NCBI RefSeq assembly: GCF_000346615.1
Contig: NZ_ANNU01000023.1
Location: 62,001-126,000, forward strand
Reading direction: 5' to 3'
Length of the DNA: 64,000 nt
Source: Nafulsella turpanensis ZLM-10
Lineage (GTDB): Bacteria; Bacteroidota; Bacteroidia; Cytophagales; Cyclobacteriaceae
Both the position numbers and the translations under genes were made by a program. Positions 1 through 64,000 of this stretch are shown piece by piece; within the stretch, counting starts at the first letter, position 1; every line of letters starts with the position of its first letter. The notes beneath the pieces were generated by a model. It was not told the origin of the DNA, ran no database searches, and worked only from the letters and a program-made list of their open reading frames with translations.

Positions 1-307
1 CATCGGGGTGGCCGCTTTGGAGTCCATGGATGTGATTTTTCAGGTCGTAGGAAAAATAGCCAAACAGCCAGTCTTTTTGCTCCTGGTATATTTGGTGCAA
101 CAGGTCGAAAGGAGCGTGTCCTAAGGACCAGCAATGGGTTCCGCTGCTGACTGCCAGTATGTGCGGAAAAGCTGCATGAGGATAGGGAATGTTATTAGAG
201 GTAAAATAGCTGCAGTAAGGGAATGTTACAGCCCAGGCGAGCGCTCTTTCTACAAAGGAAGGAGTAAGGGCAAAGGAACAGGAGGAAGTGGTGCTTTCTG
301 CTTGCAT
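1..307 (-). CDS. pabB: Aminodeoxychorismate synthase component I-like, N-terminal part (cut by window edge)
   Basis: An open minus-strand frame runs without a stop from an ATG at 305-307 off the left end, giving about 102 residues. The segment containing KDWLFGYFSYDLKNHI resembles the N-terminal domain of Bacteroidota chorismate-binding enzymes annotated as PabB or anthranilate synthase component I. Such enzymes convert chorismate to 4-amino-4-deoxychorismate for folate. The catalytic chorismate-binding domain lies outside the window, so PabB cannot be separated from a TrpE-like paralogue with certainty. A TATATTTG box (plus 335-342) lies 28 bases upstream of the start. The plus-strand open frame at 134-343 is its shadow. 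Confidence 0.6.
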   Translation of the reverse strand, partial: MQAESTTSSCSFALTPSFVERALAWAVTFPYCSYFTSNNIPYPHAAFPHILAVSSGTHCWSLGHAPFDLLHQIYQEQKDWLFGYFSYDLKNHIHGLQSGHPD

Positions 308-334
308 TTGTATAACCAGGGGCGGAACAGGCTG

Positions 335-342
335 CAAATATA
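335..342 (-). promoter_or_regulatory. Bacteroidota -7 element (TATATTTG) before pabB-like gene
   Basis: On the minus strand the sequence reads TATATTTG, a full match to the Bacteroidetes -7 consensus TAnnTTTG. It sits about 28 bases upstream of the chosen ATG and just past the YceI terminator. No clear TTTG -33 box was seen, so the call rests on the -7 match and position. Confidence 0.4.
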
Positions 343-346
343 AAAG

Positions 347-383
347 AAAAAGGCTGCCCCGGGAATACCGGAACAGCCTTTTG
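347..383 (-). terminator. Rho-independent terminator after YceI gene
   Basis: AAAAGGCTG (348-356) pairs with CAGCCTTTT (374-382) around a 17-base loop that itself contains a small CCGG/CCGG pairing. On the minus strand the stem ends in a T-run. It lies 22 bases past the stop codon of the YceI gene. Confidence 0.7.
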
Positions 384-404
384 TAATTTTGCTGAATTTT
401 TTTC

Positions 405-1133
405 TTATTCTTCAGTGGCGACTACTTCAAAGCCAACATTTACATCATTGTAAATAAATTTGTCTTTTGCAATATTAACCGGGTCTGTTTCATCCTGGTA
501 GTTCAGGTTCCAGTCAGTGCGGTCAATTACAAAACGTGATTTTGCTTTAACTGCATTTTCCTCCACTTCAATTTCGGCAGGGATAGTAATGCTTAAAGTG
601 GTATCGCGCATGGTAAGGTTCCCTGTAATGGTGTGGGTTGGGTTTGCCAGCTCGTAGCTGCCAAAGTTAGAGGTTACCTCTTCTTCAACCACTTCTTCCT
701 CCGCTGGCACTTCTTCTGCTACATAAGGCTCTACAGCAGTAATCACAAATTTGGCTTTAGGGAAATTTTCTACATCAAAGAAATCAGGAGAGGCAAGGTG
801 TCCTGTTAGTTTCTGCTTGTATTCTCCCTCCAAATCCTTTACTTCAAGGCGGGTGAGGTCCATAACAATAGTACCACCTACTACTTCATCATCTTTAAGC
901 TGAATGGTTCCTTCTTCAATTGCAATGGTACCATAATGTTCTCCACCTGGCTTACGTCCTCTCCAGATTACTTCGCTCTGTGCTGGTTCGATGCTGAGGC
1001 TGGCTGCTTCTTCGATTTCAACTACTTCGTTCGCTTCGCCTACTTCGGCTTCGGTACCTTCTGAACCGCCATTGCAGGCAGCAAGGGCCATGGCGAAAGA
1101 TAAGAACAAGGCTGATTGTTTGATCATTTTCAT
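405..1133 (-). CDS. YceI-family lipoprotein
   Basis: A 242-residue protein with a lipoprotein signal peptide: hydrophobic stretch, then lipobox LAAC with the acylated Cys at residue 20. An acidic linker follows, then a YceI-like domain (about 45-240). YceI proteins form a lipocalin-like beta-barrel that binds isoprenoid or other amphipathic ligands in the periplasm. Within the domain (about residues 138-150) there is a Glu/Val-rich acidic insertion not typical of short YceI proteins. It is a single-gene unit, with its own terminator at 347-383 and the esterase terminator upstream. The exact ligand cannot be inferred. An internal ATG at residue 3 is an equally possible start. Confidence 0.85.
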   Translation of the reverse strand: MKMIKQSALFLSFAMALAACNGGSEGTEAEVGEANEVVEIEEAASLSIEPAQSEVIWRGRKPGGEHYGTIAIEEGTIQLKDDEVVGGTIVMDLTRLEVKDLEGEYKQKLTGHLASPDFFDVENFPKAKFVITAVEPYVAEEVPAEEEVVEEEVTSNFGSYELANPTHTITGNLTMRDTTLSITIPAEIEVEENAVKAKSRFVIDRTDWNLNYQDETDPVNIAKDKFIYNDVNVGFEVVATEE

Positions 1134-1256
1134 TGACTTGATTATTTATTGGTTTAGGATTTTTCCCAATGTTAAAATTTCTGTAAATGTAAAGACATTC
1201 CCGTGACAAATCAAACAAAATGAAAAATTAATGTTGCAACTTCGAAATTATCGTCA

Positions 1257-1288
1257 ATAAAAAAGCCTGGATATTTTATTCCAGGCTT
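1257..1288 (-). terminator. Rho-independent terminator after SGNH esterase gene
   Basis: AGCCTGGA and TCCAGGCT (1264-1287) form a stem with an AT-rich loop. The plus-strand A-run just before it becomes a T-run on the minus strand. It lies 24 bases past the esterase stop codon and ends the fadL-esterase unit. Confidence 0.75.
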
Positions 1289-1311
1289 CAAATAACTACT
1301 GTTGATAAGGA

Positions 1312-3144
1312 TTATTCCACAACCGGGCCAGGTAAGCCCAGAGTAGGATAGTTCGCAAGCTTTGGCTCCGGAATATCTGCGTTGTAAAATTCATTGATTT
1401 CGTCGATGAACTTTTTGGCCACAAGGGCATATCCTCTCTGAGTCAGGTGAATACCATCAAGGCTAAAGGCATTGCCGGTAATGAACTGTGCATTGAAAGA
1501 AAGGCCCTGTACAGTATATCCATCTGCCACCTCATCAAAGAAAGAATTCATATCGACAAGGGCAAAGGTATTTTCCTGGGCTATGTTTTCAATTATATCA
1601 TTATAAGCTTCGATGGCGGCCTGCACTTCTGCAATTTCCGTTACGTCTAAAATGTATTGGTCAGCTTTTGGTAAAGCGGCATTTTCAGGAGTCAGCTGTC
1701 CTTCGGCAAGTGCAGTGAGGAGAATCAGCTCATCACTCCTCATTTCGCGGATGCCAAGCGGATTCATTGGGTTTTCATCTTCAATCACAAAAGGGTTTGG
1801 CCCTTCGGCGAAAACAGGGTAGAAGCCAGCCTGCTGAAAACCTGCAACTGTTTGCTGGAATCCAGCCTCTCTTTGAGCAACCACCTCCGGGGTATTGAAA
1901 ACACTATCTACGGCAGCAGCACCTTCTGCACCCAATACTGCTTCCAGGTTATCCATATTATTGATGGAGGCCTGGTAGGCCGCCTCAATTTCGGCTTGGA
2001 CCCCTTCGGAATTGAAAGTGATTTCAACCTGATTGGCCAGTTCTGCATCAAAGGCAGCTTGTGCTTCGGCGGGAGCTTCATCATTTAGCAGCTGATTAGC
2101 CAACCCGCTTATTTTAGCCTGGCCTTCTTCGGTGGTAATATAATTCTCTGCATAAGCCTGGGCTTCCGCCTCGGAAAGTCCCTGATTTCTGGCTCCCTCA
2201 TATGCCTGTAAATAAACTATTTCGGTTGCAACTCCCTGGGCAACCAAAGGCCGTGCCTGTGCTTCAATTTCTCTGCGGGCGCCTGCTTCTATTACTCCCC
2301 TAATAATTTGGGTTTTAGCAACGGAGTCAACAGAAGCTCTTATTTGCGGATCAATCATGGCCGAATAGGCTGCATTTGCCTGGGCAGCCTGATCGGCGCT
2401 TAGTACCAGTTGATTGTATTTTACCGTCGTGAACAAAGGTGTTTTGGTGATGCCTGGTATGTTGGCCAATGCACCTTCTATTTGAGAATTGCTGCCTGTC
2501 AGCTGGTTGATAATGCCCTGATAAGCGGCTTCGAATTCTTCAACAGGAGTGATGACACCTGTACTACCACCCGAGGAAGCATAACCCAGAACATCATTAT
2601 TTCCTATCCATAGTGTAAAGAAAGTCGGGTTAAGGGCCACTGCATCTTCTATTACGGAAGCAGTTTGTGAAGAGGCAAACCTGGTGAAATATGGGTTAGG
2701 GTATCCGGGCGCAAGTAGGTGGGCTACTTTTGCACCGGGAACTCCTAAATTGTTAAAAGGGCCCTCCACCGGGGCAAAAATTTCAGCTTCTGTAAGTCCA
2801 CCGCTTGCCGGAACAATATTGGGGGTGCCGCTTTGGGTCAACCCCTTAAACTCAAGGGTACCGTTAGCAATTCCCGCTGGTAGTAAGGGTTGAACAAAAT
2901 GGAAGTCAGAGGTAACGGCAGCCATTTTATCGGCTATGATGGCAGGGTAGGAGTTGATTTGGCCGTGCCTGTTTAAGGCTCCATCAGCATAACCAGCTGT
3001 TAGGGAATTTCCTAAAGCCACGTAGACGGAGAAGTCTGCCTCACCTCCACCATCAATTATTTCCCGTTCAATTTCAGGTTCACAGGCCGTAAACAAACCC
3101 AGGGCAGCTACTGTGACTGAATAAGTGATATGTTTAAATTTCAT
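1312..3144 (-). CDS. SGNH/GDSL-type esterase lipoprotein with long alanine/glutamine-rich insertion
   Basis: A 610-residue lipoprotein (signal peptide ending FTAC, Cys21). SGNH blocks are visible: block I GNSLTAGY near residue 46, block III LWIGNNDVLGY near residue 180, and block V DGIHLTQRGY near residue 560, which supplies the catalytic Asp and His. Between blocks III and V lies a long Ala/Gln/Glu-rich helical insertion (about 240-430) that the usual 200-300 residue SGNH fold lacks. The gene starts 13 bases after a FadL-type porin gene, so the two are probably co-transcribed. The pair suggests hydrolysis of a lipid or ester followed by uptake of the acyl product; this is inference. Confidence 0.85.
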   Translation of the reverse strand: MKFKHITYSVTVAALGLFTACEPEIEREIIDGGGEADFSVYVALGNSLTAGYADGALNRHGQINSYPAIIADKMAAVTSDFHFVQPLLPAGIANGTLEFKGLTQSGTPNIVPASGGLTEAEIFAPVEGPFNNLGVPGAKVAHLLAPGYPNPYFTRFASSQTASVIEDAVALNPTFFTLWIGNNDVLGYASSGGSTGVITPVEEFEAAYQGIINQLTGSNSQIEGALANIPGITKTPLFTTVKYNQLVLSADQAAQANAAYSAMIDPQIRASVDSVAKTQIIRGVIEAGARREIEAQARPLVAQGVATEIVYLQAYEGARNQGLSEAEAQAYAENYITTEEGQAKISGLANQLLNDEAPAEAQAAFDAELANQVEITFNSEGVQAEIEAAYQASINNMDNLEAVLGAEGAAAVDSVFNTPEVVAQREAGFQQTVAGFQQAGFYPVFAEGPNPFVIEDENPMNPLGIREMRSDELILLTALAEGQLTPENAALPKADQYILDVTEIAEVQAAIEAYNDIIENIAQENTFALVDMNSFFDEVADGYTVQGLSFNAQFITGNAFSLDGIHLTQRGYALVAKKFIDEINEFYNADIPEPKLANYPTLGLPGPVVE

Positions 3145-3157
3145 AGTCTGTTGTCAA

Positions 3158-4402
3158 TTAAAATTTGTAGGTCAATGTTAATCCTGGAATAACGGCAACT
3201 GATTTATAGGTACCTAATGGCAGGTCGCCCGCTTCCGGGTTAGCTATATTATCGCGCTGTTCTTTATTGATGTAAAGAAAGGAAGCATCAACCACAAAGT
3301 CTTCACCAATATTTAATCCAAAACCGGCGGTTAGTCCAAGGGTATTTGCATCAGGTGATTCAGGAGTCAAAAAGCCTTCCTGTACCGGGCTTTGGTCATA
3401 ATATGCACCTGCTCTAAGCTTAAACAATTCGGATACAGCATATTCACCCCCGAGGCGGTAGGCGTAAGAAGTCTCATAATTCCTGGCAGCTACTGTGGTA
3501 GTTTCTCCACCTACCGGATCCTCATAATTAAAAACAAGTGCTTCATAGGCATTCCAACCGGTTCTGGTAATATCTGCACCTACCATAAATCTTTCCGTAG
3601 GTCTGTAAGAGAAACCAATAGTTAAGTTGCTGGGCAGTGGCAGTTCTGAAGTAAAACCGGTTTCAGAAGGGATTTGGGAATCTGGTACCAGGGGTGATTT
3701 CACAAAGGTGGCTGTTCCATTTTCTACCTTCATATTCACACGGCTACGGTAATTTATTCCTAAAGAAAATTCTTCTGAAGGTTCAAAGTAAAGGCCAAGG
3801 TTATATCCAAAGCCAGAGGCGCTTCCATCAAGTTCTGCGCTGCCATAGTCATTTCCGCCAAGGTACACTGCCTGGATGTCTCTTTGCAGGTTTACCCCTC
3901 CAAACGAATAAATGAATCCAACTCCAAGGGAAAGTTGCTCTGTTATTCTGTAGCTTACGGTTGGCTGAATAAAGATAGCCTGCAGCGACAGTTGGGTTAA
4001 ATTAAAGCGTCCGGCCCAGTCATCCTCCCAAATTACAGTACTTCCATAAGGGGTATAAACACCTAGGCCAAACTTAAGCTTACTTTCTTCTCCTCCAAAG
4101 GTGGCAAAAACATGGAAAGGAGTGCCTACAGGATTTTCCGTACGGTAAACTTCTCCAGACTCAAAAGGCTGAAAGGCAATGCCGGAATAAATAAGGTTGG
4201 CCCCTACCTGAACTCCATTTTCGCGCATCATGGCGAGAGCTCCAGGGTTAAAGTTGATACTCGAGGGGTCCGGCCGGAGGCCTACGCCAATATTGCCCAT
4301 GGCCGTTGAGCGATTGCTTTGCAGTAACACCTGATAGCCGCTGGCCCACACGCTCCCGCAGAAAAGAGTAGCCGCTAAAAAGGTTAAAAGAGTTTTTTTC
4401 AT
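3158..4402 (-). CDS. OmpP1/FadL/TodX-family outer-membrane transporter
   Basis: A 414-residue beta-barrel protein with a signal peptide (cleavage near SVWASG) and the FadL-family N-terminus: GYQVLLQSNRSTAMGNIGVG, then SSINFNPGALAMM. Alternating hydrophobic beta-strands run to a C-terminal aromatic residue (LTLTYKF), as in outer-membrane proteins. FadL-type channels pass long-chain fatty acids or other hydrophobic molecules across the outer membrane. It is the first gene of a likely two-gene operon with the SGNH esterase. A 26-bp perfect palindrome lies about 90 bases upstream and may be its operator. Confidence 0.9.
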   Translation of the reverse strand: MKKTLLTFLAATLFCGSVWASGYQVLLQSNRSTAMGNIGVGLRPDPSSINFNPGALAMMRENGVQVGANLIYSGIAFQPFESGEVYRTENPVGTPFHVFATFGGEESKLKFGLGVYTPYGSTVIWEDDWAGRFNLTQLSLQAIFIQPTVSYRITEQLSLGVGFIYSFGGVNLQRDIQAVYLGGNDYGSAELDGSASGFGYNLGLYFEPSEEFSLGINYRSRVNMKVENGTATFVKSPLVPDSQIPSETGFTSELPLPSNLTIGFSYRPTERFMVGADITRTGWNAYEALVFNYEDPVGGETTTVAARNYETSYAYRLGGEYAVSELFKLRAGAYYDQSPVQEGFLTPESPDANTLGLTAGFGLNIGEDFVVDASFLYINKEQRDNIANPEAGDLPLGTYKSVAVIPGLTLTYKF

Positions 4403-4491
4403 GTTAAAAATTAAAATTTGAGGTTAGTTGCAAGAATGAATGTTGGATTTTCTTTCGTGTCAATTTAGTGGTAGAAAGTGGATTAGGTGAA

Positions 4492-4517
4492 ATTATATTC
4501 TGCATGCAGAATATAAT
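4492..4517. promoter_or_regulatory. 26-bp perfect palindrome, candidate operator of fadL-like gene
   Basis: Bases 4492-4517 are a perfect inverted repeat centred on GCATGC, with no loop, each arm being ATTATATTCTGCA. It lies 90 bases upstream of the fadL-like start and 163 bases past the YpdA stop. The lack of loop and of a T-run argues against a terminator; symmetry of this length is typical of dimeric repressor sites such as those of TetR- or MarR-type proteins. The regulator is unknown. Confidence 0.45.
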
Positions 4518-4679
4518 GCCAACTTAAATTTTTCTACCATTTTTTGCTAACATTTTGAGGAAAAAATTTTTGCGTAAGAACGTCCTTCATACGATTGAAA
4601 TGGCTTGAAAGATAGATCCTGCTCCATGATTTTATCGACTGTGATTTACTAGTATGATGCTGATTTATAAGATTTGGTA

Positions 4680-5663
4680 CTACACATTAGAGCGATTCCG
4701 CTTGTTCATAATATCAGCTATAATAGGTTTTGCATGTAGCTTTCCATTCTCAATAAAAATTTTAGCAGTTTCTTCGCCGCCTACTACAGAGCCGGCCATA
4801 TAGATGCCTGCCACATTTGACTCATATGTTTGAGGATTTAGCGCCGGAATGTAAGCAGGACCATTAAGTTGAATACCGGTCTTTTGCAGCAGCTCTACAT
4901 CGGGCCGGTAGCCAGTCATCAGAAAGACAAAATCAGCAGAGAGCTTTTTTGTCCGGTTGGTAGGAATATGCTCCACTTCCACAAAATCTTTTGTAATTCG
5001 CTTTACACGACTACTGAAGAAGGCCTTCACCTCTCCATTTTTAATCCTGTTTTCAAGGTCCGGAACAATCCAGTATTTAGCTGTTTTGTCAAGGCTTTCA
5101 AACTGGTGTACCAGGCTTACCTCTACCTGGTTTCGGTACAGGTCAAGGGCTACCTCTATGGCAGAATTGGCACCGCCCACCACTACTGCACGGGTGTTGG
5201 TGTAGCGGTAGGGCTCATCATAATAATGCGAAACATGCGGCAGATCTTCCCCCTCAACCCCAATGGTTTTAGGTATGTCATAGTAGCCCGTGGCGATGAT
5301 AACTTTTCTTGCATGGAATACTGCCTCTTCGCACTTTAACTGAAAACCCTGTCCAGCTTTAGTTATTTCCTGAACGGTGGTAAAGGGGCGAATATTTAAA
5401 TTATAATGATTGGCTGCACGGCGGTAATATTTAAGAGCTTCCGTACGGCTCGGGCGAATATCCTGCGAGATTAAAGGCAGCTTTCCTATTTCAATATTTT
5501 CGGCCGTGGAAAAGAACTTCATGTCGTGCGGGTAGCGACGGATAGATTCCGTTATGTTGCCTTTTTCAATGATAAGATAATCAAGGTCATAATGGGCCGC
5601 TTCTATTCCGCAGGCAAGGCCACAGGGGCCGGCACCAATGATAATGAGGTCGTAATTATGCAT
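4680..5663 (-). CDS. ypdA: YpdA-family bacillithiol disulfide reductase (FAD/NAD(P)-dependent)
   Basis: A 327-residue flavoprotein. The N-terminus carries the FAD Rossmann motif GAGPCG (near residue 11), and a second NAD(P) motif, VGGANSA, lies mid-protein. The segment SIRRYPHDMKFFST and the C-terminal NPQTYESNVAGIYMAGSVVGG are typical of YpdA (Bdr). YpdA recycles oxidised bacillithiol in Firmicutes and is widespread in Bacteroidota. The ATG at 5661-5663 is preferred because an upstream in-frame start would be TTG and would add six residues before the conserved N-terminus. A short-chain dehydrogenase gene lies 49 bases upstream on the same strand, possibly in the same operon. Confidence 0.85.
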   Translation of the reverse strand: MHNYDLIIIGAGPCGLACGIEAAHYDLDYLIIEKGNITESIRRYPHDMKFFSTAENIEIGKLPLISQDIRPSRTEALKYYRRAANHYNLNIRPFTTVQEITKAGQGFQLKCEEAVFHARKVIIATGYYDIPKTIGVEGEDLPHVSHYYDEPYRYTNTRAVVVGGANSAIEVALDLYRNQVEVSLVHQFESLDKTAKYWIVPDLENRIKNGEVKAFFSSRVKRITKDFVEVEHIPTNRTKKLSADFVFLMTGYRPDVELLQKTGIQLNGPAYIPALNPQTYESNVAGIYMAGSVVGGEETAKIFIENGKLHAKPIIADIMNKRNRSNV

Positions 5664-5712
5664 TTTAAAGAGTTTTGCCAAAGTTAAAGGCAGCAGATAC
5701 GAATTGCAAAAA

Positions 5713-6585
5713 TCAGGAAAGACTCACCTTGTGAAGCTCGAGTCGGGTTAGGGCGGCACTTTTTTCCCAAAGCTCTTCGGCATAGGCATCATTTAAGGCA
5801 GCCTTAGAGGGTTTTTTTATCTTTTTGTCTTTAAAGTAATGGCCGCTAATATGTTCCGGTGCCTCGCTGCCGGCAAGGTAAAGAGTGGTGGCAGCTCCTT
5901 TTTCATTGCTAATGGCAAAGGGCTGGGAGAGTATCAGGAGGGCTTTAAATGCAGCTGAAGCACTGTTTCCGAAATTGGAAGCTACAAAGCCCGGATGCAG
6001 GCAGTTAACTGAAAGTTTACTTCTGCTGGTAAGAGCAGCCAGCTGGCGGGTAAACCAGATATTGCAGAGCTTGCTGATGCAGTAGGCATTTAAACCACTG
6101 TATGGATGGTGTTTGAGCTGCAGGTCTTCCATATCGAAGCGGGCAAAGCGATGAGCTTCGGAAGAAACGGTAATGATACGTCCAGCCTCACTGTGTCGTA
6201 AAAGGTCGAGAAGCAGTAAAGTAAGGGTAAAAGGAGCCAAGTGGTTAACCGCAAAAGTAAGTTCGAATCCGTCGGCTGTTTCCAGGCGTTCATTACCTGC
6301 AATAATTCCGGCATTATTAATGAGTATGTCGAGCGAAGTAAAGCGGCGGCGGTATTCATCGGCTGCATCATGGATTTGCTGTTGAGAAGAAAGGTCGCAG
6401 AGGATAATATGGATGTCGGTATTACCACTCACCTTGTATATTTCCTGCCTTGCCTTTTCTGCCTTTTCTTCATTTCTGCACAGCATGACTACCCTGGCTT
6501 TTTGTTTTGCCAATTCTATGGCAGTAATTTTGCCGATGCCAGAATTTGCTCCGGTAACCAGACATGTTTTTCCTCTTAATTTCAT
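5713..6585 (-). CDS. Short-chain dehydrogenase/reductase (retinol dehydrogenase-like)
   Basis: A 290-residue Rossmann-fold oxidoreductase of the classical SDR family. It shows the cofactor motif TGANSGIG (residues 11-18), the NNAG motif after beta-4, a catalytic serine in VSSEAH, and the YxxxK pair in YCISK. The arginine after the first strand (LCRNEE) suggests NADP(H) preference. The overall pattern resembles retinol dehydrogenase/WW-domain oxidoreductase-like SDRs acting on alcohols or ketones, but the substrate cannot be assigned. It lies just upstream of ypdA and divergent from the thioesterase gene. Confidence 0.85.
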   Translation of the reverse strand: MKLRGKTCLVTGANSGIGKITAIELAKQKARVVMLCRNEEKAEKARQEIYKVSGNTDIHIILCDLSSQQQIHDAADEYRRRFTSLDILINNAGIIAGNERLETADGFELTFAVNHLAPFTLTLLLLDLLRHSEAGRIITVSSEAHRFARFDMEDLQLKHHPYSGLNAYCISKLCNIWFTRQLAALTSRSKLSVNCLHPGFVASNFGNSASAAFKALLILSQPFAISNEKGAATTLYLAGSEAPEHISGHYFKDKKIKKPSKAALNDAYAEELWEKSAALTRLELHKVSLS

Positions 6586-6684
6586 CTTTGCTTTACTTTT
6601 TGATTTTCTACAGAAAAGCTTCCTTCATGCCCGACTTTTATTATCTTGAGGCCACTTTACCTTAACAATAGAAGATAGAATAAA

Positions 6685-7206
6685 ATGTTTGAGTTCGATA
6701 AAGAGAAAGTATATGCCAAAGAAACTGAATCGCGGGTAGTGATTCGCTTTCAGGACTGCGACCCACTGCGCCACCTGAATAATGCAAAGTACTTCGACTA
6801 TTTCTACAATGCCCGCGAAGATCAGGTGCCAAAGCTTTATGGCCTGGAGGTAATGGACTTTTATAAAGCGTATAAAGCCGCCTGGGTGGTATACCAGCAC
6901 CAGATTGCCTATGTTCGGCCGGCCATGGTAGGAGAGTGGGTCAGGATTATGTCGCGACTCATCTGGTTCAACGAAAATACTATTGTGCTGGAATACTACA
7001 TGACCAACGATGCGGAAGATGAGCTAAAGACGGTTCTCTGGTCGACCATGAGATATGTTGATGTGAAAAGTGGAAAGAGTACTCCACATGAAGGAAAGGT
7101 GCTGGATTTTTTAAAAGCAACCCTGATGCCAAATGTTCCCTTCGAGGGAATGGAAATGAAAAATCGCATCCGCCAGATAAAGGCAGGTTTACAGCAAAGG
7201 AGTTAA
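6685..7206 (+). CDS. Acyl-CoA thioesterase, hotdog fold (4HBT family)
   Basis: A 173-residue protein with the 4-hydroxybenzoyl-CoA thioesterase signature: RFQDCDPLRHLNNAKYFDYF near residues 25-44, where the second Asp and His-Leu-Asn-Asn form the usual active-site region. The hotdog beta-sheet continues through WVVYQHQIAYVRPAM. Such enzymes hydrolyse acyl-CoA thioesters in the cytoplasm. The length is slightly above the usual 130-150, with a C-terminal helical extension. It is divergent from the SDR gene and followed 43 bases later by a small membrane protein gene. Confidence 0.85.
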   Translation: MFEFDKEKVYAKETESRVVIRFQDCDPLRHLNNAKYFDYFYNAREDQVPKLYGLEVMDFYKAYKAAWVVYQHQIAYVRPAMVGEWVRIMSRLIWFNENTIVLEYYMTNDAEDELKTVLWSTMRYVDVKSGKSTPHEGKVLDFLKATLMPNVPFEGMEMKNRIRQIKAGLQQRS

Positions 7207-7249
7207 AAAAATGTTTTGTTAGCTTAGTGGTTCACCCAAAGATTAGTAC

Positions 7250-7591
7250 ATGAATTTTTTTGTAAAGGTTCTTATTTCAGGCCTGGCTGTATTGCTGGGA
7301 GCTTACCTGCTGCCGGGAGTGGCTGTCGATAATTTTATTACGGCTCTTGTAGTAGCCCTTGTGCTGGCATTATTAAACAGCCTGCTCAAACCCATATTAG
7401 TAGTGCTGACCATACCTGTAACTATTATTACATTTGGACTTTTTCTGCTCGTGATTAATGCTATTATTATTTTACTGGCAGAATGGCTGATAGAAGGCTT
7501 TTTAGTAGACGGCTTCTGGTCTGCCTTGCTTTTTAGCTTTGTGCTTTCGGCATTAACCTGGGTAGCGGAGAGTTTTCAGGACAAAAGATAG
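7250..7591 (+). CDS. Four-helix membrane protein of the PF04020 'phage holin' family
   Basis: A 113-residue very hydrophobic protein with four predicted membrane helices. The motif NSLLKPILVVLTIPVTIITFGLF is replaced here by a close match at residues 43-65, characteristic of the mycobacterial-type holin / YvlD family. Despite the family name these are common chromosomal membrane proteins of unknown function, and no phage gene is nearby. It ends four bases before the convergent AlbA_2 gene, with no room for a separate terminator. Confidence 0.85.
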   Translation: MNFFVKVLISGLAVLLGAYLLPGVAVDNFITALVVALVLALLNSLLKPILVVLTIPVTIITFGLFLLVINAIIILLAEWLIEGFLVDGFWSALLFSFVLSALTWVAESFQDKR

Positions 7592-7594
7592 GTT

Positions 7595-8215
7595 CTAGGC
7601 ATAGTAGTTTTCCTGCTCATGTTCAAACAGCCGGATAAGGCCCCTGCCGCTCATATCTGTCAGCAGCCTTTCTGCCCTCCGCCTCGAAAAGTTAATCAGG
7701 TGTGCCAGCTCTTTTGCTGTAATTTTTTCATGTTCCTTCAAATAGGAGAGAATAGCATTTTCATTTTTATTCAGATGAGGAGCGGAAGGAATAAGAGGTT
7801 GCTTTTCCATCTGGCGGATAGAATGTTTGCCCGCCGGAAGGCTTTTATCATTCAGCCGGGTGTACACCTGCCAGGCTCCTCCTTTATTTAAACTGGCGTG
7901 TGGCTTTTCCATGCTTTGAGCTACCATTACAATTAAGACCGTCCGTTCATCCTCATCTTCTACTTCTTCGTACTGAAGCTTTATGGGAGGCTGGCAAAAA
8001 TGGAGAGCTGCCTGTTCGAGCATAAATTTTTCTTCTTCAGGGTCAATACCGCTTACGGTGCGGTCGTCCCGGACGCCTACCAGAATTATTCCGCCATTGG
8101 TGTTGGCAAAGGAGCACAGTGTTTTGGCAATTTTGTCGCAGCTGCTAATCTTCTGCTTAAAGTCCAGGCTTTCCCCTTCTCTTTGCTTTAATAAATCAGC
8201 TAAATTATGTTGCAT
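7595..8215 (-). CDS. AlbA_2 (Schlafen-like) domain protein with C-terminal winged helix
   Basis: A 206-residue protein. Residues 10-130 match the AlbA_2 / divergent AAA-4 family: EGESLDFKQKIS at the start, then NTNGGIILVGVRDD and SGIDPEEE. The C-terminal 60 residues look like a winged helix (ENAILSYLKEHEKITAKELA). These proteins are annotated as putative DNA- or nucleic-acid-binding transcriptional regulators, with targets mostly unknown. The start at 8213-8215 (ATG) is preferred over the TTG one codon earlier. It is convergent with the holin-family gene; a MITE-like repeat lies just upstream. Confidence 0.8.
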   Translation of the reverse strand: MQHNLADLLKQREGESLDFKQKISSCDKIAKTLCSFANTNGGIILVGVRDDRTVSGIDPEEEKFMLEQAALHFCQPPIKLQYEEVEDEDERTVLIVMVAQSMEKPHASLNKGGAWQVYTRLNDKSLPAGKHSIRQMEKQPLIPSAPHLNKNENAILSYLKEHEKITAKELAHLINFSRRRAERLLTDMSGRGLIRLFEHEQENYYA

Positions 8216-8242
8216 CAATGAGATAATTTCTATATTTTCAAT

Positions 8243-8428
8243 TAGGCTGTGTCTGAGGAATCAAAATTTAGATGTCATGCCGACCTAAGGAGTCGGGCCG
8301 ATGCCGCATCTTTCAATGCTTGATAACCCTCTGAGTTGTCTATTTAATCGGACCGCCGAAGCGGAAAGATTCCTCCTATTGTCGGAATGACAAAAAATGT
8401 GTTTAAAGTATTCACCCGACACAGCCTA
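8243..8428. mobile_element. MITE-like element with nested inverted repeats
   Basis: A 186-bp non-coding element. Its ends are inverted copies of TAGGCTGTGTC (left 8243-8253, right complement 8418-8428), followed by partly matching GGAAT/TGAAT. Inside, GTCATGCCGAC (8274-8284) and GTCGGAATGAC (8381-8391) form a second inverted pair. The ends begin with TA, which could be a TA target duplication as for IS630/Tc1-type elements. There is no ORF. Similar hairpin repeats are known between genes in Bacteroidota. Mobility is inferred only from the structure. Confidence 0.5.
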
Positions 8429-8512
8429 GTGCAGGGTTGAAGGATTTTTTAATAGCGTAAACTATTTTTCATAGAAAACACCCTCTTTACCAAGATAATT
8501 CTACCGGATTTA

Positions 8513-8520
8513 TAAATTTG
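8513..8520 (+). promoter_or_regulatory. Bacteroidota -7 element (TAAATTTG)
   Basis: TAAATTTG fully matches the TAnnTTTG consensus and lies 38 bases upstream of the ATG at 8558, giving an expected leader of about 30 bases. A clear -33 TTTG was not found at the right spacing. Confidence 0.5.
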
Positions 8521-8557
8521 TTCTTTCATCAAAATAACCTTTTCAGACTTATCATTT

Positions 8558-9124
8558 ATGGAAACTATTAATAGAGGCTTTGAGCCGGAAGTGCTGGAAG
8601 AGTACCGCCGGAAAATGGAACGCTCGAAGAAACGTTTTATCATTGTTGATTCGGAAGACAACAGTGATGAGTATGTAAATTTTAACTTCATTGGCCAGTA
8701 CGAGGGAAGGGAAGTAGTGTTTGATGCCGTTATCTATACACTTCGCCTCCATTATCACAGTGAGTTATACGAAATTGCGGAGCATAAGGCAGCCCAGCGT
8801 TTCCCTAATTTCAAAAATATTCGCTACGAAGAAGATGAAAATGGGGATTTTAAAGCCCTCAATGCCGAGCAGGAAGAGATTGGTCTATACATGGCGGAAG
8901 TAATGATGGAGCTTGAAGAGGAAGAAGCAGTGAAAGTTCAGGAGCATGTGGACCTGGACCCTTATGTGGATTTTGGCGTGGGCCTTGATGCGGTATTAAA
9001 TGTGGAGAAAGTGACGGATAAAGTAATAGATCGCTTTATTCAGCAGTTCAACGAAGGAACACTTGCCCTGGACGATACTCTTTACACCTTTTCCGAGGAA
9101 GAAGATTCGGAAGTAGAAAGATAG
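8558..9124 (+). CDS. Hypothetical acidic protein
   Basis: A 188-residue soluble protein with no signal peptide or membrane helix and a strongly acidic composition, notably an ELEEEEAV stretch near residue 130 and an EEEDSE tail. I do not recognise the family. It has its own TAAATTTG promoter and is followed 22 bases later by the deacetylase-like gene, so the two are probably co-transcribed. Normal codon use and a clean start support a real gene. Confidence 0.7.
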   Translation: METINRGFEPEVLEEYRRKMERSKKRFIIVDSEDNSDEYVNFNFIGQYEGREVVFDAVIYTLRLHYHSELYEIAEHKAAQRFPNFKNIRYEEDENGDFKALNAEQEEIGLYMAEVMMELEEEEAVKVQEHVDLDPYVDFGVGLDAVLNVEKVTDKVIDRFIQQFNEGTLALDDTLYTFSEEEDSEVER

Positions 9125-9146
9125 TTTTTCTGCTTTTTTGGCTGTT

Positions 9147-10049
9147 ATGCTAAAAATTGCCTGGTCTGCTGTTTATGCCCATCCATTGCCGGCTAACCAC
9201 CGTTTCCCGATGCTCAAGTATGAGCTTTTACCGGAGCAGTTGTTATATGAAGGAACAGTGGCCCAGGAAAATTTTTTTGAACCCTCACTACTGCCAGAGG
9301 AGGAAGTAGTTGCTACGCATGACCCTGCTTATTGGAAGAAGCTAAAAGAGCAGAGCCTGAATAAAGCGGAAATCCGCCGTACGGGATTCCCGCTTTCCCC
9401 TCAGTTGGTGGAGCGGGAACTCACCATTATGCAGGGAACTCTGGAGGCGGCCCTCTTTGCCCTTCAGTATGGTATTGCCATGAATATCGCCGGAGGAACC
9501 CATCATGCTTTTACCAATAGGGGAGAGGGTTTTTGTCTGCTGAACGACATGGCTATTGCTGCCAACTATCTGCTAAAGAAAGGGCTCTGCCGGCAAATCC
9601 TGGTGGTGGACCTGGATGTACACCAGGGAAATGGCACGGCCCAAATCTTCAGAGACCAGCCTGCTGTTTTTACCTTTAGCATGCATGGGGACAGAAATTA
9701 CCCTCTACATAAAGAGGCCTCTGATTTTGATATTCCTCTGCCGGATGGCACCACTGATGCCCACTATTTAAAGTTGCTCAGCACCCATTTGCCAGCCCTG
9801 CTGGATCGGTTGCAACCAGACTTTATTTTTTACCAGTCAGGAGTAGATGTACTGGCCACAGATAAATTAGGCCGATTGGGTTTGAGCCTGGATGGCTGTA
9901 AAAAACGAGATGCCCTTGTACTGGAGCTGTGTAAAAAGAACAATATCCCTATTGCCGCAAGCATGGGGGGCGGTTATTCTGATAAAATTGCGCATATTGT
10001 AGAAGCCCATGCCAATACCTACAGACTGGCCCAGCAAATTTTCTTTTAA
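9147..10049 (+). CDS. Histone deacetylase-family (acetoin utilisation-type) hydrolase
   Basis: A 300-residue class I/II deacetylase-fold protein. Visible motifs are GGTHHAF (tandem catalytic histidines), a zinc-binding DLDVHQGNGTA (Asp and His ligands), FSMHGDRNYP, and the C-terminal SMGGGY. Bacterial members deacetylate acetyl-CoA synthetase, polyamines or other amides; the substrate here is unknown. The ATG at 9147 is chosen; an upstream in-frame TTG would add three residues. It lies 22 bases after the acidic hypothetical gene. Confidence 0.9.
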   Translation: MLKIAWSAVYAHPLPANHRFPMLKYELLPEQLLYEGTVAQENFFEPSLLPEEEVVATHDPAYWKKLKEQSLNKAEIRRTGFPLSPQLVERELTIMQGTLEAALFALQYGIAMNIAGGTHHAFTNRGEGFCLLNDMAIAANYLLKKGLCRQILVVDLDVHQGNGTAQIFRDQPAVFTFSMHGDRNYPLHKEASDFDIPLPDGTTDAHYLKLLSTHLPALLDRLQPDFIFYQSGVDVLATDKLGRLGLSLDGCKKRDALVLELCKKNNIPIAASMGGGYSDKIAHIVEAHANTYRLAQQIFF

Positions 10050-10215
10050 AGATTTATTGAACCGCTGGTTCACCTCCAGGCCCCAGGAACTTACCCTTCC
10101 TCTTCTTTTAAAATGCAGTGTTTGAGGGTGAGAGATGCTGGAGAAAAAGAGTTTTGAAGAAAAACCTTTAATTCACTGCTAACCAATTTCGATAAATCGC
10201 CGTATAAACATCTAT

Positions 10216-11094
10216 ATGAATACCGAAGCGATAAAACTACGAAACAGTGTTGGGTTTGTGCTCCCTTTCACCATTCTTCTCTGGTTGGTAAAGGGTTTGG
10301 AATATGCTGTGGGACTGGACTTCGGCTTCTTTGGAATTCTTCCCCGCACGCTCTCCGGCACCATGGGCATTATTACCGCCCCACTCATTCATGGCGATAT
10401 ACTGCACTTATTATCTAATACCTTTCCGCTGCTCCTGTTAGGGGTGAGCGTTTTTTATTTTTATGACAAGATTGCCCTGGAGGTCTTTGGCTGGATTTAT
10501 TTCATGTCGGGCTTCTGGGTATGGATGGCCGCCCGGGATGCTTACCATATCGGAGCCAGCGGCATCGTGTATGGTCTGGTGGCTTTTTTATTTTTCAGTG
10601 GCTTATTTCGCCGCGATACCCGCTCACTGGCCATTTCCCTGGTAGTAATTTTCCTGTATGGAGGTATGCTCCATGGGATCTTTCCCACCAACCAGGAAAT
10701 TTCATGGGAGTCCCACTTATTGGGTGCCCTTGCAGGCTCGTTCTGTGCTTTCTTTTATCGCAATGTAAAACTTAGGGAAAGGAGTGATGCTATGGCTGAT
10801 GAAGAGACCAGCCTTGTTGCTGAAAGTCCTAAGGAGGCAGCTCTGTCTTACCTCGATTACCAGAAGGCGGTTGATACCTATCCTTTGCAGGCTGCCCCTG
10901 TGCAGTCCGGCTTTTTTCCGCTTCCGGAGAAGCCTCCTGCCGGTCCTGCTGAGGTAAAACCAGCAGGAACAGTAAAGAAAAGGTTTATTTACGTGATTTC
11001 CGCAGCCAGAAAACAAAAGAAAGAAATAACCGTCTATTCTCATTGTGTTTCCCTTGCACCCCCTCAGTGGGAGCAATCTGCTACCTCCGCCTGA
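10216..11094 (+). CDS. Rhomboid-family intramembrane serine protease with long C-terminal tail
   Basis: A 292-residue membrane protein with six predicted helices in residues 10-190. The rhomboid dyad is present: Ser115 in GASG and His167 in ESHLLGA. The loop motif HGDILHLLSNTFPLL matches bacterial rhomboids. The roughly 100-residue C-terminal tail is hydrophilic, Pro/Ala-rich and unlike known domains. It ends oddly with a basic-to-polar segment, so a late frameshift is possible but not shown. A second, tail-less rhomboid (14231-14812) is a clear paralogue 3.1 kb downstream. Confidence 0.88.
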   Translation: MNTEAIKLRNSVGFVLPFTILLWLVKGLEYAVGLDFGFFGILPRTLSGTMGIITAPLIHGDILHLLSNTFPLLLLGVSVFYFYDKIALEVFGWIYFMSGFWVWMAARDAYHIGASGIVYGLVAFLFFSGLFRRDTRSLAISLVVIFLYGGMLHGIFPTNQEISWESHLLGALAGSFCAFFYRNVKLRERSDAMADEETSLVAESPKEAALSYLDYQKAVDTYPLQAAPVQSGFFPLPEKPPAGPAEVKPAGTVKKRFIYVISAARKQKKEITVYSHCVSLAPPQWEQSATSA

Positions 11095-11309
11095 TGGGGC
11101 ATTATAGAAATCCACTCAGGAATAAAGCTAAAGCTATCATTGATCATCATTCAAATAAGTCTGCCATTTTGTAAAGAATCGGCTTATAAAATAGCTTCAG
11201 TTCTGGTTAATAAGCTTTTTGAAAATTATTCTCCTGCTAAAGGAACCTAAAGTTTTAAAAAGTTGCTGAAATGATATATTTTGCAGCAAATTTAAAACTT
11301 ATTATCATC

Positions 11310-11945
11310 GTGAAAAACGTATCCTTAGTTCTGAATCTTGTTTTAGTAGTGGCGGTAGCCGTGCTGTTTTACCTGCATTTTTCTGGTAAACCTGCGGAAG
11401 GAGTTGAAGTAGTAGCCGGAGCAGGTCCTGCCAGGTCAAAAGCAGTAATTGCCTATGTAAATTCAGATTCCCTGCTGAACAATTACGACTTCTCAAAAGA
11501 AGTACAAGCCAAGTTAAAAGACATGGAAAGCAAGTATGAAGCAGAGTTTGCCAACCGTGCCAAAGGTCTTGAAAATGAATTTGCCACCTTCCAGCGTAAT
11601 GCCCAGTCCATGACCATCAATCAGGCTCGTGCCCGGGAAGAAGAGTTAATGCGTAAGCGTAATAACCTTTTGCAATACCAGGAAAGCCTTGGCCAGCAGC
11701 TGGTACAGGAACAGGCTCGCTTAAATGAAGAATTATACGATAAAGTATCTGCTTACCTGAAAGAATACGGACAGAAGGAAAATCTTGATGTGGTGCTGAC
11801 TTATACCAAAGGTAGCGGAGTTCTTTACGCAAGCGATAGCCTGGATATTACAAAAGCCGTGATTGCAGGTTTGAATGAACGCCATAAAAATGGAAATGCT
11901 GCCGTTGAGGAAAAGAAAGACGTAGTAAAATCTACAGTAAAATAA
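11310..11945 (+). CDS. OmpH/Skp-family periplasmic chaperone-like protein
   Basis: A 211-residue protein with an N-terminal membrane anchor or signal (NVSLVLNLVLVVAVAVLFYL), then an OmpH-type domain: VNSDSLLNNY near the start, a long charged coiled coil (residues 60-150), and LDVVLTYTKGSGVLYAS near the end. Skp-type proteins hold unfolded outer-membrane proteins in the periplasm. The GTG at 11310 is preferred because it starts the conserved KNVSLVLN segment. An ATG at 11271 lies in AT-rich DNA that looks like promoter. A strong terminator follows at 11976. Confidence 0.82.
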   Translation: MKNVSLVLNLVLVVAVAVLFYLHFSGKPAEGVEVVAGAGPARSKAVIAYVNSDSLLNNYDFSKEVQAKLKDMESKYEAEFANRAKGLENEFATFQRNAQSMTINQARAREEELMRKRNNLLQYQESLGQQLVQEQARLNEELYDKVSAYLKEYGQKENLDVVLTYTKGSGVLYASDSLDITKAVIAGLNERHKNGNAAVEEKKDVVKSTVK

Positions 11946-11975
11946 TCAACTGAGCCTACATGCCAGAAAGTCAGG

Positions 11976-12001
11976 AGCCCGGCCAATCGCCGGGCTTTTT
12001 T
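11976..12001 (+). terminator. Rho-independent terminator after OmpH-like gene
   Basis: AGCCCGGC (11976-11983) and GCCGGGCT (11989-11996) form a perfect 8-bp stem with a 5-base loop, followed by a T-run. Confidence 0.9.
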
Positions 12002-12084
12002 ATTTCAGTCGTAAAGAAAAAGGAGGGGAAGAGTTGCCATGAAAAAGAAATGCTTAAATTGATGTAACTTTTCAATTACATAAC

Positions 12085-13101
12085 ATGAAGAAATTTTTCC
12101 TACTTATTCCGGGCATGCTCCTGGTACTTGTGGCAGTATTTTACTTCTGGGGGAGTAATAACCGCTTTCCCGAAGATACTTACCATGCCCTCCTGCATTA
12201 CGGTCCTGTAACCGAAGCCAAATCGGCCAAAGATACCCTTTCTGTTATGACCTACAATATTGGCTTTTTATCCGGCATGGATAATAACCTTCCCGTCCCA
12301 GCCAACCCAGGTCTTTATGCCGATAATTTAAAGAAGGTCCTTAATCTTTTTGAGCGCCTGCAACCAGAGCTGGTGGGTTTCCAGGAAATAGACTTTGGCT
12401 CTGCCCGTTCTTTCGATGTGAACCAAATGGACAGCCTGGCTAAATACGGAAAGTATGCTTTTGGAATGAAGGGAGTAAACTGGGACAGAAATTATGTTCC
12501 TTTTCCATACTGGCCACCCTCTGTTCAATATGGCCGGATGCTATCGGGGCAGGCCATCCTGAGTAAGTTTCCGCTGATGGATGGACAACGGATTGTGCTG
12601 AATAAGCCTGAAGCTGCGCCTTTTTATTATAATGCTTTTTACCTCGACCGACTAATTCAGGTAACGAAAGTGGCTATAGGAGAGAAGGATACACTGGTGC
12701 TGATGAATGTGCACCTGGAGGCTTTCGATAAACAGACCAGAGAGCAGCAGGCAGAATATTTACTGAACGAGTACCGTAAATGGGCCACAAATTATCCGGT
12801 GATTCTCCTTGGCGATTTTAACAGTCGCCCTCCATATGCCAGCGAAATTATTGAGCAGGAAGAGACCATCAGTTTGTTTCTGGAAGAGCCAACCCTTGGG
12901 AATGCCATACCGGAAGAAGTTTACAGAAAAGCAGAGAAGGAATTCTTTACTTTTAATTCCGAAGCGCCTTACGAGCAGATTGATTTTATATTTTATACCA
13001 GGAAAGATATTAAGCCGGTAGAAGTGCGGGTGGTAAAAGAGGCAGCACAAATCTCGGACCATTTACCGGTACTTATGCGCTTTGTCTTTTTAAATCATTA
13101 A
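12085..13101 (+). CDS. Endonuclease/exonuclease/phosphatase (EEP) family protein
   Basis: A 338-residue protein with an N-terminal membrane anchor or signal (residues 1-22) and an EEP fold. Motifs are MTYNIGF (Asn), GFQEIDFG (metal-binding Glu), NVHLEAF, LGDFNSRP and QISDHLPV (catalytic His). The family includes DNases, sphingomyelinase-like and inositol-phosphatase-like enzymes. Export makes a phosphodiesterase acting outside the cytoplasm likely, but the substrate is not assignable. The next gene (DinB-like) starts two bases after the stop, so they are co-transcribed. Confidence 0.88.
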   Translation: MKKFFLLIPGMLLVLVAVFYFWGSNNRFPEDTYHALLHYGPVTEAKSAKDTLSVMTYNIGFLSGMDNNLPVPANPGLYADNLKKVLNLFERLQPELVGFQEIDFGSARSFDVNQMDSLAKYGKYAFGMKGVNWDRNYVPFPYWPPSVQYGRMLSGQAILSKFPLMDGQRIVLNKPEAAPFYYNAFYLDRLIQVTKVAIGEKDTLVLMNVHLEAFDKQTREQQAEYLLNEYRKWATNYPVILLGDFNSRPPYASEIIEQEETISLFLEEPTLGNAIPEEVYRKAEKEFFTFNSEAPYEQIDFIFYTRKDIKPVEVRVVKEAAQISDHLPVLMRFVFLNH

Positions 13102-13103
13102 AT

Positions 13104-13643
13104 ATGCACCCTAGCCTACAATACCAGTGGCAACGATTGGAGGAAGTGCGCCAGCAATACCAGCAGTATGTACAGAAGGAAGGGCCAGGGCAACTTCATT
13201 TTAAGCCTTCTCCTGATGCCTGGAGTACGTTACAGGTTCTTAGGCATGTAATAAGTGTGGAGCAGCTGAGTGTTGCTTCTCTTATTAAAAAGAAAGACAG
13301 CAATAAAGCGAAGAAGAAGACCCTTGGAACCAGTTTGAGATCTGCTATTCTTCGACTTTTGCTTAAAAGTCCGCTAAAGTTCAAAGCCCCGCCCATACCT
13401 GAGCTGGAATCAGGTGAGGAGCAGGATGTGCCGACCCTCCTGAAAGATTGGGAAGCATCGAGAGAACAGCTAAAGCTTTTTCTGGAAGATTTTCCGGAAG
13501 CCAGGCTGGATTATGAGATTTACCGTCACCCCCGATCCGGCTGGTTAACGGTTATACAGGCCCTGCAGTTTTTGGAGGAACATTTGCGCCACCACCAGCA
13601 GCAACTGAAGAGAATCCGCCTGTCTCCTGTTTTTCCCGCCTGA
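13104..13643 (+). CDS. DinB-superfamily (four-helix bundle, putative metal-dependent) protein
   Basis: A 179-residue protein with the DinB_2 pattern: a first His in VLRHVISVEQ near residue 48 and a C-terminal EEHLRHHQQQ supplying the other two likely metal ligands. The central region is basic (KKKDSNKAKKK) and longer than usual. DinB-fold proteins include bacillithiol and mycothiol transferases, which is interesting given ypdA in this window, but no specific transferase motif was seen. It starts two bases after the EEP gene. Confidence 0.75.
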   Translation: MHPSLQYQWQRLEEVRQQYQQYVQKEGPGQLHFKPSPDAWSTLQVLRHVISVEQLSVASLIKKKDSNKAKKKTLGTSLRSAILRLLLKSPLKFKAPPIPELESGEEQDVPTLLKDWEASREQLKLFLEDFPEARLDYEIYRHPRSGWLTVIQALQFLEEHLRHHQQQLKRIRLSPVFPA

Positions 13644-13695
13644 AATTTTTAAAGAGACCCTCAAACATTCGAATCAGGAAAAGGATTTAATAGGT

Positions 13696-14193
13696 ATGAT
13701 TGAACAATTTGCTTATCTGACCAAAGAGGAGCAGGACCTGATAATGGATGCTCCTGCGCTCATAACCGCTATGGTAGCGGCCAGCGATAAAGAAATAGAC
13801 AGTAAAGATAAAGAAATAGACAGTAAAGAGGTAGAGCGTGGCCTCGACTTAATGAAGTGGAAGCAGTTTCGTGCCCGTCCTGATTTGCTCAACTATTACC
13901 AGGAGGTGAGCCGGCAGTTTCCGGAAAGGTTAGATGCATTACTCAAAAAGGAACTTCCTACTGATGAAGCTAATCGCAATCAGCAGATTGAAGAAAGGCT
14001 AAGAGGCCTGAATAAGGTACTTCCAAAATTTGATAAAGAGTTTGCTGAACAATTGTATGCCAGCTATCGTGAACTGGCAAAGAGAGTGGCAGAGTCTTCC
14101 GGAGGAGTGCTGGGTTACCTTTCCATAAACTTTAATGAAGCGAAGCTCATAAAGCTGCCCATGATTGATGATCCACGAACCTACAATGTCTAA
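13696..14193 (+). CDS. Hypothetical helical protein with internal 21-nt duplication
   Basis: A 165-residue soluble helical protein that I do not recognise with certainty. Near residue 30 it has a perfect tandem 21-base duplication encoding DKEIDSK twice (13786-13827). The start MIEQFAYLTKEEQDLI and the helical charged pattern are reminiscent of TerB-like or stress-associated helical proteins, a weak impression only. It lies between the DinB-like and second rhomboid genes. The TATATTTG promoter of the rhomboid directly follows its stop. Confidence 0.65.
   Translation: MIEQFAYLTKEEQDLIMDAPALITAMVAASDKEIDSKDKEIDSKEVERGLDLMKWKQFRARPDLLNYYQEVSRQFPERLDALLKKELPTDEANRNQQIEERLRGLNKVLPKFDKEFAEQLYASYRELAKRVAESSGGVLGYLSINFNEAKLIKLPMIDDPRTYNV
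13786..13827 (+). repeat. Perfect 21-bp tandem duplication within a coding region
   Basis: GATAAAGAAATAGACAGTAA plus one A occurs twice head to tail (13786-13806 and 13807-13827), keeping the reading frame and repeating DKEIDSK. The two copies are identical, which suggests a recent duplication. Confidence 0.85.
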
Positions 14194-14195
14194 AA

Positions 14196-14203
14196 TATAT
14201 TTG
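14196..14203 (+). promoter_or_regulatory. Bacteroidota -7 element (TATATTTG) before second rhomboid gene
   Basis: TATATTTG fully matches TAnnTTTG and sits 28 bases upstream of the rhomboid ATG. A GGAGG sequence at 14222-14226, five bases before the ATG, is an unusually clear Shine-Dalgarno site for this organism. Confidence 0.5.
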
Positions 14204-14230
14204 TAAAACTAAGCGGGTAACGGAGGTTGA

Positions 14231-14812
14231 ATGTTTGAAAGGCTTAGCAGGAGCGTAGTAGTGCCTGCACGTTTAGTTTTGCTGATGTGGCTGGTTTATT
14301 TTTTTGAGATTAGCTGGCAGGTGGACCTGGCTTTTCTCGGAATTTACCCCAGGACCTTTCCTGGCCTTTTAGGTGTTTTTTGTGCCCCCATGCTGCATGG
14401 GAGCTTCTGGCATCTTACTTCCAACACCTTACCGCTCTTGTTTCTGGGTACGACCCTTTACTTCATTTACGGCCGGTTTGCGGACCAGGTATTCTTTTAT
14501 TGTTATTTCATGACAGGGATTTTAGTCTGGCTGCTGGCAAGACCTTCTTTCCACTTAGGCGCAAGCGGTTTAATCTATGGGCTCGCCTTTTTCCTTATCT
14601 TTTTCGGCTTCTTCCGAAAAGATTTTCTGTCTTTGATAATTTCTATTATTGTTCTGCTCATGTATGGTGGCCTGTTTTACGGTGTGTTTTCCTTTCAGAT
14701 TGGCGTTTCTTGGGAGTCACATTTATTAGGGGCCATTGTAGGCTTTATTCTGGCACTGCTGTACGGAAGGAAGAATGGAAAAGGGCGGAAGCAGGCAGAC
14801 TACTTTTACTAA
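14231..14812 (+). CDS. Rhomboid-family intramembrane serine protease (short paralogue)
   Basis: A 193-residue membrane protein with six predicted helices. The catalytic dyad is Ser112 in GASG and His164 in ESHLLGA. It aligns by eye over its full length with residues 1-190 of the rhomboid at 10216-11094 (LGIYPRTFPG versus FGILPRTLSG; SNTLPLLFLG versus SNTFPLLLLG), so it is a paralogue without the C-terminal tail. It has its own promoter and a clear GGAGG ribosome site. Confidence 0.88.
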   Translation: MFERLSRSVVVPARLVLLMWLVYFFEISWQVDLAFLGIYPRTFPGLLGVFCAPMLHGSFWHLTSNTLPLLFLGTTLYFIYGRFADQVFFYCYFMTGILVWLLARPSFHLGASGLIYGLAFFLIFFGFFRKDFLSLIISIIVLLMYGGLFYGVFSFQIGVSWESHLLGAIVGFILALLYGRKNGKGRKQADYFY

Positions 14813-14892
14813 AGCGGCCAAAAATTAAGGGCTGGTATATCTGCACAAAAAAAAGGATGAGATACAGAACGAACTCGCTTTCAGGGAAGGGA

Positions 14893-14941
14893 TAAAAAGT
14901 AAACCTGCTCTTCACTTCCTATTGGAAAGCAAAGAACAGGC
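14893..14941 (-). terminator. Probable terminator after cyclophilin gene
   Basis: On the minus strand CCTGTTCTTTG...AGGAAGTGAAGAGCAGG forms an imperfect stem (plus 14904-14940) followed by TTTACTTTTTATC. It lies 15 bases past the stop of the peptidyl-prolyl isomerase gene. Confidence 0.5.
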
Positions 14942-14955
14942 TATAAGTGATGCTA

Positions 14956-15393
14956 TTAAGCTTCAGAGACTTTGATTTTCTGAATTTTATCGCCGGCTTT
15001 TATTTCATCGATAACCTCCAGGCCATCTACCACTTTACCGAAGCAGGTGTGGTTTCGGTCGAGGTGCTGGGTATTCTGGCGGTTATGGCAAATAAAGAAC
15101 TGGGAACCTCCGGTGTTTCTTCCGGCATGCGCCATTGATAGCACACCCTTATCATGATACTGGTTGTCGCCGGTCAGTTCGCAGTCAATAGTATAGCCAG
15201 GACCTCCGGTGCCATTTCCTTTAGGGCATCCTCCCTGAATTACGAAATCAGGTATAACCCTGTGGAAAGTAAGACCGTCATAAAAGCCTTTTTCTGCCAG
15301 GTCAATAAAATTTTTCACCGTTTTAGGAGCATCTTTTTCATAAAACTCCACCTTCATATTTCCTTTGTCGGTAATGATTTCTGCGGTTTTCAT
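14956..15393 (-). CDS. Cyclophilin-type peptidyl-prolyl cis-trans isomerase
   Basis: A 145-residue single-domain cyclophilin without a signal peptide, hence cytoplasmic. The family core is intact: [19 protein letters not shown] with the catalytic Arg, then [19 protein letters not shown] and [12 protein letters not shown]. It catalyses proline isomerisation during folding. The length matches the minimal bacterial cyclophilin. It lies between the second rhomboid (convergent) and the xse operon (same strand, 119 bases upstream). Confidence 0.95.
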
Positions 15394-15512
15394 AATAATA
15401 TTATAATTAAGTAAAAAGTAACTTTATCAGGAGATTGCCTTGGGAATGAAATCGGCAGCATACCTGCTGATTTCAGATTTTCCGGTGCTCCGAAAGCCGG
15501 GTTTTGCCTTCC

Positions 15513-15713
15513 CTACTCCTTTAACTTCTCCAGCGTATTATTAATTTCTTCTTCAGTGCATTTTAACCTTTCTTTACAGAAAGCCATGAGTTCTGAAGCT
15601 TTTTTTACCAGCAGGGAAAGTTCATCAACATCTGGCTCTTCGTTTTCAATTTTATGCACAATTTGTTCAAGTTGTGCCAGGGCTTCTTTATAGCTTATAT
15701 TTTCTGGACTCAT
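15513..15713 (-). CDS. xseB: Exodeoxyribonuclease VII small subunit
   Basis: A 66-residue helical protein matching XseB: SYKEALAQLEQIVHKIENEE at the start, then DVDELSLLVKKASELMAFCKERL. With XseA it forms the nuclease that degrades single-stranded DNA bidirectionally. The start overlaps the xseA stop by four bases, so translation is probably coupled. Confidence 0.92.
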   Translation of the reverse strand: MSPENISYKEALAQLEQIVHKIENEEPDVDELSLLVKKASELMAFCKERLKCTEEEINNTLEKLKE

Positions 15714-17023
15714 TTGGTTGGGTTGTGTTTCGTGACCGTACTGATAAGTTCACCCCGGCTGGTCTGGGTTCTTAATTCATCACCTGCTTTTATTTCGCTC
15801 GCCTTTTTTACTAACTGCCCATTCAGGTAGGTGATACTGTAGCCTCTCTTTAAAGTGTTTTCGGGATTCAGTAGTTCAATGTTTTTTTCGATATGCTTTA
15901 GCTTTAACTGCTGTTGCTTAATGCCAGCCGTCGTACAGCGCATCCAGTTAAGGTTAAGGGTGTGGAGTTGGCTGTGGCGTTCTTTTATAAGAAGCTGGGT
16001 GCCTTTCTCCAGGTTCACAGCCAGCCGTTCAGCCCTTTGTCTCGCTTGTCGGAAGGAGTAGAGACTTTGGGTTTGGAGTGTTTTCCCGAAATATTCCAGG
16101 CGGCGGCCCTGGTCCTGCAGTTGTCGTTGGGCATAGGAAAAGATAAAGTCGGCCAGGCCGAGGAACTGCTCTTCGAAGCGGCGGAGGTTTCCTACCAGGA
16201 ATTCTGCGACCGCGGTAGGTGTTTTTAGCTTGGTATGCGCCACCAGGTCAGCAATGGTTTCGTCTCTTTCGTGTCCGATGCCGGTAAGAACAGGAAGGGG
16301 AAACTGTGCCAGGTGCGCAGCCAGGTTATAGGAGTCGAAGCAGTCAAGATCGGTGCTGGCTCCTCCACCACGGATTAACACCACCAGGTCGAAATCATTT
16401 TCCCTGGCGTAAATTTGCTCCAAAGCCTGAATAATGGAAGCAGGTGCCTGGTCGCCCTGCATGGTAGCTTTAAACAGGCATAAGTCGAATTTGTAGCTAT
16501 AGGAATTCAGGACAAGCTGGTTAACAAAGTCGCCCCAGCCGGCAGCGGTAGGTGAGCTGATTACGGCAATACGCTGTGGTGCATGTGGAAAGGGCAGCTG
16601 CCGGTTCATCTCAAAAACACCGTCTTTTATCAGGCGGTTAATTACTTCCTGCTTTTTTCTTTCTCTTTCGCCAAGGGTGTAGTTAGGGTCAATATCGCGC
16701 ACATTAACGCTCAGGCCGTACAGTTCGTGGTACTGAACTACTACATTGGCCAGTACTTTCATGCCTGGAGCAAGTGATTTTCCGGTAGCGGATTCGAACC
16801 AGGCGCTGATATTACGGTAAGAATTGGCCCAGCAATTGGCCTTGAGTTTGGCAACCATCCGCTCATCCTCCTTATCGATTAACTCCATATAGCAATGCCC
16901 CCGCTGGTTCAGGCGCAGCTCTCCGATTTCGGCTACCACCCAGTAAGAGGGCTCCAGCTGGTTTTCGAGCGTGCTTTTAATGAGCTGGCTAAGTTCTGCT
17001 AATGAAAGATGTTCCTTGTCCAT
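15710..17023 (-). CDS. xseA: Exodeoxyribonuclease VII large subunit
   Basis: A 437-residue protein. Residues 1-100 form the OB-fold DNA-binding domain (WVVAEIGELRLNQRGHCYMEL). The catalytic domain has IAVISSPTAAGWGDF, VVLIRGGGASTDLDCFD, and TGIGHERDETIADLVAH with the conserved His and Asp. A helical C-terminal part ends with the typical LKRGYSITY motif. It cuts single-stranded DNA to acid-soluble oligonucleotides together with XseB, whose gene overlaps it by four bases. Confidence 0.95.
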   Translation of the reverse strand: MDKEHLSLAELSQLIKSTLENQLEPSYWVVAEIGELRLNQRGHCYMELIDKEDERMVAKLKANCWANSYRNISAWFESATGKSLAPGMKVLANVVVQYHELYGLSVNVRDIDPNYTLGERERKKQEVINRLIKDGVFEMNRQLPFPHAPQRIAVISSPTAAGWGDFVNQLVLNSYSYKFDLCLFKATMQGDQAPASIIQALEQIYARENDFDLVVLIRGGGASTDLDCFDSYNLAAHLAQFPLPVLTGIGHERDETIADLVAHTKLKTPTAVAEFLVGNLRRFEEQFLGLADFIFSYAQRQLQDQGRRLEYFGKTLQTQSLYSFRQARQRAERLAVNLEKGTQLLIKERHSQLHTLNLNWMRCTTAGIKQQQLKLKHIEKNIELLNPENTLKRGYSITYLNGQLVKKASEIKAGDELRTQTSRGELISTVTKHNPTK

Positions 17024-17120
17024 ATCTATTACAAAGAAAAGGAATTTTCTCTAAAGGTAGCCAAAATGTTGAGCCAGAGAAGGGAGAATTTTAGCTTCCC
17101 GATAAGGTTATTCTAGTTCC

Positions 17121-17168
17121 GAAAAAGGCAGGGAACCGGCCCAAAGGGTAGCGGCTTATGCGCCCTGC
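17121..17168 (-). terminator. Possible terminator after trehalase gene
   Basis: On the minus strand GCAGGG (plus 17163-17168) can pair with CCCTGC (plus 17128-17133), with a GC-rich inner region, and is followed by CTTTTTC. It starts directly at the trehalase stop. The loop is long, so confidence is modest. Confidence 0.4.
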
Positions 17169-18701
17169 TTATTCCGCATTAATAATGGCAATGTCAACCC
17201 CGTTGGTCCAGCCAAAGCCATCCTGCAGCGGATACTCACCGCCGCCACCACTCTGGGTTATATTTACGACATTGTACTTTTCCATCATTTTTCCGGTTTC
17301 CAGGAAAACCTTCCGGTTTATGCGCAGCCAGCGGGTGGAAATCTCCTGGCTCAGTTCCTGCATATCATACCCTTCTAAACCTTTAAAAGCCATCCATTGG
17401 AGAGGGGCCCAGCCATTCGGGTAATCCCACTGCTGGCCACTTTCTACCAGCGACGTAACCAGCCCTCCTTCTTTCAGGAAATCCGACTGAAGTTTTTGAG
17501 CCACTAAACGGGCATGCTCTTCACTGGCCAAACCCTGGTAGAGAGGGTAAACGGCTGCCAGTGTAAGGGTAGGATTGATCTTTTCTGCGACAAAATCATA
17601 ATCAACATAAAACTGTTTTTCCTCGCTCCACAGCCACTTTTCGATGGCAGCTTTCCTTTCCAGGGCCCGTTCATCGAAAAGCAAGGCCTCCTCATCCTTT
17701 CCTTCGGCAAAATAGAACTCGGCAATGGTCGATTCGAGATGGTGTAGCAGGCTGTTCAGATCCACCGGCACAATATCAGTTGTATTTATGGTAGCAAGGG
17801 ATTTTTCGTCGCGGCACCAGCGGCTGCTAAAATCCCAGCCCGATTCTGCCGCAGCCCGGATATCCTGAAAGAGCTTTCCTCTTTTCTCAGGGGCCAGTCT
17901 TTTTGCAAGCTCTACATCTTCGATATACGATTCCGGCCTTGGTTCCTTTTTCGGATCAAAATAACGGTTCAGAATACTGCCATCCGGCATCCGCACGACA
18001 TGTTTAGTGGCATTGGTTTCTTCATTAAGTTCGGAGAGGCCGTGCATCCAGAAATCGTATTCCTTAAGCAGCTGGGGTAAATAAGTTAAGGCCTTTTCAG
18101 TGCCATAATAACACTGAAAGAGCGTAACCATGCTGGAGAAAAAAGGTGGCTGTGAGCGGCTCAGGTAGTAGTTTCTGTTCCCGTTAGGAATGAAACCGAT
18201 GGTATCGATAAGGCAGGCAAAGTTTTGGAGCAAATTTTCCATCATATCCAGTCGCCCGCTTGCTGCCAGCCCATGCATGGTAAAGTAACTGTCCCAGTAA
18301 TAAATTTCGCGGAACCTGCCCCCCGGAACAATGTATTTATAAGGAAGAGGAATTAAGGTGCTGTTTTTTTCTTTTTCATCTGCAGGCCTGCTCAGGTAAT
18401 CCCAGTGGTTGAGAATGTGCTCATCCATGGACAGGTGAGGGTTGGTAGTAAAGTGTGATCCTGCTTTTTCCGGCAGCTCAAAATTCTGAAGGATAAATTC
18501 GCGAAGGTCGAAACCTTCTTCTTTTTTTTGCTGATGGTATTTTAGAAGAACCTCCTCAGGAGACTGCTTCGGGACGCAGTCCACAAAAGTTTTAGAGTCA
18601 GAAAAAATATGTCCTAGCTGAACAGCTTCAAAAAGCTCTTGTAGCTGCTCATAAGGCTTATATCTGTTGGTTCTTTCCTTTATTAACTGGCTGTAGGGCA
18701 T
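17169..18701 (-). CDS. treF: Cytoplasmic alpha,alpha-trehalase (GH37)
   Basis: A 510-residue enzyme with both trehalase signatures: PGGRFREIYYWDSYFT near residue 130 and QWDYPNGWAPLQW near residue 430, plus the Gly-rich GGGGEYPLQDGFGWT near the C-terminus. It hydrolyses trehalose to two glucose. There is no signal peptide, so it acts in the cytoplasm (TreF-like). The ATG at 18699-18701 is chosen over a TTG two codons earlier. It is 105 bases downstream of a universal stress gene on the same strand. It competes with TreS for trehalose made by TreY/TreZ, encoded 20 kb away. Confidence 0.93.
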   Translation of the reverse strand: MPYSQLIKERTNRYKPYEQLQELFEAVQLGHIFSDSKTFVDCVPKQSPEEVLLKYHQQKKEEGFDLREFILQNFELPEKAGSHFTTNPHLSMDEHILNHWDYLSRPADEKEKNSTLIPLPYKYIVPGGRFREIYYWDSYFTMHGLAASGRLDMMENLLQNFACLIDTIGFIPNGNRNYYLSRSQPPFFSSMVTLFQCYYGTEKALTYLPQLLKEYDFWMHGLSELNEETNATKHVVRMPDGSILNRYFDPKKEPRPESYIEDVELAKRLAPEKRGKLFQDIRAAAESGWDFSSRWCRDEKSLATINTTDIVPVDLNSLLHHLESTIAEFYFAEGKDEEALLFDERALERKAAIEKWLWSEEKQFYVDYDFVAEKINPTLTLAAVYPLYQGLASEEHARLVAQKLQSDFLKEGGLVTSLVESGQQWDYPNGWAPLQWMAFKGLEGYDMQELSQEISTRWLRINRKVFLETGKMMEKYNVVNITQSGGGGEYPLQDGFGWTNGVDIAIINAE

Positions 18702-18806
18702 TTGCAATTTTAATAATAATGAGCAAAAGGGAGAGCCGCCTCGACCATGGGTGCAACCAAAGTGTAGCCGGTCTTCCGGAATAATACCTGAGGAAAGAGG
18801 AGGTAA

Positions 18807-19730
18807 TCAGATATCCAGAATAAAATCCATAAACCCGGCATTTTGTCCTTTCGGCCTCACCACCAGTAATGGAAACTTCTCATTCATTTGTATGGCTCTT
18901 TCAGCAATACTGCCTAAGAAAAGAGCCGTTGCCGCTGTACGACCTTTGGCTCCGATAACAATACCGTCGGCCTTAATTTCTTTTGCTTTTGCATATATAT
19001 CGCTCATTTTATTTTCATTTTTATCGAGCGAGTACACATCCTTAACTTTTACATTTCTGGTGTCAATGTCTTTAACAAACTTTTTGTAGTCCCTTTTAGC
19101 ATGCTTTTTCATTACTTCCGAAAATTCTTCGTAGGTTTTGCCGGTATAGTGGTAGCCAGCCGGAACGGAATACACATTCTGGACAATGAGCTGAATATCG
19201 GGACTATTTCGTTCAGCAATGTTGATGGCTGCTTCCAGGGCAAGTTTAGAGTTTTCAGAAAAATCAGATGGAACCAGCAGCTTTTCTATTTTTGGAGAGC
19301 TTCCCTCCGGAACAATCAAAAGGCTACAGTCGGAGCGGCGAGCCAGGCGCTGAACCAGTACACCTGTTCCTTCCAGGGATTTTTTCTTTCCGGCTAACAC
19401 CAGGTCAATGTCCGAATCCTTTACCATCTGGAGGATCTTTTTTGCCGGCTGTCCGTCTTTTACCAGGTACTGTGCCTTTATTCCTTCAAGGTTTTCAAAG
19501 TTTTGTTTTACAAGCTCTTTCATCTTCCCGCGTCTTTCTTCCACTGCATTTTTAATAATGTCAGGGAACTCTCTGAGAATTTCAGAGGGGATATGGAAGC
19601 TTCGCAGAATGTTTACGAAGTATACCCTTTCCGCACCAGCAGAGCGGGCAATGTAAGAAGCAAATTGTATTAACAAAGGGTCGAGTTCGGAAAGGTCAAG
19701 GGCTACCAGTATTCTTTTAGTAGGAGACAT
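18807..19730 (-). CDS. Universal stress protein, two tandem UspA domains
   Basis: A 307-residue protein with two UspA domains (about 1-150 and 155-300). The first begins KRILVALDLSELD; the second begins KLLVPSDFSENS and contains VIGAKGRTAATALFLGSIAE, close to the ATP-binding GxxGx(9)GS motif. Such proteins bind ATP or AMP and respond to stress. A CAAAGTTA sequence (minus-strand TAACTTTG) 35 bases upstream is a good promoter. It may be co-transcribed with the trehalase downstream, which would link trehalose breakdown to stress. Confidence 0.92.
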   Translation of the reverse strand: MSPTKRILVALDLSELDPLLIQFASYIARSAGAERVYFVNILRSFHIPSEILREFPDIIKNAVEERRGKMKELVKQNFENLEGIKAQYLVKDGQPAKKILQMVKDSDIDLVLAGKKKSLEGTGVLVQRLARRSDCSLLIVPEGSSPKIEKLLVPSDFSENSKLALEAAINIAERNSPDIQLIVQNVYSVPAGYHYTGKTYEEFSEVMKKHAKRDYKKFVKDIDTRNVKVKDVYSLDKNENKMSDIYAKAKEIKADGIVIGAKGRTAATALFLGSIAERAIQMNEKFPLLVVRPKGQNAGFMDFILDI

Positions 19731-19764
19731 GTGTAAATGCTTCGTTTGCTTATTTTTAGTGGTT

Positions 19765-19772
19765 CAAAGTTA
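19765..19772 (-). promoter_or_regulatory. Bacteroidota -7 element (TAACTTTG) before universal stress gene
   Basis: The minus strand reads TAACTTTG, a full match to TAnnTTTG, 35 bases upstream of the ATG. No -33 box at standard spacing was identified. Confidence 0.5.
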
Positions 19773-19821
19773 GATAATGTTCAATTTCTATCCTGCATAA
19801 AAACAGGATTTTTACTACTTC

Positions 19822-20910
19822 TTATGGATAGGCCAATAAGGCGTCGGCTAACATTTCAATCTGCTCTTTAGAATGCGTAGGAAAATTGGCAATTCTAATA
19901 TGTTGGTTCTTATATTCGCCGTAGCCTGTACTTACTTCCATATTTTTACCGGCCAGGTAATCCAGGAGCCTTTTATGGTCCATATCTTTCTGTAATTCAG
20001 CAACAATGGTTGTTTTTGACTGGCACTCTTTATTCCTTACAAAAGGCTGCAAATAGTTACATTGTTCAATTGCCTGGTACAGAACGGCAGCTTTGTAATT
20101 TGTTTCCTGCTTAATCTGTCCAATGCCTTTAAGGTTCATGTCTTCTGTTACCTGTGCCAGTAAATAAACATCGAGCACATTGGGAGTTTCGGGTGTTTGG
20201 TATTTTACCGAATGGGCAACAAGGTTGGGTAAACTGTGGTAAGAGCCGATGGAGAAACCTTCATCCTGTTTCTGCTCTGTTTTGCGAAGACAGCGTTCAT
20301 TTACAACCCAAACTCCCAGGCCGGCAGGAAGGCCAAATCCTTTTTGCACGGAAAAAAACAGGCTGTCGACCAAGCTTACTGGAAAAGTAAGGTAAGGAGC
20401 GGAGGAAACCACATCAACCGCCAGCAGGGTGTCTGGAAAGGCTTTTCGAATAGCTGCGATATCGCCTGCCGGCTGCATAGCCCCGGTGCTGGTTTCGTTG
20501 TGGGTAAGGGCAATAAATTCAGTATTGTCCGGGAGAATCAGTTCCTCAGGTTTGCTGCAGCTTCCCGGCTGTGCGTTAAATATTTCAGTCTTTATTTGAA
20601 GAGCCTGGGCAGTTTCGGCAAAGCGTTGGCTAAAAGCGCCGTTTACCATATGGCATGACCTTTCTGTTACACAGTTTTGCAGGAGTCGTTCCCATGCTTC
20701 GGTACCGGAGCTTAAAAAAAGGACATAGTAATCTTCTGGTATTCCCAGGAGCTCCCGGAGGTTACCGGCTGCTTTACGGTAAATATTCTGGAAGTCAATG
20801 CTCCGATGAGAAAGCGACGGAATTTGTTCTCTCAACGCATTTTTAAGATGTTCCTCAGCCGTGAAATATAAGGCCGATGGCCCGGCGGTAAAATAAAGCT
20901 TTCTACTCAT
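19822..20910 (-). CDS. serC: Phosphoserine aminotransferase-like class V aminotransferase
   Basis: A 362-residue PLP enzyme. The N-terminus RKLYFTAGPSALYF, the helix SHRSIDFQNIYR, and SSGTEAWERLL are typical of SerC-like class V aminotransferases. The PLP lysine is in FFSVQKGFGLPAGLGVW. SerC converts 3-phosphohydroxypyruvate and glutamate to phosphoserine and 2-oxoglutarate. The SerB-SerA fusion and glutamate dehydrogenase genes within 5 kb on the same strand strongly support a serine-biosynthesis role. The ATG at 20908-20910 is used rather than the TTG two codons upstream. Confidence 0.85.
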   Translation of the reverse strand: MSRKLYFTAGPSALYFTAEEHLKNALREQIPSLSHRSIDFQNIYRKAAGNLRELLGIPEDYYVLFLSSGTEAWERLLQNCVTERSCHMVNGAFSQRFAETAQALQIKTEIFNAQPGSCSKPEELILPDNTEFIALTHNETSTGAMQPAGDIAAIRKAFPDTLLAVDVVSSAPYLTFPVSLVDSLFFSVQKGFGLPAGLGVWVVNERCLRKTEQKQDEGFSIGSYHSLPNLVAHSVKYQTPETPNVLDVYLLAQVTEDMNLKGIGQIKQETNYKAAVLYQAIEQCNYLQPFVRNKECQSKTTIVAELQKDMDHKRLLDYLAGKNMEVSTGYGEYKNQHIRIANFPTHSKEQIEMLADALLAYP

Positions 20911-21042
20911 AAACAATAGTAAAGGGATAATTCGTTATCAGTCCAACCCTCTCCAAGGGCAATTGTTGGTGACCCCGGCAAGTATCTGAAAACCTTTGAT
21001 ATATAAAAGAGGCATCTGGTTTTCAGTCTAAATTATTTGAAC

Positions 21043-21050
21043 TAATTTTG
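21043..21050 (+). promoter_or_regulatory. Bacteroidota -7 element (TAATTTTG) in the serC/hydrolase intergenic region
   Basis: TAATTTTG matches TAnnTTTG in full. A possible -33 region (TGGTTTTC at 21018-21025) is about 18 bases upstream. It would start a plus-strand transcript near 21057, almost 300 bases before the hydrolase start codon. Confidence 0.45.
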
Positions 21051-21056
21051 TTGGAC

Positions 21057-21347
21057 AATCGTACAAGAATAGAGATTGTAGCGCTGTAAAGCTCATAAAA
21101 ATATTCCTCACACAGGTCAGGCTCGTTTTTCAAACCTAACAATTACTAAATAACGAGTGAAGCCTGCCGGAAAAACTGGACCTCAACCCTGGTTTAGCCA
21201 GGGTCATTCCCACTACGGTGGAAATGTTAACAGTGGATAGTTGCCTCGGTCGGGCAGCTCAAAACGTGTCTTATAGGAGGTTTGATAAAACCCTTACCCT
21301 GGCCTGTTGTGGGGATTTTTGTTTCTCCATTAAAGGACTCTTTTAAA
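21057..21347 (+). ncRNA. Candidate structured RNA or long leader upstream of serine-hydrolase pseudoenzyme
   Basis: This 290-base stretch has no convincing ORF but dense complementary segments. ACCCTGG/CCAGGGT (21186-21204) makes a perfect 7-bp hairpin. CATTcCCAC/GTGGaAATG (21205-21226) makes a second, and both sit inside a CTGCC/GGCAG closing stem (21164-21168 with 21253-21257). CTCGTT (21122-21127) can pair either with AACGAG (21152-21157) or, as CTCGTTTT, with AAAACGTG (21261-21268). A TAnnTTTG promoter lies at its start. It matches no RNA family I can name with confidence; 6S-like RNA or a riboswitch-like leader are possibilities. Confidence 0.35.
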
Positions 21348-22388
21348 GTGTTATACTCTGCTTTTATATCCCGTCATTTTATCCTTTTTTTCTTTTTAAT
21401 TTTATGCTCCTGGGCCTGTTCTTCTCCAGAAGAAGAGCCGCAGGAACAAGCTGCTCCTCCCGTAACGGGAGATTATTTGTACAGGAAACCTCCGCAAAAG
21501 TCCGACGGCTGGGAAATAGCTAGCCTTAAACAGGAAAATATGGCGGAAGAACTGGTGAACCGCATTGAAGGGGACCCTTCCCTCGGGATTTCCGGGGTGC
21601 TGTTGAGCCAGGGAGGAAAACTTGTTCTCGAAGAATACACAGACCCTTTGCTGGCGGATTCCCTGCTTCCGATTGGCGAAAATCGCCTCCTGATGATTGC
21701 CACCCTTACTGCTATTTTTGAAGCCGAAGCGGATGGACTGCAACAACATATGGTTAGTTTATCCTCATCTGTTTATGCAGGAAGGCAAACGGTTCCAGAC
21801 ACTTCTGTTGCCCTCCAGCAGTTGCTCAAAATGCGAGCAGATCTCCTTTGCCGACCTCAGCAACAGACTTTCCAGGATGTGGCAAGCAAAGCTCATGGCG
21901 ACGATTACTATTACTGCCCGGCAAATTACCTTGCAGTGATGCAGTGGCTGGAGGCAAAAACCAATGAGCCATTAAGCTTTTTTGCCGAAGGAAATCTCTT
22001 TGAGCCTTTAGTTATTGACAGGTATCGCTGGGATGGAGATGAAATTGAACTTATACCCAGAGATATGCTAAAGCTGGCGGCACTTTATGCGCAGCAGGGA
22101 CGCTGGCAGGGGAATGAAATTTTCCAGGATAAATGGGTCCTTCGCCTGCAGGAAAAAGCCTATGATGAAAATGCACAAGGCCGCTTCCGCTATGGCTGGT
22201 GGCAGCATCGCCTGCTGTCTGAGGGCCGGCAGTATGCTCTGTTCTACTCTAAGGGAGAACATTACCTTCTGGTATTTGTGCCTGACCTGAATGGGGGGCT
22301 TTTACTTATAGGTAATTTTGATAAACCGGTTACGGAATACTTTAACCTTATTGCTGAACAGGTTATTCCTGCCTTAAAACCAGAATAA
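21348..22388 (+). CDS. Serine-hydrolase (class C beta-lactamase-like) lipoprotein, probably catalytically inactive
   Basis: A 346-residue lipoprotein (hydrophobic FILFFFLILCSWAC, lipobox Cys). The fold resembles the beta-lactamase/PBP4-like family: LGISGVLLSQGGKLVLEEY near the start, then YYYCPANYLAVMQWLEAKT in the place of the YxN block and WDGDEIELIPRDMLKLAALY later. Where active members have SxxK, this protein reads PIGENRLLMIA, with no Ser-x-x-Lys. A pseudoenzyme that binds rather than cleaves a peptidoglycan-like or peptide ligand is inferred. The GTG at 21348 gives a normal signal peptide; an upstream TTG at 21282 would add 22 unlikely residues. Confidence 0.7.
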   Translation: MLYSAFISRHFILFFFLILCSWACSSPEEEPQEQAAPPVTGDYLYRKPPQKSDGWEIASLKQENMAEELVNRIEGDPSLGISGVLLSQGGKLVLEEYTDPLLADSLLPIGENRLLMIATLTAIFEAEADGLQQHMVSLSSSVYAGRQTVPDTSVALQQLLKMRADLLCRPQQQTFQDVASKAHGDDYYYCPANYLAVMQWLEAKTNEPLSFFAEGNLFEPLVIDRYRWDGDEIELIPRDMLKLAALYAQQGRWQGNEIFQDKWVLRLQEKAYDENAQGRFRYGWWQHRLLSEGRQYALFYSKGEHYLLVFVPDLNGGLLLIGNFDKPVTEYFNLIAEQVIPALKPE

Positions 22389-22425
22389 GCCTGCTCCCAA
22401 GGAAGCAGGCTTATTCTGGCTTTTC
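22380..22425. terminator. Bidirectional terminator between hydrolase and glutamate dehydrogenase genes
   Basis: A perfect 16-bp stem (22380-22395 with 22404-22419), including the stop codon of the hydrolase gene, has an 8-base loop. It is followed by CTTTT on the plus strand and by TTTTAAG on the minus strand, so it can end transcripts from both convergent genes. Confidence 0.85.
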
Positions 22426-22448
22426 ATGCCAGAGGGGAGGCTCATTCA

Positions 22449-23867
22449 TCAAGGGAAAATGCCTAAATCGAGGTAGCTGATGGCAATTCTGTTGATGGCA
22501 ACAATCATGGCTGCCGTGCGCATGGATTTTAGGTTCTTTCTCTTGAGCATATCTCTTACATGCTGGTAAGAGTTAACCATGGTTTCTTCCAGTCCCGACA
22601 TTACCAGGTCTCGTTCGTCGGCACCGCGAACAAGGGTTTTCCGGATGTTTTCTGATAAGGTGGTGTTAGTCGCCTGCTCTATGGCCTGAACCATGCGCAG
22701 ATTGTTCATCTCTTCCCAGCGCTTGTCCATTTTACCGAAGGATACTCTTGAAAGGTTTTTAAGCCACTCAAAGTAGGAAACAGTTACCCCGCCGGAATTC
22801 AGGTACATATCCGGAATGACCATTACACCCTTCTCCAGCAGGATGTTTTCCGCATCGGGTGTTACGGGTCCATTGGCACCTTCTCCCACAATTTTGGCTT
22901 TTATGCGGGGTGCATTTTCTCCTGTAATCTGGTTTTCGAGGGCGGCCGGTACTAAAATATCGCACTCATATTCCAGCAGCTCATTAGAGTTTTCAACATT
23001 CTTTGCATTTTTATAATTAAGAATGCTCTTTGTTTCGCGCCGGTGGCGGAACAGGTCTTCCACATCCAGGCCATTTTCATCATAAACACCTCCCTCGTAT
23101 TCGGCAATGCCTATAATAAGCGCGCCTTCATCCTGTAAAGCCTTGGCGCTGTAGTAACCAACATTGCCAAAGCCCTGAACGATTACTCTTTTGCCTTCCA
23201 GGCCGGTCGTTAAGCCCAGTTCGTCCATATCCTCTTTGTAACTTACGGCCTGACGTAAGCCAAACATCAGCCCCATGCCGGTAGCTTCGGTGCGGCCTCT
23301 AACCCCGCTTTGGGTGAGAGGTTTACCGGTTACACAGCCATTTGAATTTACCTGGCCAGGATTAAAAGTAGAGTAGGTATCGGCAATCCATGCCATTTCG
23401 CGGGCGCCGGTACCATAATCGGGTGCCGGAACATCGATGGCGGGACCAATAAAGTTCTTTCTGATGAGCTCTGAGGTATAGCGTCGGGTTATTTTTTCGA
23501 GCATGTCCACACTATAATTCCGGACATTAATTCTTACCCCACCTTTAGCTCCGCCAAAAGGTACATTTGCCAGGGCGCATTTGTAGGTCATGAGAGCTGC
23601 AAGGGCTTTTACCTCGTCTTCATTTACAGTTTCTGCGAAACGAATACCTCCCTTGGTGGGTTGCTTATGCTGAGAATGCTGCACTCTATACCCTTCCAGT
23701 ACCTGGTAAGTTCCATCTTCCATTTTAATAGGAAAGTTGAACTTATAAATGCTGTTACATGATTTTATTTGCTGAATAAGCCCTGCCGGGTGTTCGGTAT
23801 GTTTGGCAGCCTTATCTACAAACTGGTTAACATCTTCGTAGAAGCTGTAATTGGGATCGGTCGCCAT
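22449..23867 (-). CDS. gdhA: Glutamate dehydrogenase (Glu/Leu/Phe/Val dehydrogenase family)
   Basis: A 472-residue protein with the family catalytic core: KQPTKGGIRF, then LMTYKCALANVPFGGAKGG with the substrate lysines. The NAD(P) domain shows RVIVQGFGNVGYYSAKAL and VGEGANGPVTPDAE. It interconverts glutamate with 2-oxoglutarate and ammonium. The length and the N-terminal extension suit the NAD-type hexameric enzymes common in Bacteroidota. Lying between serC and serBA on the same strand, it could supply glutamate for SerC or recycle 2-oxoglutarate. It has its own upstream gap of 104 bases with a terminator, so it is probably a separate transcript. Confidence 0.92.
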   Translation of the reverse strand: MATDPNYSFYEDVNQFVDKAAKHTEHPAGLIQQIKSCNSIYKFNFPIKMEDGTYQVLEGYRVQHSQHKQPTKGGIRFAETVNEDEVKALAALMTYKCALANVPFGGAKGGVRINVRNYSVDMLEKITRRYTSELIRKNFIGPAIDVPAPDYGTGAREMAWIADTYSTFNPGQVNSNGCVTGKPLTQSGVRGRTEATGMGLMFGLRQAVSYKEDMDELGLTTGLEGKRVIVQGFGNVGYYSAKALQDEGALIIGIAEYEGGVYDENGLDVEDLFRHRRETKSILNYKNAKNVENSNELLEYECDILVPAALENQITGENAPRIKAKIVGEGANGPVTPDAENILLEKGVMVIPDMYLNSGGVTVSYFEWLKNLSRVSFGKMDKRWEEMNNLRMVQAIEQATNTTLSENIRKTLVRGADERDLVMSGLEETMVNSYQHVRDMLKRKNLKSMRTAAMIVAINRIAISYLDLGIFP

Positions 23868-23913
23868 AGGAATGATTCTTGTTTGAAAAATAAGTTTCTG
23901 TACAATTTATAAT

Positions 23914-23955
23914 GAAAAAAAGCCCCTACTGTTTGTCAGTAAGGGCTTTTTCTTT
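23914..23955 (-). terminator. Terminator after serBA
   Basis: AAAGCCCCTACTG and CAGTAAGGGCTTT form a 13-bp stem with one mismatch and a TTTGT loop. A-run and T-run flank it on both sides. It lies 17 bases past the serBA stop and between serBA and the glutamate dehydrogenase promoter region. Confidence 0.85.
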
Positions 23956-23971
23956 CCTTTGGAGATAAATT

Positions 23972-25864
23972 TCAATACAGCACCCTGAATTTTATGGTAT
24001 TCTTGATGCTCTTCAGATCCCGGATAACATCCTGGCTGTACTGCTTATCAATATCTGTTATTACATAACCAATATGCTCATTAGTTTTAAGATACTGGCC
24101 ATTGATATTGATTTGGTGTCCGGCTAACACATTGTTTATGCCTGCGAGTATACCTGGCGTGTTGTGGTGGATATGGATGAGGCGGTGCGCATTTTCAAGC
24201 CTTGGGAGTTGTAAGTTTGGAAAATTAACGCTGTTGGTGGTGCTACCCGTATTGATGTAATCGATGATTTTGCCAGGCACGAACTGTGCAATGTTTTCCT
24301 GTGCTTCCAGGGTGCTGCCACCGATGTGAGGACTCAGGAGCGTGTTTGGAAGCCCCTTCAGTTCTGACATAAAAGGCTCATCATTGGTTTTAGGTTCTTC
24401 AGGAAACACATCTACGCCTGCGCCGGTTACTTTGCCTGATTCAATAGCCGCTTTTAAGGCGGCAATATCTACGACATGGCCCCGGCTCAGGTTCAGGAAA
24501 ATAACTCCTTCTTTCATTAGGGCAAATTCATGAGAGCCAATCATGTTTCGGTTTTCCTTCCGCCCATCTACATGCAGGCTGATGATGTCCGCTTTCTTCA
24601 GTAACTCCTCCAGGGAGCTGCACTTGGAAGCATTTCCCAGCGCCAGCTTTTCCACTACATCATAATAGTAAACATCCATACCCAGGTTTTCGGAAAGGAC
24701 ACTGAGTTGCGAACCGATATTGCCATAACCGATGATTCCGAGTTTTTTTCCGCGGATTTCAAAGCTGTTTCTGGCTGATTTATCCCATTGCCCCTCATGC
24801 ATCTTGTGGGATTTGTCTGGCAGGTTCCGGATAAGCATAATAATTTCACCGATGGCCAGTTCTACCACTGAGCGGGTGTTGCTGAAGGGGGCATTGAAGA
24901 CAGCAATGCCCCGGCTGCTGCAGGATTCCAGGTCAATCTGGTTTGTGCCAATGCAGAAGGCTCCAACGGCAATGAGTTTATTGGCATGTTTCAGCACTTT
25001 TTTGGTGACCTGCGTTTTACTGCGGATGCCTAATATGGAGACTCCTTTAATGCGCTCGCATAGTTCATGTTCGTCTAGCCCACCTGGGTGAACTTCAAGG
25101 CTGTAGCCTTCCTGCCTGAGTAGTTTCTCTGCAAGTGGATGGATGCTTTCGAGGAGAAGTACTTTAATGCGGTGTTTTGGATAGGAGTAAGCCCTGCTGA
25201 GTTTGTTTAGAAACAGGACTTCATCCAGGCTTGGAGTAATATGATCGGCTTTATCGACAATGCTGTTTCGCTCTACATTTTCGGTGAAGGCGTAAAAACG
25301 GTTGGCCAAACCCGCTGCTTTTATTTCATAATCGGTATAGCCATCGCCAATCACATATACATCGCCTTCCAGTTCAAGTTTTTTAAGTTGTGCTACTTTA
25401 CCATTATTGCCTGCCAAGGCATTTTCCAGATCAAAGCCGGTTATATTTCCTTCCTTGTCATATATAAAGCTGTTGGCAAAGATGTGGTCCGGCCTGATTC
25501 CATAGGGAGCAACTACAGGTTCTATAAAATCACGGAAGCCATTGGAAACGATGTATATCTGTTTGTTCCATGCCTGTATAAAATCCCGGTTCCGTTTAAA
25601 AGATTCACTCACTTCGTTTTTCAGCCTTTCTACTAGCGCATCGATATGTTCTTTTTTTGCTTCCAGCAGGCTTAACCGCTGTTCGAGCGATTCTTTTACA
25701 GAAAGGCTCCCATCCATTCCGGCATCTGTAATTTCCTTTACCTTCTGAATTCGTTGGGGTTGTTCCGGGTGATGCTGGAGTGAAATTTCGGCTAACACAT
25801 CGAGTGCCTCAACTTTTGTAAAAGTGCTGTCAAAATCAATGACAAAGTATTTGTCGTTTTCCAT
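23972..25864 (-). CDS. serBA: Phosphoserine phosphatase / D-3-phosphoglycerate dehydrogenase fusion (SerB-SerA)
   Basis: A 630-residue two-enzyme fusion. Residues 1-215 are a HAD phosphatase with DFDSTFT (Asp10/Asp12), IVSNGFRDFI and VIGDGYTDYEIK, matching SerB. Residues 230-540 are a 2-hydroxyacid dehydrogenase: NAD motif GYGNIGSQ, Arg in LHVDGRKENR and LSRGHVVD, and the catalytic His in SPHIGGSTLEAQ, matching SerA. Residues 555-630 look like an ACT regulatory domain (HHNTPGILAGINNVLAGHQI). The first and last steps of serine synthesis are therefore on one chain, while SerC (step two) is encoded 3 kb away. An upstream gap of 257 bases separates it from DUF427. Confidence 0.93.
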   Translation of the reverse strand: MENDKYFVIDFDSTFTKVEALDVLAEISLQHHPEQPQRIQKVKEITDAGMDGSLSVKESLEQRLSLLEAKKEHIDALVERLKNEVSESFKRNRDFIQAWNKQIYIVSNGFRDFIEPVVAPYGIRPDHIFANSFIYDKEGNITGFDLENALAGNNGKVAQLKKLELEGDVYVIGDGYTDYEIKAAGLANRFYAFTENVERNSIVDKADHITPSLDEVLFLNKLSRAYSYPKHRIKVLLLESIHPLAEKLLRQEGYSLEVHPGGLDEHELCERIKGVSILGIRSKTQVTKKVLKHANKLIAVGAFCIGTNQIDLESCSSRGIAVFNAPFSNTRSVVELAIGEIIMLIRNLPDKSHKMHEGQWDKSARNSFEIRGKKLGIIGYGNIGSQLSVLSENLGMDVYYYDVVEKLALGNASKCSSLEELLKKADIISLHVDGRKENRNMIGSHEFALMKEGVIFLNLSRGHVVDIAALKAAIESGKVTGAGVDVFPEEPKTNDEPFMSELKGLPNTLLSPHIGGSTLEAQENIAQFVPGKIIDYINTGSTTNSVNFPNLQLPRLENAHRLIHIHHNTPGILAGINNVLAGHQININGQYLKTNEHIGYVITDIDKQYSQDVIRDLKSIKNTIKFRVLY

Positions 25865-26046
25865 GCAAAAAGAGCTTTGGCTTTAAAAAAATATTAAGGG
25901 TAATTTAAAAGATATTTGATTAGGGGGAAAGCAGATTCCTGGCTTTTATTTCAGGAAACGGTGGTAATTTCCTGATTCATAAACCCATGTAACCATCAGG
26001 AAGTTATGTTGCTGCATTTTCTGGCAGGTGGTGACTCCACCTTAAT

Positions 26047-26092
26047 AAAAAAGTCTTTCAGAAGGGAAATTCCCTCTGAAAGACTTTAAATG
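26047..26092 (-). terminator. Terminator after DUF427 gene
   Basis: AAGTCTTTCAGA...TCTGAAAGACTT (26051-26086) with an inner GGGA/TCCC gives a long stem. On the minus strand it is followed by TTTTTTATT. It ends 35 bases past the DUF427 stop. Confidence 0.85.
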
Positions 26093-26121
26093 TTGACACT
26101 TCTCTTCGCCAGTAGAAGGGA

Positions 26122-26403
26122 CTACTCCTGTACCTGCACTCCCTTCCAGAAGGCAATCATGCCTTTTATTTCGCGGGCCTTTTCTTTAGGATTAGGGTAA
26201 TACCAGGCTGCATCCTTGTTTTCTGCACCATCCACTTCTAAATGATAGTAGTGGGCTTCTCCCTTCCATGGGCAGGTAGTGGTGGTTGAGCTTTCTTTCA
26301 AAAATTCGTCTTTGACCGATGAGGCAGGGAAATAGCGGTTTCCTTCTATTTCAAGAGTCCGCTCACTTTCGGCAATCACTTTGCCGTTCCAGATAGCTTT
26401 CAT
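26122..26403 (-). CDS. DUF427 domain protein
   Basis: A 93-residue protein matching DUF427 (PF04248): MKAIWNGKVIAESERT at the start, then RYFPASSV, the conserved TCPWKGEAHYYHLEV, and WYYPNPKEKAREIKG. The family is widespread, has a small beta-rich fold, and its function is not known. The start lies 58 bases after the stop of the GH31 gene on the same strand, so it may be the last gene of that transcript. Confidence 0.9.
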   Translation of the reverse strand: MKAIWNGKVIAESERTLEIEGNRYFPASSVKDEFLKESSTTTTCPWKGEAHYYHLEVDGAENKDAAWYYPNPKEKAREIKGMIAFWKGVQVQE

Positions 26404-26461
26404 GGCATGTTTTTTTGGTCATATGCATTAAACCACCAATACTCTTATTTGTTCCCGTTTG

Positions 26462-28903
26462 TTATTCTGGCTTTCCCTTCTTTTTACTGGTGGGCAACTG
26501 TATTTCTTTAAAGTCGAAAGGTGCTTTAATGGTAATTGTTTTTCCATTATTTTCTCCTTTTACCTCTTGACCGTCCAGCAAAATTTGCGCAGGCGTATAG
26601 GTGAGGCCATGGAAAACAATATGGTACTCCTTATAGCTTGGGCTAAAGTTACCTTCCCTGTTTTGCTGGAGCACGAGCACATCATCTTCGCTTTCGCCGC
26701 TCATGATAAAGGTTACCACATTGCTTTCACCTTTTTCATAGTCATAGCCATCCCCGGCATCTTCATACAAGGTGCTTTCAAGATAAGCGGTGGTATAGTA
26801 GGCATGGAGCTCCAGGCTCTCTGGTTCTACTTCGCCCACAAACTGCATGGCAGGCCCAAGAGGTAATACAGTACCGCTTTTAACAAAGAGCGGGAAGGTG
26901 CGGGTGCTTACCTCTGCCCATATTTCTTCGCCAAGGGTGCTGTAGCGTTTATCGTCCCAGAAGGAATACCACTCGCCATGTGGGAGGTACATCCACCTGC
27001 CTGTACTTTCCGGTTGGGTAACAGGGCAGGTAAGGAGGTGGTCGCCGAGGGCAAATTCATCCTGGCGGTAATAAGTATCCGGGTCGCGCTGGTCGAGCAT
27101 AAAGAGCGGGCGCAGCATAGGGGTGCCATGAGTAACATATTGCCAGAAAACCGAATACATGTAGGGGAGCAGGCGGTAACGAAACTCCAGCGCTTCCCGC
27201 ACAATCGATTCTATTTCAGGGCCGAACGACCATGGTTCCTGTGCCCCGTGGTCGCCGCTGGAGTGGGTGCGGAGGAAGGGGTGGAATATGGCCAGCTGAA
27301 TCCAGCGGGCATAAAGCTCCCCGGACGGGCTTTCCACGAATCCGCCAACATCCGATCCAATAAAGGAGAAGCCGGATATGCTCAGGCGCTGGCACTGAAC
27401 GTTAGCCACTGTTAAATGCTCCCATGAGGCAACGTTGTCGCCCGTCCAGCCGGCAGCATAGCGTTGTCCGCCGCTATAGGTGGAGCGGGTGAGGGTAAAG
27501 GGACGCTTCGGATAGGTGAATTTCTTCACCCCTTCGTAAGTGGCGCGGCTCATCTGCATTCCATAGATGTTGTGCGCTTTGCGGTGGCTGCAGGGGTTTC
27601 CATCGAAATCGTGGCGGATATCGGCAGGGAAGGTTCCTTCTTCAAATACTGCCGGCTCATTCATGTCATTCCAGACACCACAAATTCCCTGGCCAATCAG
27701 TTCTTTGAATAGGTCGCGCCACCACTCCCGCACATCAGGTCTGGTATAATCGGGAAAGTTGCAGATGCCAGGCCAAACGCTGCCCCGGAATAGAGGTCCA
27801 TCGGCCGTGCGGCAGAAATAATCTTTTGCCAGCCCTTCTTTATAAACCTCATAAGCCGGATCGATTTTGATCCCCGGGTCAATGATACAAACCGGTTTAA
27901 AACCATCCTTCTGTAAATCTTTTAGCATGGCTGGCGGGTTAGGGAAGTAATCCTTGTTCCAGGTAAAGCAGCGGAAGCCATCCATATAATCGATGTCGAG
28001 GTGAATAACATCGCAGGGGATTTTACGCTTCCGGAATTCGCTTGCCAGCTCCCTAACAACGGTTTCAGGATAGTAGCTCCACTTACTTTGCTGATAACCC
28101 AGGGACCAGAGCGGTGGAAGCTCCGGACGGCCGGTCATATTGGTGTAGGTTTCCGATACCTCAAGGGCCTGCGGACCATAAATGAAATAGTAATTCATTT
28201 CCCCTCCCTGCGCCCAGAAGCTAAAGGCATTTTGCCTTTCTGCTCCAAAATCGAACCAGGTACGGAAGGTGTTATCGAGGAAAATTCCATAGGCTACCTT
28301 ATGGTGCAGGCCGATGTAAAAAGGAATGTTCTTATAAATAGGATCCGTATTAGGCCCATAGGCATACGTATCGGACCCCCACAAACTATGTCGCCTGCCG
28401 CGCATTTGTAAAGCACAGGGTTTGTCGCCAAGGCCATGGAACTGCTCGCCGCTGTTCATTTTCTTGGTGCACATTACGATATTACCCGAGTAGTGGCTGT
28501 GCTTTTGCCAGTGGTAACCTAACTCATCTTCCAGAATAGAAAGTCCGTTTTTATTGGTTATTCTGGACCCAAGGGTTTGCTTATGAATATAAACATTCAA
28601 TTCCTGAGTCGCTATCAGAATTTCTTCACCTGCTTCGGTTACTTCTAACTTTTTTAAGGGTGGATTAAAACCATTATCGATGGCATAGCTAAAATCGTTT
28701 TCAAAAATTCCATAATTGGCGTAACGGAACCGGATGATTTTATCGCTGATTACGGTGAGTTGAAGGGTGGTATCTTTGCAAAAGAAGTGAATGATGTTTT
28801 CAGTTTGCTGCCAGTTTAGCACTGCTCCCGGAAAATTCTTGCTCTTTTGAGAATCCTCAAAATTTTCCATGTAGTTGCCATGCGGCAGATTGATATTGTT
28901 CAT
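26462..28903 (-). CDS. GH31 alpha-glucosidase (cytoplasmic)
   Basis: An 813-residue glycoside hydrolase family 31 enzyme. An N-terminal beta-sandwich (residues 1-240) precedes the catalytic barrel with IPCDVIHLDIDYMDGFR and the nucleophile Asp413 in GVWNDMNEPA. The acid/base Asp lies in TGDNVASWEHL. It then has GSDVGGFVESPSGELYARW and C-terminal beta domains. It hydrolyses terminal alpha-glucosidic bonds of maltose or maltodextrins. No signal peptide is seen, so it probably acts on imported or internal glucans. The ATG at 28901-28903 is chosen over a TTG two codons upstream; an ATG 11 codons further in is also possible. Confidence 0.92.
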   Translation of the reverse strand: MNNINLPHGNYMENFEDSQKSKNFPGAVLNWQQTENIIHFFCKDTTLQLTVISDKIIRFRYANYGIFENDFSYAIDNGFNPPLKKLEVTEAGEEILIATQELNVYIHKQTLGSRITNKNGLSILEDELGYHWQKHSHYSGNIVMCTKKMNSGEQFHGLGDKPCALQMRGRRHSLWGSDTYAYGPNTDPIYKNIPFYIGLHHKVAYGIFLDNTFRTWFDFGAERQNAFSFWAQGGEMNYYFIYGPQALEVSETYTNMTGRPELPPLWSLGYQQSKWSYYPETVVRELASEFRKRKIPCDVIHLDIDYMDGFRCFTWNKDYFPNPPAMLKDLQKDGFKPVCIIDPGIKIDPAYEVYKEGLAKDYFCRTADGPLFRGSVWPGICNFPDYTRPDVREWWRDLFKELIGQGICGVWNDMNEPAVFEEGTFPADIRHDFDGNPCSHRKAHNIYGMQMSRATYEGVKKFTYPKRPFTLTRSTYSGGQRYAAGWTGDNVASWEHLTVANVQCQRLSISGFSFIGSDVGGFVESPSGELYARWIQLAIFHPFLRTHSSGDHGAQEPWSFGPEIESIVREALEFRYRLLPYMYSVFWQYVTHGTPMLRPLFMLDQRDPDTYYRQDEFALGDHLLTCPVTQPESTGRWMYLPHGEWYSFWDDKRYSTLGEEIWAEVSTRTFPLFVKSGTVLPLGPAMQFVGEVEPESLELHAYYTTAYLESTLYEDAGDGYDYEKGESNVVTFIMSGESEDDVLVLQQNREGNFSPSYKEYHIVFHGLTYTPAQILLDGQEVKGENNGKTITIKAPFDFKEIQLPTSKKKGKPE

Positions 28904-29181
28904 ATGCAAAAGGCGATTATAATTAAGGGTAAAGTGATGATTAAGAACAAAAAGGAATTAATTAGAATTATTGATTTATCAGACTTATAGTTTTGAAACT
29001 GAAGACTTTGGTCTAATTTAAGTGCATACTTTGATTTTTGAATTTTTTAGTGCTGTTTTTTTTAATAAGCATCCTTAGCCGGGGTCGGGTTTTATGCATT
29101 TTTTTATTGTTGCCTGATCATTATTGTTGTAAAAACAGCAAATGGCTTTTTATGTTACTCTTGTAAGGAAAAAGTAAAAAA

Positions 29182-29478
29182 ATGAGGCCTGGCGGTAAAG
29201 AGAAGAGCGAAAAACAATGTGCCCTTTGCGAGCGCTTTGTTCGCTTGGTAAGTATGCATCATTTGGTACCTAAGCAGAAAGGAGGAAAGCATGGCGAAAC
29301 TGTTCCTTTATGCCAGCCCTGCCACTCCACCATCCACTATACTTTTTCTAATACCGAGCTTGCCGGGCTGTTTAATTCCGTTGCCGCCCTGCAGCAGGCC
29401 CCACGAATGGAAAAATACCTGAACTGGATTCGAAGAAGGGGCATTGAAAAAGTAAGTAATAAAAGAAGCCGCTCCTAA
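29182..29478 (+). CDS. Small HNH-type zinc-binding nuclease-like protein
   Basis: A 98-residue protein with a compact HNH/Zn pattern: CALCERF, then MHHLVPKQKGGKHG (HH with conserved proline and glycines), then CQPCHSTIHY. The two CxxC pairs and the HH/H residues match HNH endonuclease domains. There is no partner methylase or phage gene nearby. A TAAGGAAAAAG sequence before the ATG may serve as a ribosome site. It is followed 85 bases later by glgE on the same strand, so it may be the first gene of that operon, but its role is unrelated as far as can be seen. Confidence 0.75.
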   Translation: MRPGGKEKSEKQCALCERFVRLVSMHHLVPKQKGGKHGETVPLCQPCHSTIHYTFSNTELAGLFNSVAALQQAPRMEKYLNWIRRRGIEKVSNKRSRS

Positions 29479-29563
29479 GCGGCAAGTGGAATTCAGGAAC
29501 AATTTAGTCAACATTAGTTATAAAGGGGAAGAGAAGAATTTTAGCCCAAAGAACATTTTTTAT

Positions 29564-31573
29564 ATGAAAAATTACGAAGGCAGAAAAAGAGTCGTTATTG
29601 AGCATATTGCTCCGCAGGTAGATGGAGGGAAATATCCGGCAAAAAGAACTGAGAATGAACCTTGTACAGTAACCGCCGATGTCTTTAGCGACGGCCATGA
29701 TTTAATCCGGGCAAAACTGCTGTATCGGCAGCAGGGAAAGCGGAAATGGCAGGAAAGCCTGATGGAACCCTTGGGCAATGATGTATATGCCGCAACTTTT
29801 ACTCCCGATACAGTAGGTATGTGGGAATTTACCATTCAGGGCTGGGTCGACCATTTTGCCAGCTGGAAGTCTGGTTTAAAAAAGAAGTTTGAAGCCAACC
29901 AGCCTGTGGAGGTCGAACTGCAGATTGGGGTTCAGCTAATGGAAGAGGGCTTATCAAGACTTTCAGGGCCCCAGGCCAAAAGGCTTCAGAAGAAAATAAA
30001 AGAGTTTGCCGCTATTGATGCTCCTGCTGCCGGGGTAACTGCGGCCTTCGATGAGGAACTGAGCGAACTGATGTTTGCTTCCCATTATAATAATCCAGAC
30101 ATCAGCCAGTATGAACCTCTTTTGCTGCTCGATGTAGAGCGGGAGCGGGCCCGCTTCAGTGCCTGGTATGAGTTTTTTCCTCGCTCTACCTCCAGAGAAC
30201 CAGGCCAGCATGGAAACTTCCAGACGAGTAAGGAAATACTACCTCGAATTGCAGAAATGGGTTTCGATGTGGTGTATCTTCCGCCCATTCACCCAATAGG
30301 CGAAGAACATCGCAAGGGCCGTAACAATGCTACTGTAGCCCAGCCAGGCGATGTTGGTTCTCCATGGGCCATCGGAAGCAGGGAAGGAGGCCATAAAAGC
30401 ATTCATCCGGAGCTGGGTACGATGGACGACTTTGTGGACTTTGTGCAGGAAGCAAACCGGCAGGGGCTGGAAGTAGCACTAGATTATGCCTTACAATGTG
30501 CGCCCGATCATCCTTATGTAAAGGAGCATCCGCAGTGGTTTAAATGGCGACCCGACGGCACCGTTCAGTATGCCGAAAACCCACCTAAAAAATACCAGGA
30601 TGTGTTGCCGATTAACTTTGAAAATGACGATTGGCAAAATCTCTGGAAGGAATTAAAAAGTATTATCGATTTCTGGATCGACAAAGGAGTAAAAATTTTC
30701 AGGGTAGATAATCCGCACACCAAACCATTCCATTTCTGGGAGTGGATGATAGGAGAGGTAAGAAGAAAGCATCCTGAAATCATCTTCCTGGCGGAGGCTT
30801 TTACCCGTCCGCGGGTTATGGATCGCCTGGCAAAAATTGGCTTTACCCAGTCCTATACCTACTTTACCTGGCGTATATCGCAGGAGGAGCTAAAAGAATA
30901 CATGGGTGAGCTGACTACGGCACCTCTCAAAGACTTCTTCCGGCCCAACTTCTGGCCCAACACTCCTGATATACTCCCGCCGCACCTAACCAAGGGTGGC
31001 CAGCCTGCCCATATTGTGCGCATGCTCCTGGCTGCCACACTTTCAGGAAACTGGGGCATGTACGGTCCGGTATATGAGTTTGGTATGACACAGCCTATGC
31101 CTGCCAAGGAAGAGTATATCGACAATGAAAAATATGAAATAAAGAATTGGGACTGGGAAGCCCAGACACCTATCAGGGATGCTATAACGCGTATTAATCG
31201 TATCCGGAAAGAAAACGACGCCCTGCAGTATACCAATAATATTATCCTGACAGATACTGATAACCCTAACCTTTTTGCTTTTGTAAAGAAAAGCCCTCAT
31301 ACAGATAATATTGTTTTAGTGGTGGTAAATCTTGATTTTCAATGGAAGCAGTCGGGCTGGGTAAAAGTACCGCTGGTGGATCTTGGTTTATCCACCGAAG
31401 CAAATTACAGGGTCCACGACCTGTTCAGCGGGCATTCTTACCACTGGCAAAAGGAGTGGAATTACGTGGAGCTCAATCCGCAGGGGGTACCGGCTCATGT
31501 GTTCCGTCTTGAATTTGAACAGGCTGAAGGACCGGGGCAAAAAGCTAACACTAATAATTTTTATTCTGAATAG
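29564..31573 (+). CDS. glgE: Alpha-1,4-glucan:maltose-1-phosphate maltosyltransferase GlgE (GH13_3)
   Basis: A 669-residue enzyme. Residues 1-110 form the GlgE N-domain (RVVIEHIAPQVDGGKYPAKR, typical of the family). The barrel carries FYPPIHPIG-type motifs (VYLPPIHPIGEEHRKGRNN), the nucleophile Asp382 in FRVDNPHTKP and the acid/base Glu411 in LAEAFTRP. GlgE transfers maltosyl units from maltose-1-phosphate onto the non-reducing ends of alpha-glucans. The ATG at 29564 begins the conserved N-terminus; an in-frame GTG at 29486 would add 26 residues of poor quality. It starts the glgE-treS/mak-glgB operon; the next gene is 25 bases away. Confidence 0.95.
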   Translation: MKNYEGRKRVVIEHIAPQVDGGKYPAKRTENEPCTVTADVFSDGHDLIRAKLLYRQQGKRKWQESLMEPLGNDVYAATFTPDTVGMWEFTIQGWVDHFASWKSGLKKKFEANQPVEVELQIGVQLMEEGLSRLSGPQAKRLQKKIKEFAAIDAPAAGVTAAFDEELSELMFASHYNNPDISQYEPLLLLDVERERARFSAWYEFFPRSTSREPGQHGNFQTSKEILPRIAEMGFDVVYLPPIHPIGEEHRKGRNNATVAQPGDVGSPWAIGSREGGHKSIHPELGTMDDFVDFVQEANRQGLEVALDYALQCAPDHPYVKEHPQWFKWRPDGTVQYAENPPKKYQDVLPINFENDDWQNLWKELKSIIDFWIDKGVKIFRVDNPHTKPFHFWEWMIGEVRRKHPEIIFLAEAFTRPRVMDRLAKIGFTQSYTYFTWRISQEELKEYMGELTTAPLKDFFRPNFWPNTPDILPPHLTKGGQPAHIVRMLLAATLSGNWGMYGPVYEFGMTQPMPAKEEYIDNEKYEIKNWDWEAQTPIRDAITRINRIRKENDALQYTNNIILTDTDNPNLFAFVKKSPHTDNIVLVVVNLDFQWKQSGWVKVPLVDLGLSTEANYRVHDLFSGHSYHWQKEWNYVELNPQGVPAHVFRLEFEQAEGPGQKANTNNFYSE

Positions 31574-31598
31574 TAATTTTTAACCCATTGATGGGAAT

Positions 31599-34500
31599 AT
31601 GAGAGATAAACAAGGACTCGACGACAAGCTGCACTGGTACAAAGATGCCATCATTTACGAACTGCACATCAAAGCCTTCAGAGACAGTAATGGCGACGGT
31701 ATAGGCGATTTTAAAGGTCTGCTGGAAAAGCTGGATTACCTGGAAGACCTAGGTGTATCCGCCATCTGGCTCCTGCCATTTTATCCTTCGCCCCTGCGCG
31801 ACGATGGCTATGATATTGCGGATTACTACAGCATTAACCCCAACTATGGTACCATCAACGACTTTAAACGGTTTTTAAAGGAGGCGCATGCCCGAAACCT
31901 AAAAGTCATTACAGAACTGGTTATTAACCACACCTCCGACCAGCACCCATGGTTCCAGCGGGCCCGCAGAGCTCCCAAAGGCTCACCGGAACGGGAGTTT
32001 TATGTTTGGAGCGACGACCCTAATAAGTACAGCGATACCCGTATTATCTTTACCGACTACGAACCCAGCAACTGGACCTGGGACCCGGTGGCAGAGCAGT
32101 ATTACTGGCACCGCTTTTTCCATCATCAGCCCGACCTGAATTACGATAATCCTGCCGTGCAGGAAGAGGTGTTCAAAATGTTGGATTACTGGTTCGATAT
32201 GGGTGTTGATGGCTTCCGGCTCGATGCAGTCCCTTATCTTTTCGAGCGGGAAGGAACCAATTGCGAAAACCTGCCCGAAACCCATCAATTCCTAAAAAAA
32301 CTACGCAAGCATGTCGACAGCAAGTACGAAGGTAAACTGCTGTTAGCCGAGGCAAACATGTGGCCAGAAGACTCTGCCGCTTATTTTGGAGAGGGTGATG
32401 AGTGTCATATGAACTATCACTTCCCCATTATGCCGCGCATGTTTATGAGCGTGAAGATGGAGGATCGACATCCGATTATCGATATACTGGAGCAGACGCC
32501 GGAAATTCCGGAAAACTGCCAGTGGGGAATGTTCCTGCGGAACCATGATGAGCTTACGCTTGAAATGGTAACCGATGAGGAGCGCGATTATATGTATCGC
32601 ATGTATGCTAAAGACCCACAGGCAAAGATAAATCTGGGCATCCGGCACCGTCTGGCCCCGCTGCTCGAGAATGATCGGAGGAAGATAGAGCTGATGAATG
32701 TATTGCTCTTCTCCATGCCAGGTACTCCGGTTCTTTATTATGGGGATGAAATAGGCATGGGCGATAACTACTACCTGGGCGACCGCGACGGGGTGCGAAC
32801 CCCCATGCAGTGGAATGCCGACCGCAATGCCGGTTTCTCAGGGGCGAATCCTCAAAAACTGTACCTGCCGGTAATTCTTGACCCTGAGTACCAGTACGAA
32901 TCAGTAAATGTGGAAGTGCAGCAGCGTAATTCCAACTCCCTGCTCTGGTGGATGAAGCGGGTAATCGCTATGCGGAACCACTATAAGGTATTTGGGCGTG
33001 GCAGCATCCGCTTCCTTTCTCCCAAGAATCCTAAAATTCTGGCTTTTGTAAGAGAGTATGAGGATGAAGCAATTCTGGTGGTAGCCAACTTATCGCGCTA
33101 CTCACAGGCCGCGGAAATTGATATGGCCGATTTTGCCGGCTACACACCTGTGGAGGTCTTTAGCCATAATAAATTCCCTCAGATAACAGAAGCTCCTTCG
33201 GTATTTACGGTCGGACCCCATGGATATTACTGGTTCCTGCTGGAGAAAGAAGCTGAGAAGGAATCGGATGATAATCGCCTGCAGAAATCCATACTTACAG
33301 CCGATAACTGGGAAAGCCTTCAGGAAAGCAAACTGAGGAATAAGCTGGTAAATAAAATTATTCGCCCTTCCATGTTACGGGCCCGCTGGTTTGGCGGTAA
33401 AGCCAGAACAGTGGTAAGTGTCGAAGTGGTTGAGCAGTTATCGTTTACCCACCAGGAGACACCATTTTACTGGTTTGTGCTGGAGGTAAGCTATAACGAA
33501 GGGCTGCCGGAGATGTACCAGATACCGGTAACCTATTGTACTGCTGCCGAAGCAGAAGATAGCAGAAATGAACAGACAAAAGGACTGTTGGGAAGGATTC
33601 AGCTCGGAGGCGAAGAAGTGGTTCTATACGATGCTGTTTACTGCCCTTCTTTCCGCCACTTTTTAATGCACGAAATGAGTAGCGGCAGTCAGTCCACTGA
33701 CGAGATGCCCCTCTTCCGTGCTTCGGCTGTAAAAGAAGTAAAAGACTTCTATAAAAAGGAAGAAATTAACTCTAAAATACTAAGTGCAGAGCAGAGTAAT
33801 ACTTCCATGATTTTCAATGGCAGGTATTTTATGAAGCTCTACAGAAAGCTGGATACCACCCTAAATCCGGATCTGGAAATTACCCGCTACCTTACCGAAG
33901 AAGCCGGCTTTGAATACACGCCCCGCTTTATGGGTTCTGTAGAAATAAAGAGGGAGGGAAGCAAGCCAATGGTAATGGGCATGGTGCAGGAAGCTGTGGA
34001 GAACCAGGGCGACGCCTGGACCTATATGCTGGATGTACTGAAGCAGTATTTTGAGCGGGTGCAGGCAAAAGGAGAAGATAAAAAGAAACTCCCGCCTTTA
34101 AAAGGCAGCCTGCTAAAGCCAGTATCTCTTGAGAAAGTACCTGAATCTCTGGCAAATATAATTGGTGGTCCATATCTGGAGCGAATAGACTTGTTAGGTA
34201 GAAGAACTGCCCAAATGCATAAGGCTCTGGCAGCGCCCACCAACACCCATGATTTTGGAGATGAAGAGTTCTCGCTGCACTACCAGCGCTCCCTTTATTC
34301 CTCCCTGCAGTCCCTTACCCGAAACAGCTTCGACACGCTATCCTCCACCCTTAAAAAGCTGCCAGAGCATGTGCAGAGCGAGGCAGTTGAAATTTTGAAC
34401 ATGCGGCAGGAGGTACTGAACAGGCTGAAGATGATTTACGACCATAAAATAGATGCCCTTAAAATTCGGGCCCATGGCGATTACCATCTTGGGCAGGTGC

Positions 34501-34925
34501 TCTTTACCGGAAAAGACTTCTTTATTATTGATTTTGAAGGAGAACCGGCCCGCTCCTTTAGCGAACGCCGTCTTCGCCGTTCGCCACTGCGCGATGTAGC
34601 TGGTATGCTTCGTTCACTGCATTATGCGGCTTATGGCGCTTTGCAGCAGTTCGATACCCTTCGGCCTGAAGAAGAAGAACAGCTGGAAGGATGGGCTGAG
34701 CAGTGGTACCATTATAATGCCGGTTTTTACCTGAAAGCTTACCTCGATGAGCTAAACGGAGAGGGCCTTGTACCGGAAGATGAAGGAGACCAGGAGCTGA
34801 TGCTGAACACCTATCTGCTGGAAAAAGCTATCTATGAATTGGGCTATGAATTAAACAACAGGCCCGATTGGGTGCTTATACCATTGAGAGGGATAAAGTA
34901 TATCATGGAAAAATCTGAAAAATAA
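31599..34925 (+). CDS. treS-mak: Trehalose synthase - maltokinase fusion (TreS-Mak/Pep2)
   Basis: An 1108-residue bifunctional protein. Residues 1-545 are GH13_16 trehalose synthase: [13 protein letters not shown] near the start, nucleophile Asp209 in [10 protein letters not shown], acid/base Glu251 in [10 protein letters not shown] and [10 protein letters not shown]. Residues 560-1108 are maltokinase: [12 protein letters not shown] near 590, the catalytic [10 protein letters not shown] at 959-968 and [11 protein letters not shown] for metal binding. TreS isomerises trehalose to maltose; maltokinase then makes maltose-1-phosphate for GlgE. Fused forms are known in other bacteria. It lies between glgE and glgB with 25- and 11-base gaps, in one operon. 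Confidence 0.95.
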
Positions 34926-34936
34926 ACCTACCTGAT

Positions 34937-37021
34937 ATGGCAGAAGAAACAAACAATACAGATAAAAAGCAGGAAAAAACCCGTAAAAAATCGACTACCA
35001 GTAAGGCAGCCGATAAAACAACGGTTAAAAGAGCAGCCACCAAAACAAAGGCGGAAAAACCTGCAGCTAAAACCACCGCACGTAAACCTACCGAAAAGGT
35101 GCAGAATAACGACAGCTGGAGTTTGCTGACGGATTTTGACATCCATTTATTTCGTGAAGGGCGTCATTTCAGCCTCTATAAGAAACTGGGCGCCCATGTG
35201 CGGGAATGGCAGGGCCAGAAAGGGGTGGTTTTTGCCGTTTGGGCACCCAATGCCCAAAATGTTTCTGTAATAGGCCACTTCAATGGTTGGGACCGGAACA
35301 GCCACCCAATGTATGCACGCCTGGATAGCTCCGGTATCTGGGAGCTGTTTATACCCGATTTAGGACCTGGCGAAGTATATAAATATTTCATTCGTTCCAA
35401 TAATGGATATGAGGTAGAAAAAGCGGACCCTTATGCTTATCGTACCGAGGTGCCGCCGCAAACAGCTTCTGTAGTTACCGACCTGGAATATAAGTGGTCA
35501 GATAAGCGCTACCTGAACAGCCGCGAAAAGAAAGCAGGTCAGTCTCAGCCCATGTCTGTTTATGAGGTGCACCTGGCTTCGTGGATGCGGGTGCCCGAGG
35601 AAGACAACCGCTCCCTGACGTATCGCGAAATGGCAGATAAGCTGGTAGGTTATGTAAAGGATATGGAATTTACCCATGTAGAATTCCTGCCGGTTATGGA
35701 GCATCCCTTTGGTGGCTCCTGGGGTTACCAGGTAACGGGGTATTTTGCCCCCACCAGTCGTTTTGGAACACCGCAGGATTTTATGTACCTCATTAATGAA
35801 TTTCATAAAGCGGGAATAGGAGTCATTCTTGATTATGTTCCTTCGCACTTTCCAAGCGATGAGCACGGCCTGGTATACTTCGATGGAACCCATTTATATG
35901 AGCATGCCGACCCGCGTAAAGGTTTTCACCCGGACTGGAATAGCTACATCTTTAACTATGGCCGAAATGAGGTAAAATCTTTCCTGATTAGTAGTGCCCT
36001 CTTCTGGCTCGATATGTACCACATCGATGGTTTAAGGGTAGATGCCGTGGCCTCTATGCTTTACCTCGACTACTCCAGGAAGCAAGGGGAGTGGATACCA
36101 AATGAACATGGTGGAAATGAAAATCTGGAAGCCATTCAGTTTATGAAGGAGTTTAATGAAGCGGTGTACCAGAAGTTTCCGGATGTGCAAACCATCGCCG
36201 AGGAATCTACCTCCTGGCCTATGGTATCGCGGCCTACTTATGCAGGCGGACTGGGCTTTGGGCAGAAATGGATGATGGGCTGGATGCACGATGCACTTAC
36301 CTATTTCCAGCGGGAACCTGTGTACCGTCAGCACCACCAGAATGATATTACCTTTAGCCTTTACTATGCCTTTTCCGAAAACTTTATGCTGCCGCTCTCT
36401 CACGATGAGGTAGTACATGGAAAAGGATCTCTTTTATCAAAAATGCCGGGCGATGACTGGCAGCGCTTTGCCAACCTCCGTACCTTATTCTCCTTCATGT
36501 ACACCCACCCGGGAACTAAGCTTATTTTTATGGGAGGTGAAATAGCACAGCCCCGGGAATGGAACCATGACAGCAGCCTTGACTGGCACCTGCTGGAATA
36601 CAACAATCATTTGGGAATGCGCCTGATGGTAAAACGGCTGAATGAAATCTACCGGAATTATTCACCTCTATACGATCAGCAGTTTGTACAGGAGGGCTTT
36701 GAATGGATCGATACCAATGACTCAGCTAATTCTGTCATCAGCTTTATCAGAAAAGATGCTAAGGGAGAGCACCTGGTGGTGGTGTGTAATTTTACCCCGG
36801 TAGTGCGTGAAAATTATTCTATTGGAGTGCCGGCTGCAGGTGTATACCAGGAGATATTTAATTCAGACGATACAGTTTGGGGAGGTAGCGGCGTGTTAAA
36901 CAGTGAGGCATTAGAGACCCAGGAAGTGCAAAACCATGGGAAGGATCAATCCATTTCCATGACGCTTCCACCACTGGCCGTCAGCATCCTTCAATTTTCA
37001 AAATCCCCAAAAAGGTTGTAA
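34937..37021 (+). CDS. glgB: 1,4-alpha-glucan branching enzyme GlgB with lysine/alanine-rich N-terminal tail
   Basis: A 694-residue protein. Residues about 9-55 form a tail very rich in Lys, Ala and Thr (17 Lys/Arg, with KxAxK-like spacing), unlike the usual branching-enzyme start. The rest is a complete GlgB: CBM48 with [20 protein letters not shown], the barrel with the nucleophile Asp369 in [12 protein letters not shown], the acid/base Glu422 in [10 protein letters not shown], and [12 protein letters not shown]. It adds alpha-1,6 branches to glucans made by GlgE. It starts 11 bases after treS-mak. The tail resembles histone H1-like proteins by composition; see the findings. Confidence 0.95.
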
Positions 37022-37049
37022 CTTCCCGTTCAGCCATTTTTGAAATACC

Positions 37050-37081
37050 CCCTCTTGCTGTTCAGGAGAGCAGCAAGAGGG
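37050..37081 (+). terminator. Intercistronic hairpin between glgB and sterol-desaturase gene
   Basis: CCCTCTTGCTG (37050-37060) pairs perfectly with CAGCAAGAGGG (37071-37081), an 11-bp stem with a 10-base loop. The T-run is about 17 bases further on, so it may act as a weak terminator or mRNA-stabilising element rather than a full stop. Confidence 0.5.
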
Positions 37082-37105
37082 AATATAATACCATTAATCT
37101 TTTTT

Positions 37106-38068
37106 ATGAAAGACAATCCCCTTACCCTGGAAGAGGTCATGCAGATGGACCTGCCTCCAATCATTTTATATTGCGCTCCTTTCTTTTTTATTTTTGTTGC
37201 CCTTGAGTGGTATATTGGTATCCGTAAACAGCAGAAGCTTTATGACCCAAAAGATTTTGCTGCCGCCACCACCATTGGTCTTGTAAATGTTTTCTTTAAT
37301 GCACTAACAAAGGCTGCTACTTTTGCTGTAGTATTGTTCGTGTACAACATGGTGCCCTGGAGTATTCCACCCACCTGGTGGTCGTTTATTGCCTGTTTTT
37401 TTGTGCTGGATTTATGCCGGTACTGGGCGCATAAAGTAGGACATGAGCATCGGTTCTGGTGGGCGACCCATGTTACACACCACAGCTCCAAACAGTATAA
37501 CTTTTCCGTAGGCTTTCGCTTATCCTGGATACAGCAGATTAAAATCATTTTCTTTTTACCGGTGGTTTTAATGGGCTTTCACCCCTTGGTTTTCTTTATC
37601 TGCCACCAGGTTGCAGTGGTATACCAGTTCTGGATTCATACTGAGCTTATCCGTAAAATGCCGGCCTGGTTTGAGTTTTTCTTTGTTACGCCTTCGCACC
37701 ACAGGGTCCACCACGCTACCAATCCCCAGTATATTGATAAGAACTACGGATCCACTTTTATCATCTGGGACAGGATATTCGGTACGTTCGAGCCTGAGGT
37801 AGAGAAACCAAATTACGGCATTACCAAACCTGTAAACTCCTATAACCCTATTTACCTGGTGTTTCACGAAGTAATAGATATTTGCCGGGATTTACGTTAT
37901 GCAAAATCACCTAAGCAGTTCTTCCAGGTATTATCCAAAGGTCCTGGTGTAGAGGTGGTAACACCTCCTGCAGCAAAAGAAATAAAGCTTCCTGTAGAAA
38001 ATGCAGATGGGGTAAAAGAGAAAGAGATTACTGCGGAGGCACAGCCCGTTAAGAAGGTGAGTGTTTAG
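37106..38068 (+). CDS. Fatty-acid hydroxylase / sterol desaturase-family membrane protein
   Basis: A 320-residue membrane protein with the tri-histidine di-iron pattern: HKVGHEHRFWWATHVTHHSS, then HRVHHATNPQYIDKN. Several membrane helices precede the boxes. Members hydroxylate or desaturate lipids, carotenoids or hopanoids; the substrate here is unknown. The ATG at 37106 is chosen; an in-frame TTG at 37040 would add 22 residues reaching into the hairpin region. It lies downstream of glgB and may share its transcript. A longer paralogue is at 60959-62236. The C-terminus is a charged Lys/Glu/Val tail. Confidence 0.9.
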   Translation: MKDNPLTLEEVMQMDLPPIILYCAPFFFIFVALEWYIGIRKQQKLYDPKDFAAATTIGLVNVFFNALTKAATFAVVLFVYNMVPWSIPPTWWSFIACFFVLDLCRYWAHKVGHEHRFWWATHVTHHSSKQYNFSVGFRLSWIQQIKIIFFLPVVLMGFHPLVFFICHQVAVVYQFWIHTELIRKMPAWFEFFFVTPSHHRVHHATNPQYIDKNYGSTFIIWDRIFGTFEPEVEKPNYGITKPVNSYNPIYLVFHEVIDICRDLRYAKSPKQFFQVLSKGPGVEVVTPPAAKEIKLPVENADGVKEKEITAEAQPVKKVSV

Positions 38069-38087
38069 GCCCGTAGTAGCAAAATGT

Positions 38088-38119
38088 AAAACGCTCCTCA
38101 AATGAGGAGCGTTTTTTTT
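38088..38119. terminator. Bidirectional terminator between GlgE operon and treZ-treY-malQ operon
   Basis: AAAACGCTCCTC and GAGGAGCGTTTT form a perfect 12-bp stem with a 4-base loop. The plus side runs into eight T's, and the minus side has GTTTTACATTTT. It serves the two converging operons. Confidence 0.9.
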
Positions 38120-38123
38120 ATTC

Positions 38124-39650
38124 TTACTTTTTCGATTTTTCTTCTTTTCTCTCCCGGCCATAAAGCCTGCATAAACGGGCAATATTTTTGGCCAGAAGAG
38201 GATTAGCTTCTCCTTTTTGCATTCGCCATTTCCAGTTGCCGGTTGCAGTAGAAGGCCGGTTCATAATGCCTTCTTCTCCAAGGCCGAGGAAGTCCTGCAT
38301 GGGAACTACCGCAATATAAGCGACCGAACTCATGGCCATTTGTATCATTACTTCCTGTACCTTTTGCGGCTGAATCCTTCGACCGCTATACTTCGCCAGT
38401 TGCTGCTTTTCTTTAGCAGACGCTTTATCATACCAACCTCGCACAGTATTGTTGTCGTGCGTGCCGGTATAAACCAGGCAATGGGGAATATGATTATGTG
38501 GGGCATAGGGGTTATGCCCCGGCTCGTCCCCGAAAGCAAACTGAAGAACGCGCATACCAGGTAATTTAAACTGCTCCATCAGGTCCCTTACCGGCTGGTC
38601 AATTTCTCCAAGGTCTTCGGCAATCAGGGGGAGGTCAGGAATTTCTTTTTCGAGCTTCCGGAAAAGGTCCTCGCCGGGTCCTTCTACCCAGTAGCCGTTA
38701 ATGGCTGTTTCTTCTGTTGCCGGTACCTCCCAAAAAGCCGAGAAAGCCCTGAAATGATCGAGCCTGAGCAGGTCGTAAATATAAAGAGAATGCTTAATCC
38801 TCCGGACCCACCAGTGATGTACTTCTTTTTTTCGCTCCCTCCATTTAAAAACTGGTGTTCTCCATAGCTGACCAGTTTCGCTGAAGTAATCTGGCGGTAC
38901 TCCGGAAACAACTTCCATTTCCAGTTGGTCGTCCAGCTTAAACAGGTCGGGGTGAGACCAAACATCGGAACTGTCGTAACCAACGTAAAAAGGTATATCG
39001 CCAAAAATTTTAATGCCTCTTTCGTTGCAGTAATTCTTTAGCCTGAACCATTGTTTGTAGAACAGGAACTGGAAATATTTCTCCTGCTCGGTTTCTCCTT
39101 CCAGTTGTTGCTGTAACTGCTGGAGGGCTTCTTTTTTTCTGAGCCTTACCTCTTCGGGCCAGTCAGTCCAGCTTTTTATGCCGAAGTGCTTTTTTAGCGC
39201 TGCGTAGAGGCTGTAATCTTGCAGCCATTCATTTTCTTTTTTACAGAAGGTTTTGAACTCATTCTGAAGATCAGGTGAAGCTCCTTCCTTGAAATATTGC
39301 CAGCTACGCTGCAGCAGGTCCGTTTTAATGGCAGTCGCACGTGAAAAATCAACCTGATCCGAAGCTTTCTCCTCTTCAGGTAAATCAGTGGTCTGTAGCA
39401 GGCCCTCTTCAACCAAATGCTCCGGACTAATGAGCAGGATATTTCCGGCAAAAGCAGAAAGCCCGCTATAGGGGGAGTGGCCGCTGCTTTCTTCTGTAGG
39501 ACTCAGTGGGAGAATTTGCCAGTATGTTAAGCCTGACTTTTGCAGGAAGTCCGCAAAAGCATAACTTTCCGGTCCTAAATCGCCTATACCAAAAGGAGAG
39601 GGAAGGGAACTTATGTGCAGTAATATTCCTGCGCTTCTGTTGTGGTTCAT
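38124..39650 (-). CDS. malQ: 4-alpha-glucanotransferase MalQ (GH77)
   Basis: A 508-residue amylomaltase: RSAGILLHISSLPSPFGIGDLG at the N-terminus is reduced here to its typical core, then WQILPLSPT, the nucleophile Asp in LLRLDHFRAF, the acid/base Glu in IAEDLGEI, and GTHDNNTVRGW. It disproportionates maltodextrins. It is the last gene of treZ-treY-malQ; its start overlaps the treY stop by four bases (coupled translation). By remodelling chain length it can feed TreY with chains long enough to be converted. Confidence 0.95.
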   Translation of the reverse strand: MNHNRSAGILLHISSLPSPFGIGDLGPESYAFADFLQKSGLTYWQILPLSPTEESSGHSPYSGLSAFAGNILLISPEHLVEEGLLQTTDLPEEEKASDQVDFSRATAIKTDLLQRSWQYFKEGASPDLQNEFKTFCKKENEWLQDYSLYAALKKHFGIKSWTDWPEEVRLRKKEALQQLQQQLEGETEQEKYFQFLFYKQWFRLKNYCNERGIKIFGDIPFYVGYDSSDVWSHPDLFKLDDQLEMEVVSGVPPDYFSETGQLWRTPVFKWRERKKEVHHWWVRRIKHSLYIYDLLRLDHFRAFSAFWEVPATEETAINGYWVEGPGEDLFRKLEKEIPDLPLIAEDLGEIDQPVRDLMEQFKLPGMRVLQFAFGDEPGHNPYAPHNHIPHCLVYTGTHDNNTVRGWYDKASAKEKQQLAKYSGRRIQPQKVQEVMIQMAMSSVAYIAVVPMQDFLGLGEEGIMNRPSTATGNWKWRMQKGEANPLLAKNIARLCRLYGRERKEEKSKK

Positions 39651-42328
39651 TTTGCACCTCCTTTAAGAAAGGCCACAGGAAAATCGCTCAGGAGTTCTCC
39701 TATCGTAAGGTATTCATCATTTAGCTGGTGAGTTTTGCCACTTATTGAATTTTTCCATTGTTTTGGCAGCTCAGCTGGGTTCAGCAAAAGCCTTGTATCC
39801 TCCCAATCATTCCGGGTGGGAAAATAAGTCATACCACCGGCCACCAAGGACGGGTAAAGCGGTGCAAGAACGAGACAATACTGCTCTTCAAAAGTCCGGG
39901 TAAAGGCCAGGACTTTATCTTTATGTTTCCCTTCTACCTGAACCGGATGGTAAGTTCCCTTTGCAAAAAGGTCGGGGTGTTGTTGCCGGAACTGAAGACA
40001 TTTATGGGTGAGGTAAAGCTTTATTTTGCCGTCTGTCAGTTCTTTTAGCTTTGCGGTTCGCAGCTCCTTTTCTTCCTGTTCTCCGGCCTCTAATATCTGC
40101 TGGAGAAACTGATCGCGGACCGTATAATTCACTGCTCTGCGATTGTCAGGGTCTACCATGCTCAGGTCGGGCAGTTCTGTACCCTGGTATACATCGGGTA
40201 TGCCGGGAGCGAACATTTTTATCAGTACCTGGCTCAGGCTTTTATACAGTCCGGTGCGGGCAAGAATTCCTGAAAGGGGTAAAAAGCTGTTCATGAAGGT
40301 TGTATCGCCAAGCAGGGCCCTTATAAAATTCCGGCATGCTTCTTCATAAGCCGTGTTTGGACTGGACCAGTTACTATTTCGCTTTCCCTCCCGGAGTGCT
40401 TTCTCCAGGTATTGGTCCATTCTGTCCAGGAAGCGCTGGTCGTGCTCTCCTTCGGCAGGATAAAAGGCCAGGAGACTCTGGTAAATGAAATATTCATCGT
40501 TTGGCTCCGGTGCTGCCTTTCCGTCGATATTACGCTTTTTCTGCTGGTTTTGCTGGTGCCATTCCAGGGCAGTTTTTTGCCAGTATTCCGCTATTTCGGT
40601 GAGGGCATTGAGTCGCTGGCGGGCATCTTCGCCTCTTTTAGTATCGTGGGTGGCGGTGCTGTTAAGGGTAAGCGGGAGATTTTCCTGTCGCTCTTTCATC
40701 TTCTGGTGAAAGAGGGAAAGTTCCAGGCCAAAGTGTTGTGGCTGACCCCCGACCTCATTTAGGGAGGCAAGGCGATTGTAAATGTAAAAGGTGGTATCCT
40801 CCAGTCCTTTGGCTTCCAGCGGACCGCTAATTTGTTGGACTCTTCTGATAAACCGGAGACGTTCTTCATCCTTATTTCCTGTTGCTTCCGGCGAGAAAAT
40901 CTCTTTTAAATGGCGGAGCGCTGGTTTTGCTGCTTCGCTTACCTTCTTTTCTGCTTTGGCAAAAGTTCTTTCCAGTACTTTCTTATCTGTTTCAGTAACA
41001 GGAAAATTACTGAAATAAGTACGGTAAACAGGGAAGGAGAGGAGCAGGCAGGAAAGCGCTTCTTCTGCCTCTTCTTTGCTTATTTTAATAGTGTGCAGGC
41101 CTAACTGGTGATACAGGCTTAGCAGGTTATGAAGTTCGCCCTTCATCCGGTGCTGTAGAATTAGTTTTTTATTATTCCATACCAGCTCTTCCCATTCTTG
41201 TTCGGTACTAAAGCTTTTGTACAATTGGGTAAAGGTTGGTTCTGCGGCAGGATAAACGAAAAGGGCATTAAGCTGCGAGAGAAAATCGTAACCAGTGGTG
41301 CCCTCAATTGGCCAGTCTGCGTCGATGGTTTCCTCCTGTTCAAGAATTTTTTCAATCAGCAGGTATACATCCGGACCGGCTAGCTTTCGAAGATCCTCCA
41401 GGTATTTTGCCGGATTGTACAGTCCGTCGATATGGTCTACCCTGAGTCCCTGGATATAGCCTTTTTCAATCAGCTCTTTTATATGCCGGTGGTAATCATT
41501 AAAAACCTCCGGTAGTTGTATGTTCAGGCAGATAAGATCATTTACGGTAAAGAATCTCCGGTAATTGATCTTCTTTTCAGTTTCCTTCCACCAGCAGAGC
41601 CTGTAGTATTGTGCATCCAGTATTTTTTTCAGTGCAGCAGGGTCATTATTTACTTTCTCCAGCAAATTTTGCACGGTAGCTGCCGATTTTTCCAGCGATG
41701 CTATAAAGTCCTGCACCTTGGCAGGGGCACCATTCTTTTGCAGGTCTTTTGCTAATAACTGTAACTGCTCCGCCTCATGCCATTCTGCATTTTCCAGCAG
41801 TAAGGAATAGGCGGGAAGGCTAAGAGGGTAGAGGTTGTCGTAATATGAAACATAACAGCGGGTTCCCTGAAAAAGGATTTTGATTTCTTTATTTTTCAGG
41901 CAGTTTTCCAGGGTATCTCCCAGGAAGGGGGTCATAAACGGTTCTTCACCTCTTATATCGTTCCAAAGGTCGAAATGGTTGAAGTAGGGAGAGTTCGGCC
42001 CTTTTTCCAGTACATCCATCAGCCATCGGTTGCGGCTATCGTAAGCCATATGATTAGGAACGATATCCTGCAGGCAACCCATTCCTTTTTCCTGCAGCAG
42101 CTGGTGGATTCTTTTCCATTGCTCCGTATCGCCTATAGCGGGATTTAACTGATGCGGATCGGTTACATCATAGCCATGGGTACTCCCTTCTCTGGCCGTA
42201 AAAACCGGGGCAAAGTATAGGGTGGAAATTCCTAACCTTCCAAGATAGGGTATAATTTTTTCCAGCTGACTGAAATTAAATTCATGCGAGAGCTGGAGCC
42301 GGTAAGTGGCAGTAGGGGTATATACCAT
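39647..42328 (-). CDS. treY: Malto-oligosyltrehalose synthase TreY (GH13_26)
   Basis: An 893-residue enzyme. The N-terminus VYTPTATYRLQLSHEF is the standard TreY start. Catalytic parts are GLRVDHIDGLYNP (nucleophile Asp) and LIEKILEQEETI (acid/base Glu), with the long helical insertions of the family in the middle and the KLTDGKIKLYLT-type C-terminal region. It converts the reducing-end maltose unit of a glucan to a trehalose unit, for release by TreZ. The ATG at 42328 fits the family start; an ATG at 42388 or a GTG at 42415 are alternatives. It overlaps malQ by four bases. Confidence 0.95.
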   Translation of the reverse strand: MVYTPTATYRLQLSHEFNFSQLEKIIPYLGRLGISTLYFAPVFTAREGSTHGYDVTDPHQLNPAIGDTEQWKRIHQLLQEKGMGCLQDIVPNHMAYDSRNRWLMDVLEKGPNSPYFNHFDLWNDIRGEEPFMTPFLGDTLENCLKNKEIKILFQGTRCYVSYYDNLYPLSLPAYSLLLENAEWHEAEQLQLLAKDLQKNGAPAKVQDFIASLEKSAATVQNLLEKVNNDPAALKKILDAQYYRLCWWKETEKKINYRRFFTVNDLICLNIQLPEVFNDYHRHIKELIEKGYIQGLRVDHIDGLYNPAKYLEDLRKLAGPDVYLLIEKILEQEETIDADWPIEGTTGYDFLSQLNALFVYPAAEPTFTQLYKSFSTEQEWEELVWNNKKLILQHRMKGELHNLLSLYHQLGLHTIKISKEEAEEALSCLLLSFPVYRTYFSNFPVTETDKKVLERTFAKAEKKVSEAAKPALRHLKEIFSPEATGNKDEERLRFIRRVQQISGPLEAKGLEDTTFYIYNRLASLNEVGGQPQHFGLELSLFHQKMKERQENLPLTLNSTATHDTKRGEDARQRLNALTEIAEYWQKTALEWHQQNQQKKRNIDGKAAPEPNDEYFIYQSLLAFYPAEGEHDQRFLDRMDQYLEKALREGKRNSNWSSPNTAYEEACRNFIRALLGDTTFMNSFLPLSGILARTGLYKSLSQVLIKMFAPGIPDVYQGTELPDLSMVDPDNRRAVNYTVRDQFLQQILEAGEQEEKELRTAKLKELTDGKIKLYLTHKCLQFRQQHPDLFAKGTYHPVQVEGKHKDKVLAFTRTFEEQYCLVLAPLYPSLVAGGMTYFPTRNDWEDTRLLLNPAELPKQWKNSISGKTHQLNDEYLTIGELLSDFPVAFLKGGAK

Positions 42329-42439
42329 CTGCTTTTGCTGTTTTAAATCTTTAAAAAATGGCCTTGAAATGAAGTCTTTCACCACCATGTTTGGCTTAAG
42401 GAAAAAGTGGCGCACACGGGAAGCCTGTAAAAAGGAAAA

Positions 42440-44281
42440 TTATTTGTAGTTACTCGCTTCTTCATACACCACAGCCGAAAGTGGCGGGAGTGTCACCTCC
42501 TGTTCTTCCAGGAGCTCTCCGGGAACTTGCCGGCCCTGGCCTTCCCAGGTTAAATCATCTGTGTTAAGCAGCAGACTAAAGCGTCCTTTTAAGCCGAGGA
42601 GAGGAATGGTAATGGGCAGTGAAGAAAAGTTCAGCAGGCTTAAAATAGCATGCCCTCCTCCGGTTTTTAACAATCCGAGACAGTGCTTGTCCGTTGCGGT
42701 TAATACCTGCATTGAATCGCGGCTACTACTCTGGTAAGCCCTGTTATTTTTGCGGATGTTAATTAGCGCCCTGTACAGCTCCCATAATGCAAGTTGGGAA
42801 GGGTTTTGCCGAAAACCCCAGTTAAGCTTTGATGCCTGAAAAGTGTCTTCACTTTGAGGGTCGGCAGGTTCTCCTTTGCCATGAAAGTCGGCAAACTCTT
42901 TCTTTCTGCCTTTCCTTACCGCTTTCACCAGGTCTTTATCCGTATGGCTTACGAAATAATTAAAAGGCGCTGTTTCTCCCCATTCTTCGCCCATAAAGAG
43001 CATAGGAATGTAAGGAGATAGCAGGTAAGAGGCGGCTGCCAGTTTCAGCGCATCATAGTTAACGAGCTGGCTTAGGCGTTCGCCCAGCATCCGGTTTCCT
43101 GTCTGGTCATGATTTTGGGCGAAGACCACAAACTGATGGAAAGGGTGATTATCGGCTCTGGTGCCAAAAACCTTTTTGCGGTGAGGCGAATATATGCCAT
43201 TGTACACATAGGTGTTTTTGTAGGCGTTTACCAAATGTTCGAAACGACCAAAATCTGAATAATAGCCATTGGTTTCGCCGGTAAGCCAGCTATGCAGCGC
43301 ATGATGGAATTCATCGACCCACTGGGCATCCATGGCAAAGCCACCTCTTTCTCTGGGGGAAATAAAGCGGGTATCATTAAGGTCGACCTCGGCAATCAGG
43401 AAATGTTCGCGGCCACTTTCCTCTTTTAGCTGGTCAACAGCCTCACTGAGCTCCTGCAAAAAGTGCTTTGGACTAAAATCTTTAATGGCATGGACGGCAT
43501 CAAGGCGAAGACCATCTACCCTGTAGTCACGCAGCCACATCAGGGCGTTTTGCAAAAAGTAATTTCGTACACCATCCGACCAGGCATCGTCGAAATTTAT
43601 AGCCTGTCCCCATGGGGTATTATATTTATCAGTAAAATAGGGGCCGTATTGAGAAAGGTAATTACCTTCAGGACCGATATGGTTATACACCACATCCAGG
43701 ATAACAGCAATACCTCGCTGATGGCAGGCATCGACCATGCTACGGAAGGCAAGGGGCCCACCATATGAATTTTGTACGGCATATAAATCTACTCCGTCGT
43801 ACCCCCAGTTCCGGCTACCAGGAAACTGGGCAATGGGCATAATCTCAATGGCATTAATGCCTAAATCGACCAGATAATCGAGCTTGTCAATCACTCCTTC
43901 GAAGGTGCCGGCAGGACTGAAAGTGCCGACATGGAGTTCATATATTATCAGCTTTTCTTTCGGAATTCCTGCCCAGTCGGCAGTTGCCCAGGCATGATCC
44001 GATGCCACTACCGCAGAGGGGCCATGAGGGCCCTCCGGCTGAAAGCGGGAAGCAGGATCGGGTAGGGGATCCTTGTCATTTACTTTGTACTTATACAAGG
44101 TTCCTACCGGTAAATCTCTCACTTCTGCCTTCCAGTATCCCCAGTCATCCGGTTCAAGCGGAATGGAAAGCTGGACAGGGTCGAATACTTCTACGGTAAC
44201 TCTTTCAGCCTCCGGGGCCCAGACACTGAACAGACATGTTTTAGTTTCTTTTTGATATTTTGCTCCTACAAATCGTGTCAT
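42440..44281 (-). CDS. treZ: Malto-oligosyltrehalose trehalohydrolase TreZ (GH13_10)
   Basis: A 613-residue enzyme with an N-terminal CBM48-like domain (LFSVWAPEAERVTVEVF) and a barrel with RNWGYDGVDLYA, the nucleophile Asp in GLRLDAVHAIKD, the acid/base Glu in LIAEVDLNDTRF, and FAQNHDQTGNR. It cleaves trehalose from malto-oligosyl-trehalose made by TreY. The ATG at 44281 starts just before the conserved FVGAKY; a TTG nine codons upstream is less likely. It heads the treZ-treY-malQ operon. A small-RNA candidate lies in the 392-base gap upstream. Confidence 0.95.
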   Translation of the reverse strand: MTRFVGAKYQKETKTCLFSVWAPEAERVTVEVFDPVQLSIPLEPDDWGYWKAEVRDLPVGTLYKYKVNDKDPLPDPASRFQPEGPHGPSAVVASDHAWATADWAGIPKEKLIIYELHVGTFSPAGTFEGVIDKLDYLVDLGINAIEIMPIAQFPGSRNWGYDGVDLYAVQNSYGGPLAFRSMVDACHQRGIAVILDVVYNHIGPEGNYLSQYGPYFTDKYNTPWGQAINFDDAWSDGVRNYFLQNALMWLRDYRVDGLRLDAVHAIKDFSPKHFLQELSEAVDQLKEESGREHFLIAEVDLNDTRFISPRERGGFAMDAQWVDEFHHALHSWLTGETNGYYSDFGRFEHLVNAYKNTYVYNGIYSPHRKKVFGTRADNHPFHQFVVFAQNHDQTGNRMLGERLSQLVNYDALKLAAASYLLSPYIPMLFMGEEWGETAPFNYFVSHTDKDLVKAVRKGRKKEFADFHGKGEPADPQSEDTFQASKLNWGFRQNPSQLALWELYRALINIRKNNRAYQSSSRDSMQVLTATDKHCLGLLKTGGGHAILSLLNFSSLPITIPLLGLKGRFSLLLNTDDLTWEGQGRQVPGELLEEQEVTLPPLSAVVYEEASNYK

Positions 44282-44404
44282 ACAGTTGTTTTTGCTAATT
44301 GGCTGCAAATGAGTCGGCTGCGGCTCTGTTTTTTAACTGTGTGGCAAGCCTAAAAGTTACGTTTTTTACTGAATGGATTGCTTGTTTAATTAAAGTTTAA
44401 ACAC

Positions 44405-44412
44405 TAAATTTG
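44405..44412 (+). promoter_or_regulatory. Bacteroidota -7 element (TAAATTTG) with -33 TTG
   Basis: TAAATTTG fully matches TAnnTTTG. A CTTG at 44381-44384 lies 20 bases upstream, within the accepted -33/-7 spacing. No coding region follows on the plus strand, but a strong terminator does at 44484-44510. Confidence 0.5.
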
Positions 44413-44418
44413 CAAAGA

Positions 44419-44510
44419 TGATTAGTTGAGGTTTAGCTTAAGAGAATTTCTCATGAAAGGGCTATTCTTTTAGGGTTTAGTTGAAAAAGGGCTGCTACAG
44501 CCCTTTTTTT
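44419..44510 (+). ncRNA. Candidate small RNA (about 90 nt) upstream of treZ
   Basis: A promoter (TAAATTTG, 44405-44412) is followed 92 bases later by a strong terminator. Between them there is no ORF of interest but a small GAGAATTTCTC hairpin (44441-44451). The unit lies on the plus strand, divergent from treZ and convergent with the DUF1028 gene. The promoter-hairpin-terminator layout is what a trans-acting sRNA gene looks like; no known family is recognised and expression is not shown. Confidence 0.35.
44484..44510. terminator. Strong terminator in treZ/DUF1028 gap
   Basis: AAAAGGGCTG and CAGCCCTTTT form a perfect 10-bp stem with a CTA loop, followed by a run of seven T's on the plus strand and CCCTTTTTC on the minus strand. 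It is not needed by any plus-strand coding gene, which is why a small RNA is suspected. Confidence 0.85.
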
Positions 44511-44615
44511 GTGGAGAACAGGAAGTAGGGGAGCTTAAAAGCTTTTTGCCTGGAGAGGTTTTTCTTTCATTGATGATGTTATTCCTTTTTATACAGGCAG
44601 AGCCGGTATAAGAAT

Positions 44616-44652
44616 AAAAAAGGCGCTGAAGTTTAACCTCAACGCCCTTTGT
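44616..44652 (-). terminator. Terminator after DUF1028 gene
   Basis: On the minus strand AAGGGCGTTGAGG pairs imperfectly with TTCAGCGCCTTTTTT. It lies 22 bases past the DUF1028 stop and ends in a T-run. Confidence 0.65.
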
Positions 44653-44673
44653 ATTTCATGCTTTTTTTATCTG

Positions 44674-45660
44674 TTACAGTAACTTCTGCAGGTCCTGCTT
44701 TGGAAGATTTAGTAATCCTACTTTTGGAAGCCTGCGGGTAAGCTCTCGCCAGTCCTCATTTTTTTTATAAATTTTCTGAAGCATTTTAGCCGCTTCCTGC
44801 ACCTGTCCGTTATTGGCAAGTGTAATCGCATGCCAGTACTGCATTTCAAGGTTTTCAGGGAACATGGCTTCTGCCTGGCTGTAAAGGTCTTTGGCTTCTG
44901 CCATGTTTCCTTGCTCAACAGCTACATCGCCCTGGTTCATAAATTCGTAGGCACGGTAGGTTTTAAGAAGACGGGCAAGTTCTTTGATGGGCTCCGGGTG
45001 GTCATCTACCCGTAAATTAATGATTTCGTCATTCCAGGGTTCGGCGGATTTCTCCCCTTTAACTACCAGAAGAACAGCGGACTGTTTCCCGCGGATATCG
45101 CCTCCCTGCCTTTCAGCTGCTTCCAGGGCTTTAAGAATTCGTTCCGGAAAGGGAAGTGCTTCATTTTCTTCATATGCCGCAGCCATGGCAGGCCATACTT
45201 CAGGGGTCTTCATCATATTGGCCTGTACTGAATAGTTTTCGCCTGCAATATCACCTGCATAAGGGATACAATCCTCGCCGGTATGAACTGCCACACGGCC
45301 CTGAGCATCTAGTATGGCTACCTGTCGAACCTCTCTGCCTTCATCTGTGCTTAGAAGTATATCGAGTGCTTCCTGCGGGCTTTTTCCTTCTTTCAATAAG
45401 GCTAAGCCTCTGGGGCCAAAAGATTTATTGGTGAAGGATTGAGTCGCTACCACTCCTACACCGGCTTCAGCCCAGGAAACTGCAGTGCCAACAGAAAACC
45501 AGTGGCTCTGGACCGCAACGGCCATATTTCCTGTTTCCGGGTCCATGGCTACAATAGAATAGGTATGGGCAAGAGGTTCTTTAGTGGAGTAAAACTGTGC
45601 TTTGCCTGCCAGAGGATAAAGGCTCATAAGCAAAAGAAATAAGGTTAATATTCTTTTCAT
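44674..45660 (-). CDS. Secreted DUF1028 (Ntn-hydrolase-like) protein with C-terminal TPR-like region
   Basis: A 328-residue protein with a signal peptide (cleavage near AGKAQ). Residues 30-225 match DUF1028: HTYSIVAMDPETGNMAVAVQ, GVVATQSFTNKSFGP, and GGDIRGKQSAVLLVV. The family is related to Ntn hydrolases; its function is unsettled. Residues 240-300 form helix pairs like tetratricopeptide repeats (DVAVEQGNMAEAKDLYSQAE). It lies between the treZ operon and the sus amylase on the same strand, but there is no sign of a carbohydrate role. Confidence 0.88.
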   Translation of the reverse strand: MKRILTLFLLLMSLYPLAGKAQFYSTKEPLAHTYSIVAMDPETGNMAVAVQSHWFSVGTAVSWAEAGVGVVATQSFTNKSFGPRGLALLKEGKSPQEALDILLSTDEGREVRQVAILDAQGRVAVHTGEDCIPYAGDIAGENYSVQANMMKTPEVWPAMAAAYEENEALPFPERILKALEAAERQGGDIRGKQSAVLLVVKGEKSAEPWNDEIINLRVDDHPEPIKELARLLKTYRAYEFMNQGDVAVEQGNMAEAKDLYSQAEAMFPENLEMQYWHAITLANNGQVQEAAKMLQKIYKKNEDWRELTRRLPKVGLLNLPKQDLQKLL

Positions 45661-45746
45661 TTTTTTAATTATAAATCTGTTTTAAGAAACAAAGTCCAGG
45701 GGAAAAACGCTTTTGACAACTACTTCATCTGGATTCTGAAGATAGT

Positions 45747-45775
45747 AAAAAAAGGCTGCCACATGACAGCCTTTC
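45747..45775 (-). terminator. Terminator downstream of the sus locus/small ORF
   Basis: AAAGGCTG (45751-45758) and CAGCCTTT (45767-45774) form an 8-bp stem; the minus strand continues with seven T's. It lies 26 bases past the small ORF at 45800 and is the probable end of the sus transcript. Confidence 0.8.
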
Positions 45776-45799
45776 TGAAATAATTCCCATTATAAATGT

Positions 45800-45976
45800 T
45801 TAACCTAAATAAACCCTCAGAACAAGTACAATGACAATCAGGAGGATTGAAAGTACAGCATTTGATTTCCTGGCACCTGCTTTATGATGGGGAGTGCGGC
45901 CAAAAGCAATATTGTTTAGCTGTTGTGGAGCTGCAGCCACAGTAAATAAACCCGCCCAACAAGAATGGCAATACAA
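45800..45976 (-). pseudogene. Short membrane-protein-like ORF without an ATG (remnant or TTG start)
   Basis: The minus strand is open from 46009 to a TAA at 45800 with no ATG. A TTG at 45974-45976 would give 58 residues: an N-terminal CHSC pair, a GRTPHHKAGARKS basic segment, and a C-terminal membrane helix rich in Leu, Ile and Val ending RVYLG. The orderly hydrophobic helix after a positive segment looks like real coding sequence, not noise. It sits between the GH13 lipoprotein stop and the terminator at 45747. It could be a truncated gene or use TTG. The rest of the 362-base gap shows nothing else. Confidence 0.35.
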
Positions 45977-46022
45977 ATAAATTAGAAACTTTAATAGGTC
46001 GGGGTGGGTCTATTATGGTGAT

Positions 46023-47624
46023 TTAATCTTTTTTCAGAATTACTGTGCTATACTTTGGAAGCGAAACTTTATCCATTTCCCTGGAGGCATCGGCCTCACT
46101 GGTAAAGAAAAGCTGATCATATTCAAGGTCAGGGCCGCTTAAGCTGAATTGTTTTGCTTCTCCTGAAAGGTTGTGGAGAATCAGGAGGTCCTCTCCCTGG
46201 CTCATTCTTCTGAAAGCGACCAGCTCTGGCACTTTTGTATGCGCCTCCTCGAGAGAACCAAAAGTTAAGGCCGGGCTGCTATTGCGTAGGGCAATCAGGT
46301 TCTTGTAATGGTTATACATAGACTCCGGATTATTTTTTTGAACGGATAGAGCCTGAACGCTGGTGTCGGTGGAGTAAGTGGGTTCTATCCAGCTGGCCCG
46401 AAGGGCATCCTCTTTTTTCGGTTTCCACAGGAAAGGCTCCCGTATATGCTCATCCGGTTTTTTACCCAGCATTCCTATTTCTTCGCCATAATAGATATAG
46501 GGCGAGCCCGGAAGGGTAAAGAGGAGGGCCGCGGCCATTTTTGCCTTTTCCGGATCCGCCTCAAGCGCACTCATAATGCGGTTCTGGTCATGGTTGGTCA
46601 GAAAAATGGCATCAATAAAGTCATCCGTAACACGGGAGTAGAAGTCGCGTATGGCTTTATGTTTTACGACCAGGCTATCTGCATCTCCTTCGGCTACTGC
46701 TTCGGTTATGGCATAACTCATATCGAAGTTAAAAAGGGCATGAAGGCCTTTTAGGTAGGGGGCCACCTTTTCTGTAGAATCCCACACTTCACCTACCAGA
46801 TATACATCCGGCTTTACTTTTTCCATTTCCGCCCTGAATTCCTGCCACCATGCATGATTATCTTCGGGTCTATCGTCCGGAAAGATATGGCGGGCTGCAT
46901 CCAGCCTAAAACCATCTACCCCCACCTCTTCCAGCCAGTAGCGACCTATTTTAAAAATTTCTTCTTTTACTTCAGGGTTATCGAAGTTAAGGTCGGGCAT
47001 TCCTCCCCAAAAAAAGCCATAATAGCTCTGGCTATTACCTGGAGCCTCATGCCATTGGGTGATATTGTCGGAATCGAGCGTAATTTCTTTTTTGGCGATT
47101 TGGTCGGCAATAGAATCTTTATCTGCCCAAACATAATAGTCGCGGTAGGGACTGTCGGGGTTTTTGACGGCAGATTGAAACCAGGGGTGGTCGCGTCCTG
47201 TATGGTTTACCACAAGATCCATAATTACTTTCAGGCCCCGGGAATGCGCCTCGTCCACAAATTCCTTAAAATCCTCCATACTTCCGTAATCGGGATGGAT
47301 GCCGTAGTAATCCGTAACATCGTATTTGTGATAGGAAGGGGAAGGGTTAATGGGCATCAGCCAGATGGCTTTAACGCCTAAATCCTCCAGATAGTCCAGT
47401 TTGCCTGTCATCCCTTTTATATCGCCGATTCCATCATTATTAGAATCGGCGAAACTCTGGACAAATATTTCATAGGTAACTGCATTAGGCCACTGGCTTA
47501 CATCTTCTGTCAAAGCGGCCACAGGAGTGGCTTTCTCCTGGTTTACAGATTCAGCGGATTGATTTTTGCAGGCAGACAGGGCCAGAATCCCTGTGGCTGC
47601 CAGCAAAATACTTGTCTTCAACAT
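46023..47624 (-). CDS. GH13 alpha-amylase family lipoprotein
   Basis: A 533-residue lipoprotein (signal ending LALSAC). The GH13 barrel has SFADSNNDGIGDIKGM, MDLVVNHTG, the nucleophile Asp in GFRLDAARHIF, the acid/base Glu in LVGEVWDST and the third Asp in LTNHDQNR. The pattern resembles oligo-alpha-glucan-active GH13 enzymes such as maltogenic amylases or neopullulanase/SusA-like hydrolases. It is probably attached to the periplasmic side or the cell surface. It is the last enzyme of the sus locus, 34 bases after the aldolase gene. The ATG at 47624 is preferred to a GTG three codons upstream. Confidence 0.92.
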   Translation of the reverse strand: MLKTSILLAATGILALSACKNQSAESVNQEKATPVAALTEDVSQWPNAVTYEIFVQSFADSNNDGIGDIKGMTGKLDYLEDLGVKAIWLMPINPSPSYHKYDVTDYYGIHPDYGSMEDFKEFVDEAHSRGLKVIMDLVVNHTGRDHPWFQSAVKNPDSPYRDYYVWADKDSIADQIAKKEITLDSDNITQWHEAPGNSQSYYGFFWGGMPDLNFDNPEVKEEIFKIGRYWLEEVGVDGFRLDAARHIFPDDRPEDNHAWWQEFRAEMEKVKPDVYLVGEVWDSTEKVAPYLKGLHALFNFDMSYAITEAVAEGDADSLVVKHKAIRDFYSRVTDDFIDAIFLTNHDQNRIMSALEADPEKAKMAAALLFTLPGSPYIYYGEEIGMLGKKPDEHIREPFLWKPKKEDALRASWIEPTYSTDTSVQALSVQKNNPESMYNHYKNLIALRNSSPALTFGSLEEAHTKVPELVAFRRMSQGEDLLILHNLSGEAKQFSLSGPDLEYDQLFFTSEADASREMDKVSLPKYSTVILKKD

Positions 47625-47658
47625 TTTTATCACTTTGGAGTAAGGAAAGTTCGCCTGC

Positions 47659-48735
47659 CTATGCCTGGTTTCTGTTAAGGCAGTTCAGATCTTCGAAGGA
47701 CTGCTTGAGGCGGCTGATGAAAGCTTTTTCTGCTTCCCTTAACCAGCGACGCGGGTCATAGTATTTTTTATTTGGTGCATCATCCCCTTCCGGATTACCC
47801 AACTGGCCCTGCAGGTAACCTTTATTGGCTTCGTAATAATCACGAATTCCTGACCAGAAAGCCCACTGCATATCCGTATCGATATTCATTTTTACGGCAC
47901 CATATTCAATGGCTTCACGTATTTTTTCGCGGGGAGAGCCCGAGCCGCCGTGGAAGACGAAATTAACCGGATTGGCCTTAGTGTTAAATTTTTTCTGAAT
48001 GTACTCCTGAGAGTTTTTTAAAATTTCTGGAGTAAGCTTCACGTTGCCTGGTTTATACACCCCATGCACATTGCCAAAAGCAGCTGCAATTAAAAAGCGG
48101 TCGCTTACTTCTTTCAGCTTTTCATATGCCATGCCCACTTCTTCGGGCTGGGTATATAGTTTAGATGCGTCCACATGACTATTATCCACGCCATCTTCCT
48201 CACCGCCGGTAACTCCTAGTTCTATTTCAATAGTCATGTCTATCTGGTGCATGCGTTGAAAATATGAATGGCTGGAGTGAATGTTTTCTTCCAGCTCTTC
48301 CTCTGAGAGGTCAAGCATATGCGAGCTGAAAAGTGGACGGCCGTGCTGTTTATAATAGGCCTCGCCGGCATCAAGTAAACCATCGATCCAACCCAGCAGC
48401 GGTCGTGCTGCATGATCGGTATGCAGAATTACCGGCACTCCATATTCTTTAGAAAGGATATGTACATGGTGGGCACCGGCAACTGCTCCGGCTATTGCTG
48501 CTTTTTGCTCCTTATTATCTAAACCCTTACCTGCATTAAAATGGGCACCTCCATTGCTGAACTGGATAATCACCGGCGAGTTTACCTCGCGTGCGGTTTC
48601 CAGAACGGCATTGATAGAGTTTGAGCCAATAACATTGACAGCTGGCAGGGCAAAATTATTTTCATTGGCGTAGTCGAACAGGTCTTTTACTTCCTGACCT
48701 GCCAGTACGCCTGCAGAGAATTTCTTGTTATTCAT
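47659..48735 (-). CDS. fbaA: Class II fructose-bisphosphate aldolase
   Basis: A 358-residue class IIA aldolase. The zinc-binding region is visible in GAHHVHIL and HTDHAARPLLG, with TIEIELGVTGGEEDGVDN, FGNVHGVYKPGNVKL, and NFVFHGGSGSP following. It cleaves fructose-1,6-bisphosphate to triose phosphates in glycolysis. The ATG at 48735 is chosen (upstream in-frame start would add 22 residues with no homology). Its place between two secreted amylase genes in a sus-type operon is unusual: it couples cytoplasmic glycolysis to glucan uptake. Confidence 0.93.
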   Translation of the reverse strand: MNNKKFSAGVLAGQEVKDLFDYANENNFALPAVNVIGSNSINAVLETAREVNSPVIIQFSNGGAHFNAGKGLDNKEQKAAIAGAVAGAHHVHILSKEYGVPVILHTDHAARPLLGWIDGLLDAGEAYYKQHGRPLFSSHMLDLSEEELEENIHSSHSYFQRMHQIDMTIEIELGVTGGEEDGVDNSHVDASKLYTQPEEVGMAYEKLKEVSDRFLIAAAFGNVHGVYKPGNVKLTPEILKNSQEYIQKKFNTKANPVNFVFHGGSGSPREKIREAIEYGAVKMNIDTDMQWAFWSGIRDYYEANKGYLQGQLGNPEGDDAPNKKYYDPRRWLREAEKAFISRLKQSFEDLNCLNRNQA

Positions 48736-48790
48736 AAAATTTCTTTTCCGTGTGTAGACTAAAATTACTACAGAACTATTCTTTTTGCCA

Positions 48791-51619
48791 TTACCGGACA
48801 ATAATTCTTCTTATTTCTTTAAACTGGCTACCACTCACCTCAATAAGGTAATGGCCTGGCTGTAACTGTTCAAGAGGAATAGTATAAATTTTAGCTGTAT
48901 GTTTTGGCAGCTCCTGTTGTATCACTATTCTTCCAAGTTGGTCAATAATTCTTAATTTAAGCGCCTGGGCCTGGGTATACTGTGAAGAAAGCTCCATCAA
49001 CAGCCTATCTTCTGCCGGATTTGGATAAAACTTCAACTTACTGTCCAGTAGTTCATCATTAACAGCTGTAGGGCTTTCATAAAGGGCGAAAGGAGTAGGG
49101 TTTTCATATTCGTACACCAGTTTTTCGCTGAAGAAGACATGGAATTCACCCGCTTCCAGCTCTAAGGAGGCCAAGGTGTTATTTACCTGAAGCGAGTCTC
49201 CGCTAAAGTACGACCACCAAAGGCCTGCCTGAGGAAAGCTTACCACCGCATCTTCTGCTGTAAGGCCAAAATTGCCCACAATTACCACGTCCATTTCTTC
49301 ACCAAACAGTTTAAGTGTCCGGACAGCACCGGTTTCAGGCATCTCAAAACTTTCTGTTTCAAAAACCGGATAGGTTGTCTTAAGGTGGTTTAATGCAGCC
49401 ATGGTATGGAAAAGAGCAGCCCGTTCCGGATCATCCGCATATTCCCAGCGGATAGGTTTTTTCCCCACCCTGCCATTAAAGTCGATGCTTACATCATAAC
49501 CGAGCTCACCAAACTGCCATATCATTTTTGGTCCTGGCACAGGAATGAAAAAGGCTGCGGCCAGTTTTACGCGGTCCAGAGCGGTTGCCAGCTCTGCCGT
49601 TGAATAAGCTCCGTTGCTGTTACCGTATTCAAGTGCTTTATAAATCTGCCGTTCTTCATCATGGCTTTCGAAGTAGCCGACAAGATTAGGGTCTTCCCAA
49701 CCGCGCTCCTGATAGGAAATCCAGCTAAAATCGCTTTGATCATTCTCAATCTGCCAGCCCATAATGGCTTCTCCATAGCTGTGATGCATATTACCCCAGA
49801 GCAGAAAGCCATAATTGGCCAGTTCTGTTTCTTCTGAATTATCGGCAAAATGTTCCAGAATAAGGTAAGCGGTAGAATCTATCTCCCAGATTTCGTCGGC
49901 CATTCTTTTTAAAATGGCAATTCTGGAAGCATCATACACCGCCCATGGACCATAATCGTTTGTTTCTTTTTGCGTAAAACCTTTGGAAAGGTCGAAGCGG
50001 AAGCCATCGATATTGAATTCTTCCAGCCAGTAGCGGGTCACCTGATCTACAAAGGCCTGGGTATAAACACTCTCATGGTTCAGGTCGGTAAAGAAGTCCA
50101 GCGGGTGAGGCGTAACCGGGTTAAAGAACGGATTATCCTCAGCGGCCGTACCACCTTCCCACCACATCTTCAGGAAGGGGCTCGGGAAATCCTGGTGGTT
50201 GAGCGTAATGTCAAGAATTACTGCAATGCCCCGCTGGTGGGCAAGGTCGATAAGCTCTTTCAATTTTTCGGCCGGGCCATACCATTTGTCTACCGCAGTC
50301 ATGAAAGTAGGGTTATAGCCCCAGCTGTCGTTGCCGTTAAATTCCATAACAGGCAGGAGCTGTATGGCTGTTATGTTGAGGGAATCCAGGTAATCCAGCC
50401 GGTCAATAATTCCCTGAAAATTTTCTGTTGTAGTAAAGTCGCGGGTCAGCAGCTCATAGATGATCAAATCTTCAGGTTCAGGCCTGGTGTAGTTTTGGGC
50501 CTGCCACACAAATTCGTCTTCATTGATTTTAAAAACACTCAGCCGGTCTGTTCCTGCTTCGGCCGGAAAAGGGCGAAGGCCGGGGTAGCGAGTTGCATCT
50601 ATGTACTGGTCGTTTTGAGCATCCAGTACAAGTTCGCTGAAAGGGTCAGCAATATCAATTTCACCATCAACCAGATAGTAGTAGGCATATTCCGTGTTAG
50701 GATCGAGGTTAGGAACCTTAAGCCAGAAAGTATCTCCATCAGGTGTTACATTCATCTGGTAGGCAGGATCAATCTGGAAGTTATTAAAGTCTCCAAGCAG
50801 GAGAACATATTCTTTCTGTGGAGCGGTCAGCACAAAAGTAACAGAATTATCGGCATGTACATTAAGGCCGGGCTGAACTCCTTCTGGCAAGGGAGCTACG
50901 TTAGGCTGGGGCAATACCTGATAGGAGAAGCTTATTTCTTTAGTTTCAGTAGCGGTATTGGCCACAATCCGCACCTGGTGGGTTCCAACAGTGGAGGTTG
51001 GTAGCGGTTCGTTTACAGCAGTAACATTGGTGAATTCCTTTATCATGGCACCATCGAGGTAAAGCTGTATATCCGCTGCTTCACTGGTTTTCACCGATAG
51101 GGGGAATGAAGAATTTAGCAGCGTAAAAGCTTCTCCATCCCTAATCTCCGGGTTCTCAACTTCCAGGTTAAAACCACTGGGATAGAGATCCACATAAAAG
51201 TTTTCGGTCTGAGCCGAACCAGTGGCATTTTTTAATACAAGGCCCAGCTGAGTTACTTCAGCTCCTTCCGGAATAGGGTAAAAGTCAGAAGGGGTAAGGG
51301 TTATTTGCCAGATGTCATTACCGAGTGGCGTCAATTCAAAAGGTTCCGGTAATGGGGCACTCCAGGTTGTTTGTTCGGCAGGGGTATACCGAAAGGCATC
51401 ATTTTCGTCGCCGGCCCCGGACCAGAGAAAAATTTCACCTTTCTGAGATAATTCCAGAAGAGCAGCTGCCCGCGGATCAGTGGCCTGCTTCAGGTCAAAG
51501 GTAAGGGTAACAGCCTGATCGGCGGAGGGAAACTCGGGATCAGTGGTTACTACCTGAGCCAGTGTAAAAGAAGGAAGGAAAAAGAGAAATATTAAAAAGA
51601 AGGGGTAGATTTTTTTCAT
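48791..51619 (-). CDS. Secreted GH13 alpha-amylase with T9SS C-terminal sorting domain
   Basis: A 942-residue secreted protein. It has a signal peptide (cleavage near LAQ, residue 22), N-terminal beta-domains including an Ig-like and a CBM48-type region (LLGDFNNFQI), and a GH13 barrel with ILDITLNHQDF, the nucleophile Asp in FRFDLSKGF, the acid/base Glu in LILEHFADN and FESHDEERQ. The last 75 residues carry a type IX secretion sorting signal (FYPNPAEDRLLMELSS, IIDQLGRIV, and a final IRRIIVR). It is therefore exported and attached to the surface or released, cutting starch outside the cell for SusC/D uptake. Confidence 0.93.
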   Translation of the reverse strand: MKKIYPFFLIFLFFLPSFTLAQVVTTDPEFPSADQAVTLTFDLKQATDPRAAALLELSQKGEIFLWSGAGDENDAFRYTPAEQTTWSAPLPEPFELTPLGNDIWQITLTPSDFYPIPEGAEVTQLGLVLKNATGSAQTENFYVDLYPSGFNLEVENPEIRDGEAFTLLNSSFPLSVKTSEAADIQLYLDGAMIKEFTNVTAVNEPLPTSTVGTHQVRIVANTATETKEISFSYQVLPQPNVAPLPEGVQPGLNVHADNSVTFVLTAPQKEYVLLLGDFNNFQIDPAYQMNVTPDGDTFWLKVPNLDPNTEYAYYYLVDGEIDIADPFSELVLDAQNDQYIDATRYPGLRPFPAEAGTDRLSVFKINEDEFVWQAQNYTRPEPEDLIIYELLTRDFTTTENFQGIIDRLDYLDSLNITAIQLLPVMEFNGNDSWGYNPTFMTAVDKWYGPAEKLKELIDLAHQRGIAVILDITLNHQDFPSPFLKMWWEGGTAAEDNPFFNPVTPHPLDFFTDLNHESVYTQAFVDQVTRYWLEEFNIDGFRFDLSKGFTQKETNDYGPWAVYDASRIAILKRMADEIWEIDSTAYLILEHFADNSEETELANYGFLLWGNMHHSYGEAIMGWQIENDQSDFSWISYQERGWEDPNLVGYFESHDEERQIYKALEYGNSNGAYSTAELATALDRVKLAAAFFIPVPGPKMIWQFGELGYDVSIDFNGRVGKKPIRWEYADDPERAALFHTMAALNHLKTTYPVFETESFEMPETGAVRTLKLFGEEMDVVIVGNFGLTAEDAVVSFPQAGLWWSYFSGDSLQVNNTLASLELEAGEFHVFFSEKLVYEYENPTPFALYESPTAVNDELLDSKLKFYPNPAEDRLLMELSSQYTQAQALKLRIIDQLGRIVIQQELPKHTAKIYTIPLEQLQPGHYLIEVSGSQFKEIRRIIVR

Positions 51620-51640
51620 ACTAGATTGAAATTAAAATAT

Positions 51641-51669
51641 GAACCAGGGATTTAAAGAATCCCTGGTTC
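51641..51669 (-). terminator. Perfect hairpin between susE-like and amylase genes
   Basis: GAACCAGGGATT (51641-51652) and AATCCCTGGTTC (51658-51669) form a perfect 12-bp stem with a 5-base loop, followed on the minus strand by ATATTTTAATTTC. It could partly terminate or protect mRNA ends, so that susCDE is expressed more than the downstream enzymes. Confidence 0.65.
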
Positions 51670-51678
51670 ATTAGTTTG

Positions 51679-52779
51679 TTATTCTGTAAGCAGCATATAT
51701 CGCCCAGTGAGATCATTAAAGTAAATAGTATAATCTCCTGCCGGAACGGCTATATCTGCCCCGTCCTGGACACCAAGTCCGAAAAGTCTTTCCGGTTCGC
51801 TGGCAGCTCCCCAGTTTACCGTCCAGGCATCATTAGCTCTGAATTTGAGCATGGTATCTTCCTCAAAACTGTATTCGGTGAACCAGATATGAGGATTGAA
51901 CGTGGATTGTTCGAGCGGAACAGAAACTGACCAATCGTTGAAAGCTCCAATAATACCGATGGTATTATAACTAGTCGCTGAGGATGCATCGTAGGGTTCC
52001 TGAGAATACGTTAAGTTCAGGGTGTCGATTACGATGGTATAGTATCCATCAGCAGGTATTTCAAAAGGAGCAGGATCAGGGTCATCTTCTGTAGGACGGT
52101 ATAATACGCCTCCGGCTTCATCACTTCCCCACTGAGGGGCCCACTGTCCGAGCTCACTTAAGAACTTTAATTCCCCGGCTTCTAAAAAGCCTGTATATAT
52201 GAAGGTATGCTCTTCGGTATCACTAAGGAAAGCAGGCATGGCTGCGGTATTGTCCCAGTCGTTTTCGGTTGCCGATCCAATCAGGTAAATTGTTTCCTGC
52301 ACGGGTCCTGTTACAACCGTAGGGGCATAAGGAGTTACCTCTATGGTGCTAACATTTGAAAAGGCAGGCTCAACATGCTCAGAAACCGCTGCTTTTATTC
52401 TGAAGTGAAGCTGATGTGCTTCACCTGGCGTTAAACCAAACTCCCTGGCCATGGCATTTAACTCCGCAACGGTGTATGACCAATCTGTGGCATTATCTAA
52501 GGCTTCCTCAACTGGCTCAGCGAAATTCCCCCCAGCCGTATCAATTTGGAGAGTGTAATCAATGGCGGCATCATACCCAAAATCAGACTCGGTCCAATTA
52601 AAAGATATCGCTTCCGTCTCTGCTTCTTCTTCAGTAAGGATTAGTTCATTTGTTGAAACAGAAAGAGCAGGGGCGGTGCCTGGCTGAAGAATTACCCGAT
52701 CTTCCTCTTTTTCACAGGCCATCAGTGTGACGAGAAAAAGGCCGAGGAATGTTAGTTTATTATAAATGATTGTTTTCAT
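51679..52779 (-). CDS. susE: SusE/SusF-family outer-membrane starch-binding lipoprotein
   Basis: A 366-residue lipoprotein (signal ending TLMAC). It has the SusE N-terminal domain (PALSVSTNELILTEEEAE and SFNWTESDFGYDAAIDYTLQID) and two beta-sandwich, CBM-like modules with repeated Trp-rich motifs (NDWDNTAAMPAF, GAFNDWSVSVPL). Such proteins hold glucan on the cell surface for SusC/SusD. It lies 65 bases after susD and before the T9SS amylase. Sequence is acidic, as expected for a surface protein. Confidence 0.88.
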   Translation of the reverse strand: MKTIIYNKLTFLGLFLVTLMACEKEEDRVILQPGTAPALSVSTNELILTEEEAETEAISFNWTESDFGYDAAIDYTLQIDTAGGNFAEPVEEALDNATDWSYTVAELNAMAREFGLTPGEAHQLHFRIKAAVSEHVEPAFSNVSTIEVTPYAPTVVTGPVQETIYLIGSATENDWDNTAAMPAFLSDTEEHTFIYTGFLEAGELKFLSELGQWAPQWGSDEAGGVLYRPTEDDPDPAPFEIPADGYYTIVIDTLNLTYSQEPYDASSATSYNTIGIIGAFNDWSVSVPLEQSTFNPHIWFTEYSFEEDTMLKFRANDAWTVNWGAASEPERLFGLGVQDGADIAVPAGDYTIYFNDLTGRYMLLTE

Positions 52780-52811
52780 AAAATTAAATTTTCATGATTG
52801 AAGTAGGAGTA

Positions 52812-52836
52812 AAGGATGCAGTTAAACAGCATCCTT
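52812..52836 (-). repeat. Hairpin between susD and susE-like genes
   Basis: AAGGATGC (52812-52819) and GCATCCTT (52829-52836) form a perfect 8-bp stem in the 65-base intercistronic gap. There is no T-run, so an mRNA-processing or stability role is more likely than termination. Confidence 0.5.
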
Positions 52837-52844
52837 GTTTTGGT

Positions 52845-54443
52845 TTACTCGTAACAGTCAATTTGGTCAAGATTTGGGTTGGCAATGATATCATCAAAAG
52901 GAATAGGATAAAGCACCCTACATGGTTCAACTGCCTGTCCTTCCATTACACCACCTTTCCAGGGCCAAACATATTCATTACCAACAAACAGGCCGTAACG
53001 AATTAAGTCTGTTCTTCTGTGGGCTTCCCAATACAATTCCCGGGCTCTTTCGTCCAGAATAAAATCCAGAGTTAATTCCGCTGGCGTAATGGTTCCGAAC
53101 TCACCTTCATAAGCTCTGTTTCTGATTTGGTTGGCTAAATCTACTGCAGTACCAACATCTCCTCCGCTTCCTCCCCGAAGCACTGCCTCGGCATATATTA
53201 AATAAACATCAGCCAGGCGAAATAAGGGAAAATCAGTATCCACAAAGGCAAGGGTAGGATCAGAGCCCGGTTCACCTTCGGAGGTTATATTTTTAAACTT
53301 TGTTACAGCATAACCATCGGTAAAGGTTGAGATATCTGTAATTTCAAGTTCCTGGCCATCAGTATAAAACATAGCACGATCATCTTCCTCTGCAGGAGGA
53401 AAAAGCGCCACCAGCTCTTTCGTGGTTCTGAGACCACCCCAGCCACCGTTTACACCATAATCAGCAGCCACCATGGAACCGCCGATAGCAGCATGGATGA
53501 TAAAGTTAGTTCCACCATAGGATTGACTGTTGATACCGTCAAAAGCAATTGGTAAAATAATTCCCTGGGCATTGTCATTATCCGCCAGGAATAATTCTTC
53601 GTATTCCGGGTGCAGCGTAAAACCAGCATCAATTACTTTTTTGGCGTAAGTAATAGCTTCGGTATAAAGGGCTTCTCCGGTGTAAACTTCTGCATTTAAG
53701 TAAAGCTTGGCGAGAAGGGTCCAGGCAGCAGCCTGGTCTACTCTTGCATATTCATTCTGCATGGGGGCAGCCAGTTCACTTTCAATTGCAAGCAGCTCCT
53801 CTTCTATATAATCAAAAAGATCTGCCCGGCTTATCTGTTCCGGTGAAAAAGCACCTACCTCATCTTCTTCTGTAACAAAAGGAACGCTTCCATAAAGATC
53901 CAGCGCATGCCAGTAGCTAAGGGCTCTAAGAAAACGAGCTTCCGCACGATACATTCTTGCCAGTTCTGCGTCCTGGCCTGTAATTCCGCGCCCGCTTAGT
54001 TTTTCATCAGAAGTTTCCCTAATAAATTCATTCGCAAGGGTTATCTGGTAGTAGATCCGGTAGTACATGGCCTTAGAAAGGGCATTACTGGCAGTCCAGT
54101 CCATAAGATTCAGGCCGGAAACACCAGGGTCATTTACCCAGGCCAAAACGGCTTCATCTGTGGGTAATTCCTGTAACATCCAGTAGGTTCGGAAATAGCT
54201 GGAGGCGCCTTCATCTATACCTGCTACATCTCCTCTGCCGGCCGGCCCTTGCTGGCCGGTAAGGGAATATCCACCATACAATTTTGCCAGAACATTTTTG
54301 TAATTGGCAAAATCTTCATAAACAACAGCAGAGGTAACCTCATTTTTCGGCTCCAGGTCCAGGTCATCAAGACATGCAGTTGCCGAAAAAAGCACCACTG
54401 CTGCCATGATTGTTCTTTTTATATAATTTTTGATCATAGTCAT
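52845..54443 (-). CDS. susD: SusD/RagB-family nutrient-binding outer-membrane lipoprotein
   Basis: A 532-residue lipoprotein with lipobox SATAC (Cys24). The RagB/SusD helical core shows CLDDLDLEPKNEVTS, ELARMYRAEARFLRALSYWHALDLYGSVPFV and a C-terminal domain with LDFILDERARELYWEAHRRTDLIRYG, a well-known family signature. It lids the SusC channel and binds the glycan. The gene starts 11 bases after susC. Which glucan it binds cannot be read from sequence, but the amylase partners point to starch or maltodextrins. Confidence 0.95.
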   Translation of the reverse strand: MTMIKNYIKRTIMAAVVLFSATACLDDLDLEPKNEVTSAVVYEDFANYKNVLAKLYGGYSLTGQQGPAGRGDVAGIDEGASSYFRTYWMLQELPTDEAVLAWVNDPGVSGLNLMDWTASNALSKAMYYRIYYQITLANEFIRETSDEKLSGRGITGQDAELARMYRAEARFLRALSYWHALDLYGSVPFVTEEDEVGAFSPEQISRADLFDYIEEELLAIESELAAPMQNEYARVDQAAAWTLLAKLYLNAEVYTGEALYTEAITYAKKVIDAGFTLHPEYEELFLADNDNAQGIILPIAFDGINSQSYGGTNFIIHAAIGGSMVAADYGVNGGWGGLRTTKELVALFPPAEEDDRAMFYTDGQELEITDISTFTDGYAVTKFKNITSEGEPGSDPTLAFVDTDFPLFRLADVYLIYAEAVLRGGSGGDVGTAVDLANQIRNRAYEGEFGTITPAELTLDFILDERARELYWEAHRRTDLIRYGLFVGNEYVWPWKGGVMEGQAVEPCRVLYPIPFDDIIANPNLDQIDCYE

Positions 54444-54454
54444 TAAAATTTTAA

Positions 54455-57430
54455 TTAAAACCCAAGGTGTAAGCCCAGCGCATAAGTCCGTGGTCTTGGA
54501 TAAATATTATTATCAATGCCACCCGCAATTTCCGGATCAAGACCGGTGTAATTGGTTAGAACAAAAACATTCTGAACATTCACATTCATTCGCAGGCTCA
54601 GTCTGTCATTAGCTACTCTGCCAAAGTTATATCCCAGATTGATGTTGTCCATCCGAAGGAAAGAACCATTCTCCACATAATAATCCGATAGGAGAACGGT
54701 TTCGCTTGGGTCCTGGAAATTAGTTTCAAGCACATTCCGGGTAACATTTCTCAGGTAACCAGGCTGTGCAAAATTGGCATAATTTGCATTTAATGAGTTG
54801 ATGTTGTTGTACAGGTAGTTTCCTGTGTTGCCGCGGGCAACAAAGCTCAGGCTCCAATCTTCAAAAGCAAACTGAGAGCTGATTCCATAATAGAAATTTG
54901 CATTTGGTGCTTGGTACCTGTACCTGTCCAGCTCTGATATTTCCCCATCTCCATTAAGATCTGCAAAGAGGCCTTCTATAGGAGTCCCATTTTCATCATA
55001 AACCTGCTTATAGACAAAGAAAGTATAAGGAGAAAAGCCTTCTGTATGGATTTGTACAGTATTACCAGTACCTCCACTAACTCCACCAACAGGAATACCT
55101 GTTGTATTGGCATTATCCACTCTACTCAGGTTGGTGATGGTAATATCATTGTAAGACCCATTAAGTCCAACTTCCCAGCTAAAGCGCTCATTGTTAATGG
55201 CATAAAAGTTAAGTACTGCCTCAATACCCTCAGATTCAATGTTACCCACATTGGTAAGGATACGGTTTGAAAAGTTTGTACCAGCAGCTACAGGTACATC
55301 GCTTAACAGATCTTCAGTTTGTTTGGTGTAGTAGTCAAGGCTACCGGTAATTCTTTCTTCGAAGAAGCCAAAGTCCATTCCTGCATTATAAGTGGTAGTT
55401 TCTTCCCACTTTATATTTGGATCATAAGCCTCCGGCCGATACATGGTATAAAATGTATCGCCGAACTGGTACTGTGCCCTAATATCACTAAAAGTATATC
55501 GGGCAAGGTACGGGAAATCACCAAAAACATCCTGTTGACCAGTTACTCCATAACTTACACGAAGCTTAAAAGTGGAGACAACATCAGAATCAACAAGGAA
55601 ATTTTCTTCATTTACTCTCCATGCCAGGGCCAGAGAAGGAAAAGTGCCCCAGCGGTTTTCTTCACTAAACCTTGAAGATCCATCTCTGCGTACGGTGGCC
55701 GTAAGGAGATAACGTTCATTATATACATAGGTCGCGCGGCCAAAGAAAGATATCAGGTTGTTTTGAGGGAATGAAGTTAAACCAGCAGCTGCCCCATCAA
55801 TTGGCTCTCCGGTAATGTCTGTTTCCGCAAAATCAGGATCCTCTCCAGAGAACGACTGGTAAGAGTATCCGGCAGTGGCATCAATCCTGCTATTGATTTC
55901 TTCTAAATCTGAGGTATAGTTTAGGTAGAAATCCAGCAACTTGTTCATTTTTGACTGTGCGTATGGACTAATGCGGCCATTAGTTATAACAGCCGTAGGA
56001 TAGGTAGCAGGCAAAACCACTTCTCCTTCACTTTCAGTCACGTCATACCCTAAGTTAAGATTCGCTCTAAGGTCCGGGATATTGTGGAATTCATAATCAA
56101 ACTGGATATTGCCAATACTCCTCAGCACCTGCCCGTAATCATCCTTTAGTTCCAGCATGCTGAGTGGATTAATGGTGGCATTATCATTAAAATCACCAGG
56201 AGCTTCTTCCCATTGGAAGTAACCTCCAAAAATTTCGCTATCCATATAAACTGGCTGGGTAGGATCCATGGCGATGGCCGATCCTACTGCTCCCTGATCA
56301 GCGAACTGGCTATTTGTCAAAACACCTCTTACATTAATGTCGACATCTAAATGTTCATCAAGGAAAGTAGGACTCACAGTAAGGGCGGCAGAAGTTCGCT
56401 GGAAGTTAGATGTTAAAAGAATACCATCCTGATTCAGGTAGCCTAAGGAAACTCTGTAAGGAACAGATTCAACGGAGCCACTAACGCTCAGGTTATTATC
56501 TGTACTGTAGGCATTACGATAGATCAGATCCTGCCAGTCTGTACTAGCAGTTCCAAGCATTGCTTTCTGGGCTTCTGTACCATAAGTATTTACTGCATTT
56601 CTGTATTCATCTGCTGTTAAAACTTCTATCTGATCTGTTGGAACAGAAATTGAATGACTGGAACTGAATGTGACGCTTAATTTTTCCCCTGCTTTTCCAT
56701 CTTTGGTGGTAATGAGGATAACGCCATTTGATGCACGAGAACCATAAATGGCAGTTGCGGAAGCATCTTTTAAAACATTTATGGCTTGAATGTCCTCTGG
56801 GTTAATAAAACTTAATGGGTTGCTGGCACCCGCAATGGTAGCATTATTTAAGGGGACCCCATCTACCACTATGAGAGGATCATTAGAGGCATTGAGTGAA
56901 GCGCCTCCCCTGATTCTAATCTGGCTTCCTGAACCCGGTGCACCGCCACTGGAAGTTATTTGCACCCCAGCTACCTTACCCGTGATGAGTTGAGCAGGGG
57001 AGGAGACAAATCCTTCCACGAAATCCTCTTCAGTTATGGCCGAAACAGCCCCTGTCAGGTCGCTCTTCCTTTGCGTACCATAGCCTACTACCACTACTTC
57101 GGCAAGGGTTTCGATGTCTTCCATTAACTGGATGTCAATTTCGCTTTGGTCAGCGACTACCACTTCTTCGGGGGTGAACCCTACAAAAGAAAAAATCAGG
57201 GTATCACCTTCTTCAACACGTATCTGGTAAACTCCATTGAAGTCGGTAGTGGTACCCTGTGTTGTTCCTTTTACCCTGATGGTAACGCCCGGCAGGGCAC
57301 TTCCATCGCTAAAGGAAGTTACGGTGCCCGATATTGTTTTGGTATCCTGGGCCCAGAGAAAATGGGAAGAGCCGAAAAATACCAGCACCAGTATCAGGCA
57401 AAGTTTACTGAAAGTATATTTGTGCTTCAT
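54455..57430 (-). CDS. susC: SusC/RagA-family TonB-linked outer-membrane transporter
   Basis: A 991-residue protein. It has a signal peptide (cleavage near LWAQ), a carboxypeptidase-regulatory-like domain (GTVTSFSDGSALPGVTI), a TonB box-like ETLAEVVVVGYGTQ, and a plug with DASATAIYGSRASNGVILITTK. A beta-barrel runs to the final aromatic LGLHLGF. It imports oligosaccharides with TonB energy. It is the first gene of the sus locus; the 732-base upstream region holds LacI-type operator-like sites and a divergent lacI gene. Confidence 0.97.
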   Translation of the reverse strand: MKHKYTFSKLCLILVLVFFGSSHFLWAQDTKTISGTVTSFSDGSALPGVTIRVKGTTQGTTTDFNGVYQIRVEEGDTLIFSFVGFTPEEVVVADQSEIDIQLMEDIETLAEVVVVGYGTQRKSDLTGAVSAITEEDFVEGFVSSPAQLITGKVAGVQITSSGGAPGSGSQIRIRGGASLNASNDPLIVVDGVPLNNATIAGASNPLSFINPEDIQAINVLKDASATAIYGSRASNGVILITTKDGKAGEKLSVTFSSSHSISVPTDQIEVLTADEYRNAVNTYGTEAQKAMLGTASTDWQDLIYRNAYSTDNNLSVSGSVESVPYRVSLGYLNQDGILLTSNFQRTSAALTVSPTFLDEHLDVDINVRGVLTNSQFADQGAVGSAIAMDPTQPVYMDSEIFGGYFQWEEAPGDFNDNATINPLSMLELKDDYGQVLRSIGNIQFDYEFHNIPDLRANLNLGYDVTESEGEVVLPATYPTAVITNGRISPYAQSKMNKLLDFYLNYTSDLEEINSRIDATAGYSYQSFSGEDPDFAETDITGEPIDGAAAGLTSFPQNNLISFFGRATYVYNERYLLTATVRRDGSSRFSEENRWGTFPSLALAWRVNEENFLVDSDVVSTFKLRVSYGVTGQQDVFGDFPYLARYTFSDIRAQYQFGDTFYTMYRPEAYDPNIKWEETTTYNAGMDFGFFEERITGSLDYYTKQTEDLLSDVPVAAGTNFSNRILTNVGNIESEGIEAVLNFYAINNERFSWEVGLNGSYNDITITNLSRVDNANTTGIPVGGVSGGTGNTVQIHTEGFSPYTFFVYKQVYDENGTPIEGLFADLNGDGEISELDRYRYQAPNANFYYGISSQFAFEDWSLSFVARGNTGNYLYNNINSLNANYANFAQPGYLRNVTRNVLETNFQDPSETVLLSDYYVENGSFLRMDNINLGYNFGRVANDRLSLRMNVNVQNVFVLTNYTGLDPEIAGGIDNNIYPRPRTYALGLHLGF

Positions 57431-57563
57431 TTACAATTAATTTGGTTAGAAAATTGAGTATATGCTATAATTAAAATACCTGGATTTGTATCGAATCTTT
57501 TCAGATGATGGTGAGGTCCTGAGATACTACAATATTTTAAAACAAATGTTTTTTTTAAATGCT

Positions 57564-57575
57564 GCAAACGTTCCC
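57564..57575. promoter_or_regulatory. LacI-type operator-like site 1 upstream of susC
   Basis: GCAAACGTTCCC contains the AACGTT core common to LacI-family operators. It lies 134 bases upstream of susC. One arm fits the GCAAnCG half-site, the other is imperfect. Confidence 0.4.
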
Positions 57576-57708
57576 GGTAAAACACTCAAAAATAAATTCT
57601 AAAAAGCTGAGTGTCAGTTGTGTTAAAAATCAAATCAGTGTAATAATACTATAAATTATCAAGATTACAAGAAGCCCGGAACAGGTATTTTGCCATTTTT
57701 TTACCACA

Positions 57709-57728
57709 ATCGTTACCGCAAACGTTTG
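57709..57728. promoter_or_regulatory. LacI-type operator-like site 2 (CAAACGTTTG) between susC and lacI
   Basis: CAAACGTTTG (57719-57728) is a perfect 10-bp palindrome matching the AAnCGnTT centre of LacI/catabolite operator sites. AATCGTTA just before it (57709-57716) looks like a further degenerate copy. Placed 154 bases from site 1, it would allow looping by a LacI-type dimer or tetramer. Confidence 0.55.
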
Positions 57729-57835
57729 TGTCACCTTAATTCTTTCAACCTTTAATTTAATCTTTATTCCTTTATTAAAGATTTGCTTTAAGTAAAAAAT
57801 TCTTTTAGGTTTATTAGAATAGTTCAATATTTACT

Positions 57836-57905
57836 CCTGCTTTTTGGGGCCAAACCCTCTTTCCTTCGATGGGATGAAAAGTGGGTTTTCAAATTGAAAA
57901 GCAGG
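57836..57905. other. Nested stem structure in the susC-lacI intergenic region
   Basis: CCTGCTTTT (57836-57844) pairs with AAAAGCAGG (57897-57905). Inside, AAACCC (57852-57857) pairs with GGGTTT (57883-57888), and then CTTT with AAAG. A further 8-bp hairpin, CCCCTTCC/GGAAGGGG, is at 57932-57952. The 430 bases between it and the flanking genes hold no ORF I would call. It could be a small RNA, a leader element or a structured DNA site. Confidence 0.35.
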
Positions 57906-58162
57906 CTGTAAAATATTTCGTTTTTGCGAATCCCCTTCCCTCCAGGAAGGGGCCTAACTTACGGCTGGATTAATGTTCATTTCAGCAATGAAGCTTTTTT
58001 TAAAGATGGGAGAGGACTCAACAGTTTAGATATAAATCGAACAGGAGTGAAGGGTAGGAAAAGTTGTAAAGGTTTGGCCTTCCTTTTCATTTTTATCTAA
58101 CAATTTTGCGTTAAAAAGAATATTCGCTTTAATTAGCGTCTGTTTAATAAATTACGTGTTAT

Positions 58163-59185
58163 ATGAAACACATTCAGGTTACCATCAAAGATATTGCCCG
58201 CGAGTTGAAAATTTCCCCTTCAACCGTTTCACGGGCTTTAAAAGATCATCCGGATATTAGCCTGGCGACAAAAAAAGCGGTACGTGACCTTGCTGAGAAG
58301 CTGGATTACCAGCCTAATTCTGTTGCTCTTAGCTTACGTAAGAGCAAGACTTTTACCATAGGCGTTATTATACCCCAACTGGTACACCATTTCTTTTCCA
58401 CTGTTATAAGTGGGATAGAAGATGTTGCTTATAAAGAAGGCTACCACGTCATGATTTGTCAGTCTAATGAATTATATGAGCGTGAGGTGTTGAGTACTCA
58501 GGCATTGCTGGCAAGTAGGGTAGACGGGATGTTAGCTTCTATCGCGCAGGAAACGACGGATACCAAACACTTCCAGTCGGTAATGAAAAAAGGGATCCCG
58601 CTGGTCTTTTTCGACCGGGTAGTGTCGGACCTGGATGCCAGCTCGGTGGTCGTAGATGATTTTGGAGGAGCTTACCGGGCAGTGGAACATTTGGTTCGCT
58701 CCGGCTGTCGTAGAATTGCCCACCTAAGCGGACCAGACAACCTGCTCATAAGCCAGAGCCGCCTGCGGGGTTATAAAAAGGCGCTGGAAGATTATGGCAT
58801 TAGCAGTAGTGATAGCCTGCTAATAAAAGCCGGTCTTTCTATTGAAGAAGGAAGAGAAGCCTGTGAAAGGCTTTTACAGCTCGACCAGAAAGCAGATGCT
58901 ATTTTTGCGGCCAATGATCCGGTAGCCATTGGGGCACTCCAGTTTTTGAAAGAAAAAGGGGTAAAGGTACCTGAAGATATTTCGGTTGTTGGTTTCAGTA
59001 ATGAGCCCATTACTTCATTGATTGACCCGCCCATGACTACGGTGGCCCAGCCTGGCTTTGAAATGGGCCAGTTGGCGGTTCGTCTTCTGCTCGATGAAAT
59101 TAATCTTCCGGATGAGCAAGAGGTACAAACCTCCCGCCGGGAACTTAAAACTGATTTGGTAGTAAGAAAATCGACCCGTACCTAA
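58163..59185 (+). CDS. LacI-family transcriptional regulator
   Basis: A 340-residue regulator. The HTH is at residues 6-25 (TIKDIARELKISPSTVSRAL), followed by the hinge helix (LDYQPNSVALSLR). The ligand domain is periplasmic-binding-protein-like: FTIGVIIPQLVHHFF, IPLVFFDRVV, ISVVGFSNEPITSLIDPPMTT. It is divergent from susC and upstream of the ROK kinase, so it most likely controls the sus locus in response to a maltodextrin or glucose-derived sugar. Three operator-like palindromes lie in the flanking regions (57564, 57709, 59206), the last just after its stop. Confidence 0.93.
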   Translation: MKHIQVTIKDIARELKISPSTVSRALKDHPDISLATKKAVRDLAEKLDYQPNSVALSLRKSKTFTIGVIIPQLVHHFFSTVISGIEDVAYKEGYHVMICQSNELYEREVLSTQALLASRVDGMLASIAQETTDTKHFQSVMKKGIPLVFFDRVVSDLDASSVVVDDFGGAYRAVEHLVRSGCRRIAHLSGPDNLLISQSRLRGYKKALEDYGISSSDSLLIKAGLSIEEGREACERLLQLDQKADAIFAANDPVAIGALQFLKEKGVKVPEDISVVGFSNEPITSLIDPPMTTVAQPGFEMGQLAVRLLLDEINLPDEQEVQTSRRELKTDLVVRKSTRT

Positions 59186-59205
59186 GGCAAAAAGAAAAAA
59201 ATTAC

Positions 59206-59217
59206 GCAACCGTTTGC
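59206..59217. promoter_or_regulatory. LacI-type operator-like site 3 after lacI gene
   Basis: GCAACCGTTTGC matches the GCAAnCGnTTGC pattern of LacI-family operators with only the central bases asymmetric. It lies 20 bases past the lacI stop and 440 bases before the ROK kinase gene, so it could control that gene. Confidence 0.5.
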
Positions 59218-59607
59218 AGTTGGCTTTAGCCTTACCAGGGCTTTATTTTTTCAAGCTGCAGGCTTTTTATAGTTAATTTATTTTTAGAAAGCACTTCCTG
59301 AGTATTATAAAATTGTTTTATTTTAACGCTGCCATTGAAAAGGAAATCAATGTTTGGGCTACAGAAGTGTAAAATGCAGTAAACCTTTCTCTTCTCTGGT
59401 TTGCTTTTTATTTTCCGGGACAAGAATGGGAGGGAAGCCTTCTTTTTCGCTTAAATAATTTCGTTTTTTCTCAAAAAATGAAGAAAAAGGATTCCTGCTA
59501 TTGTTGTGGTTCGGAGAAAAATAGTTGGTCGTGGAAGGGTATAGCAAGAGAAGATTGTTTAGGCACTTTTATGGAAAATGTAGCTAACAGAAATAACATT
59601 TTGAATG

Positions 59608-59645
59608 GCCTTGGCTTAATAGTACATAAGCTTAGGCCTTTTTAA
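59608..59645 (+). terminator. Terminator-like hairpin before ROK kinase gene
   Basis: GGCCTTGGCTT...AAGCTTAGGCC forms two short stems (GGCC/GGCC extended by GCTT/AAGC) and is followed by a T-run at 59639-59643. It may end the lacI transcript, leaving the ROK kinase gene 12 bases downstream to depend on readthrough or its own promoter. The rest of the 471-base gap holds one operator-like site and no gene I can support. Confidence 0.5.
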
Positions 59646-59656
59646 TATCTATTGCA

Positions 59657-60586
59657 ATGCAAAAGTTTTTAGGAATAGATGTGGGAGGTACCCATATTAA
59701 ATGTGGTATCGTTACGATGAATGGTGAAATTTTGCACCAGATAAAATTTCGAACCTCCGAGCTGCAGGTACTCGACTCATTTGTCGATGGCTTTACCAAG
59801 ATAGTGAAAGACCTATTGCTGGAATTTACAGATGTTCGGCAGGTGGGTATTGGTGTACCCGGCACTCTTAATAAAGCCAGAACACATACGGAAGAGCTCC
59901 CAAATGTTCCTCAACTTAATCATGTAAACCTGCTGGAACGCCTACAGGGAGCCCTTCCCGGTGTCAGCTTCCGTCTGGAAAACGATGCCAATGCAGCTGC
60001 TTTAGGAGAATATCATTTCTCGGGCCAGCCAATGCCGGAAGATTTTATTTTTTTAACCATGGGTACCGGTATAGGAGGTGCTGCCATATTGGACAGGACT
60101 ATTTTTAAAGGAGGAGATGGTAATGGGATGGAGGTAGGCCATATCATGTCCGAGGGAGGGAAGCGCCTCGAGGAGCATATAGGTAAAAAAGGAATTTTGA
60201 ATATGGTTTCCGAAGGTCTCTTACGCCACAAAGAAAAAAGTTTAATGTATGGTCTGGAGTTGATCAATACTAAAGTACTGGTGGATTCGGCCTCCCAGGA
60301 TGATTTGCTGGCTAAAGAAGTATTTAAGAATACCGGCAGGCTTTTGGGCGAAGGGTTGGTTTCTATTATTCGGGTCCTTGATATAAAAAATATTTACATT
60401 GGCGGAGGAATCTCTGCCAGCTTCGATTTTGTATACCCAAGCCTGATGGAAGCCTTAACTACCCATCTTACTCCTTATTATACCAGCGCTTTGTCGGTAA
60501 AAAAAGCTGTTTTAGGGAATGAGGCCGGCATTTTAGGTGCGGCTTCTCTCTGCTTCGATAATACCCTCCAGCAGAGGGAGACTTAG
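59657..60586 (+). CDS. ROK-family sugar kinase (probable glucokinase) lacking the zinc-cysteine motif
   Basis: A 309-residue kinase. Phosphate-1 GIDVGGTHIKCGI and the ENDANAAALGEY and TMGTGIGGAAI motifs are intact. ROK kinases usually carry a zinc site with three cysteines (CxCGxxGCxE) after GHxx; here the region reads EVGHIMSEGGKRLEEHIG, with the His but no cysteines, so it belongs to a zinc-free branch. It probably phosphorylates glucose released by trehalase, GH31 and amylases. It follows lacI on the same strand and ends overlapping the stop of the convergent lipoprotein gene by four bases. Confidence 0.85.
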   Translation: MQKFLGIDVGGTHIKCGIVTMNGEILHQIKFRTSELQVLDSFVDGFTKIVKDLLLEFTDVRQVGIGVPGTLNKARTHTEELPNVPQLNHVNLLERLQGALPGVSFRLENDANAAALGEYHFSGQPMPEDFIFLTMGTGIGGAAILDRTIFKGGDGNGMEVGHIMSEGGKRLEEHIGKKGILNMVSEGLLRHKEKSLMYGLELINTKVLVDSASQDDLLAKEVFKNTGRLLGEGLVSIIRVLDIKNIYIGGGISASFDFVYPSLMEALTTHLTPYYTSALSVKKAVLGNEAGILGAASLCFDNTLQQRET

Positions 60587-60972
60587 TGTTTTCGAACAAA
60601 GAGTTCTTTTGCCAGTCCTGTTGCATTGAGCCTGATAAATAAGGCATTGGCAAGAGGTATTCCTTCGGCAGCTGTGCTGCAATTGATGTTGGGTTCGAGA
60701 AAATAGATCAAAAACTTTTGGTTTCGTTCATAAAGCTCCTGTGCATCCGGTTTTCCTAAAAACCGGATGACTTCTGCCTCCCTAAGGCCGGTGAGTTGCT
60801 GGCGGGCTGCAAGTAAAATTTCTACCATTTCAGCTCTTTCACCACTACAGCCCCACTTGTCCCGTTTCCATACATAATTTTTAAAACCTTCTATCTCTAC
60901 AGGCTCAGAAGTACAGGAAAAGCAAAGAAATAAAATGAATAACGCGAAGAACGGGAGTTTAGTCATGAGCAT
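60583..60972 (-). CDS. Hypothetical small lipoprotein
   Basis: A 129-residue protein with a lipoprotein signal (LFILFLCFSC, Cys20). The mature part is basic to neutral with LREAEVIRFLGKPDAQELY, a pattern similar to the BamE/SmpA-type 'helix then FGKPD' folds, but no firm match. Its stop overlaps the ROK kinase stop region on the other strand, and its start overlaps the end of the sterol-desaturase-like gene upstream by 14 bases, so it is probably translated from the same message. Confidence 0.6.
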   Translation of the reverse strand: MLMTKLPFFALFILFLCFSCTSEPVEIEGFKNYVWKRDKWGCSGERAEMVEILLAARQQLTGLREAEVIRFLGKPDAQELYERNQKFLIYFLEPNINCSTAAEGIPLANALFIRLNATGLAKELFVRKH

Positions 60973-62236
60973 TTTTTAATGAAACCTGGAGGCCGGCCTC
61001 TCCCTGAGAGACAGTGGCAAGCTGGCTGATTCGCTTCCGGATAAATAAAAGCCAAACATACGTCATTATGACTAAAAATGAACCTGCCACACCTAAAACC
61101 TGTAGTTTTTCTTCCATTAAGCTTAGGAGAAGGCATCCGGTTCCCAGGCAAAATAAGCGGAAAGCTTCCAGTTGAAAGGCTTTAGTCCTGTGCTCCAGTA
61201 AATAACCAATGCTGTATACAGAAAGAATGATAAAGCCCGCACCCAGTACTTTCTGCCAAAGGTCCCAGTTTCCAATCTGGAAGAGAAAATAAGCAGCACC
61301 CCCCAGGGTAAACAGGTACTGCACGAGAACATACCAGCCCAGTATTTTTGGCAGCGGAATATCAAATTTTATATAAGAACTTTTATCGATAGCAGGAGGT
61401 GCCATATAGCCTCCAAGATAATCCGGCTGCCAGCCGGGCTTATAAAAAAGGGTGCGGATGCGCTCCTTCCACCCGTGTGTTTTTTTTAATTGCTGCCATA
61501 TCCACTGATAGTGCTGGAGGTTCACCCAAACAGGGTTCCAGCTGTTTACAGGAGTGGTAATGCCATAGGTGGGCTTCTCTTCTTCTTCCTGGAAAGTGCC
61601 GAACATACGGTCCCAGATAATAAAGACGCCGGCATGGTTTTTATCGATGTATTTTGGATCGCGGCCATGGTGCACCCGGTGGTGAGAGGGAGTATTGAGC
61701 ACCCACTCCAGAGGGCCTAACTTCCCGATTTTCTCAGTATGTATCCAGAACTGGTAAATGGTTACGAGGGCACTGATAAATAAAAACTGCATTGTTTCAA
61801 ATCCTATCAGTGCCAGGGGCCAGTAAAAAGCAGCAGTCCAGATGGACTGGAAAGAACCCTGCCGAAGGGCGACGGAAAAGTTGTAATCTTCGCTCTGGTG
61901 GTGGACAACATGCCCGCCCCAAAAAAGATTTACTTCATGGCTCATCCGGTGAGCCCAGTAATAGCAAAAATCCACCAGCACAAAGAGCAGTAAACTATTC
62001 AGGATGGTTGGAGGAAAACTGAGGATGGCAAAATGCTGGTACAGCATAGCGTAAATGCCTAAAAGTCCTACCTTCAGAAAAACATCAGTTACCTGCTGGG
62101 TAATGCCGCAGCTGATATTGGTAAAGGCATCGTTTAGCCGATAGAGCTTTTCTTTGGAGAAATACTGTACCAGTAACTCCATTCCAATCAGGAGGAAGTA
62201 AAGCGGTATGGCAAGGATAACAGGATTCAGGTCCAT
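60959..62236 (-). CDS. Fatty-acid hydroxylase / sterol desaturase-family membrane protein (long paralogue)
   Basis: A 425-residue membrane protein. His boxes are HRMSHEVNLFWGGHVVHHQS and HRVHHGRDPKYIDKN, close to those of the gene at 37106-38068. The N-terminal 290 residues form the hydroxylase; the C-terminal 130 residues add about four more membrane helices (VLVQYLFTLGGAAYFLFQI onward). The product could modify fatty acids, carotenoids or hopanoids. The C-terminal extension is an odd feature. It overlaps the small lipoprotein gene downstream. Confidence 0.9.
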   Translation of the reverse strand: MDLNPVILAIPLYFLLIGMELLVQYFSKEKLYRLNDAFTNISCGITQQVTDVFLKVGLLGIYAMLYQHFAILSFPPTILNSLLLFVLVDFCYYWAHRMSHEVNLFWGGHVVHHQSEDYNFSVALRQGSFQSIWTAAFYWPLALIGFETMQFLFISALVTIYQFWIHTEKIGKLGPLEWVLNTPSHHRVHHGRDPKYIDKNHAGVFIIWDRMFGTFQEEEEKPTYGITTPVNSWNPVWVNLQHYQWIWQQLKKTHGWKERIRTLFYKPGWQPDYLGGYMAPPAIDKSSYIKFDIPLPKILGWYVLVQYLFTLGGAAYFLFQIGNWDLWQKVLGAGFIILSVYSIGYLLEHRTKAFQLEAFRLFCLGTGCLLLSLMEEKLQVLGVAGSFLVIMTYVWLLFIRKRISQLATVSQGEAGLQVSLKNAHD

Positions 62237-62377
62237 AGGTACAAATATTTACAGCAGACATTTATTTCAGCAAAAGGCTTTAGTAAAATGAATTTTTACA
62301 TAATTTTACCCCGCTTCTGCACCAGCCGGAAAGTTCCTGGTTTTTTACCCGGGCAGACTTTCTTTTGTTTTATCAAT

Positions 62378-62396
62378 ATAAGCGAAATTCGCTTAT
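62378..62396. promoter_or_regulatory. 19-bp dyad (ATAAGCGAA A TTCGCTTAT) before small membrane gene
   Basis: Two perfect 9-base arms flank a single central A. It ends 18 bases before the ATG at 62415, overlapping where a promoter or ribosome site would be. It fits a repressor operator; the protein that binds it is unknown. Confidence 0.45.
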
Positions 62397-62414
62397 GAAA
62401 AAATACTCTCCTAT

Positions 62415-62888
62415 ATGAGCAGGCTTATTAAATATCTTTGGTTTTTGTCCGTTCTCGCACTTTTAGCCAGTCTCCTTTGGATCTATGCATCTTTACCTTC
62501 TGAAGTAGGGGTTTTGGCAAATACCTTGGGAGAGGCGGATGAATTCCTGGGGAAAAATCAATTCTTCTACCTTGTTTTTGGCTTTTGTGCTCTCATTAAT
62601 GTTATTCTGTTTGGCCTCCGCAATATGGTTATCAGTTATGCCGAACGTTTTAGAAGAAAATTAACAGCTTACAGGCTGAGCCTGCAACTTGCCCTGGCCG
62701 ACTGGATGCTTGCTTTTGCTTCTTCTTTGAATGTTTTCTTTATTTTAGCCCTTGTCTACATAGCTGCTTTTAACTCAACTGAAGACATTAATCTTGAAGC
62801 CTATGAAGTGCTGGTGTATGCCGGACCGGTTTTAGTGGCCGGGGTGCTGCTCTCTCTGGTGTTTTTTTTTCTGAAAAAAAGAGCCTGA
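62415..62888 (+). CDS. Hypothetical four-helix membrane protein
   Basis: A 157-residue protein with about four membrane helices (residues 5-27, 48-67, 97-120, 133-152). The N-terminal segment IYASLPSEVGVLANTLGEADEFLGK has a weak likeness to DUF1648/SdpI-type proteins with their GxxD loop, but I do not claim homology. It has a 19-bp dyad upstream and a perfect terminator downstream, so it is a single-gene unit. Confidence 0.65.
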   Translation: MSRLIKYLWFLSVLALLASLLWIYASLPSEVGVLANTLGEADEFLGKNQFFYLVFGFCALINVILFGLRNMVISYAERFRRKLTAYRLSLQLALADWMLAFASSLNVFFILALVYIAAFNSTEDINLEAYEVLVYAGPVLVAGVLLSLVFFFLKKRA

Positions 62889-62945
62889 TTCAGGAAAGAG
62901 AAAACGAACTAATTATCAGGATTTTCCCTTTTGAGGACACTATAT

Positions 62946-62971
62946 AAATTAGCATAAATGCTAATTTTTTT
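62946..62971 (+). terminator. Terminator after small membrane gene
   Basis: AAATTAGCAT (62946-62955) and ATGCTAATTT (62958-62967) form a perfect stem with a tiny loop, followed by TTTT. It lies 57 bases past the stop codon. Confidence 0.85.
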
Positions 62972-63074
62972 AGTTTAATATCTTCTCTTTTTAGGGGAAT
63001 TTATTATCTTTAATGTTTGTAAATGCTATATTGGTAGCTAATCAAGAGGTCTCTTATCTAATATCCATTCATTT

Positions 63075-64000
63075 ATGGCAGAAAATTCAACAGTTCAATA
63101 TACCGAAGACAGTATACGTTCGCTTGACTGGCGGGAGCATATTCGCCTCCGGCCCGGGATGTACATTGGTAAGCTGGGCGATGGTTCCGCCCATGACGAT
63201 GGTATTTATGTACTGGTAAAGGAAGTGATCGATAATTCCATCGATGAACACATGATGGGTTTCGGCAAAACCATAGAGGTACAAATTACAGATTACCGGG
63301 TAGAAATACGGGATTATGGCCGGGGTATTCCGCTAGGAAAAGTGGTGGATTGCGTGAGTAAAATTAATACTGGTGGTAAATACGATAGCGGTGCCTTCCA
63401 GAAATCGGTAGGCCTTAACGGGGTGGGTACAAAGGCGGTAAATGCCTTATCCTCTTATTTTAAAGTACAAAGTTTCCGCGATGGTGAAACCAAACTGGCT
63501 GAGTTTAACCAAGGAAACCTGATTAACGATGCCAGGGTGGCGAAAACCAGCGAGCGGAATGGGACCCAAATTATTTTTGAGCCTGACGGAACTGTTTTCA
63601 AGAACTATCATTTTATTCCTGAATATCTGGAAAACCAGATTTGGAACTATGTATTTCTGAATGCCGGACTCACCATCATCTTTAACGGAAAAAAGTATTT
63701 CTCTAAAAATGGTTTATTAGACCTGCTGGAGCGGAAAACAGATGTAGAAACTCTTCGTTACCCCATCATCCACCTGAAAGGAGAGGATATTGAACTGGCC
63801 CTTACCCATGCCAATCAGTACGGGGAGGAGTATTACTCCTTTGTTAACGGCCAGTATACAACTCAGGGTGGTACTCATTTAGCAGCCCTTCGCGAAGCTC
63901 TTGTTAAGACCGTTCGGGAATTTTACAATAAAAATTTCGAAGCCACCGATGTCCGGGCCTCTATTGTAGGAGCTATTGCTGTACGGGTACAGGAGCCGGT
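63075..64000 (+). CDS. parE: DNA topoisomerase IV subunit B (N-terminal part, cut by window edge)
   Basis: The plus frame is open from the ATG at 63075 to the window end (308 residues). Residues 10-40 contain [23 protein letters not shown], and then [29 protein letters not shown] and [19 protein letters not shown]: the GHKL ATPase core of type IIA topoisomerase B subunits. The [21 protein letters not shown] form is typical of Bacteroidota ParE rather than GyrB. With ParC it decatenates daughter chromosomes. The C-terminal toprim domain is outside the window. Confidence 0.9.

Follow-up and report, generated by a model that had tools for sequence, protein, structure and literature searches.

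A probable, previously unannotated 6S RNA of the Cyclobacteriaceae, related to the known 6S RNAs of Bacteroidota and carrying a candidate release hairpin

The intergenic stretch at 21043-21347 of the window, by which we mean the whole 64,000-nt piece of Nafulsella turpanensis DNA analysed here, very probably encodes a 6S RNA, as far as sequence comparison can tell. 6S RNA is a small RNA which many bacteria use for holding back RNA polymerase. The most likely reading is that the window carries a new, unannotated member of this class, with an apical domain unlike that of the 6S-Flavo family and with a candidate release hairpin. It is most likely homologous to both the 6S-Flavo and the Bacteroidales-1 RNAs and diverged beyond their Rfam cut-offs, and its gene is, again most likely, a stand-alone, single-copy and independently transcribed one.

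The stretch is flanked by a SerC-like gene on its 5' side and by an uncharacterised plus-strand open reading frame on its 3' side. These neighbours had been named serC and a hydrolase gene in the first-pass annotation of this DNA, and the first of the two names stands in part: 19822-20916 on the minus strand encodes a class-V aminotransferase that is SerC-like, with the NCBIfam serC models scoring under their cut-offs. For the supposed hydrolase at 21282-22388, neither Pfam nor NCBIfam yields a match at E 1e-5; its N-terminus resembles a lipoprotein signal, and its listed start, TTG 21282, falls within the RNA, a true start nearer 21348 seeming more likely. The plus strand of 21043-21347 folds at -95.8 kcal/mol (z -4.89), which none of 100 shuffles matched, and the minus strand at z -2.35, which one of 100 matched, in agreement with the earlier claim of a structured RNA between two genes. 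One could suspect a structured intergenic stretch arisen by chance or a coding remnant here, as the mechanical reading frame starting from TTG 21282 overlaps the 3' end of the RNA. We give practically no credence to this explanation in view of the shuffle score just quoted, the covariation described below, the presence of a single copy in 179 of 196 family genomes, and indels among relatives whose lengths are not multiples of three.

Judging by a promoter box, a closing stem and a U-run, the transcript would span 21055-21320 on the plus strand, where all of its elements lie, both ends being predicted. Its outer closing stem consists of a 5' arm at 21105-21121, taken from single-sequence folds and a shuffle test of the closing duplex, and a 3' arm at 21298-21315, taken from single-sequence folds, after which comes a terminator-like U-run at 21316-21320. 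The conserved 6S core (21126-21290) gives a full-length match of 148.1 bits to our family model R1, the window being one of the 15 sequences on which that model was trained. Within the core, the P2-like inner closing helix (helix 1) pairs its 5' strand CAAACCU at 21131-21137 with 21278-21284, and the open 5' strand of a central bubble, which includes C21140, occupies 21138-21154. GAGU and GCC on the 5' side of the stem above the bubble (21155-21164) pair with GGC and GCUC at 21253-21260, forming helices 2 and 3. The apical domain at 21174-21243, delimited on alignment A1, has a junction CCUCA ... UAACAGUGGA..GUUG around two hairpins (helices 4-7). The 3' strand of the bubble, with AAAnCnUGUC by column counts over 91 rows, lies at 21261-21277. 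Finally, an alternative hairpin UAGG.GGUUU-GAUA-AAACC.CUUA at 21274-21296, the candidate release hairpin, excludes the inner closing helix.

The closing stem is present in 16 of 16 single-sequence folds, and for 76 of 86 relatives none of the 50 shuffles comes up to the closing duplex; a TTTT lies 11-45 nt past the core in 70 of the 86. The stem above the bubble (helix 2) appears in just 8 of the 16 folds, so the interior structure rests on comparison. Across 91 distinct relatives, 91.2% of the cells are paired, and double changes occur in 24 of the 29 pairs. The number of double-change cells is 269 against 74.3 by shuffle, with 0 of 500 shuffles as good, and shifting the partner by one column makes pairing fall to 58.1% or 43.5%, both results being obtained on an alignment fitted to R1. 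The training alignment has 34 double-change cells against 11.9 by shuffle, a comparison that is not blind, as the structure was derived from the same sequences. RNAalifold on a plain MAFFT alignment returned 12 pairs only, because the lengths of the hairpins and of the closing stem vary. Counts here and below come from these 91 distinct rows, which are related sequences and hence non-independent; smaller sets reflect rows that lack a flank or are gapped, which leaves 86 for the promoter, the closing duplex and the TTTT, 89 for the tests of the 3' hairpin, up to 90 for the pairings of the first-pass annotation (86 for the longest helix of one of them, CTCGTT/AACGTG), and 82 and 77 for the flanking open frames on the 3' and 5' sides, respectively.

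Taken helix by helix, the inner closing helix has 94.8% of cells paired and double changes in 6 of its 7 pairs, and the two helices above the bubble have 99.7% and 98.4% of cells paired, again with double changes in 6 of 7 pairs; the two apical hairpins are paired in 69.9% and 80.2% of cells. In the AAC of the 5' bubble strand, A and C are invariant over 16 sequences. The 3' bubble strand, AAAnCyUGUC, is nearly invariant over the 91 rows, and the A, A, C, U, G and U of its motif remain unchanged in three further 6S RNAs, one from Bacteroidales and two from flavobacteria. The RNA has the long closing stem, the open central bubble and the apical stem by which a 6S RNA is recognised. A match to a coding sequence, or a lack of conserved structure in relatives, had been named beforehand as what would speak against a structured RNA; the covariation in 24 of 29 pairs and the non-triplet indels point the other way. 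A side observation concerns a GACA motif on the 5' side of the closing stem, which recurs right before the core GUUUU or GU in many relatives (at positions corresponding to about 21117-21125 of the window), the window's genus being without it; we found no supported pairing partner for it.

A search of Rfam, suggested in the first-pass annotation, assigns the RNA to no family, as a scan of the whole window gave no match reaching the gathering score; it does provide a lead, in that a loose scan of 20900-21480 yielded four matches with 6S-Flavo (RF01685) at the top. This match, at 21134-21282 on the plus strand, covers all 108 model positions and scores 27.9 bits (E 0.062), the cut-off being 85 bits. 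Of the remaining three, two were microRNA models matching the other strand outside the RNA, and one was a 15-nt fragment of Ocean-VII. The cut-off of RF01685 was reached in none of 39 relatives. The Bacteroidales-1 model (RF01693, cut-off 60 bits) found nothing at E <= 10 in the window region; matches under its cut-off came from the R1 locus of two family genomes, at E about 0.005, and from L032, at 35.2 bits. The canonical 6S model (RF00013, cut-off 46.4 bits) found nothing in the window at gathering score, and we dropped it as an identity for this RNA, as at E <= 1 it matched 0 of 39 relatives and 5 of 14 control genomes. With none of the 39 relatives reaching the 6S-Flavo cut-off or matching canonical 6S, an Rfam-based annotation would conclude that they lack 6S RNA.

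A further link to known 6S RNAs comes from R1, a covariance model of 159 positions and 29 pairs built from 15 Cyclobacteriaceae sequences, the window included, whose structure was drawn up manually using the folds and alignment columns of these sequences. A DNA search had found the region in 14 of 39 genomes (its own included), at one place each; these 14 loci and two from the RF01685 search form an alignment of 16, in which invariant column blocks stand beside variable hairpins. One locus, L022, was absent from the training of R1, and another, L018, from alignments A1 and A2. On a sample of the phylum, R1 matched 44 of 296 genomes, namely 8 in the family, 33 in the same class outside the family and 3 more distant. 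As many as 30 of the 33 same-class matches coincide with 6S-Flavo matches of RF01685, 8 of them above its cut-off and the other 22 below it at E 3.7e-5 or better, and 2 coincide with Bacteroidales-1 (RF01693, described as 6S-Bacteroidales), both above cut-off. With 32 of 33 overlapping one or the other, the first-pass suggestion of a stable non-coding RNA such as one of 6S type is supported. Among the 36 matches outside the family, G218 (same class) and the 3 more distant ones were not linked to a known 6S family.

RF01685 itself matched 36 of the 296 genomes, 12 of them above cut-off, and R1 missed 6 of these 36. Scanning 20 R1 loci directly placed RF01685 above cut-off at the R1 position in 6 and RF01693 in 1; in an overlapping set of 15 R1 loci, RF01685 scored 74-86 bits in 13, the exceptions being L067 and L074. 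When the comparison was reversed, the best 8 of 39 weak RF01685 places listed for 39 relatives proved to be R1 loci, which many of the weaker ones were not, and the window's own genome held no second RF01685 place at E <= 10. Since R1 matches coincide with those of RF01685 and RF01693, the window RNA groups with the Bacteroidota 6S RNAs, within no Rfam family at cut-off. R1 joins 6S-Flavo, Bacteroidales-1 and the window RNA in one homologous group with a common 3' bubble motif.

Comparison with the two nearest families brings out both what is shared and what is particular. 6S-Flavo RNAs have the same rod with an open bubble, the 3' bubble motif AAaCuUGU, an inner closing pairing of AAAC/GUUU type and one match per sampled genome, and R1 lands on RF01685 in 30 genomes. 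They differ in that RF01685 matches are 105-147 nt long (19 loci) and, according to the Rfam structure line, have a single apical hairpin, whereas the window RNA has two on a near-invariant junction. Bacteroidales-1 is of similar length (179 positions) and is found by R1 in 2 genomes; one of its RNAs, L058, shows a GGCC.CA ... CAGUGGA junction and a CUCAAAUCnUGUC bubble strand, and CAGUGGA is absent from the four flavobacterial RNAs compared with it. The RF01693 model gives no match to the window at E <= 10.

The apical junction is nearly invariant, with conservation about equal to that of the bubble, which apparently exceeds the need of a plain promoter mimic. One way to account for this is a structured RNA of 6S ancestry that has taken on another job and binds core polymerase or, via the apical junction, some other protein. 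A precedent is Ms1 of Actinobacteria, described as a 6S-like RNA with a different target, the polymerase core (PMC9130861). According to the same source, the neighbour of Ms1 is annotated as a HAD hydrolase or phosphoserine phosphatase (PMC9130861), and the SerB-like domain near the window RNA is a coincidence with it. We find such a change of job very unlikely, given that the AAnCnUGU bubble motif, the architecture and the single copy per genome are common to known Bacteroidota 6S RNAs, and that the junction motif CAGUGGA also occurs in L058. A function through binding of polymerase, as in a genuine 6S RNA, is what we infer from homology.

Of 196 family genomes with a completeness of 90% or more, 179 contain a single R1 match apiece, and these represent 72 of 76 genera. 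In the other 17 genomes R1 matched nothing at E <= 0.01; when the threshold was relaxed to E <= 1, 6 of them gave matches, the best at 0.026. Two genera, g258 and g263, stand apart, as none of their 12 sampled genomes (G510 and G515 among them) is matched by R1 at E <= 0.01, with weak matches in 5 of the 12 under the laxer search (best E 0.026), so that either loss or strong divergence may have taken place there. Within the order, R1 matched 31 of 194 genomes. A pattern scan of named genomes gave 72 stretches, all from Bacteroidota and many labelled Cyclobacteriaceae, Cytophagales or Algoriphagus. Our literature search found nothing on 6S RNA in Cytophagales, with the proviso that the survey of Wehner et al. 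(2014) may already list some.

The first-pass annotation had also pointed to a TAnnTTTG promoter upstream, and such a box is present and recurs in relatives. The box (TAATTTTG) lies at 21043-21050 on the plus strand and has the form of the primary-sigma -7 element of Bacteroidota; for Flavobacterium psychrophilum, TAnnTTTG is given as the consensus of sigma-A, located at -12 to -5 (PMC9723704), and for Bacteroides as the -7 element (PMC7366714). Transcription would accordingly start at about 21055. Of 86 relatives, 63 have the same box at a distance of 15-120 nt ahead of the core, against 6.7 expected by shuffling, seven permuted boxes giving 4-12. In 50 of these 63 the box starts 26-45 nt ahead of the core, so the RNA would start near the closing stem. 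The spacing from the TAATTTTG box to the closing stem is larger in the window and its closest relative, at about 50 nt (21055-21104), and this extra 5' leader contains a possible small hairpin (ACAATC ... GATTGT).

The other proposal made for this stretch was a riboswitch-like leader, which we take here to include an attenuator, of the downstream gene (about 21348-22388). In the window that gene does lie directly 3' on the same strand, the RNA has a terminator-like 3' end, and 16 of 82 distinct relatives likewise have their nearest 3' open frame of at least 150 codons on the strand of the RNA. However, the remaining 66 have it on the opposite strand, and across the 98 loci examined the downstream gene adjoins the RNA in just 2 genomes, both of the window's genus, compared with an RNA present in 72 of 76 sampled family genera. 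These two observations rule out a conserved leader function, and we reject on synteny a reading that we consider exceedingly improbable. What surrounds the RNA across the 98 loci (some of which were fetched twice) is, on the 5' side, a divergent SerC-like gene in 36 or a divergent universal stress protein gene in 41 and, on the 3' side, a convergent SerB-SerA fusion in 39, within 400 nt in 21 of these, or a convergent glutamate dehydrogenase in 8. The window itself encodes such a fusion at 23972-25864, a 630-aa protein combining an N-terminal HAD/SerB-like phosphatase, phosphoglycerate dehydrogenase (SerA) and an ACT domain, and in many relatives this fusion or the SerC-like gene is close to the 6S RNA.

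Two alternative foldings had been proposed for the RNA from the sequence of the window. An enclosing stem was seen between CTGCC (21164) and GGCAG (21253). Both motifs are there, and it is the register that is not conserved: all 5 pairs form in 7 of 66 countable relatives (24 more being gapped), and the conserved helix at this place is GCC/GGC, in another register, with 98.4% of cells paired. Additionally, CTCGTT (21122-21127) was thought to pair with either of two partners. With AACGAG (21152), at least 5 of 6 pairs form in 6 of 89 rows, and we discarded the pairing as not conserved. With AACGTG (21263), 5 of 6 pairs form in 36 of 88 rows, which looked like enrichment in one register; the longest helix, at 3.86, is shorter than under both nulls (4.09 for species-swap and 4.14 for shuffle), and this candidate was discarded as well. 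The general idea of two foldings fares better than the pairs named for it, as a competition between a 3'-strand hairpin and the inner closing helix is conserved in the family.

This competition arises because 21278-21284, which serves as 3' strand in the inner closing helix, is also able to fold as part of the hairpin at 21274-21296. Over 89 rows, the hairpin segment has a mean z of -1.36, with 56 of 89 below -1, as compared with -0.02 for the 5' partner strand of the inner closing helix and -0.23 for downstream control windows. When folded with bulges allowed, the hairpin has about 6.3 pairs in 64 distinct segments, with several kinds of pair at each position. Exchanging the arms of different species gave as many pairs in 1 of 200 cases and as good an energy in 9 of 200, a modest gain, and a count of uninterrupted hairpin stems showed no gain over such swaps. 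We consider it likely that two mutually exclusive foldings are real in this family. 6S-Flavo differs in this respect too: among 19 flavobacterial 6S RNAs the 3' hairpin did not exceed chance (mean z -0.06), although it is strong in L063.

In known systems, synthesis of a short product RNA (pRNA) is described to unwind the downstream helix of 6S RNA; what then drives release in E. coli is a 9-bp hairpin, formed by the 3' bubble together with the 3' strand of the unwound helix (PMC8876501). 6S RNA and pRNAs are also reported from Bacteroides (PMC7366714). By analogy, the long rod with its open central bubble would imitate an open promoter and sequester RNA polymerase carrying the primary sigma factor. 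The polymerase could then copy a short pRNA off the 5' bubble strand, from about 21140 downwards, with C21140 as the putative template for its first nucleotide, a G. This synthesis would open the inner closing helix, and the freed 3' strand may fold into its own hairpin at 21274-21296 and so help release; transcription, polymerase binding, pRNA synthesis and release are all predicted steps for this RNA. Canonical 6S RNAs (RF00013; E. coli, B. subtilis 6S-1) share the architecture, and E. coli 6S resembles our proposal in that its 3' helix strand forms an extended hairpin once the downstream helix is disrupted (PMC8876501). The E. coli hairpin is made up of the 3' bubble and the 3' helix strand, whereas that of the window RNA is shifted towards the 3' end. 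B. subtilis 6S is described as using a different release, an extra 3' hairpin there hindering it (PMC8876501). Further differences from canonical 6S are the lack of any RF00013 match at E <= 1 in the 39 relatives and the use of TAnnTTTG by host promoters here.

Whether the mimicry extends to the letters of the promoter is a matter of speculation. The 3' strand of Bacteroidota 6S RNAs, which is non-template-like, might be an RNA imitation of the phylum's unusual promoter, to which the Cyclobacteriaceae would have added a release hairpin of their own that is not the rule in flavobacteria. The proposed mimic consists of a near-invariant UUG in the apical stem, a spacing of 16-18 nt in the rows inspected and AAAnCyUG, and it resembles TTG ... 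TAnnTTTG. The best of the offsets scanned between AAAnCyUG and TAnnTTTG matches 3.70 of 6 letters, the next 3.43, and two box letters are consistently wrong. Promoters upstream of the RNA genes show no TTG preference at 16-18 nt (0, 3 and 2 of 62). It is because of these wrong letters and the lack of an upstream TTG preference that we moved from regarding this combined proposal as possible, if unlikely, to regarding it as doubtful. More generally, the primary sigma factor of these bacteria reads TAnnTTTG, and a 6S family from them that has a candidate release hairpin opens a test of how a 6S promoter mimic adapts to a different sigma factor. A minor observation concerns one flavobacterial genome, in which a Flavo-1 RNA (RF01705, at L068:2450-2527) and the 6S-Flavo RNA are about 800 nt apart.
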